Of a DNA stretch of 25,112 nt, positions 1-25,112 are shown piece after piece. The stretch's first letter is position 1; each line of letters begins with the position of its first letter. Origin of the DNA: a virus; the IMG/VR virus record IMGVR_UViG_3300027865_000043, positions 1 through 25,112 of that record, one strand, 5' to 3'. The notes under the pieces were generated by a model. That model had not been told where the DNA came from. It worked only from the letters and a program-made list of their open reading frames with translations, and ran no database searches. A program made the translations under genes and the position numbers.

Positions 1-55
1 TAAGCGCCAGAATCGCAGCCGCAATCCCGGTTAGTGCTTCAGGTGTTATTGTCAT
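1..55 (-). CDS. Partial small hydrophobic protein, possible holin (N-terminus only)
   Basis: The minus strand opens an ATG at 55 that runs off the window edge. The visible start reads MTITPEALTGIAAAILAL. An AAGGAG ribosome binding site lies five bases upstream, just after the stop of the preceding gene. The visible part is a short polar lead followed by an Ala/Leu/Ile-rich stretch, which looks like the start of a membrane segment. A small membrane protein after the tail genes is commonly a holin or a lysis-associated protein. That role is inferred from position only, because about 18 residues are too few to name a family. Confidence 0.55.
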   Translation of the reverse strand, partial: MTITPEALTGIAAAILAL

Positions 56-67
56 CGCATCTCCTTA

Positions 68-397
68 CTAATCAAAAACATCTTCCAAATTGAATCCGAT
101 TTGTTCGACTAGGGGCAAGCCTGCGCCGTGGGTCACGGATGTGTATTCCGCATTGATAACAAGTCGTCGCTGGCTACCATCCTCATAATCAAGATCGGCT
201 GCGCCCAACAGAATTTCTTCTGTTGCTTCAGGCGACGAAATCTCCACGTCGGTTCGACTGTTAATCGTCTGGCCAGTCTCGCCAAACAGGGACCACGTGA
301 GCGCAGTCGGCGCTACTGCGTCACCGTCCTCATCTTCGAAATTGACCGTGATAATGAACGTGCTGCCGTCTACTGCAACCGCCGCAATCGAAATCAT
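68..397 (-). CDS. Small beta-rich (Ig-like) tail-associated protein, 109 aa
   Basis: This is a 109-residue soluble protein without signal peptide or membrane segment. It alternates hydrophobic and polar residues as in a beta-sandwich: an N-terminal strand pair with VNFEDEDGDAV, a central TWSLFGETGQTINSR segment, and a C-terminal part with RLVINAEY. Short Ig-like proteins of this layout occur near fibre genes in environmental phages, where they are thought to decorate fibres or virions; this is family-level impression only. The start at 397 is supported by GAGG five bases upstream. It follows the 272-aa fibre gene by nine bases and precedes the putative membrane gene by twelve. Function is otherwise unknown. 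Confidence 0.75.
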   Translation of the reverse strand: MISIAAVAVDGSTFIITVNFEDEDGDAVAPTALTWSLFGETGQTINSRTDVEISSPEATEEILLGAADLDYEDGSQRRLVINAEYTSVTHGAGLPLVEQIGFNLEDVFD

Positions 398-405
398 AAC
401 AACCT

Positions 406-1224
406 CTATGTGAGTGAGATGTCCAGATCGCCAGCCGAGAATTGCACAGTGTCACCGTCGCCAATTGCTTGATCGGTTACGGCGTTATCGTACACAAGCA
501 CCTCGCCTGCGCCCCAGGTTCCGCTGGTGCAAACACACATTGCAACGACTGTGCCCCACGCGCCGCCACTGGGCGGCCCCATCACGACATCATGGGTGTT
601 GTCCACGAGCGTCGGAGATGTCCCGGCTGCAAGGTCCCAGGTGGGCGACGAGCCGCCATTGATATTGACTTGCTTCCTGGCGTACCCATTTGCATTGGCG
701 ACCTCGGTAAAGTCACCGCCACTGTCACTGTCAACGAGCGTAGCAGTAGCTAGGGCAATGTGGGTTTCGGGTTTCGAAAACGCTTGGTTCCTGAACACGA
801 AATCAAGCCATGCGTCAGCCAGATAATCAGACACGTACCCTGCGTCCACAGTGACCGTAATCTCGGTCGTGGCAACCTTGGGCGTGTTATTGTTCGCAAC
901 CTCCACAGTGGCCGAGAACGCTCCGTGAGCGAGCAGATCCCCACCTGACAGCGTATCGAAGATGCCCCAGTGGGTGATGTCCACGGCGCTACCAGTGTTC
1001 TGGTCGAAAGTCACATCACCTGATTGGGTGATGACCCGACTTGCCGCTGCTCCAAACGTGATCGCCTCACGGTCATAGCCTGTGTAGGATGTCTCGGTGC
1101 CGCTCTCGTCGTCTGCAAGATCGCTCTCGGCCAGGCCAAGATAGACTGTTGCAACGTTCGAATAGGCAACGTTAAAAATGTGGTCGAGCAGTTCATTTTC
1201 CAGAAAGTCACTAATAGAACCCAT
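406..1224 (-). CDS. Tail fibre-like protein with two tandem beta domains, 272 aa
   Basis: The protein consists of two related domains, residues about 1-130 and 132-272. Both open with a helix-like stretch (SDFLENELLDHIF and SDYLADAWLDFVFR) and continue with a strand naming an observable (NVATVYLGLAESD and THIALATATLVDSD). Both have a TGYDRE / NGYARK turn, then a strand ending in VTFDQ / PTWDL, and a Gly-rich closing part. This layout resembles small phage tail fibre proteins of the mycobacteriophage Gp80-like type, in which one such domain is usual; here it is doubled. AGGAG lies six bases before the ATG. It likely sits at the tail tip with the neighbouring fibres. Receptor or ligand cannot be told. 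Confidence 0.7.
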   Translation of the reverse strand: MGSISDFLENELLDHIFNVAYSNVATVYLGLAESDLADDESGTETSYTGYDREAITFGAAASRVITQSGDVTFDQNTGSAVDITHWGIFDTLSGGDLLAHGAFSATVEVANNNTPKVATTEITVTVDAGYVSDYLADAWLDFVFRNQAFSKPETHIALATATLVDSDSGGDFTEVANANGYARKQVNINGGSSPTWDLAAGTSPTLVDNTHDVVMGPPSGGAWGTVVAMCVCTSGTWGAGEVLVYDNAVTDQAIGDGDTVQFSAGDLDISLT

Positions 1225-1233
1225 TTCAATCTC

Positions 1234-4200
1234 CTATGACACTGTTAGTGTCGGCTTCTTTGCCGTTGCAGTCGCACCCGGCTTGCTTCCCGTTGCAGTC
1301 GCTTCTGGCTTCCTGGCTGTCGCAGAAGCGAGCAGCAAATACCCAACTACCCCGCTCAACAGAATTGCGGCGTCGGGCGTGCTAGTTGCTGCCGCTATAA
1401 TTGCCGTGAGCAAAATCTCCTCAAACGACAGGGTTACATCGTCGGGCGTACTGATAGCCGCCGCGACTGCCGACGACAGTTCCCGAGTCACGAGCATTCC
1501 AATATCGTCCGGGGCGCTAGTGGCTGCTGCAATCGCTGCCAGCAGTTCCCTTGTGACGAGTATGCCTGCGTCGTCGGGGGTGCTCGTTGCAGCCGCAATC
1601 GCCGCAGCCAGTGCCTTGATAACGAGCAAGGTCGCGTCGTCTGGTGTCGATGTCGCGGTTGAAACCGCCGCAATCAATTCTCGGGTAACGAGCATTCCAA
1701 CATCGTCTGAGGTGCTCATTACAGCCGCGACGGTCGTCAGCAGTTCCCGAGTCACCAACATGCCAGCATCATCTGGGGTGCTCGTTGCAGCCGCAATAGC
1801 TGCTGTCAGCAGCTTGATGATAAGCAGGGCAACATCGTCAGGTGTGCTGGTAGCTGCTGCTATCGCTGAAGCTAATTCCCGAGTCACTATCAGGGCAGCA
1901 GCAGACGTGCTGGTTGCTGCGCTGGCGAGCGCTACCATCTCGCGAGTGACAAGCATACTCGCGGCATCAGATGTCGTGGTAGACCCTGCGATTATTGCAA
2001 GTAAGAAGATCCCAGTAAGCAGCGTGGCGTCGTCTGGTGTTGAGGTTGCCGCTGCTATCGCTGCCAGCATCTCGCGAGTGACTAGCAGGGAAGACGAATC
2101 TGGGGTGGTCATCGCCGTTGCTATCGCAGACACCAGTTCCCTCAAAACGAGCAGACCTGCATCATCTGGCGTTGTCGTTGCAGCAGTTATTGCCGCTGCC
2201 AGAGCGTGGATGAGCAACAGGGATGCCGAGTCGTTTGTACTGGTAGCGGCTGCAATCGCTCCAATAAACTCTCGGGTCTGCAACAGGAGGGCGCTATCCG
2301 TCGAAGAGATGGCAGCCGATATTGATGTGACAAGCGCCCTGCCCATCAACATGCTAACGGAATCGTTCGTGCTGGTTGCTGCTGCCACTGCGCCCAGTAG
2401 TTCGTGGATGATGAGCAGGGCCGATGCGTCGGAAGTGCTGGTTGCTGCTGCCACTGCTGCTACCAGTGGGCGCGAAACAAGCAAGTCGGCTGCGTCGGTC
2501 GCGCTTATTGCACTTGTGATCGCCGCTGCCAGTTCCCGAGTGACGAGCATACTTGCATCGTCTGGGGTCGTCGTGCTTGTGGAAATCACGCCTAGCAGTT
2601 CCCGAGTGACGAGCAGGATTGCCACGTCAGGTGTTGTCGTGCTTGATGAGATGGAGGCTATAAGGTTCTTGATAATGAGCAGGACAACATCGTCTGGGGT
2701 AGTAGTTGCAGCAGCCATCGCCGCGAGCAGTTCCCGCGTGACCAACATCGCAGGGGCGTTTGTGGTCGTTGCAGTTGCAACTACTGCGGCAAGGAGTCGG
2801 GTAACGAGCATGGTAGGGGCGTTTGTGGTGGTAGCAGTTGCGATGGCTGCGAGCAGTTCCCGCGTTACAAGCATCGCAGGGGCGTTGGTCGTCATTGCTG
2901 CTGCCATCGCTGCCAATAGCTCGCGAGTGACTAGCATGTCGGGGGCGTTTGTGGTGGTTGCTGCCGTTATTGCGGCTGACAGTTCGTAATCCTCACCTGT
3001 CGCAGGGGCCAGCCCGATCATTATGGAGGTCCAGATCTCAGATCCGCCACCACCGACAATTGATGCGGAGACATACGTCGTAGCCGACGCAGGCGTCCAG
3101 CCGATCCAGGCGCTCCGCTCTTGGCCGTCATCGTAGGAGAAAAGTTCCTCGTCACCCGATGCGGGATGGTGGGTTGTGTTGTCTGAATTCCCGGCGAACA
3201 TTACCGCCCAGGAATCTGCCGGAAGGGCTGACCAGTTTTGGTTAGTTCCCGCGTCAATGGTGGAATCATAGCCCGTGGTGTGTTTTTTGTAAGTATCGCT
3301 CGGATAGCTTTGATCAAAGCCGTCCATTTGGACTACCTGGAGGACTAGGCCGTCTGAACCCGAGTCGATAATAACCTTTACGTTGTAGGTACCGGCGTCG
3401 GGGAAGTTCGCTTCTTTAATATAGGCGATGGTGGTATGGCTACCGTGGATTCCTGTGTCCTCCTCTTCTGCGTAGATCGTGAAGGCGGTTTCGTCTCCTC
3501 CGCCTGGGTCGAGTGTTACGGACACTACGTCGTACTCGTCCATGCAAGACACATTGGCCCAGAGGAAACGGTTCGGGCCGTTTGTGATGGTTATAGAGGC
3601 GGTAACGTCGGAAGCACCGACGTCAGCAGCACCAGCATAGTCGCGGAAGCCTGGAGCTTCAATAAAATCAACGTCAGGGACGAGGAACATGTAGCCCCAG
3701 GAGTACTCAGCCGCGGCGGATTCGCCAAAGCAAACGGTGGAAGCGTCGGGATCTGTATAGCCAATCCACGAGTTGGTGTCATAGGTCGCATTGACGACTT
3801 GCTCTAAGAGTTCTGTGCAATCTGTAGCCGCTGTGAGGGCAGTATCGTCGTCTACGTGAACCACGCCAATTACGCGGCAATTGGCATATCTGGAGTCGCT
3901 AAGATCAATGGGTGTTTCGAAGTATCCGCTGTCTTGTTCGGTGCCTGATGAATACTCTTCCCACTCAAGGCGCGGAAATGGAAAATCCTGATGTACATCA
4001 TCCATCTGAAAAACGTGTAGGATCTTCCACCACGCGCCCGTTTCGTCTATTGTTGCAGTAACATCGTAGTCGCCGGTTGGTGGGAAATCGGCTTCTTTGA
4101 TATAGCCAAGATACCCTCGGTTGTCTACGTTATTACCAAAATACAAATGTTTATGCAGTGTGAATTCGGTTTCGTTTGCGCCGCCCAAATCCAATGTGAT

Positions 4201-4356
4201 GGCCGAAACCTCTTCAGTATCGTAGCAGGTGGCAACAGCAAAAAGCATCCGATTAGAACCAGCGGAGATGGTGAGATCTGCCGCAGTTACGTCTGTGTTC
4301 GAAGAATTGGTATCGGTTCCGGTCGCAGTGCCTTGGAATGACGGAGTAGTCGGCAT
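1234..4356 (-). CDS. Giant tail fibre/adhesin: two N-terminal beta domains plus about 24 repeats of 22 residues
   Basis: This 1040-residue protein has three parts. Residues 1-231 and 237-454 are two copies of one globular beta domain; compare NRMLFAVATCYD with NRFLWANVSCMD, and GYIKEADFPPTGDYDV with AYIKEANFPDAGTYNV. Residues about 458-998 are a tandem array with a 22-residue period, typical unit MLVTRELLAAIAAATSTPDD. The last about 40 residues contain repeated K-P-x-A-T-A-T words. The regular alternation of small and hydrophobic residues suits a beta-solenoid or elongated stalk. It more likely forms a fibre shaft carrying N-terminal head domains than an enzyme, as no catalytic motif is seen. 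The ATG overlaps the previous stop as TAATG, with AGGG upstream. The exact role is inferred from its place between tail-tip genes. Confidence 0.75.
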   Translation of the reverse strand: MPTTPSFQGTATGTDTNSSNTDVTAADLTISAGSNRMLFAVATCYDTEEVSAITLDLGGANETEFTLHKHLYFGNNVDNRGYLGYIKEADFPPTGDYDVTATIDETGAWWKILHVFQMDDVHQDFPFPRLEWEEYSSGTEQDSGYFETPIDLSDSRYANCRVIGVVHVDDDTALTAATDCTELLEQVVNATYDTNSWIGYTDPDASTVCFGESAAAEYSWGYMFLVPDVDFIEAPGFRDYAGAADVGASDVTASITITNGPNRFLWANVSCMDEYDVVSVTLDPGGGDETAFTIYAEEEDTGIHGSHTTIAYIKEANFPDAGTYNVKVIIDSGSDGLVLQVVQMDGFDQSYPSDTYKKHTTGYDSTIDAGTNQNWSALPADSWAVMFAGNSDNTTHHPASGDEELFSYDDGQERSAWIGWTPASATTYVSASIVGGGGSEIWTSIMIGLAPATGEDYELSAAITAATTTNAPDMLVTRELLAAMAAAMTTNAPAMLVTRELLAAIATATTTNAPTMLVTRLLAAVVATATTTNAPAMLVTRELLAAMAAATTTPDDVVLLIIKNLIASISSSTTTPDVAILLVTRELLGVISTSTTTPDDASMLVTRELAAAITSAISATDAADLLVSRPLVAAVAAATSTSDASALLIIHELLGAVAAATSTNDSVSMLMGRALVTSISAAISSTDSALLLQTREFIGAIAAATSTNDSASLLLIHALAAAITAATTTPDDAGLLVLRELVSAIATAMTTPDSSSLLVTREMLAAIAAATSTPDDATLLTGIFLLAIIAGSTTTSDAASMLVTREMVALASAATSTSAAALIVTRELASAIAAATSTPDDVALLIIKLLTAAIAAATSTPDDAGMLVTRELLTTVAAVMSTSDDVGMLVTRELIAAVSTATSTPDDATLLVIKALAAAIAAATSTPDDAGILVTRELLAAIAAATSAPDDIGMLVTRELSSAVAAAISTPDDVTLSFEEILLTAIIAAATSTPDAAILLSGVVGYLLLASATARKPEATATGSKPGATATAKKPTLTVS
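1363..2985 (-). repeat. Tandem array of about 24 units of 66 bp in the fibre gene
   Basis: Within the 1040-aa fibre gene the coding sequence repeats every 66 bases, occasionally 63 or 69. Units share the word MLVTREL or LLIIK-like variants, followed by an Ala/Ile block, then TSTPDD or TTTNAP. The four units nearest the N-terminal domains (about 2985-2710) use 21 residues and end in TTNAP, while most later units use 22 and end in TPDD. This suggests two rounds of expansion. On the plus strand the recurring words gttcccgagt and acgagcat mark the units. The array also creates a long antisense open frame that is not a gene. Confidence 0.9.
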
Positions 4357-4616
4357 TATGGCCCTGTTATGATCTGTGCTTCTGCTCGCAAGCGTAGGCT
4401 GTCCAGAAGCGTATTAAGGCCTGCTTTTTCGTCGGTCGTTAGTTTCGGTAGCAGTTTTCCATTGGAGGGAGTCATGCCGCGTCCGTTCTGGTCGATAACC
4501 TGAACCTTATACTCTGCATCGCGGTTGCCTACCTCGCCCGTAGGGTCGAAAAGTGTTATTTTGATCTGACCGATGGTGGTCGGTATTCGCGATTGGCGTG
4601 GTTCGAAGTCTGACAT
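4356..4616 (-). CDS. Small tail accessory protein, paralogue of the gene at 4884-5138, 86 aa
   Basis: The protein begins MSDFEPRQSRIPTTIGQ and has 86 residues. It is clearly related to the 84-residue product encoded at 4884-5138: both share IPT-S/T-IG near the N-terminus, a DP-T/N-G turn, a Y-x-V/I-x-V/L-DQ-D/N-G strand, and a C-terminal helix of the form L-T-x-x-x-x-x-x-L-x-x-x-LD-x-x-R. A short beta sandwich plus a helix is likely. The frame stays open for 40 codons upstream, but the ATG at 4616 lies one base after the stop of the preceding gene and gives the start that matches the paralogue. Function is unknown. Position among fibre genes suggests a fibre-attachment or assembly factor. Confidence 0.75.
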   Translation of the reverse strand: MSDFEPRQSRIPTTIGQIKITLFDPTGEVGNRDAEYKVQVIDQNGRGMTPSNGKLLPKLTTDEKAGLNTLLDSLRLRAEAQIITGP

Positions 4617-4617
4617 G

Positions 4618-4875
4618 CTATGCCTCCACCTTGTTAGGCTCTGCTGTGGGGAGCGGTAGCCCATTTTCTGGTTCCGGCTCCTTTTCGGGTTCGGGCTTGG
4701 GCATTGGCAGCCCGTTGTCTGACGTTTCCGAGTCATCCAGTGCCCATCGTAGTATTTCGGCAGCCCCGGAAATTGCGAAAGACGCCTCGGTCAAGGCGGC
4801 AATTTGCTGTTCGACTTTGACCTTTCGTTGAGTAAGTTCCTTGATCTGTTTGGCGATTTCGTCTTTCGTTCTCAT
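4618..4875 (-). CDS. Small coiled-coil protein with Pro/Glu-rich tail, 85 aa
   Basis: Residues 1-30 form a charged amphipathic helix (KDEIAKQIKELTQRKVKVEQ), probably a coiled coil. It is followed by a short hydrophobic helix (residues 31-47) and an acidic, proline-rich tail from about residue 53. The tail contains the word NGLP-M/L-P twice (near residues 54 and 71) around a P-E-P-E-K-E-P run. The start is well supported: the ribosome binding site AGGAG overlaps the TAG stop of the upstream gene and lies five bases before the ATG. It sits between two paralogous genes, which suggests the three work together in fibre assembly. No family is recognised. Confidence 0.7.
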   Translation of the reverse strand: MRTKDEIAKQIKELTQRKVKVEQQIAALTEASFAISGAAEILRWALDDSETSDNGLPMPKPEPEKEPEPENGLPLPTAEPNKVEA

Positions 4876-4883
4876 CTATTCTC

Positions 4884-5138
4884 CTATGGTGCGGGTAGAG
4901 CCGTTTGGGCCAGTACTCGAATGTCGTCTAGGAACGTCTGCAATGCGGCAATCTGCGGGGCTGTCAGATGAGGAACTAGATCGCCAGAAATCTTGCGCAT
5001 AATGGTGCCATCCTGATCTAAAATCTCAATAGAGTAGCGAGCATTGCGATCAGCGTGCACCCCATTTGGGTCGGTCAGTCGCAGATTAATCGAGCCTATG
5101 CTCGTGGGAATTGCTCCTTGTTCAATTGGTAAGGGCAT
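4884..5138 (-). CDS. Small tail accessory protein, paralogue of the gene at 4356-4616, 84 aa
   Basis: This 84-residue protein starts MPLPIEQGAIPTSIGSINL and ends in an Ala/Leu-rich helix. It aligns along its whole length with the 86-residue product at 4356-4616, so the pair arose by duplication. The ATG at 5138 has AGGAG seven bases upstream and overlaps the end of the long fibre gene by 17 bases, which couples their translation. Being directly behind a fibre gene, it may be a fibre chaperone or tip subunit. This is inference, since the sequence shows no known motif. Confidence 0.75.
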   Translation of the reverse strand: MPLPIEQGAIPTSIGSINLRLTDPNGVHADRNARYSIEILDQDGTIMRKISGDLVPHLTAPQIAALQTFLDDIRVLAQTALPAP

Positions 5139-8070
5139 TTTTCAACTCCTCAAACTGTGCTAGTAATTCCTGATACTTCGTCTCCATCTGCCACATCGCA
5201 CCGGCCAGCAACTTCTGAAGGCGTGCGCCGTTTACGAAATGGTGCCCATCATCGTTGTAAGTCACGATTCCGAGCCTGGCCAGGTCCTCTCGCCCATGCT
5301 CAAGGAAGTCGTCAAATGTACTTTGTACAATGCCTTGCCCGGGCAATGAGAGGGCAAAGGCTCGAAGGAGGTGGATGTCGTTGTATTCGTCGTACGCTCC
5401 TCCATCCGCGCCGTCATAATGGAAGTCGCCGTCCTCATCGACAATGAACTTGGTAGCCGTGCCGATACCAACAGCAAACACGTTGGCATTGGCACCTGGA
5501 ACAGTTGTCGTTGTGCCTGTCTTCTTTCGTGCCGAAATCTCAACGGGTGCTTCTGAACCTGTTCCCTTGGACGTGTCGTCGTTCGTATAGACCCCTCGGA
5601 GCAACAGGGCCTCAACATCTTCTGTTAACCCCACTATGCGCAGGCCTCCTTCGTCTCCTTCCTGCTTTCGCATATAGCCCAAGTTCTGGGTTTGCGTCTC
5701 GGTTGTTACGCCATGAGCAACTTTGCCTGTGCTCCAAAAGGACAGAAACTCCGAATCATCAAGCGCCACGTCAATAGTCAGTCCGACATCCTGCTTTGAG
5801 TTGGTAGTGTTATTAGGCCAAGGGTCGTCACTGATAATGAGATGGGATCCGATTGCAACCTGATCGCCATATGCGAGCAGGGATGTGCGATTTACGGTGC
5901 CGTCGTGCCCACCCATAAAACCGTATGTGTCATCCTCATCGTCATAATCGGCTTTCGCACCCATGTAAGCTTCTTTGCCCCCTGCATAGGCGTGCAAACG
6001 GAGAATAGCGAACTTGCCTGCCGCATAGGTAGGGGCGCGAGTGTATATGTCAAGCTCGCCGCTTTTGTCAACGCCCAGGTCTTTGCCTATGTGGGACATC
6101 ATGCTAGAAATAATGGTGGATGTCCCGTTGTGCCAGTCGAGAGACCGGGGATCGCCACCCGAACCTGGGCCGCCTGTGGAGGGGATATTGTATATATCGA
6201 TACCTTGATCAGATAGGGTCAAGTCGCCATCGGCGGCTGCTACAGTTCCATCAGTGTCGGCGTACACGTGTACATCGGTACCATTGGTGCCGCCACGGAT
6301 GTTCAAAATCCCTTCGGACTGATCCCAGAATATGTTGGCGCTACTGGTTTTGACTTCCCCGATGATGACATCTCCCCCAGGTGCCCACGAGCCGACCACT
6401 TTGTTCACATCGCTCGACAGGTAGCGCATTCGAATGCCGTTGGTTGGGTCAATAACGAGGTGGGAATATCCGTTATCGTAGCGTCCCAGGCCCAGACCCA
6501 TCGTATCGTCGGAATAACCGTAGATTCCGTTCAGATTGCCGAGCGCCCAATGTTCCGACCACGCGTTGTAAGTGCTCGACGTGCGAACATTGCCTAATAT
6601 GGTCGGGCCGTAGGTCGTGCCCAGTAGCCCTTGTACGGCAAACAGGTCAATGTGCCCATCCCCTGTTTGCCCACTGTTGACGACAGAATCCCCGGCCAGC
6701 CACGAGTTTGCGCCTGACCCATCAAGATCCCGCGTTATGTTCAGAAAATAGAATTCCTCCCCTGTCATTTCTCCTGTGTAGGCAATGTGTCCGCCTGCGG
6801 TTGCACTAATTAGATCTTTCTCCCCTGCATCAAAATAAATCGTGGTAGAGCCTGCACCGAAACTACTGGAAGAAACAAGCCATTGCCCGTTGTGGGTTGG
6901 TTCTCCGGTACAATCGCGCCATTGAAAATAGATCCCGCCGGAGAAGTATGCTGTCCAATCGCCGTCTACCTGTATGTAGTCGCTGGTAGTGTTGACGTCT
7001 GCTACGGTTAGCCCAGAAAACTTAAAGAATTCTATTCGCTCGTACCCGTTCAGAATCAGAATGTCATTCTTCCCAGGTTGATTATGTTTCAGAACGATAA
7101 AATCCGTTGTCGCTGGTCCCCAATCGGTGATAAGTTCGGTCGTGGGCATGACCAGAATCTCGCCGCCGATGGTGCTGATCACCTCTTGGGCGACGAGCAC
7201 GTCAACCCATAGTTCGGCTACGTGCAGGGTGAGGAACTTCTTTGTTATGCTTCCTAAATTGACATCAAAATTAGTCTGTGGAAGAAAGTCTTTTCCTGCG
7301 GGGGCAATGACCAAATCGCCCGTAGTGCTCCAAAGGTGTTCCCCGCCAGCGTTGAGCGTGAAGCGAGCCTCGTCCACTCCATCAGTATGCTGGATAATGT
7401 CGTCGCTATACTCCACTATGCCGCCAGTAGAATCGAATCGCAGATCAGGCCCACTTGCAATTCCTATGCGTCCTTCGTCAGTGAGACGAATGTGGCTGGC
7501 TGCTCCAAGCTCGATATTAAAAGTGTCAGCAATCCAAAGTCGGTCGGACGCGGGATCTTCTCCGACCCCTAGCCCTTGGAATGCGATGTGCCCCGAGACA
7601 TTGGTACGGAGTAGTGACTTTGTAGCACCTGGATCGTAGCTTGTTGTGAGTAAGTGTGTATGGTTGCCAGCCGCTACGCTCGTGGTGTCAGCAGTGAGCG
7701 TGCCGGGGGTGTCCAGGTCCAACTCGATGCTGGCAGTCAAAGCGCCCCCACCAGTCAAGCCATCCCCTGCGTCCACGCTTTTGTCGAGCTTGTCAGCTTG
7801 CAGCCCGACCACCGTCTGCCCTTGCGCATTGGACGAGAGAACGAATGGCGCTTGTGGAGCAGCAGGTGAGAAGGTGTGTTGCGCCTGGACGGTTCTGTCC
7901 GAGTCGTTGTGCATGTACTGAGTATGATCGTCGTCAAGCAAGCCGAGCAACCCACCATGATCAGTCGTGCCAGCCGGGATGGTGGTCATCCCAAGCATGA
8001 CCAGAATCCGACCAGTATCTACCGACTCGTGACGTTTTCCGAATGCACTTTTGACCGTGACAAGACTCAT
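5122..8070 (-). CDS. Large tail fibre / host-recognition protein, 982 aa
   Basis: The N-terminal region contains LLDDDHTQY (residues about 44-52) and GNHTH (about 135-139). DDHTQY and HxH words are common in phage fibres, where His pairs can coordinate metal in trimeric shafts. The middle is Gly/Asp/Ser/Thr-rich with many short strands, as in beta-helical trimeric fibres. The C-terminal end runs through DGDFHYDG to a helical segment near the end (GARLQKLLAGAMWQMETK), probably a trimerising coiled coil. The S74 chaperone signature was not seen. Translation starts at an ATG that overlaps the preceding stop as TGATG, with a G-rich binding site upstream. Its size and position after the baseplate genes suggest the main receptor-binding fibre. 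Confidence 0.8.
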   Translation of the reverse strand: MSLVTVKSAFGKRHESVDTGRILVMLGMTTIPAGTTDHGGLLGLLDDDHTQYMHNDSDRTVQAQHTFSPAAPQAPFVLSSNAQGQTVVGLQADKLDKSVDAGDGLTGGGALTASIELDLDTPGTLTADTTSVAAGNHTHLLTTSYDPGATKSLLRTNVSGHIAFQGLGVGEDPASDRLWIADTFNIELGAASHIRLTDEGRIGIASGPDLRFDSTGGIVEYSDDIIQHTDGVDEARFTLNAGGEHLWSTTGDLVIAPAGKDFLPQTNFDVNLGSITKKFLTLHVAELWVDVLVAQEVISTIGGEILVMPTTELITDWGPATTDFIVLKHNQPGKNDILILNGYERIEFFKFSGLTVADVNTTSDYIQVDGDWTAYFSGGIYFQWRDCTGEPTHNGQWLVSSSSFGAGSTTIYFDAGEKDLISATAGGHIAYTGEMTGEEFYFLNITRDLDGSGANSWLAGDSVVNSGQTGDGHIDLFAVQGLLGTTYGPTILGNVRTSSTYNAWSEHWALGNLNGIYGYSDDTMGLGLGRYDNGYSHLVIDPTNGIRMRYLSSDVNKVVGSWAPGGDVIIGEVKTSSANIFWDQSEGILNIRGGTNGTDVHVYADTDGTVAAADGDLTLSDQGIDIYNIPSTGGPGSGGDPRSLDWHNGTSTIISSMMSHIGKDLGVDKSGELDIYTRAPTYAAGKFAILRLHAYAGGKEAYMGAKADYDDEDDTYGFMGGHDGTVNRTSLLAYGDQVAIGSHLIISDDPWPNNTTNSKQDVGLTIDVALDDSEFLSFWSTGKVAHGVTTETQTQNLGYMRKQEGDEGGLRIVGLTEDVEALLLRGVYTNDDTSKGTGSEAPVEISARKKTGTTTTVPGANANVFAVGIGTATKFIVDEDGDFHYDGADGGAYDEYNDIHLLRAFALSLPGQGIVQSTFDDFLEHGREDLARLGIVTYNDDGHHFVNGARLQKLLAGAMWQMETKYQELLAQFEELKNALTN

Positions 8071-9422
8071 CAGTACCCCCCTCGCCTGCGGTCGCGCCAG
8101 TAGTTCTCATTGTACCAGTTGGAATTGCGGTAGGGACTGCCAAACCAGGGCATAACAGATGGCGCTCCCGCTCGTTGCATCGCTGGAGACATGAGCCAAT
8201 CAATAAACCGCTGCGGCGTGTTCGGCCCTGCAAAGAAGTGGGCATACTTCCAAATTGCCGGGTCGGTAACAGATAGGCCAGATAGCGGGTTCTTACTGCT
8301 GCCCTGCCCCATAAGCGATGCAAGCTGTGCATCCTCAAAACGAGTCGAGGTCATCCCGGGCTGCTCCGCGTCGTCACTCATTGACACTTCCTCCAACAGC
8401 ACGTCGTTGCCCTGTTGCAGGTAGCTACTGGCAGGTGCGGACAATGCGCCCCAGGCTGGATCACGAACCACGCCTGGTGTCACCATCCAAGGGTTGATGC
8501 CACTACGCCCACCGATGTGGGCCTGTAGTGAGCGATTAATCCAGTAATATTTCGGATTAACATCTATTTGAAAATAGTCAAGCTCGTTTTCATTCGTAAC
8601 ATTGATAGTGTGCGGAGGGGTCTCCTCGTCTGCTCGCACGCCAAGTGCCCTGACAAGCTCATCCCACACCTTCGTGGGCCTGTCCTGGCCGTGGATAATA
8701 TCCTCAGTATTGGCTGCAATGTTACCTGTTGACAGCAGGTCACAATCGGTCGTGATGAGGTTCGTGATGTAGGTGGATGTGTCCACCTGCGTCTCACCAT
8801 CACCAATGGTGATGTATTGGAAGTTAGTCGAATAAACGTAACCCGATGCGCGGACGACGCATTTGTCCTCAGATGAGTCGGCCACCGAGTGAAAAACGGG
8901 CTTCGGGTCGGCATATTCAGCCAGGGTGTTGGCCATCTCTTCTTCCACCTGGGCGAGGAACACCTTATCCATGACGAGGATAAGCTCACGCCTGCCATAC
9001 TTGGCAATGCTTAGGTCGTCCTCTTCCCAGGCTGCAACCTCGTACAGGTTGCCCACACCATCAGTGTATATGGCTCGCACTGCATTGATTACGGGCATGA
9101 GCGACCGACGCATGGCCATCCCACCTTCGTACAGATCAATCTCGTCCACCATCCCTCGCCAGGTCGTGAATCCCCCTATCATTTCGCGCATGTCAAAACC
9201 AAGCCTGTTGTAGAACCAATGTCGGCCATAATCAGCGTCATAAGTCTCGCCCGAGAAGTCCCACTGGGCCTGCCAGAACCCGCCCACAAGGCGAATAGTA
9301 CGACGATAGTTGGTTGCCTTGTCGCGGAAATTCTCGACGAACCTACCCCCCATAGCGGAGGGCTGGCGGACTTCTAGGAACTGCTTGCTATTAATCGTCA
9401 CGGTAGGTGCTCCACCGCTCAT
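8070..9422 (-). CDS. Baseplate / tail hub-like protein, 450 aa
   Basis: This 450-residue soluble protein is rich in Trp, Tyr and Asp, without a signal peptide or membrane segment. The N-terminal third contains RTIRLVGGFWQAQWDFSG and a WRGMVDEIDLYEG strand, which look like the strands of a tail-hub domain. The C-terminus is Asn/Tyr/Arg-rich (YRNSNWYNENYWRDRRRGGY). In this order (tape measure, distal tail protein, this gene, fibre) the slot is that of the tail hub or tail-associated structural protein; the name rests on synteny. The start is uncertain. The ATG at 9422 has no clear binding site, whereas an in-frame GTG at 9401 has GGTGGAG eight bases upstream and would shorten the overlap with the previous gene to eleven bases. 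Confidence 0.65.
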   Translation of the reverse strand: MSGGAPTVTINSKQFLEVRQPSAMGGRFVENFRDKATNYRRTIRLVGGFWQAQWDFSGETYDADYGRHWFYNRLGFDMREMIGGFTTWRGMVDEIDLYEGGMAMRRSLMPVINAVRAIYTDGVGNLYEVAAWEEDDLSIAKYGRRELILVMDKVFLAQVEEEMANTLAEYADPKPVFHSVADSSEDKCVVRASGYVYSTNFQYITIGDGETQVDTSTYITNLITTDCDLLSTGNIAANTEDIIHGQDRPTKVWDELVRALGVRADEETPPHTINVTNENELDYFQIDVNPKYYWINRSLQAHIGGRSGINPWMVTPGVVRDPAWGALSAPASSYLQQGNDVLLEEVSMSDDAEQPGMTSTRFEDAQLASLMGQGSSKNPLSGLSVTDPAIWKYAHFFAGPNTPQRFIDWLMSPAMQRAGAPSVMPWFGSPYRNSNWYNENYWRDRRRGGY

Positions 9423-10776
9423 ATAGCGAGGCTGTAATGGTGCCTATGTTGTCAGATGGATTGTGTATCCCGCTGCGCTCGCCAGCCAGAACAACAGTCG
9501 CACCACGGCGTGGAATCTGACCCCATTTCGACGTGCCAGCCTCAGGCGTGCCCAGGTCCGTTTCGCCCGTATCATTGGCGTAAACCTGTGTTTGCCAATC
9601 TTCGCTGGTCAGTATGATCACCTGGCCATCCGTGACCGGGGCGTCTATGTTGTCCAGGTAGATCCTGTGTTCTGCTGGGATCAGAATAATCTCGGCCAGT
9701 CTCAGGTCGTTGTCATCCGTTCCGCTGAGCGTTTCAGCCTCCACATTGATCAGAGCCAGCTTGGCAGCAGGGATATTGTCGTAGAACAATGCTCGTGGTG
9801 CCATGCCTGGAAATTGGAGGATGCCACAATCGTAAATGCGATAATCCGTATCCTCCACCACCACCTCGCCAAGCTGATTGACGCTGTTGATGCCATTACC
9901 TGCAAAGTCGTCTGGATCTTCCATTGACAAGGATAGGCGCATCCGAACTGGGTTGGATGCTGTGACCCGAGCAATGATCAGCACGGTATGGTAGCCAGCC
10001 CACTTTTCTGGGTCGCCTGTCAATTCCCGACTGCACCGATAGCCCATGCTGGCATTAGATGCAAAAGTGATTTGCGCGACATTGGTGAAGGTAGGGTCGC
10101 TGGTGATGCGAGACGAGTCGCCATTGGTGTGATGCCGCACATCACTGACACTGCCCATACTCATCACAGGGTCAAGCGCTGATCCTTGGTCATAACGCCA
10201 GCCCATCCACATGCGATCAAGCGTGTTGGTTGCAGGCTTAAAGGTCAGGATAGACAAGCGCGATGGCAGGGTGCCCCCGGCAGGTAGGTCAAAAGTGCCC
10301 CCGCCAAGGCTCTTGGTTCCTGATATCGTGGGGGTGGTCGCCCCTTGGGATTCAAATGCCCCTCTCGTGATGGTCAAGGACCCGTAGAATATCTCGTTGG
10401 GCCTCTGAATGGGATTGAACACATCGTTGCTGGGAAGGGGGATGAACGTAGCCTCGTAAATAGGAGCGACCCGACTGGCCCCCTCGTTGTCTGTTCTGGC
10501 GTGCAGCCAGATACTATTGAACTCATTAGACTCGGGGTCGTTGAACAGATTCGCCTGCTCCACATCTCGCTCAAAGTCGGCAATGGCCGACTCCACTTCA
10601 GTACCCCCTGTTTCATAAACGAACAGGGATAGCGTATCAATCCATCGTGGCTCGCCATTTGCACCAGGTGGAGCAGGCGTGCCCATAAAATACCCCCGTT
10701 CCAACAGCCGCAACCCGCCACTGAGAAAATTGGTGCTAACACTCGATCTCGTTCCTATGCCTAGCGTGGTTGCCAT
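9391..10776 (-). CDS. Distal tail / tail tip structural protein, 461 aa
   Basis: This 461-residue protein directly follows the tape measure gene, whose stop abuts its ATG (TAGATG). It is beta-rich with many Thr/Asp/Gly turns. The segment around residues 230-400 looks like a carbohydrate-binding-module-like or jelly-roll fold: alternating strands such as YHTVLIIARVTASNPVRMRL, then ALINVEAETL and RLAEIILIPAEHRIYLDNID. The position is that of the distal tail protein, which joins the tube to the baseplate. The fold is inferred from pattern and the role from gene order. No catalytic residues are evident. Confidence 0.65.
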   Translation of the reverse strand: MATTLGIGTRSSVSTNFLSGGLRLLERGYFMGTPAPPGANGEPRWIDTLSLFVYETGGTEVESAIADFERDVEQANLFNDPESNEFNSIWLHARTDNEGASRVAPIYEATFIPLPSNDVFNPIQRPNEIFYGSLTITRGAFESQGATTPTISGTKSLGGGTFDLPAGGTLPSRLSILTFKPATNTLDRMWMGWRYDQGSALDPVMSMGSVSDVRHHTNGDSSRITSDPTFTNVAQITFASNASMGYRCSRELTGDPEKWAGYHTVLIIARVTASNPVRMRLSLSMEDPDDFAGNGINSVNQLGEVVVEDTDYRIYDCGILQFPGMAPRALFYDNIPAAKLALINVEAETLSGTDDNDLRLAEIILIPAEHRIYLDNIDAPVTDGQVIILTSEDWQTQVYANDTGETDLGTPEAGTSKWGQIPRRGATVVLAGERSGIHNPSDNIGTITASLYERWSTYRDD

Positions 10777-12933
10777 CTATAGCCCCATGTACGCATTGCG
10801 TCGAGCCTGGTTGGCTTGATCCATCAATGCTGCCATCATTTGTGCTGTTTGGAAGTCAGGCACGACGAATATCGTCTGACTCTGATCAATCATTGGTGCT
10901 GACAGTGCGCCTTGTGCCCCAGCAGGCGGGTCGTCTGGAATACCACCACCCCCGCCTCCGCCAGATCCTCCACCTCCCCCACCCGAGCCGCCCCCACCTG
11001 GGGCGCTACCCGAGCCGCCTCCAAGTAATCCGGCTGTTTTTTGGAGTGCGATATAAGTTTTCATCTCCTCAATCAGGGCGTCCATGTTCGTTTTGTACTC
11101 CACCTCATACTCGCCCTCCAAGGTGGTCATCTTCTCTCCGGTGGTCGTGATCTCAGCGTCGAGGTCTCCTACGGCATCAGACACGACATTGCCGAATCCT
11201 TGTGCGAGCAGTTCCATGTTGATCTGATGCTGCTGGGCAGCAGTGCGAGCGCGGGTAGCAGCTGCCCCTTCTTCCTCTAACAGCCAATCCTCAAGGTTGA
11301 AATTAGCAACGAACATGCCCAACGCCTCAAGTGCCTCCTGGGCAGTCATTGCCCCGGCTGCTACCTGCTCGCCCAACTCCGCGCCCATCTGGTTGAAGAT
11401 ACTTTGCGTGTAAGCTGTGTCAAATGCTTCGGTCGCACCTGCCAGTTCTCGCAGTTCAAACCCGTAAGCACCTGCACTTGATGCGGCTTGCAGCATGGCC
11501 CCGGCTGCATCAGTCATCACCTCATCAATATCCCAGCCTGTTGCCAGCTTGCCCTGGACGGATTCCAACCCTTCCAACTCCACTCGCAATTCGGCCAGTT
11601 TCTCCGTCTGGTTGTCTGTTAGCTTTTCCTTGTCGGTGAGCTTGGATATATCCTCGGACAGTTCTTTGATCTGCTCGGTCTTATCAATGACAAACTGGAA
11701 CGACTCGCCAAACGTCTGGCCCAACGTTTCAAAGTCAAACAGCCCGGCAAACAGGCTGCCACGTTCCACACGGATGGCAGTTGCTTCGGCCAGGGCTTCG
11801 GCCAGAGTTTGCACGTCAACAGCCGCCTCCCTGGCCGCATCGGACATCCGTTCCAAGTGCCCGACCGTTGACTCAAGACGTACCGCGCCCAGGGTTTGCA
11901 ATAATGTTGTATCAAGCAATTCTGTCGGCAACGACCATCCAGCGGCGGCAGATAGGCGCTTGTTCCGCGCCAGTTCGTAAGCAGCCAACGCTTCCTCGGC
12001 TGCGGCCTGTGCTGCCAAACTGAAAGCGAGCGCTTGCACATCTGGGGCAGGACCGGCAGGTTCTTTTGCAAGGAACTGAAAATGGCGCAAAATCCCGATA
12101 AATGGAATCCACTGGGCTAGCTTGGAGCCTAACAATTCAACCTTGGCCGCAGACTCTTCGGCAGAATATCCGATGCCGTCTATCCCTTCTGCAACGGTAG
12201 CGGCAATCTCGCCATAGAACCCTCTCTGAAGAGAGTCTTGGAAATTGTCCAGCTTGGTTTGCGCTTGCTGCAATGCGGTTAGCGCATCATCGGCAGCCAG
12301 TTCGTAATCTTCTATTGACTGTTCTGCGGTCTGGAGAAACGCCTCGCTAAACGCTTCATCCACATCCATCCCGGTCTCTTTCAATTCCTCCAGCTTCCTC
12401 TTGAAAGCTGTGACGGAGATGCCCATCGTATCAAAGCGTGCGGTCGTCTTGTTACTGATGGTCAGGGCAAGCGCTTGCATGTCAATGCCCAGGGCACCTA
12501 CAACCGCTGTCATACGCGTTAATTCTTCACGCCCGCCCACAAGACCCATTCTCATGAGGTCGCCAGCCCCGGCCATTAGTTCGACATCGCTAACCGTGTT
12601 CCTGGTCGCTTCACGAAGATCCTTCATTACCTCCGTTGTGCCGCCGATGTCTTTTGTTAGCGCACCAAAAATATTGATAGTGCGTTGCTGCTGGGCAGTG
12701 TCGAGCATAGTCTCAAAGGCGTCCCCGACTACCTGGCCCACCTTCTCGAAGATTTCGAGCGTCTGATTAATCGGGGTTGCAAGTTCCTGCCACTGGTCGC
12801 CCAGAGATTGCAGTGATAATTCGTTACTCTCGGCTGCATCACTGACACCCTGCAACCCATGGGCAGCGCTAACGGTTCCACCATCACCCTGCCACAGGGC
12901 CTCGATAAAATAGCGTAGATACTCGTTAGCCAC
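10777..12933 (-). CDS. Tail tape measure protein, 718 aa
   Basis: This is the longest mostly helical protein of the tail block, placed between the tail chaperones and the distal tail protein, as tape measures are. It consists of long Ala/Glu/Leu-rich helices with coiled-coil character: near residues 200-235 (ALTALQQAQTKLDNFQDS) and near 420-460 (KELSEDISKLTDKEKL). A Gly/Ser run spans residues about 638-664, followed by a short C-terminal segment. No lysozyme or peptidase motif was seen. At about 0.15 nm per residue, the usual tape-measure rule, 718 residues would imply a tail of roughly 110 nm. The start is GTG at 12933, overlapping the end of the chaperone extension frame by eight bases, with GGAG upstream. 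Confidence 0.85.
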   Translation of the reverse strand: MANEYLRYFIEALWQGDGGTVSAAHGLQGVSDAAESNELSLQSLGDQWQELATPINQTLEIFEKVGQVVGDAFETMLDTAQQQRTINIFGALTKDIGGTTEVMKDLREATRNTVSDVELMAGAGDLMRMGLVGGREELTRMTAVVGALGIDMQALALTISNKTTARFDTMGISVTAFKRKLEELKETGMDVDEAFSEAFLQTAEQSIEDYELAADDALTALQQAQTKLDNFQDSLQRGFYGEIAATVAEGIDGIGYSAEESAAKVELLGSKLAQWIPFIGILRHFQFLAKEPAGPAPDVQALAFSLAAQAAAEEALAAYELARNKRLSAAAGWSLPTELLDTTLLQTLGAVRLESTVGHLERMSDAAREAAVDVQTLAEALAEATAIRVERGSLFAGLFDFETLGQTFGESFQFVIDKTEQIKELSEDISKLTDKEKLTDNQTEKLAELRVELEGLESVQGKLATGWDIDEVMTDAAGAMLQAASSAGAYGFELRELAGATEAFDTAYTQSIFNQMGAELGEQVAAGAMTAQEALEALGMFVANFNLEDWLLEEEGAAATRARTAAQQHQINMELLAQGFGNVVSDAVGDLDAEITTTGEKMTTLEGEYEVEYKTNMDALIEEMKTYIALQKTAGLLGGGSGSAPGGGGSGGGGGGSGGGGGGGIPDDPPAGAQGALSAPMIDQSQTIFVVPDFQTAQMMAALMDQANQARRNAYMGL

Positions 12934-13249
12934 TTATCTTGCTCCGCTTCCACTCATCATACTGCTCTCGCATTCCCGTTTTCTCAACGACCGTTTTCCA
13001 GGCCTGCGGGTTAGCATTGGCCCATGCTGCCACGTTGCCAGGTGGGATACTCTCGGCCTGCCTAACAAGCCTAAGCTCGGCCTTGGCATCCTCGTATGCG
13101 TTCCAGGCAACCGACATGCGATCCAGCAATCCCGCTGGCTGCTCATCAATAACCGTAGGGGCCAGGCCCCATTCCTTGACTTGGTACGCATACCAAAGTT
13201 CCGTAGGAGGCGTACCACCATCAGCAGCAGCGGCAGCCTCCTCCTTTAA
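12926..13249 (-). CDS. Tail assembly chaperone, -1 frameshift extension (T part), 107 codons
   Basis: This frame has no ATG or GTG near its beginning but reads as good protein directly from the end of the first chaperone. After the slippery CCCAAAT at 13255-13249 it continues LKEEAAAAADGG, then ELWYAYQVKEWGLAP, a helical middle (DRMSVAWNAYEDAKAELRLV), and ends EQYDEWKRSKISG. The fusion of the 89-residue first chaperone with this extension would be about 196 residues. This matches the G/GT arrangement of lambda and many siphophages, where a small share of ribosomes slip by -1 to make the long chaperone that binds the tape measure. An internal TTG at 13129 could start a 67-residue form, but the coding-like sequence upstream of it argues for frameshifting. 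Confidence 0.75.
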   Translation of the reverse strand, partial: LKEEAAAAADGGTPPTELWYAYQVKEWGLAPTVIDEQPAGLLDRMSVAWNAYEDAKAELRLVRQAESIPPGNVAAWANANPQAWKTVVEKTGMREQYDEWKRSKISG

Positions 13250-13515
13250 TTTGGGTCGATGTGCCTGGCCTTATTGTGCGCCTTCCAGCAGGCAAGCGCC
13301 AAGGCTTCAGCCTCCTTGACTGTTAACGCCTCAACTTGTTCCCGAGTCACCCCAGTCACGAACCACCCACTTTCGTAGGCACAGGTGACAGTGATGTCAT
13401 AGAACACCACATCCGGCAGGCTTGATATATCAGTCACGCCCTCTGGGCGAGATTCCTGTACTGCGCGAACCCAATTGGCCAGCTTTTTGTTGGTCAGATC
13501 TACCAGTTCAATCAT
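13246..13515 (-). CDS. Tail assembly chaperone, short form (G-like), 89 aa
   Basis: This 89-residue, mostly helical protein begins MIELVDLTNKKLANWVRAVQ and ends RHIDPN followed by TAA. It lies between the major tail protein and the tape measure, the usual site of the short tail chaperone. The last two sense codons overlap a C CCA AAT slippery heptamer immediately before the stop, which is the classic place for -1 frameshifting into the long form. A central strand stretch (DVVFYDITVTCAYESGWFV) precedes a C-terminal helical part (VEALTVKEAEALALACWKAH). The ATG lies one base after the stop of the major tail gene, so translation is probably coupled to it. Confidence 0.8.
   Translation of the reverse strand: MIELVDLTNKKLANWVRAVQESRPEGVTDISSLPDVVFYDITVTCAYESGWFVTGVTREQVEALTVKEAEALALACWKAHNKARHIDPN
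13249..13255 (-). promoter_or_regulatory. Slippery heptamer CCCAAAT for -1 frameshifting
   Basis: Read in the zero frame the site is C CCA AAT TAA. It fits the X XXY YYZ rule with X=C, Y=A and Z=T and is followed at once by the stop codon. Slipping back one base lets the ribosome continue at TTA AAG GAG into an open frame of 107 codons. The position in the tail-chaperone gene agrees with well-known cases. A purine-rich AAGGAGGAGG stretch follows directly, and a GCTGCCGCTGCTGCTG segment further on might fold. Confidence 0.8.
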
Positions 13516-13516
13516 T

Positions 13517-13921
13517 CTACGATGCCGCCTGGATGGTCAATGCGCCATCGATTCCAACTGTGATGCTAAGAACCCCCAGCGTGTCAGGGTCGCCGCCCAA
13601 CTCGCTTCGCAGGATGACCGCACCGGTAGCAATGAATTCGATATTGAGTGCAGTGTCGCCCTCGGGATGGAACTCGAATGCCGTTTCCACCTGCCCACGC
13701 TTTAAAGCATTCAGCGTGGTGATGTCTCCAGCGTCAACGATAACGTCAAACGAGAATTGATCCTCGGGGGTCCCTGCTCGTCTAACCGTAGTCGCTCCAG
13801 TCTCGCCAGAGCATTTTGCCACTGAATCGGCAACAGAACCACTCCAGCGATAATTGGCCAGACACAGGTATTGTGTCGAGCCGAACGTGAATTCTGCTTT
13901 GTCGCCAGCAAACTTAACCAT
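13517..13921 (-). CDS. Major tail tube protein, 134 aa
   Basis: This small beta-rich protein of 134 residues lies between the tail terminator and the tail chaperones. It has alternating strand patterns: KAEFTFGSTQYLCLANYRWS at the start, then DQFSFDVIVDAGDITTLNAL, TAFEFHPEGDTALNIEFIAT and GVLSITVGIDGALTIQAAS. The strand order with an internal helix (DITTLNALKRGQ) fits short siphovirus tail tube proteins. At 134 residues it is at the small end of the group. GAGGTG lies five bases before the ATG at 13921, overlapping the TAA of the previous gene. The family is not named with certainty; position is the main argument. Confidence 0.75.
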   Translation of the reverse strand: MVKFAGDKAEFTFGSTQYLCLANYRWSGSVADSVAKCSGETGATTVRRAGTPEDQFSFDVIVDAGDITTLNALKRGQVETAFEFHPEGDTALNIEFIATGAVILRSELGGDPDTLGVLSITVGIDGALTIQAAS

Positions 13922-13923
13922 TG

Positions 13924-14274
13924 TTACACCTCATGTGCTACTAAAACCTCAACCACCTTGCGATACAATTCCGTATCGTCCTCATAGAAATCTGGCCCGG
14001 CATTGTATCGCCAGTGCCCTGTTGCATTTGCCAGAGCGATGAGGGCATCACGCATGGTGATGACCACTGTATAGCTCGCGGCATAACTGTCTATCTGCAC
14101 ACGGGATTGCGTGCAGCCATTGGAGCCTATTGGAACTTGTGTGAGCACCTGATAGACCATAGCCGGAAATGTGGCATCGTCTGGGGCAACGTCAGGATAT
14201 AGGCGGGTCCCTATCAGAGCACCAATCGTGCCATCGCCAGTCACCGCGCTATACACACTGCTCTCCAGGCTCAT
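13924..14274 (-). CDS. Tail completion / terminator protein (DUF3168-like), 116 aa
   Basis: The protein has 116 residues with a typical pattern: an N-terminal helix (SLESSVYSAVTGDGTIGALI), LYPDVAPDDATFPAMVYQV, and an RVQIDSYAASYTVVI strand. The signature L-Y-P, then P, then F-P-A-x-V-Y, and I-D-x-Y-A is that of the DUF3168 tail-completion family, whose members cap the tail tube or join it to the head. It overlaps the previous gene by four bases (ATGA), which supports this start and indicates coupled translation. Its place between the gp10-like protein and the major tail protein is as expected. Confidence 0.85.
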   Translation of the reverse strand: MSLESSVYSAVTGDGTIGALIGTRLYPDVAPDDATFPAMVYQVLTQVPIGSNGCTQSRVQIDSYAASYTVVITMRDALIALANATGHWRYNAGPDFYEDDTELYRKVVEVLVAHEV

Positions 14275-14648
14275 ATTCCATCGCCTCGTGTGATGATGTT
14301 TCTCATCACTGCGAAGATCTGCTGCCCAAATTGATCAGCAGCCTTTCGCATAAACGGCTGGGCCGACATCTTTATGGTGCCATATTCAACGAACCTGGAA
14401 TAAAAGACTGTATTGAATACGGCGTAGGTTACAGCCCTTCCCGTGTTCGCTTCCAGCTTGATGCCCATGCCAGCCCGTAGTCGCCCAGTTCGTGCTGGGG
14501 CGCCCGATTTGGCAGCATCAAAGAACAGATCAGCGCCCGCCTCAGTTGCAGGGGGCATCGTCCGCTTAACGTTCCTGGGCAGGTTTTTAAGCTGACTCTG
14601 GGCCTGCTTAATACCGCTAAAAAAAGGGGCGTTCCGTCGGTTGCTCAT
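14271..14648 (-). CDS. HK97 gp10-like head-tail joining protein, 125 aa
   Basis: This is a 125-residue basic protein starting MSNRRNAPFFSGIKQAQSQL. An N-terminal amphipathic helix is followed by ATEAGADLFFDAAKSGAPAR, then TGRLRAGMGIKLEANTGRAV, and ends with VEYGTIKMSAQPFMRKA. The pattern A-P-x-R-T-G-x-L-R followed later by VEYG-T and QPFMRKA is characteristic of the HK97 gp10 family, which joins head and tail. A TTG 15 bases further upstream keeps the frame open, but the ATG at 14648 overlaps the preceding stop as ATGA and has AGGGAG five bases upstream. Confidence 0.85.
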   Translation of the reverse strand: MSNRRNAPFFSGIKQAQSQLKNLPRNVKRTMPPATEAGADLFFDAAKSGAPARTGRLRAGMGIKLEANTGRAVTYAVFNTVFYSRFVEYGTIKMSAQPFMRKAADQFGQQIFAVMRNIITRGDGI

Positions 14649-14983
14649 ACCTGCTCCCTGCAAGCCAAACTGATATAGGTGTCAAGGAATTCCTCTTCCA
14701 TCAACACCTTCTCAATATCATACGTGTGCACCACTGAATGACGGTCGGTGAATTGGATTCGTAGCTCGGATGTGATGTCCTGCCTATATCTAATGACCAC
14801 CCAATAGCTGATGTCCTGGGCTTGGATCATGCCCTCTGGATACTCACGAGCGGAGGCAGGTGAGATGCTGGCCCACGCATCGTATTTTGTAGCCCAGGTA
14901 TAGACCGGCTCACCGACTGCATTCTGGGCCTCCGTCTTCTCTTGGATGACGATACGATGTCTCAATTCGCCAGGTCTAGGCAT
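14645..14983 (-). CDS. Head-tail adaptor (SPP1 gp16 / Phage_H_T_join-like), 112 aa
   Basis: The start PGELRHRIVIQEKTEAQNAV is followed by VYTWATKYDAWASI, a central VVIRYRQDITSELRIQF and the closing IEKVLMEEEFLDTYISLACR. The pattern GxLRHRIxIQ, then W-A-x-I, then IRYRxDI is the hallmark of the head-tail adaptor family that seats on the connector ring. Length is normal. The gene overlaps the gene before it by eight bases and the gene after it by four, so it is part of a coupled run. Confidence 0.9.
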   Translation of the reverse strand: MPRPGELRHRIVIQEKTEAQNAVGEPVYTWATKYDAWASISPASAREYPEGMIQAQDISYWVVIRYRQDITSELRIQFTDRHSVVHTYDIEKVLMEEEFLDTYISLACREQV

Positions 14984-15563
14984 ACGCTAGACTCCAATGA
15001 CGATCTGGGCTTAGCATGTCCTTGACCGTGTAATCTAGTTCTTTGCCAATTGACCCGACCAAGTATGGTTGTCGCCACTCGTAGAAATGCGTGACCAACA
15101 AGCGAACGGCCTGACGGACCATCTCTGACACATCACCATGATCGTCACCGTAGCCGCAAACAAAACGAATTGTCACGGCGTCAGCTTCTCGCAATGTGAC
15201 AGTGGGCAAAGTGGCAGACGACTTGACTGTAATGCGGCCTGGGGTGCCAGCACTGACGATATAATTGGCTGCGTTCCAAGTGGCCTCGTTGTCATCCTCG
15301 TCATAATACTTCCACGAGGTTATCGATTGCAGGGGCGGCTTGGGCAGCCAAACAGGACCACTAGGCCAGGTGTCCAGGTACATATCAATCGATTGGGTGA
15401 TGAGGGCCAGGCCAGAATATGATTCACACTTCTTACGTGCTGCCTTGATGTAGGAGGCTATCAGGGCGTCATCCGCGGAGGTGTCCACGCGCATGTGGTT
15501 CTTGGCATCCACAACCGATATCGGTTCCTTAATGGGGGCTGTTGCTTTATCCAGGCGCATCAT
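14976..15563 (-). CDS. Head-tail connector, gp6-like, 195 aa
   Basis: The N-terminus contains PISVVDAKNHMRVDTSADDA and IASYIKAARKKCESYSGLAL, the sequence expected for the gp6/gp15 connector family (I-S-L-x-E-x-K-x-H-L-R-V-D, then D-D-x-L-I-x-x-Y-I-x-A-A-R). A central beta part (residues about 60-135) includes PLQSITSWKYYDEDD. The C-terminal helix (MVRQAVRLLVTHFYEWRQP) is also typical. Members form the ring beneath the portal. Start: two successive ATGs at 15563 and 15560; the first overlaps the previous TGA as ATGA. The length agrees with the family. Confidence 0.9.
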   Translation of the reverse strand: MMRLDKATAPIKEPISVVDAKNHMRVDTSADDALIASYIKAARKKCESYSGLALITQSIDMYLDTWPSGPVWLPKPPLQSITSWKYYDEDDNEATWNAANYIVSAGTPGRITVKSSATLPTVTLREADAVTIRFVCGYGDDHGDVSEMVRQAVRLLVTHFYEWRQPYLVGSIGKELDYTVKDMLSPDRHWSLAYA

Positions 15564-15766
15564 GTTTTCTTGGCCCTCGTCCGTCTCTTAGGCTTGGCCC
15601 TGGTAGCCTTCCGTTTAGGCTTGATGGTTGCAGCCTCAGGCTCAACCTCCATCGCCTCAACCAACCCGGCTCGCAACCAGTCCACGCCCTCGGGAAGCTC
15701 AAACTCGTCGCCAGCACTGATGTGTATTCCATTTCCACCGAAGGTCGTTAACGCTCGCACTCTCAT
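15560..15766 (-). CDS. Small protein with Lys/Arg-rich tail in the head region, 68 aa
   Basis: This 68-residue protein has two parts. Residues 1-44 (starting MRVRALTTFGGNGIHISAGD) look like a small beta fold with an LPEGVDWLRAGLVEAME helix; similar short phage proteins occur just upstream of gp6-like connectors. Residues about 47-68 are a basic tail with KPKRKATRAKPKRRTRAKK, more than half Lys or Arg. The tail suggests binding to DNA or to an acidic partner in the head. GAGGTG lies four bases before the ATG. The stop overlaps the connector start. Confidence 0.75.
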   Translation of the reverse strand: MRVRALTTFGGNGIHISAGDEFELPEGVDWLRAGLVEAMEVEPEAATIKPKRKATRAKPKRRTRAKKT

Positions 15767-15794
15767 GTCTCACCTCTTCGAAGACGTTCGCAAC

Positions 15795-16460
15795 TCATGC
15801 GAACACCTTCTGGTTGATCTTCTTTTGTTGCCAGGCTGCCAACTCAACGCCGGTTAGCGATGGTGCTAATTCCTTCAGAACGGCCAGGCTGGTCGTAATA
15901 TCTTCCAGGCTGTAAGTGTCAACGTGCAGGCCCATGCTCCGCAACCAGCCAGGCATGAAATCATTGGCCTCAACCAGCAACCTGGCATCTCGTGGCAGGC
16001 CTGAGATTTCAGCATATAGGCCAAGCTTATGACTTGCCGCCTTGGACGAGATGGCTCCAGACCATACAGGCGACTTAGTTTGCAGTGAATGCAATTGCTT
16101 ATCCTTATCTCGTGTCAGATAGATTATCCGCCTAATTGGAACGACCTCATTCACGGCTGGCAGCAGTTCAGGGGGCCAGCTATTTGCATCGCCTCCCGAG
16201 CCTGGTTGCTGGCGAATGAAGGTCCAATAGCTGCTGAATATGGCATCGTCTGGCTCGTACAAGTCCAGCACGTACCAGGGCAAGCGTGTGATTTCCGTTC
16301 GCATCTCATGATGCCAGGTAGCCCCAGGCACGGAGTTGAGTACCGTTGCCAACCACTTGGTGCCACAATGCCCTGAGCCTGCTATTACGTCAAACACGTT
16401 CGGCCATCCAGTCGGAGCACACCTGCTCTCGCTCATGATAATGGGTTGGGCGAAACTCAT
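15795..16460 (-). CDS. Sulfotransferase-like (P-loop) protein, 221 aa
   Basis: The sequence shows the two nucleotide-binding words of PAPS-dependent sulfotransferases. A P-loop-like motif, IAGSGHCGTKWLATVL (residues about 26-41), corresponds to G-x-x-R/H-S/C-G-T-x-x-L. Later comes IIYLTRDKDKQLHSL (about 112-126), with Arg117 and Ser125 spaced like the 3'-phosphate-binding residues. The protein is shorter than many sulfotransferases. It lies directly behind three glycosyltransferases, so a sulfated sugar is an attractive product, but this is inference. The start is uncertain: ATG 16460 has GGAG upstream but overlaps the previous gene by 71 bases; ATG 16436 and GTG 16397 (overlap eight bases) are alternatives that keep the P-loop. 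Confidence 0.7.
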   Translation of the reverse strand: MSFAQPIIMSESRCAPTGWPNVFDVIAGSGHCGTKWLATVLNSVPGATWHHEMRTEITRLPWYVLDLYEPDDAIFSSYWTFIRQQPGSGGDANSWPPELLPAVNEVVPIRRIIYLTRDKDKQLHSLQTKSPVWSGAISSKAASHKLGLYAEISGLPRDARLLVEANDFMPGWLRSMGLHVDTYSLEDITTSLAVLKELAPSLTGVELAAWQQKKINQKVFA

Positions 16461-17031
16461 AACCCACTCCGTGCCTATCCATTGGCATCAGGCGGGCGGA
16501 TAGTTCCTTGCTCACCCAGTGCATTGGCTCACCGTTTCCAATGTCCAATGACCAGTAAATGTCGCTCGCAGATGGATGCCTGGGCATCCTGACACGACGA
16601 GCCACTTCAGGCCTGAACAATTGAAAGTGACCCTTGAGGATGGATGCGTAACCGTCCTGGCTCACGATGTCAGGTGCGTAATGAGGGGCGTCTGGCTGCA
16701 ACCCTCGCCCAGCCACACCCAGCAGATGGGAAGGGCACTTGTCGCCGTGAATCTGGATCGCATCTTCCAAATAGTGATCGTCACCCACCATGAAATCATC
16801 ATCCTGAAACATGACGAACTCCGTCTCGGGCCGACCAGCGAACACGTATCGCGCCCACTCACCAGCGTTCCAGGGGATGATAATTGGCTTGTCAGCGCCA
16901 AACGTTTGCACATCGTGATTATTGATCAGCCACACCTCCACAGGGATCGTCTGATTGCGAAGGGATTGCACTATCGCTGACATGTTTAGTTGTCGTTGAT
17001 ACGAGAGTAGGATAGCAGTTACAGCAACCAT
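16390..17031 (-). CDS. GT-A glycosyltransferase-like protein (third of three), 213 aa
   Basis: The beginning VAVTAILLSYQRQLNMSAIV resembles the first strand and helix of family 2 glycosyltransferases. VWLINNHD follows, and then FVMFQDDDFMVGDD, which carries the DDD metal/nucleotide-sugar motif (residues 77-79). A later acidic site, SASDIYWSLDIG (Asp157), is at the usual place of the catalytic or acceptor-side region. No membrane segment is present, so it is a soluble cytoplasmic enzyme. The start ATG shares a base with the TAA of the preceding glycosyltransferase gene (TAATG). Donor and acceptor cannot be predicted. Confidence 0.8.
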   Translation of the reverse strand: MVAVTAILLSYQRQLNMSAIVQSLRNQTIPVEVWLINNHDVQTFGADKPIIIPWNAGEWARYVFAGRPETEFVMFQDDDFMVGDDHYLEDAIQIHGDKCPSHLLGVAGRGLQPDAPHYAPDIVSQDGYASILKGHFQLFRPEVARRVRMPRHPSASDIYWSLDIGNGEPMHWVSKELSARLMPMDRHGVGYEFRPTHYHEREQVCSDWMAERV

Positions 17032-17567
17032 TATTCTGGCGCTCCTCCGCTTATCCTCTGAACGGCTGCCAGTTGCTCATCCAGCCAGACAACTTCAGGG
17101 CCATCCTGCCAGATGGAGTCAAGGAAATAGTAATCGCCACACCGTTCCTGGGCGAAGGCGTGGATATGATCGGCCCAAATGTCTTGCCTGGTAATGAAGT
17201 CACACGACCCAATATGGCCCAGTTTCGGCTCCTTCTCCCACACAGTAGCATCGGGCAGCAGCCCGAACCAGTCATGCTGGGCGCGGAAAACGACAACGCC
17301 TGGCTTGTCTTTTGCAGCCTGCTTTAATAGGGCGATGGCCTGCTCCGTACTGAGCATGTCATCATCATCAAGGATGAGAACATACTCGCCTTCCGGCATG
17401 GCCCACTGCAATGCAGCATTGGCCCATCCAACACCACGCCCCTCATCGTCCTCGATCAGGATGTGTTCAAAGTCCTGATCGGTTTGCATCTCCAACGATT
17501 CCACGTTCTTTGCCATCATCCCAGGTCGTTTGGGATGGCATCGCGTCACAACACTTAAGAAGGCCAT
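17031..17567 (-). CDS. Family 2-like glycosyltransferase (second of three), 178 aa
   Basis: The opening FLSVVTRCHPKRPGMMAKNV and VESLEMQTDQDFEHILIEDD is a good match to the N-terminal nucleotide-binding half of GT2 enzymes (S-V-V-T-R, then S-L-x-x-Q-T, then D-x-E-x-I-L-I-x-D-D). The DxD region is GEYVLILDDDDMLSTEQ (Asp67-70). Residues 112-170 are shorter than usual, with CDFITRQDIWADH, so the acceptor part is minimal. It overlaps the first glycosyltransferase gene by 13 bases, with GAGG just before its ATG. The small size suggests a phage-adapted enzyme. Target unknown. Confidence 0.85.
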   Translation of the reverse strand: MAFLSVVTRCHPKRPGMMAKNVESLEMQTDQDFEHILIEDDEGRGVGWANAALQWAMPEGEYVLILDDDDMLSTEQAIALLKQAAKDKPGVVVFRAQHDWFGLLPDATVWEKEPKLGHIGSCDFITRQDIWADHIHAFAQERCGDYYFLDSIWQDGPEVVWLDEQLAAVQRISGGAPE

Positions 17568-18196
17568 AGCACCTCGCCATCTTCTCGCTTGTGTCCGCAG
17601 ACAACCCTGGTGTCAGCCATCATGCTGTAATTGGCAGTATAGGCATCGTTGGTAAACCACGTGTCGCAGTGGACGCCAGGATTGTTCGTGATGCGGAAGG
17701 GGAGATCCTCCAACACCTGGCGCTTGATCAGAACACAACCGAGACCAGCACCCGAACAGGGTACGATGTCCTTGGATGGAGGCCACAAGCCCCGGACACT
17801 GAAACTCTCGCCAATGTTGAGGGCCTTCTTTCCAGCATACTTGTCGTCAGCGTAATAGCGCTCGAACAGGTTAACGACATGGGTTTGCCTGAACACGTAC
17901 ACCCCATATGCAATGTCCACATCCAATGCCCATAATCGTTGCAGGGCATTGGCAGGGGGTATGATGTCACTCTCGATTACGAGCATGGCATCATACCCAC
18001 CAGCCAGGAACGTCTCACGACCTCGTTGGTATTGATGATGGTGATTACGAATGCCGGTCTTTCGGCCATCCCCAGGCAATGGGTTGTCGCGCTGAAAGAC
18101 ATGAGTAATTGGCCCATGCCAATCAAGGGCCAGAACTGCATCAATGGTCTCCGGTTCTAACCGATAGACCGGCGTAAACACCATCACGTCATCCAC
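17555..18196 (-). CDS. GT-A glycosyltransferase-like protein (first of three), 213 aa
   Basis: The N-terminus MDDVMVFTPVYRLEPETIDA reads like the first strand of a GT-A fold. AMLVIESDIIPPANALQRLW carries the acidic ESD motif (residues 75-77) followed by the Pro pair typical of such enzymes. Near the end, GVHCDTWFTNDAYTANY and RVVCGHKRE supply Asp178 and His202, as expected for the catalytic-base and metal-ligand region. The start is GTG at 18196, which shares its first base with the stop of the capsid gene (TAGTG), so it is translated by coupling to the most abundant head protein. Substrate is not deducible. Confidence 0.8.
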   Translation of the reverse strand: MDDVMVFTPVYRLEPETIDAVLALDWHGPITHVFQRDNPLPGDGRKTGIRNHHHQYQRGRETFLAGGYDAMLVIESDIIPPANALQRLWALDVDIAYGVYVFRQTHVVNLFERYYADDKYAGKKALNIGESFSVRGLWPPSKDIVPCSGAGLGCVLIKRQVLEDLPFRITNNPGVHCDTWFTNDAYTANYSMMADTRVVCGHKREDGEVLWPS

Positions 18197-19428
18197 TAGG
18201 CGCTCGGGTGCACACCGAAGCCGATGGCTTCAGACTGCAAAACGCCATAGTCAATTCTAAACATGTAGTTAAGAATCACCTCGCCATTGGCTGCCCTTGT
18301 GTAGGGGTCCCTGATAATGGAGAAACCAGGGGCCTCGTACATGCCGACATAGTTCCAGTTGCCAAAATAGAGCGACTTGGCGGATGCCGCCGTCGCGCCC
18401 GACTTCTGGCTATACTTGACCGGGAACCCTAGCAAGGAAGGGCCAGCCTGGAATCCTTGCTGGTTGTCAGCGTAGCGACGAACGTTTGCGTCATCCAGCA
18501 AAACGATCTCGCCATGCACGGAGCGCTTCATCACCCAGGCAACAGACCCGCTATCGTCCAGATATGCGGCTATATTGTCGTTGTAGGTGACAGGTTCCAA
18601 CTCATCCACTGCGATCACTGTTGCACTGGAGAACGTCTTGAGCGTTGCACCATTGGCAGCCACTTCGGTCAACAGTAGGCTGTTACGTGTTTTAGCCATG
18701 CCGCGCCCGATGAAATCTTCCAAGAAAGTGAGTAGGCGGCTTTCTTCGTCTTCCATCAGTTCAACGGTTAGATCCACCTTCTTTGTGTACTTGACGAGGG
18801 TCAGCGTAACCTTGGTCACTGCCGGAGCGTCTCGGTCGTAGGCCCCAGATTCGGCAGTACTCACGAACTCGCCATCATCCTCATTGTCAACAGGCACATC
18901 CACTGCCGTGCCAACGCCGGGAACGGATCGCACGCCAAGGCCGTTAGTCAGATCCATCTCATCGCGTCGGGCTATGATGCCGTTGTAATGGCCAGTAGGC
19001 ACCAAGTCACCACCATCACCAGCGGTCGTGATGTTCATGGTGGTATCATTGCTGGCTCGCTTCTCAGGCCCAAGACGGATGCTGTTCTCTCCATCCTGAA
19101 TATGTGATACTCCGCCCATGTCGCCATGCCTGATGAACGCCTTCATAGCGTTCGGCTCATTATCACCTGGGTTGGTGATAATGGTGGGGGCTTGGCGAGT
19201 CGTTGGTTCCGTGACAGGAGTCGGCGCAGGTTCGGATGGGCGCCCTGCTCGCTCTTCCAAACGCTTGGCGCGTTCTTCCAATTGGGCAGCCTCGTCCATA
19301 TAGCCCTTGTGCTCAGTGGTCTCCTCATCAGTCAGGCCGCGATCCTCACCCTCAGCGGCATCCACTATGGCATCGGCCTTGTCTAAAAGCTTGGAGCGCT
19401 GTTGCCTCAGTTCTCTTGCGTTCTTCAT
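18196..19428 (-). CDS. Major capsid protein, HK97 fold, 410 aa
   Basis: Residues 1-62 are a charged coiled coil (LRQQRSKLLDKADAIVDA, then AQLEERAKRLEERA), followed by a Pro/Thr linker to about residue 90. This is the N-terminal delta/scaffolding domain that the prohead protease normally removes. The mature part begins around residues 95-130 and shows the usual capsid pattern: AGDGGDLVPTGHYNGIIARR, then KYTKKVDLTVELMEDEESR, WVMKRSVHGEIVLLDD, GPSLLGFPVKYS and LYFGNWNYVGMYEAPGFSII. The length is normal for fused-scaffold HK97 capsids. GAGGT lies eight bases before the ATG. It follows the protease gene by six bases and precedes the glycosyltransferases with an overlapping stop/start. Confidence 0.93.
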   Translation of the reverse strand: MKNARELRQQRSKLLDKADAIVDAAEGEDRGLTDEETTEHKGYMDEAAQLEERAKRLEERAGRPSEPAPTPVTEPTTRQAPTIITNPGDNEPNAMKAFIRHGDMGGVSHIQDGENSIRLGPEKRASNDTTMNITTAGDGGDLVPTGHYNGIIARRDEMDLTNGLGVRSVPGVGTAVDVPVDNEDDGEFVSTAESGAYDRDAPAVTKVTLTLVKYTKKVDLTVELMEDEESRLLTFLEDFIGRGMAKTRNSLLLTEVAANGATLKTFSSATVIAVDELEPVTYNDNIAAYLDDSGSVAWVMKRSVHGEIVLLDDANVRRYADNQQGFQAGPSLLGFPVKYSQKSGATAASAKSLYFGNWNYVGMYEAPGFSIIRDPYTRAANGEVILNYMFRIDYGVLQSEAIGFGVHPSA

Positions 19429-19434
19429 TGCTGA

Positions 19435-20046
19435 TTACCTCATCCTTGCTGTTGCGGTCTTGAGCCGAAACCGCTCACGTTGCTCCTGCATACGTGCCCG
19501 GTCAGCCTGGTCGGTGGCCTCATCTCCGTCCTCGGATAATGAAGCCGCAATAGCCCTCGCCTCAACGCTCGTCTGCGGATACGCGGGATAGGTCACTATG
19601 GAAACATCGAATAAATCCACATCAATCAATTCTCGGACGTTCTGGTCCTTATCCCAGGCCTCCTCGCGCATCCAGAATCCGAACGACATCTGGGTGATGT
19701 CCCCTCGTTGCATACTGATAATTAGGTCATTAGACCACTGCGTATCAGGAGGAACGATCTGGACCCGTAGCCCCTGGTCATCTTCGTCCAGGGCCAGAGT
19801 TTTGGCCCTGTTTCGTCCAAGCACGTACTTGCTGTCATGCTCGAACAGGGCGCGCACGTCGTTTTCCTCGATACTTTTCGCAAAAGCGCCAGACCGAATC
19901 TTCTCCCTGAACCCGCCCAGGTTCTCGCTCAACTCATCAAAAACGGCTGCGTAGCCAACAATGATTCCTGGCTCGTCATCAGTTGCCGCCCTTACTTCCC
20001 AATCTTGGAAGGGAGCGACTCGTCTTTCTTCTTTCTTCTTCGTCAT
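19435..20046 (-). CDS. Prohead protease, HK97 (U35) family, 203 aa
   Basis: The conserved start of the family is visible in GIIVGYAAVFDELSENLGGF, followed by REKIRSGAFAKSIEENDVRA. The catalytic His lies in LFEHDSKYVLGR (His70 from the ATG at 20046). The catalytic Ser lies in QMSFGFWMREE (Ser121). The motif FDVSIVTYPAYPQTSVEAR closes the core. It cleaves the capsid delta domain during prohead maturation. The frame is open eight codons upstream to a GTG at 20070, but the ATG at 20046 overlaps the portal stop as ATGA with AGGTGG upstream. The charged C-terminal tail (about residues 170-203) may serve self-removal or capsid binding. Confidence 0.93.
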   Translation of the reverse strand: MTKKKEERRVAPFQDWEVRAATDDEPGIIVGYAAVFDELSENLGGFREKIRSGAFAKSIEENDVRALFEHDSKYVLGRNRAKTLALDEDDQGLRVQIVPPDTQWSNDLIISMQRGDITQMSFGFWMREEAWDKDQNVRELIDVDLFDVSIVTYPAYPQTSVEARAIAASLSEDGDEATDQADRARMQEQRERFRLKTATARMR

Positions 20047-22028
20047 CCTGACACCACCTGACAATCGCACCCACGGTGGGCTGGCGCATGGCCAATGTTC
20101 CGACTGGGTACGAGTGCTCCATTAGGCGCGTCGTCTGCAAACGACTCGCCAGCCTCAATAAATGCCTGTGCGATTGCCACTACCTTGCCGTGCAACCTCG
20201 TGCAGTACGGGCAACTCTTACCAATAGAGACCCATCGCAGACGAGTCACGCCAACCATCGTGTAAATGGCCACTGCGAAGGCGTTGCCACTTCTGACGCT
20301 TTCCTCATTGGCCACACCGCTGGGACGCTGTTCGCGCCATTCCTGCATCGTCGCCTCGATTTCTACCAGTGCGTTTTCTTCAAATTCCTCAAGGATAGAA
20401 TCCAGCCTGGCCCGACTACGATCCGACTGCCGTTTGCCCAGCATCTCGGCATACGACACCATGAAATTGGTATAACGCTCCTCGTCTATCTGTTCGCCAG
20501 TTTCCTGCTCCACCTCATTTGCTACCAGGCCAGCATAGGTGCGTAGAACTGGCACCCATTGGCGCGCCGTGAATATGGCATGATCCTCGTAGAACGTGTC
20601 AAGCCAATCCGAGAAGTCGGACGCCCCTCGCTGGGCCAGGTGCTTATTGGCAGCATTGCCCACGTCGTTTGCTTCCCTTCTCAGAATTCTGGCGGCAGTG
20701 TCACGGAATAGGCCTAGCGAGGTTCGTTGTAGGCGATACCTGCCAGCAGCAGATCGGGTCGCCCTGGCCTCTGATTCCTCCTCATCCGTTGACGCATTGT
20801 CGTAAACGGAACGAGGTTCGTCAGTGGGCATTGGCGGGGCGACTTGATCCACAGGAATCATGTTGAGGGGTACGAGGTATATGTCCCCACCCTCCACCGG
20901 GTTCATGTTTTCCAGTCGCCTGATGTCGTTGGCCGATAGCCATCCATTTTGTCGCCCTGTTGCATAGGCGGCATAGCGGCTGGTGATGTCCCCACGGAGC
21001 AGGCCATCCACTAAGAACTCGGCAAAATACTGCTCTCGCTCCGCTCCTGTCATCAGCCGTTCCGCAATGGTCATCTCCCATCGGACCAGCCAGGGCCTCA
21101 GCGAATGCATCACGAACTCCAGTGATTGGTGTTCTATGTTGCTGAAGGTTGCCCGGTCCAGGTCTCCTATCATATGAGGGGGAACCCGGTAGATCCTGGC
21201 TATTTCGGTTGTCTGATATTTTCGGGTCTCAAGAAATTGGGCATCGTCTGGAGGGATGCCTATGCGCTCGTATTCCATCCCCTCCTCAAGAACGGCAATG
21301 CGGTGAGCCTTGTCAAGTCCCGAATACAGTTCTTCCCACTGTTCCCGAAGACTTTTCACTGCTGGCTCGCTCAATTCCATCGGGTGCTTTAAGACACCAG
21401 CCATCTGAGCGCCGTTGCCGAAAAACGTAGCGCCGAATTTCTCGGCAGCCTGGCCCAACCCGATTGCGTTCCTGGCCAGGGCAATGGGCGATAGGCCGAA
21501 CAAGCCGTTCAGACCAAGCCCCCGCAGGTGGAGCACCTGCCAGCCCTTAAGCGTTTTTAGCTCGCCGCTAGGTAATCTGTAGTGATATTCTATATCATCC
21601 TGCGTGCGTGTAATGCTTTCCATATTTCGTGACATTAGTGGCCATAAGGCTGTCGCCCTGCCGTTGGCATCGTACGCGATTTCTGCATATGCATTGCCCC
21701 ATAGGAGCAAGTGCGTTTGCATCAATTCTCGGAACTCGAACGATGTCTGAATGGGATTGGGTGCATCGTGTAGCAGACGATATAGATAGAATTCAGGTGC
21801 TCGCCGCTTCCCTTCATCACCTAATCGCTCATAGACGAAGAGGGGTAGGCTTGCAATTGACTCGGCCAGCACACGCACAGCAGCATAGACCGCTGAATAA
21901 TTTAGCGCGTTTACGGCTGTTACCTTGACCCCTGCTGTCGTTGGTGTCCCCACCCTCATCTCTCGCCACTGTTTGTTATCGACTAGACTAAGATTACGGC
22001 GCTCAAATAGTCTGCTAAACAGGCCCAT
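20043..22028 (-). CDS. Portal protein fused to MuF-like minor head domain, 661 aa
   Basis: Residues 1 to about 405 form an HK97-type portal: AVYAAVRVLAESIASLPLFV near the start, LLLWGNAYAEIAYDANGRA, then FFGNGAQMAGVLKHP (about 203-216), RIYRVPPHMIGDLDRATFSN (about 278-297) and RLENMNPVEGGD. An acidic linker (residues 410-425) leads to a helical domain from about 430 to 600. The end, WVSIGKSCPYCTRLHGKVV and PAHRGCDCQV, is the Cys/His-rich finish seen in Mu F / SPP1 gp7-like minor head proteins (Cys606, Cys609, His651, Cys654, Cys656). These are usually separate proteins encoded after the portal. No internal stop or start suggests that the two parts are split here. AGGAG lies six bases before the ATG. 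Confidence 0.88.
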   Translation of the reverse strand: MGLFSRLFERRNLSLVDNKQWREMRVGTPTTAGVKVTAVNALNYSAVYAAVRVLAESIASLPLFVYERLGDEGKRRAPEFYLYRLLHDAPNPIQTSFEFRELMQTHLLLWGNAYAEIAYDANGRATALWPLMSRNMESITRTQDDIEYHYRLPSGELKTLKGWQVLHLRGLGLNGLFGLSPIALARNAIGLGQAAEKFGATFFGNGAQMAGVLKHPMELSEPAVKSLREQWEELYSGLDKAHRIAVLEEGMEYERIGIPPDDAQFLETRKYQTTEIARIYRVPPHMIGDLDRATFSNIEHQSLEFVMHSLRPWLVRWEMTIAERLMTGAEREQYFAEFLVDGLLRGDITSRYAAYATGRQNGWLSANDIRRLENMNPVEGGDIYLVPLNMIPVDQVAPPMPTDEPRSVYDNASTDEEESEARATRSAAGRYRLQRTSLGLFRDTAARILRREANDVGNAANKHLAQRGASDFSDWLDTFYEDHAIFTARQWVPVLRTYAGLVANEVEQETGEQIDEERYTNFMVSYAEMLGKRQSDRSRARLDSILEEFEENALVEIEATMQEWREQRPSGVANEESVRSGNAFAVAIYTMVGVTRLRWVSIGKSCPYCTRLHGKVVAIAQAFIEAGESFADDAPNGALVPSRNIGHAPAHRGCDCQVVSG

Positions 22029-22180
22029 TAACGGCTCCTCATGGCAGCGAACAGGCCGAGCAGTAGGAGGATGGCCCCCTCAACGACCAGCATGGCTGGC
22101 ACTGACACGAACCATAGTCCGACACCGATCAACAGCATCCCTATCACGATCAATACATCTTCCGCCGCAATGGATCTCAT
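22028..22180 (-). CDS. Small two-segment membrane protein, 50 aa
   Basis: A short frame begins MRSIAAEDVLIVIGMLLIGV and ends LLLLGLFAAMRSR, then TAA. Two hydrophobic segments, residues about 9-31 and 35-47, are separated by one Glu. Both ends carry Arg, so a hairpin in the inner membrane is plausible. The stop shares bases with the portal ATG (TAATG), and the gene occupies the entire gap before the portal. That is strong support for a real gene even though the ATG at 22180 has no good binding site and lies only five bases after the T-run of the terminator-like hairpin. A later TTG start (codon 10, with GGAAG upstream) is possible. Function unknown. Confidence 0.7.
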   Translation of the reverse strand: MRSIAAEDVLIVIGMLLIGVGLWFVSVPAMLVVEGAILLLLGLFAAMRSR

Positions 22181-22185
22181 AAACG

Positions 22186-22230
22186 AAAAACGGGCACATC
22201 CGTCTCCAGTAGAGATACAGATGCGCCCGG
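22186..22230 (-). terminator. Intrinsic terminator-like hairpin before the portal block
   Basis: On the minus strand, CGGGCGCATC (22229-22220) pairs with GATGTGCCCG (22200-22191): ten pairs with one G-U. The stem continues through a small bulge to TCTC pairing with GAGA, around a TACTG loop. Five T residues follow directly (22190-22186). GC-rich stem plus T-run is the form of a factor-independent terminator. It lies between the nuclease gene and the membrane-protein/portal genes, so either the portal operon is attenuated or transcription passes through partially. Confidence 0.75.
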
Positions 22231-22274
22231 GTTATTACCTGAACGATATTAGGTTGTGTGACCCACAGGGGCCA
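22186..22274 (-). ncRNA. Candidate small RNA or attenuated leader, about 89 nt
   Basis: A promoter-like sequence at 22310-22282 would start transcription near 22274, and a terminator-like hairpin with T-run ends at 22186. The enclosed stretch has no open reading frame of note and contains short self-complementary words such as TGTG-GGT-CACA ahead of the main hairpin. It could be a small RNA or the leader of the portal operon. The start point is estimated from the usual distance to the -10 box, not observed. Confidence 0.4.
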
Positions 22275-22281
22275 CGCCGTC

Positions 22282-22310
22282 AGTCTAGCAGATCACCGAT
22301 TCTCTGTCAA
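22282..22310 (-). promoter_or_regulatory. Promoter-like sequence, sigma-70 type with extended -10
   Basis: On the minus strand, TTGACA (22310-22305) is a perfect -35 box. A 17-base spacer leads to TAGACT (22287-22282), which matches TATAAT at four of six places and is preceded by TGC, an extended -10 element. It overlaps the 3' end of the nuclease frame. It is the only promoter-like sequence noticed in this tightly packed operon. Confidence 0.5.
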
Positions 22311-22689
22311 TTGCCCTTGATCCGTAAGGTACATCTTTTCTTCGGGTGGTAGCTGGGTATTGTTGTCTCCCGCATATCGGTCGAAAAGCATCGGGCGTAC
22401 CCCTGATGCCTGAACTCTGATGCGGTATATGTTGGACGCCATTGGTAATCTCCTCTATTTGCTTACCTGACAGATGGAACCACTCGTTGCGCACTTCCGT
22501 TTGACAGTGGGCGAAAAGACGATGCAGCCGTTCTTCCTGGGCCTCATCTCCTTCTATTGTGCTCACTACGCTGAGTCGTCTCGGATTGCCCGTTTGCAGT
22601 TCTGCCAGCCGGTCACTAATGTCACGACTTGTATATCCAATTTTGTAATAATCAGTCCCATCCATTCGTATCACATACACCACCTCCAT
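22285..22689 (-). CDS. GIY-YIG-like (T5orf172/MUG113) nuclease domain protein, 134 aa
   Basis: Residues 1 to about 82 form a recognisable domain: VVYVIRMDGTDYYKIGYTSR carries the GIY/YIG-equivalent words YVI and KIG. Then come ISDRLAELQTGNPRRL and EERLHRLF, and the closing EVRNEWFHL, with the Glu-Trp-Phe typical of the T5orf172/MUG113 branch. Members are small endonuclease-like proteins found in phages and mobile elements. From residue 83 on the sequence no longer looks like the family. It lies over a different frame (22442-22293) that looks more protein-like, so this end may be an artefact of a deletion. Start: ATG 22689 (TGATG overlap) or GTG 22692. Role in packaging or DNA cutting is unproven. 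Confidence 0.7.
   Translation of the reverse strand: MEVVYVIRMDGTDYYKIGYTSRDISDRLAELQTGNPRRLSVVSTIEGDEAQEERLHRLFAHCQTEVRNEWFHLSGKQIEEITNGVQHIPHQSSGIRGTPDAFRPICGRQQYPATTRRKDVPYGSRAIDRESVIC
22293..22442 (-). CDS. Short overlapping frame, possible truncated gene, 49 aa
   Basis: Inside the 3' part of the nuclease frame another frame starts at ATG 22442 with AGGAG seven bases upstream. It reads MASNIYRIRVQASGVRPMLF, then DRYAGDNNTQLPPEEKMYLT, and ends DQGQLTENR. The strand-then-turn pattern and PPEEKMYL word look like the natural beginning of a larger protein; the frame stops after 49 codons. It starts exactly where the conserved nuclease domain ends. Either this is a real small gene overlapping the nuclease tail, or the first part of a longer gene lost by deletion. 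No family is named. Confidence 0.5.
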   Translation of the reverse strand: MASNIYRIRVQASGVRPMLFDRYAGDNNTQLPPEEKMYLTDQGQLTENR

Positions 22690-22895
22690 CACCTCGTTTT
22701 CTCTGGCAGCGTCGTTTTACGCAACCGTCCATTCCTCACCAGCAACCTGTCAATATAACGCAACCTCATAATAATCACCGCCCTCTCGTGTTCCATCAAA
22801 TCCAGATATTCGGCCATTGGCAGGGCCATCGGCCTGGCCTGGCCTTCGTCATCACCATCAGCCTCCTTGCGGGGTAATAACCGCTTGACCGTCAT
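22689..22895 (-). CDS. Small hypothetical protein between terminase and nuclease genes, 68 aa
   Basis: This is a 68-residue charged protein: a basic start (MTVKRLLPRKEADGDDEG), then a helix MAEYLDLMEHERAVIIMRLR, and a basic end RNGRLRKTTLPEKTR. The helix could be a dimerising or DNA-binding element. The ATG overlaps the large terminase stop as ATGA and the TGA overlaps the next start, so it is an integral part of the operon. It is not recognised. Its position invites comparison with small terminase-associated proteins. Confidence 0.65.
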   Translation of the reverse strand: MTVKRLLPRKEADGDDEGQARPMALPMAEYLDLMEHERAVIIMRLRYIDRLLVRNGRLRKTTLPEKTR

Positions 22896-24574
22896 AGTGT
22901 TTGTAACTTTGTATCCTCGTACTTGCTCCGGTCCTTCTTTTTATGAGCCAGTGCACGACCCAGGGCCATGATAAGGGCGACGATGCCATCTATCCGCTCC
23001 CGGCTCCTCTTCTTGTCTGGCTTGATGTTGTCAGCCGCATCGGTGAGCGTTACCACGTTATCAGCCATCCAGGTCAGCACAGGATGGCCCCCATGCTCCA
23101 GCATACCCTGGAGCAATAGGCGCTCCAGGTCCTTGCTCGGACCAGACATCGACGCGAACCCTTGCCGAAACTGGACCAGCCAATCGTCGTCTGGCCCCAT
23201 TTCTTGCAGGGTCGTCTGAATACGAGTCGCCCCCCACTTATCGAAAGCGAGTTCCTTGATATCGTACCGTTGCATATCCTCATCGATTTGGGCCAGTATC
23301 CAGTCGTAATCAATGACATTGCCAGGAGTGAGCTTGACGAAACCGCCTCGCTGCCAGGCTGTAAATGGTACGCGGTCCTGGCGCTCCCTGACCAGGATGT
23401 TTTCCTCCGGCATAAAGAAATGGGCCAGCACCTTGTACGGCTCATCTGAGGCAATGGGTGGAAATACGAGCACCCAGGCCGACAGGTCGGTAGTGGATGA
23501 AAGATCCAAGCCTGCATAGCATTTGCGCCCTATCAAGGCCTGAGGATCTGCCGTCCCTGAACAAGCGTCCCACACGTCCCTCCTAATCCATCTCGTAGTC
23601 GCCTGGGTCCACATGTCCAGGTGCAATCTTAGAAACGCATTCAGGGCCGTGGGCATCTCCCTGGCCCTGGCTGCCAGCCTACGCATGTCATCAATCTTCT
23701 TTGACACTCGCAAATTGGGGTTGGCCTTGATCCAGTTTCCTTCGTCTTCCCAGTCGTCCCCCTCGTCCAAGGTGTAAACCACGCCGAAGAAGGTGTCGTC
23801 CTCCACCACGCCGCTTACCACCTTCTCAGTGTAGTCGTGCAACTGATAGCAAAGGGATTCTCGGTCGACGCCTGCCGTGGTAATGGCCAGCATGAGGGGC
23901 TGGCGTCTGGACCCCGTTGCAGTTTCTAGCACGTCCCACAGGTCTCTCGTCTTCCAGGCGTGCAACTCATCAGCAATAGCGCAATGGACGTTGAGGCCAT
24001 CCAGCGAATTGTAGTCGGCTGCCAGTGGCTCAAATTTGCTGGCCGATGACAAGTGGCTAAGGTTGCTACGGAATACGTTAATCATCCTGCTAAGGATCTC
24101 CGATTTCTTGACCATCTTGGTCGCATCCTCGTGGGCGATTTTTGACTGGTCCCTCTTGGTTGCAGCCGTGTATATCTCGGCACCAGGCTCACCATCTGAA
24201 ATCATCATATAGAGACCAATTCCTGCGACCATCGTCGTCTTCCCGTTTTTCCTTGCAACCTCCAAGTACGCCGTGCGAAATCTTCTGAATCCATCGGATA
24301 GTCGTTTCCAGCCAAACAACGACCAAATAATAAACTGCTGCCAAGGTTCCAACACGATGGCCTGTTCCGCCCATTCGCCTTTCCAATGGCGTAGGACCGA
24401 GAAGAAATATACGGCTTGTTTCGCCGCGTCTTCGTCAAAGTACAATCCACGCTCTTCCTGGCTCGCCTTATCGTCAAGGTGTCGCTGGCAGGCGTATTGC
24501 ACCTGCCGACAGGTGGGGACCAGACCAGCCAGGACATCCTCCACATATTGCTCCGCCGTAAACTCGAAAGACAA
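22892..24574 (-). CDS. Terminase large subunit, 560 aa
   Basis: This is the packaging motor and nuclease. The ATPase part has a Walker A-like YLEVARKNGKTT (residues about 103-114), with the R-K-N-G-K-T loop of the Terminase_1 group. Walker B is HCAIADELH (about 198-205), with Asp202 and the catalytic Glu203. The nuclease part has CYAGLDLSSTTDLSAW (Asp357), ELAFDKWGATRI (Asp445) and RERIDGIVALIMALGRA (Asp529), the acidic triad of the RNase H-like fold. The length fits the family. Its start follows directly on the small subunit stop, and its stop overlaps the next gene as ATGA. It packages DNA through the portal encoded at 20043-22028. Confidence 0.95.
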   Translation of the reverse strand: MSFEFTAEQYVEDVLAGLVPTCRQVQYACQRHLDDKASQEERGLYFDEDAAKQAVYFFSVLRHWKGEWAEQAIVLEPWQQFIIWSLFGWKRLSDGFRRFRTAYLEVARKNGKTTMVAGIGLYMMISDGEPGAEIYTAATKRDQSKIAHEDATKMVKKSEILSRMINVFRSNLSHLSSASKFEPLAADYNSLDGLNVHCAIADELHAWKTRDLWDVLETATGSRRQPLMLAITTAGVDRESLCYQLHDYTEKVVSGVVEDDTFFGVVYTLDEGDDWEDEGNWIKANPNLRVSKKIDDMRRLAARAREMPTALNAFLRLHLDMWTQATTRWIRRDVWDACSGTADPQALIGRKCYAGLDLSSTTDLSAWVLVFPPIASDEPYKVLAHFFMPEENILVRERQDRVPFTAWQRGGFVKLTPGNVIDYDWILAQIDEDMQRYDIKELAFDKWGATRIQTTLQEMGPDDDWLVQFRQGFASMSGPSKDLERLLLQGMLEHGGHPVLTWMADNVVTLTDAADNIKPDKKRSRERIDGIVALIMALGRALAHKKKDRSKYEDTKLQTL

Positions 24575-25057
24575 CTATCCGTTCACTCCCTCAAAGAGAA
24601 GGTCGGCTAGATCCTTCTCGGCTCGCCCTCCACCGTCACTCACGCTGATCCGACTACGAGACGAAGGAGTCAGGCCAAACTCCTGCATAAATCGCAGTGC
24701 GTCTCGCTTAGCCCTGTTCGCTATGCTTAGGTACGGATTGTGGATCAGGTTCCCGTTGGTCGTCTTGCCCACCAAGCCCGTCCTGGCCAATGCCTTGGTC
24801 GCCTCCACCCAGACGGAAACGGTCTCGCAATACATCGCAAATGCATTAAGATCTACGGTGGTCAGCAGGCCCAGGTCGTGTAACTGTGTGGCCATCTTCC
24901 GCCACTCCTTCTTTGCCTCAGCGCTCAAGTAACTGGGGCAACGCGGTTTGCGGCCTGGCTTGGGCTTGGGTTCCTTTTTGTTGAGGGGTCTACCGCTAGG
25001 GTTGCCCTGTAGTTCACGCAATTTGGTTGGTTTAGGTGCTGGTCCTCTTCGTCCCAT
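24575..25057 (-). CDS. Terminase small subunit, P27 family, 160 aa
   Basis: The N-terminus MGRRGPAPKPTKLRELQGNP, then SGRPLNKKEPKP, is the characteristic lead of the P27 small terminase family. It is followed by CPSYLSAEAKKEWRKMATQL, an LHDLGLLTTVDLNAFAMYC segment and LIHNPYLSIANRAKRDALRF. The end, FMQEFGLTPSSRSRI, is the conserved C-terminal motif. It recognises phage DNA for packaging and hands it to the large subunit. GAGGAG lies three bases before the ATG, and a small inverted repeat precedes it. Confidence 0.93.
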   Translation of the reverse strand: MGRRGPAPKPTKLRELQGNPSGRPLNKKEPKPKPGRKPRCPSYLSAEAKKEWRKMATQLHDLGLLTTVDLNAFAMYCETVSVWVEATKALARTGLVGKTTNGNLIHNPYLSIANRAKRDALRFMQEFGLTPSSRSRISVSDGGGRAEKDLADLLFEGVNG

Positions 25058-25070
25058 TTTCTCCTCACTT

Positions 25071-25090
25071 TTTAAGCCCCCCTGCTTAAA
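25071..25090. repeat. Inverted repeat TTTAAGC / GCTTAAA upstream of the small terminase
   Basis: TTTAAGC at 25071-25077 and GCTTAAA at 25084-25090 are perfect complements around a six-base C/T loop. The repeat lies between the end of a possible upstream frame and the ribosome binding site of the small terminase gene. No T-run follows on either strand, so it is not a normal terminator. An operator or mRNA hairpin is possible. Confidence 0.55.
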
Positions 25091-25112
25091 CCTGCTCTTG
25101 TTTCGCCTTGAC
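25086..25112 (-). CDS. Possible C-terminal end of an upstream gene
   Basis: One minus-strand frame enters the window and reads VKAKQEQV before TAA at 25088-25086. With eight residues there is no way to identify it. The operon-like spacing suggests the end of the gene that precedes the small terminase (often an HNH endonuclease in such phages), but this is only a guess. Confidence 0.25.
   Translation of the reverse strand, partial: VKAKQEQV

Follow-up and report, generated by a model that had tools for sequence, protein, structure and literature searches.

Gene organization of the cassette

We analyzed a 25,112-nucleotide stretch of viral DNA (IMG/VR record IMGVR_UViG_3300027865_000043, positions 1–25,112), referred to here as the window. 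Read along the minus strand, the window encodes the small and large terminase, a GIY-YIG-type gene, the portal, the protease and the capsid protein. The capsid gene is followed on the same strand by GT1, GT2, GT3 and a sulfotransferase-like gene (ST), then by a small protein, the connector, and further neck and tail genes. Another assembly of this virus (L002) was 99.98% identical over 12 kb, so misassembly is an unlikely explanation for the arrangement of the cassette. The features of the region are as follows.

18196–19428, minus strand: major capsid protein, HK97 fold, proposed acceptor (PF05065, 3.3e-20; phrog_10, 5e-34; TIGR01554, 9e-36)
18199–18210, minus strand: capsid C-terminal tail His-Pro-Ser-Ala; the proposed O-glycosylation site is the Ser codon at 18202–18204
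17555–18196, minus strand: GT1, A197-type GT-A glycosyltransferase, proposed first-sugar enzyme (AlphaFold2 model; match to STIV A197)
17031–17567, minus strand: GT2, family-2 glycosyltransferase, proposed extension enzyme (PF00535, 3.7e-5, above cut-off)
16390–17031, minus strand: GT3, probable family-2-type glycosyltransferase, proposed extension enzyme (DDD motif; homologue in L239)
15795–16460, minus strand: ST, remote sulfotransferase-superfamily member, proposed to sulfate the glycan (hhalign; R117-x7-S125; homologues)
15560–15766, minus strand: small head-module protein between ST and the connector (phrog_2616, 8.5e-6)
14976–15563, minus strand: head-tail connector, the downstream border of the cassette (PF05135, 1.4e-9; phrog_442, 7e-24)

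A first-pass annotation of this DNA had described four overlapping genes here, and exact open frames, all on the minus strand, were found at these places. The junctions it gave were likewise exact: the last base of the capsid stop codon TAG (18196–18198) is also the first of the GT1 start codon GTG (TAGTG), the end of GT1 (17555) and the start of GT2 (17567) overlap by 13 bases, and GT2 and GT3 share TAATG at 17031–17033. The overlap between GT3 (end, 16390) and ST (start, 16460), put at no fewer than eight bases in the annotation, measured 71 bases. This long overlap is probably real, because in another phage stretch, L239, the ST of the homologous triad also begins with ‘MSF’. We infer that the cassette may be translationally coupled to the capsid gene. 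All four enzymes look soluble, with no membrane segment. The capsid protein, read directly from the sequence, ends in ...GFGVHPSA.

In five relatives (L149, L165, L156, L171 and L159), GT1 carries the small phrog_2616 protein as a C-terminal fusion. N-terminal extensions of GT1 (L010, L014, L110 and others) were also considered as phrog_2616 domains and were rejected, as HMM support extended only to the five C-terminal fusions. Elsewhere in the window, a 603-amino acid open frame on the plus strand (1178–2989) was taken as the antisense of a repeat protein and set aside.

GT1 resembles a viral glycosyltransferase from STIV

GT1 matched PHROG families only weakly (phrog_12406, glycosyltransferase, 2e-4). 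We utilized AlphaFold2 to predict its structure from 45 homologues, which yielded a confident model (pLDDT 93.2, pTM 0.90) with a GT-A fold. The best matches in the PDB were GT-A glycosyltransferases, headed in the Foldseek search by A197 of STIV (E = 1.8e-10). Structural alignment of GT1 with A197 (VIA-align 2) gave a Z score of 19.9 and an rmsd of 2.1 over 166 residues, at 21% sequence identity, compared with a Z score of 16.6 for the next match. A197 was also the sole match when the GT1 sequence profile was compared with the PDB (E = 0.008). The structures ranked after A197 were enzymes with protein acceptors, the collagen galactosyltransferase COLGALT1 and LH3. Furthermore, E75-S-D77 of GT1 aligned with the DED of A197, a predicted acidic metal-binding motif of the DxD type; among the 45 homologues D77 was invariant and E75 was conserved in at least 90%. 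The earlier description of GT1 as a glycosyltransferase with an ESD motif was thus borne out, its predicted structure falling inside the GT-A fold. A197 is an essential viral glycosyltransferase that has been proposed to glycosylate the STIV capsid protein (PMC10551542; PMC4187194).

GT1 is linked to the capsid gene across related phages

We scanned IMG/VR with the GT1 alignment, without regard to genomic context, and obtained about 80 loci, to which one locus from an Anaerolinea genome was added. Removal of near-copies left 61 non-redundant GT1 loci. GT1 lay downstream of the capsid gene in all 57 non-redundant loci that showed a capsid gene; it was directly adjacent in 36 of these and within 3 kb in 56. 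Where the connector was in view, GT1 lay upstream of it in 37 of 38 loci.

The genes accompanying GT1 in this interval differed from phage to phage. They included UDP-galactopyranose mutase (PF03275, 5e-55), an RmlD-like reductase, methyltransferases (among them the CmcI/rhamnosyl O-methyltransferase type), family-2 glycosyltransferases, a hexapeptide-repeat transferase and MptE-like proteins, all of which are predicted to be glycan-building enzymes. GT2 homologues adjoined GT1 in many relatives, and several relatives carried GT1 without GT2, GT3 or ST. The first-pass annotation had suggested looking for the same four-gene order behind other capsid genes; this order held for GT1, downstream of the capsid gene in all 57 loci showing one, but not for its partners, which varied, and GT2-GT3-ST was found together in L239 without GT1. 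A homologue search of an annotated phage collection found none for ST, GT2, GT3 or the capsid protein, and a single weak cyanophage match for GT1. The Anaerolinea sp. locus had an integrase on one flank and chromosomal genes, proA/proB among them, on the opposite flank, indicating that this relative is a prophage.

The capsid C-terminus covaries with GT1

Nearly all GT1-linked capsid proteins terminate in H-P-[S/T]-[A/G]-COOH. Among 43 non-redundant capsid proteins from loci with GT1, position −2 was Ser in 32 and Thr in 11, with no other residue; positions −4 and −3 were His and Pro in 42, and position −5 was variable. Among the most divergent GT1 relatives, several (L153, L161, L163, L166, L168, L169 and L175) lacked the tail.

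We also searched in the reverse direction, with a DNA pattern for A-x-G-Y-G-x-H-P-[S/T]-A-stop. Capsid genes accounted for 52 of the 54 matching stretches, and GT1 was the next gene in 43. The other nine tail-bearing capsid genes comprised six sightings of a single phage, in which an MptE-like gene occupies the place of GT1, two with a different glycosyltransferase, and one on a contig ending at a GT1-like start. A third scan used the capsid alignment alone, and the best 80 of 274 relatives gave 53 usable non-redundant capsid proteins (L154, L160, L171 and L174 were excluded from this count). Within this set, GT1 preceded the connector in 31 of the 33 with the tail (one HPSV) and in none of the 20 without it (Fisher, 1e-12). 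Covariation p-values ranged from 1e-12 to 1e-16, all of them calculated without regard to shared ancestry.

The capsid homologues lacking both the tail and GT1, at ~44–55% identity, ended in GYGTQA, YLIQHT, QQATA and similar sequences. Two tail-less loci (L325 and L328) carried an unrelated GT-B-type gene instead of GT1 (PF13439, 6e-10 in L325). In the capsid tree, the GT1-less L021 and L015/L017 were nested within the GT1-bearing group and had changed tails, suggesting two losses of GT1, each with an altered tail; these were the only two separate GT1-less branches in the tree. In the GT1 loci, no other open frame carried the tail at its end, and the tail tube protein of the window does not end in HP[S/T]A.

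These results suggest that the penultimate Ser/Thr of the capsid protein is probably the residue to which GT1 attaches an O-linked sugar, a reading based on sequence covariation and the structural model. The covariation of tail and GT1 is the strongest evidence for the capsid C-terminus as the target, and the known glycans of the mycobacteriophages Che8 and Corndog are likewise located at the C-termini of capsid proteins. As the acceptor of GT1, the capsid is better supported than the tail tube.

The tail could instead be a structural trait of one capsid subfamily, with GT1 inherited as a passenger. The capsid proteins and GT1 have been largely co-inherited, the p-values are uncorrected for this ancestry, and the tail could be kept for the sake of capsid structure. 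We nevertheless regard this explanation as distinctly improbable, since the homologues without GT1 at ~44–55% identity have other tails, the MptE-like gene replaces GT1 in a phage that retains the tail, and one and the same position is occupied by either Ser or Thr.

Two further explanations place the acceptor outside the virion. Modification of the host surface, when the genes are expressed, is a common role of phage glycosyltransferases (PMC12619734), and the prophage nature of the Anaerolinea sp. relative would suit serotype conversion or superinfection exclusion. Such a role is very unlikely here: the four proteins look soluble, their genes lie in a late head operon and not beside an integrase, and GT1 goes together with the capsid gene and the capsid tail motif. 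The enzymes could also glycosylate and sulfate the phage DNA against restriction, as glycosyltransferase- and sulfotransferase-based modification of phage DNA is mentioned in PMC10829341 and DNA glycosyltransferases in PMC12619734. However, no base-modifying gene was recognized within the 25-kb window, and GT1 is associated with the capsid gene and the C-terminal capsid tail rather than with replication genes, which makes this the remotest of the explanations. Decoration of the virion, most simply of the capsid, rather than of cell wall or DNA had been put forward in the first-pass annotation and is supported by the capsid linkage in 57 of 57 loci, the tail covariation in three scans and the resemblance to A197.

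GT2, GT3 and the sulfotransferase-like protein

GT2 matched PF00535 at 24.2 bits (E = 3.7e-5), just above the curated cut-off of 23.3. GT3 itself matched no family, including PF00535. Its homologue in L239 matched PF00535 at 20.8 bits (E = 3.9e-4), below the cut-off of 23.3, and matched the GT2 profile at 8.5e-7, suggesting that GT3 is probably a family-2-type glycosyltransferase. Of the three glycosyltransferases originally proposed, GT1 stands by its model and GT2 by its Pfam match, whereas GT3 is a probable one, through an L239 homologue that falls below the cut-off.

ST had no Pfam match of its own. The Sulfotransfer_3 profile (PF13469) found no match in the window, and the ST homologue in L234 scored 13.8 bits against it, below the cut-off of 27. 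Comparison of the ST profile with PDB sequences found nothing. The AlphaFold2 model of ST (pLDDT 70) matched adenylate kinases and sulfotransferases about equally well, with Z scores of 8–10, and P-loop sulfotransferases were among the matches. We then compared the ST profile by hhalign with 24 sulfotransferases and 20 adenylate kinases, both from Anaerolineae genomes. The sulfotransferases matched at 96.6% (E = 6e-10, 224 columns), compared with 0.06% for adenylate kinase. ST is set apart from adenylate kinases on the basis of this profile comparison, which separated the two families where the fold search did not.

In sulfotransferases, an Arg and a Ser eight residues apart bind the 3'-phosphate. 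R117 and S125 of ST have this spacing (R-x7-S), as do the corresponding residues in L234 and L237. A scan for the P-loop pattern identified ST homologues in L234, L237, L238 and L239. The phosphosulfate loop ends in G-T-x-W-L, without the Walker-A lysine, and was invariant in four sequences. In L234 the ST homologue follows three glycosyltransferase genes in a head module judged by eye to be of the Mu type, and in L237 it lies inside a glycosyltransferase/methyltransferase cluster of a 109-kb phage. A search of 298 Anaerolineae genomes did not find ST, a result that proves little as the search had no positive control. By sequence, ST is a remote member of the sulfotransferase superfamily. The reported sulfotransferase-like gene with a PAPS-type P-loop is upheld by the P-loop fold, the sulfotransferase profile and the loop invariant in four sequences.

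The unrelated phage stretch L239, which lacks GT1, also carries GT2, GT3 and ST, in intact order and with the same kind of overlaps. There they directly follow a tail-terminator gene, and ST is cut by the contig end. This recurrence without GT1 indicates that the triad moves as a unit. The triad may act on another protein in L239, or in the window phage too.

GT1 alone could thus modify the capsid tail, and the mobile GT2-GT3-ST could form a second system directed at the tail tube or a neck protein. The position of the triad in L239 and the relatives carrying GT1 without GT2, GT3 or ST would fit this arrangement, and mycobacteriophages glycosylate the tail tube besides the capsid, as described in PMC12363180 and PMC12619734. 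We consider two such systems unlikely, because the triad of the window sits directly behind GT1 and the capsid gene, GT2 homologues adjoin GT1 in many relatives, and the HP[S/T]A ending is confined to the capsid protein, being found neither on the tail tube nor on any other open frame of the GT1 loci.

Proposed model of capsid decoration

We favor, as reasonably probable, a single cassette that decorates the phage’s own capsid with a short glycan that is started by GT1, extended by GT2 and GT3 and sulfated by ST. With a host nucleotide-sugar as donor, GT1, made straight after the capsid protein, would place a sugar on the penultimate Ser/Thr hydroxyl. GT2 and GT3 would lengthen the sugar chain, and ST would cap or edit it with sulfate from host PAPS. 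The first step is suggested by covariation and structure, and the later ones by gene order and family membership. GT2-GT3-ST would extend and sulfate the glycan in this model, or act on another virion protein, and glycan sulfation is the least certain step. As relatives retain GT1 but replace its partner enzymes, the outer glycan would vary around a fixed attachment point. The exchanged kit would include galactofuranose supply by UDP-galactopyranose mutase, a deoxysugar-type reductase and methyltransferases.

A broader claim has two parts: that the tail is a dedicated O-glycosylation signal for an A197-type enzyme travelling with the capsid gene in a large group of uncultured phages, and that the glycan is sulfated here. 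We put the chance that both hold slightly short of even.

Discussion

To our knowledge, only a few mycobacteriophages are the bacterial viruses shown to have glycosylated virions. The acceptor signal and the spread of virion glycosylation are questions that the association of tail and GT1 addresses: by a simple rule, uncultured phages that have the capsid tail and a neighboring GT1 are predicted to glycosylate the capsid, and the rule names one candidate residue. The comparison among relatives suggests that the attachment enzyme is conserved and the rest of the sugar-building kit swapped. If the tail is a portable signal, it could be used in the laboratory to coat protein shells with sugars. 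We found no report of a sulfated phage virion glycan in the literature searched, which was covered in part; if true, a sulfated capsid glycan would be the first known on a phage virion as far as that literature shows.

GT1 shares with STIV A197 a minimal viral GT-A enzyme whose proposed acceptor is the virus’s own capsid protein, B345 in STIV (PMC10551542). STIV differs in being an archaeal virus with a double-jelly-roll capsid protein, and the acceptor of A197 is itself only proposed. ST resembles the sulfotransferase superfamily (PF13469/PF00685, TPST, Cpz8) in a profile match that spans the P-loop and R-x7-S, but falls below the Pfam cut-offs tested. Known serotype-conversion and DNA-modifying phage glycosyltransferase genes lie with lysogeny or replication genes; these enzymes are also phage-borne, whereas GT1 is locked to the capsid gene.

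PMC12363180, PMC12619734 and PMC11256854 present virion glycosylation by phage enzymes as established for Che8, Corndog and Myrna (via Freeman et al. 2023), and PMC12619734 and PMC12363180 place the Che8 glycans at the C-termini of the capsid and tail tube. Both of these Che8 proteins terminate in Gly-Ser. In Corndog, an O-methyltransferase and three glycosyltransferases lie between the portal and protease genes, and the authors proposed capsid modification (PMC4351075). The likeness to our cassette lies in phage-encoded glycosyltransferase genes in the virion operon or head module and in a capsid C-terminus with a hydroxyl residue that goes with a glycosyltransferase. In contrast, the cassette described here sits between the capsid and connector genes of another lineage, related to a Chloroflexota prophage, its tail is HP[S/T][A/G], and a sulfotransferase is present. 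The glycosyltransferase is presumably another one as well. Judged by the tail, the C-terminal signal is on the capsid only; because the tail tube does not share it, we did not class the cassette as mycobacteriophage-type. Overall, the system appears to be virion glycosylation as in mycobacteriophages, but in a separate phage group, with a tail signal and a glycosyltransferase of its own and with a sulfotransferase in addition.

The unit formed by the glycosyltransferase genes GT2 and GT3 and the sulfotransferase-like gene ST was also found in L239, one of the viral stretches compared with the window (each cited here in its own coordinates). In L239, the triad occupies positions 2-1453 on the minus strand, 3' of the tail-terminator gene, and its genes overlap in the same manner as GT2-GT3-ST in the window. 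The phage is unrelated to that of the window, and the L239 stretch lacks the third glycosyltransferase gene, GT1. GT2-GT3-ST is thus a mobile unit of three genes.

In five stretches (L149, L156, L159, L165, and L171), the C-terminus of GT1 carries a fused phrog_2616 small head protein, hinting that this part takes GT1 to the capsid protein. L029 has a gene inserted between GT1 and the capsid gene (5987-7162), by eye a probable homing-endonuclease gene. A UDP-galactopyranose mutase gene lies between capsid and connector in L010 (7110-8120) and L022 (7486-8622), suggesting galactofuranose in their virion glycans.

L191 retains the HPTA capsid tail, with a 274-aa gene in GT1's place (2609-3430); its product appears MptE-like by eye only, and a Pfam search gave no significant match. 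L325 encodes a GT-B type glycosyltransferase (PF13439; 2183-3223) between capsid and connector, as does L328 with a similar gene, and both capsid proteins end in YMKMKT. This is possibly a second tail/enzyme pairing, although the GT-B type gene is absent from L344, where the capsid tail is likewise KMKT.

The window also carries a GIY-YIG-type T5orf172/MUG113 gene between portal and large terminase (22285-22692), and a 1040-aa protein (1234-4356) whose second half consists of imperfect repeats of ~27 residues each; a distant relative of the latter lies between connector and GT2 in L011 (7101-8669). On the minus strand of L234 (604-4650), three glycosyltransferase genes are followed by a sulfotransferase homologue, all within an apparent Mu-type head module.
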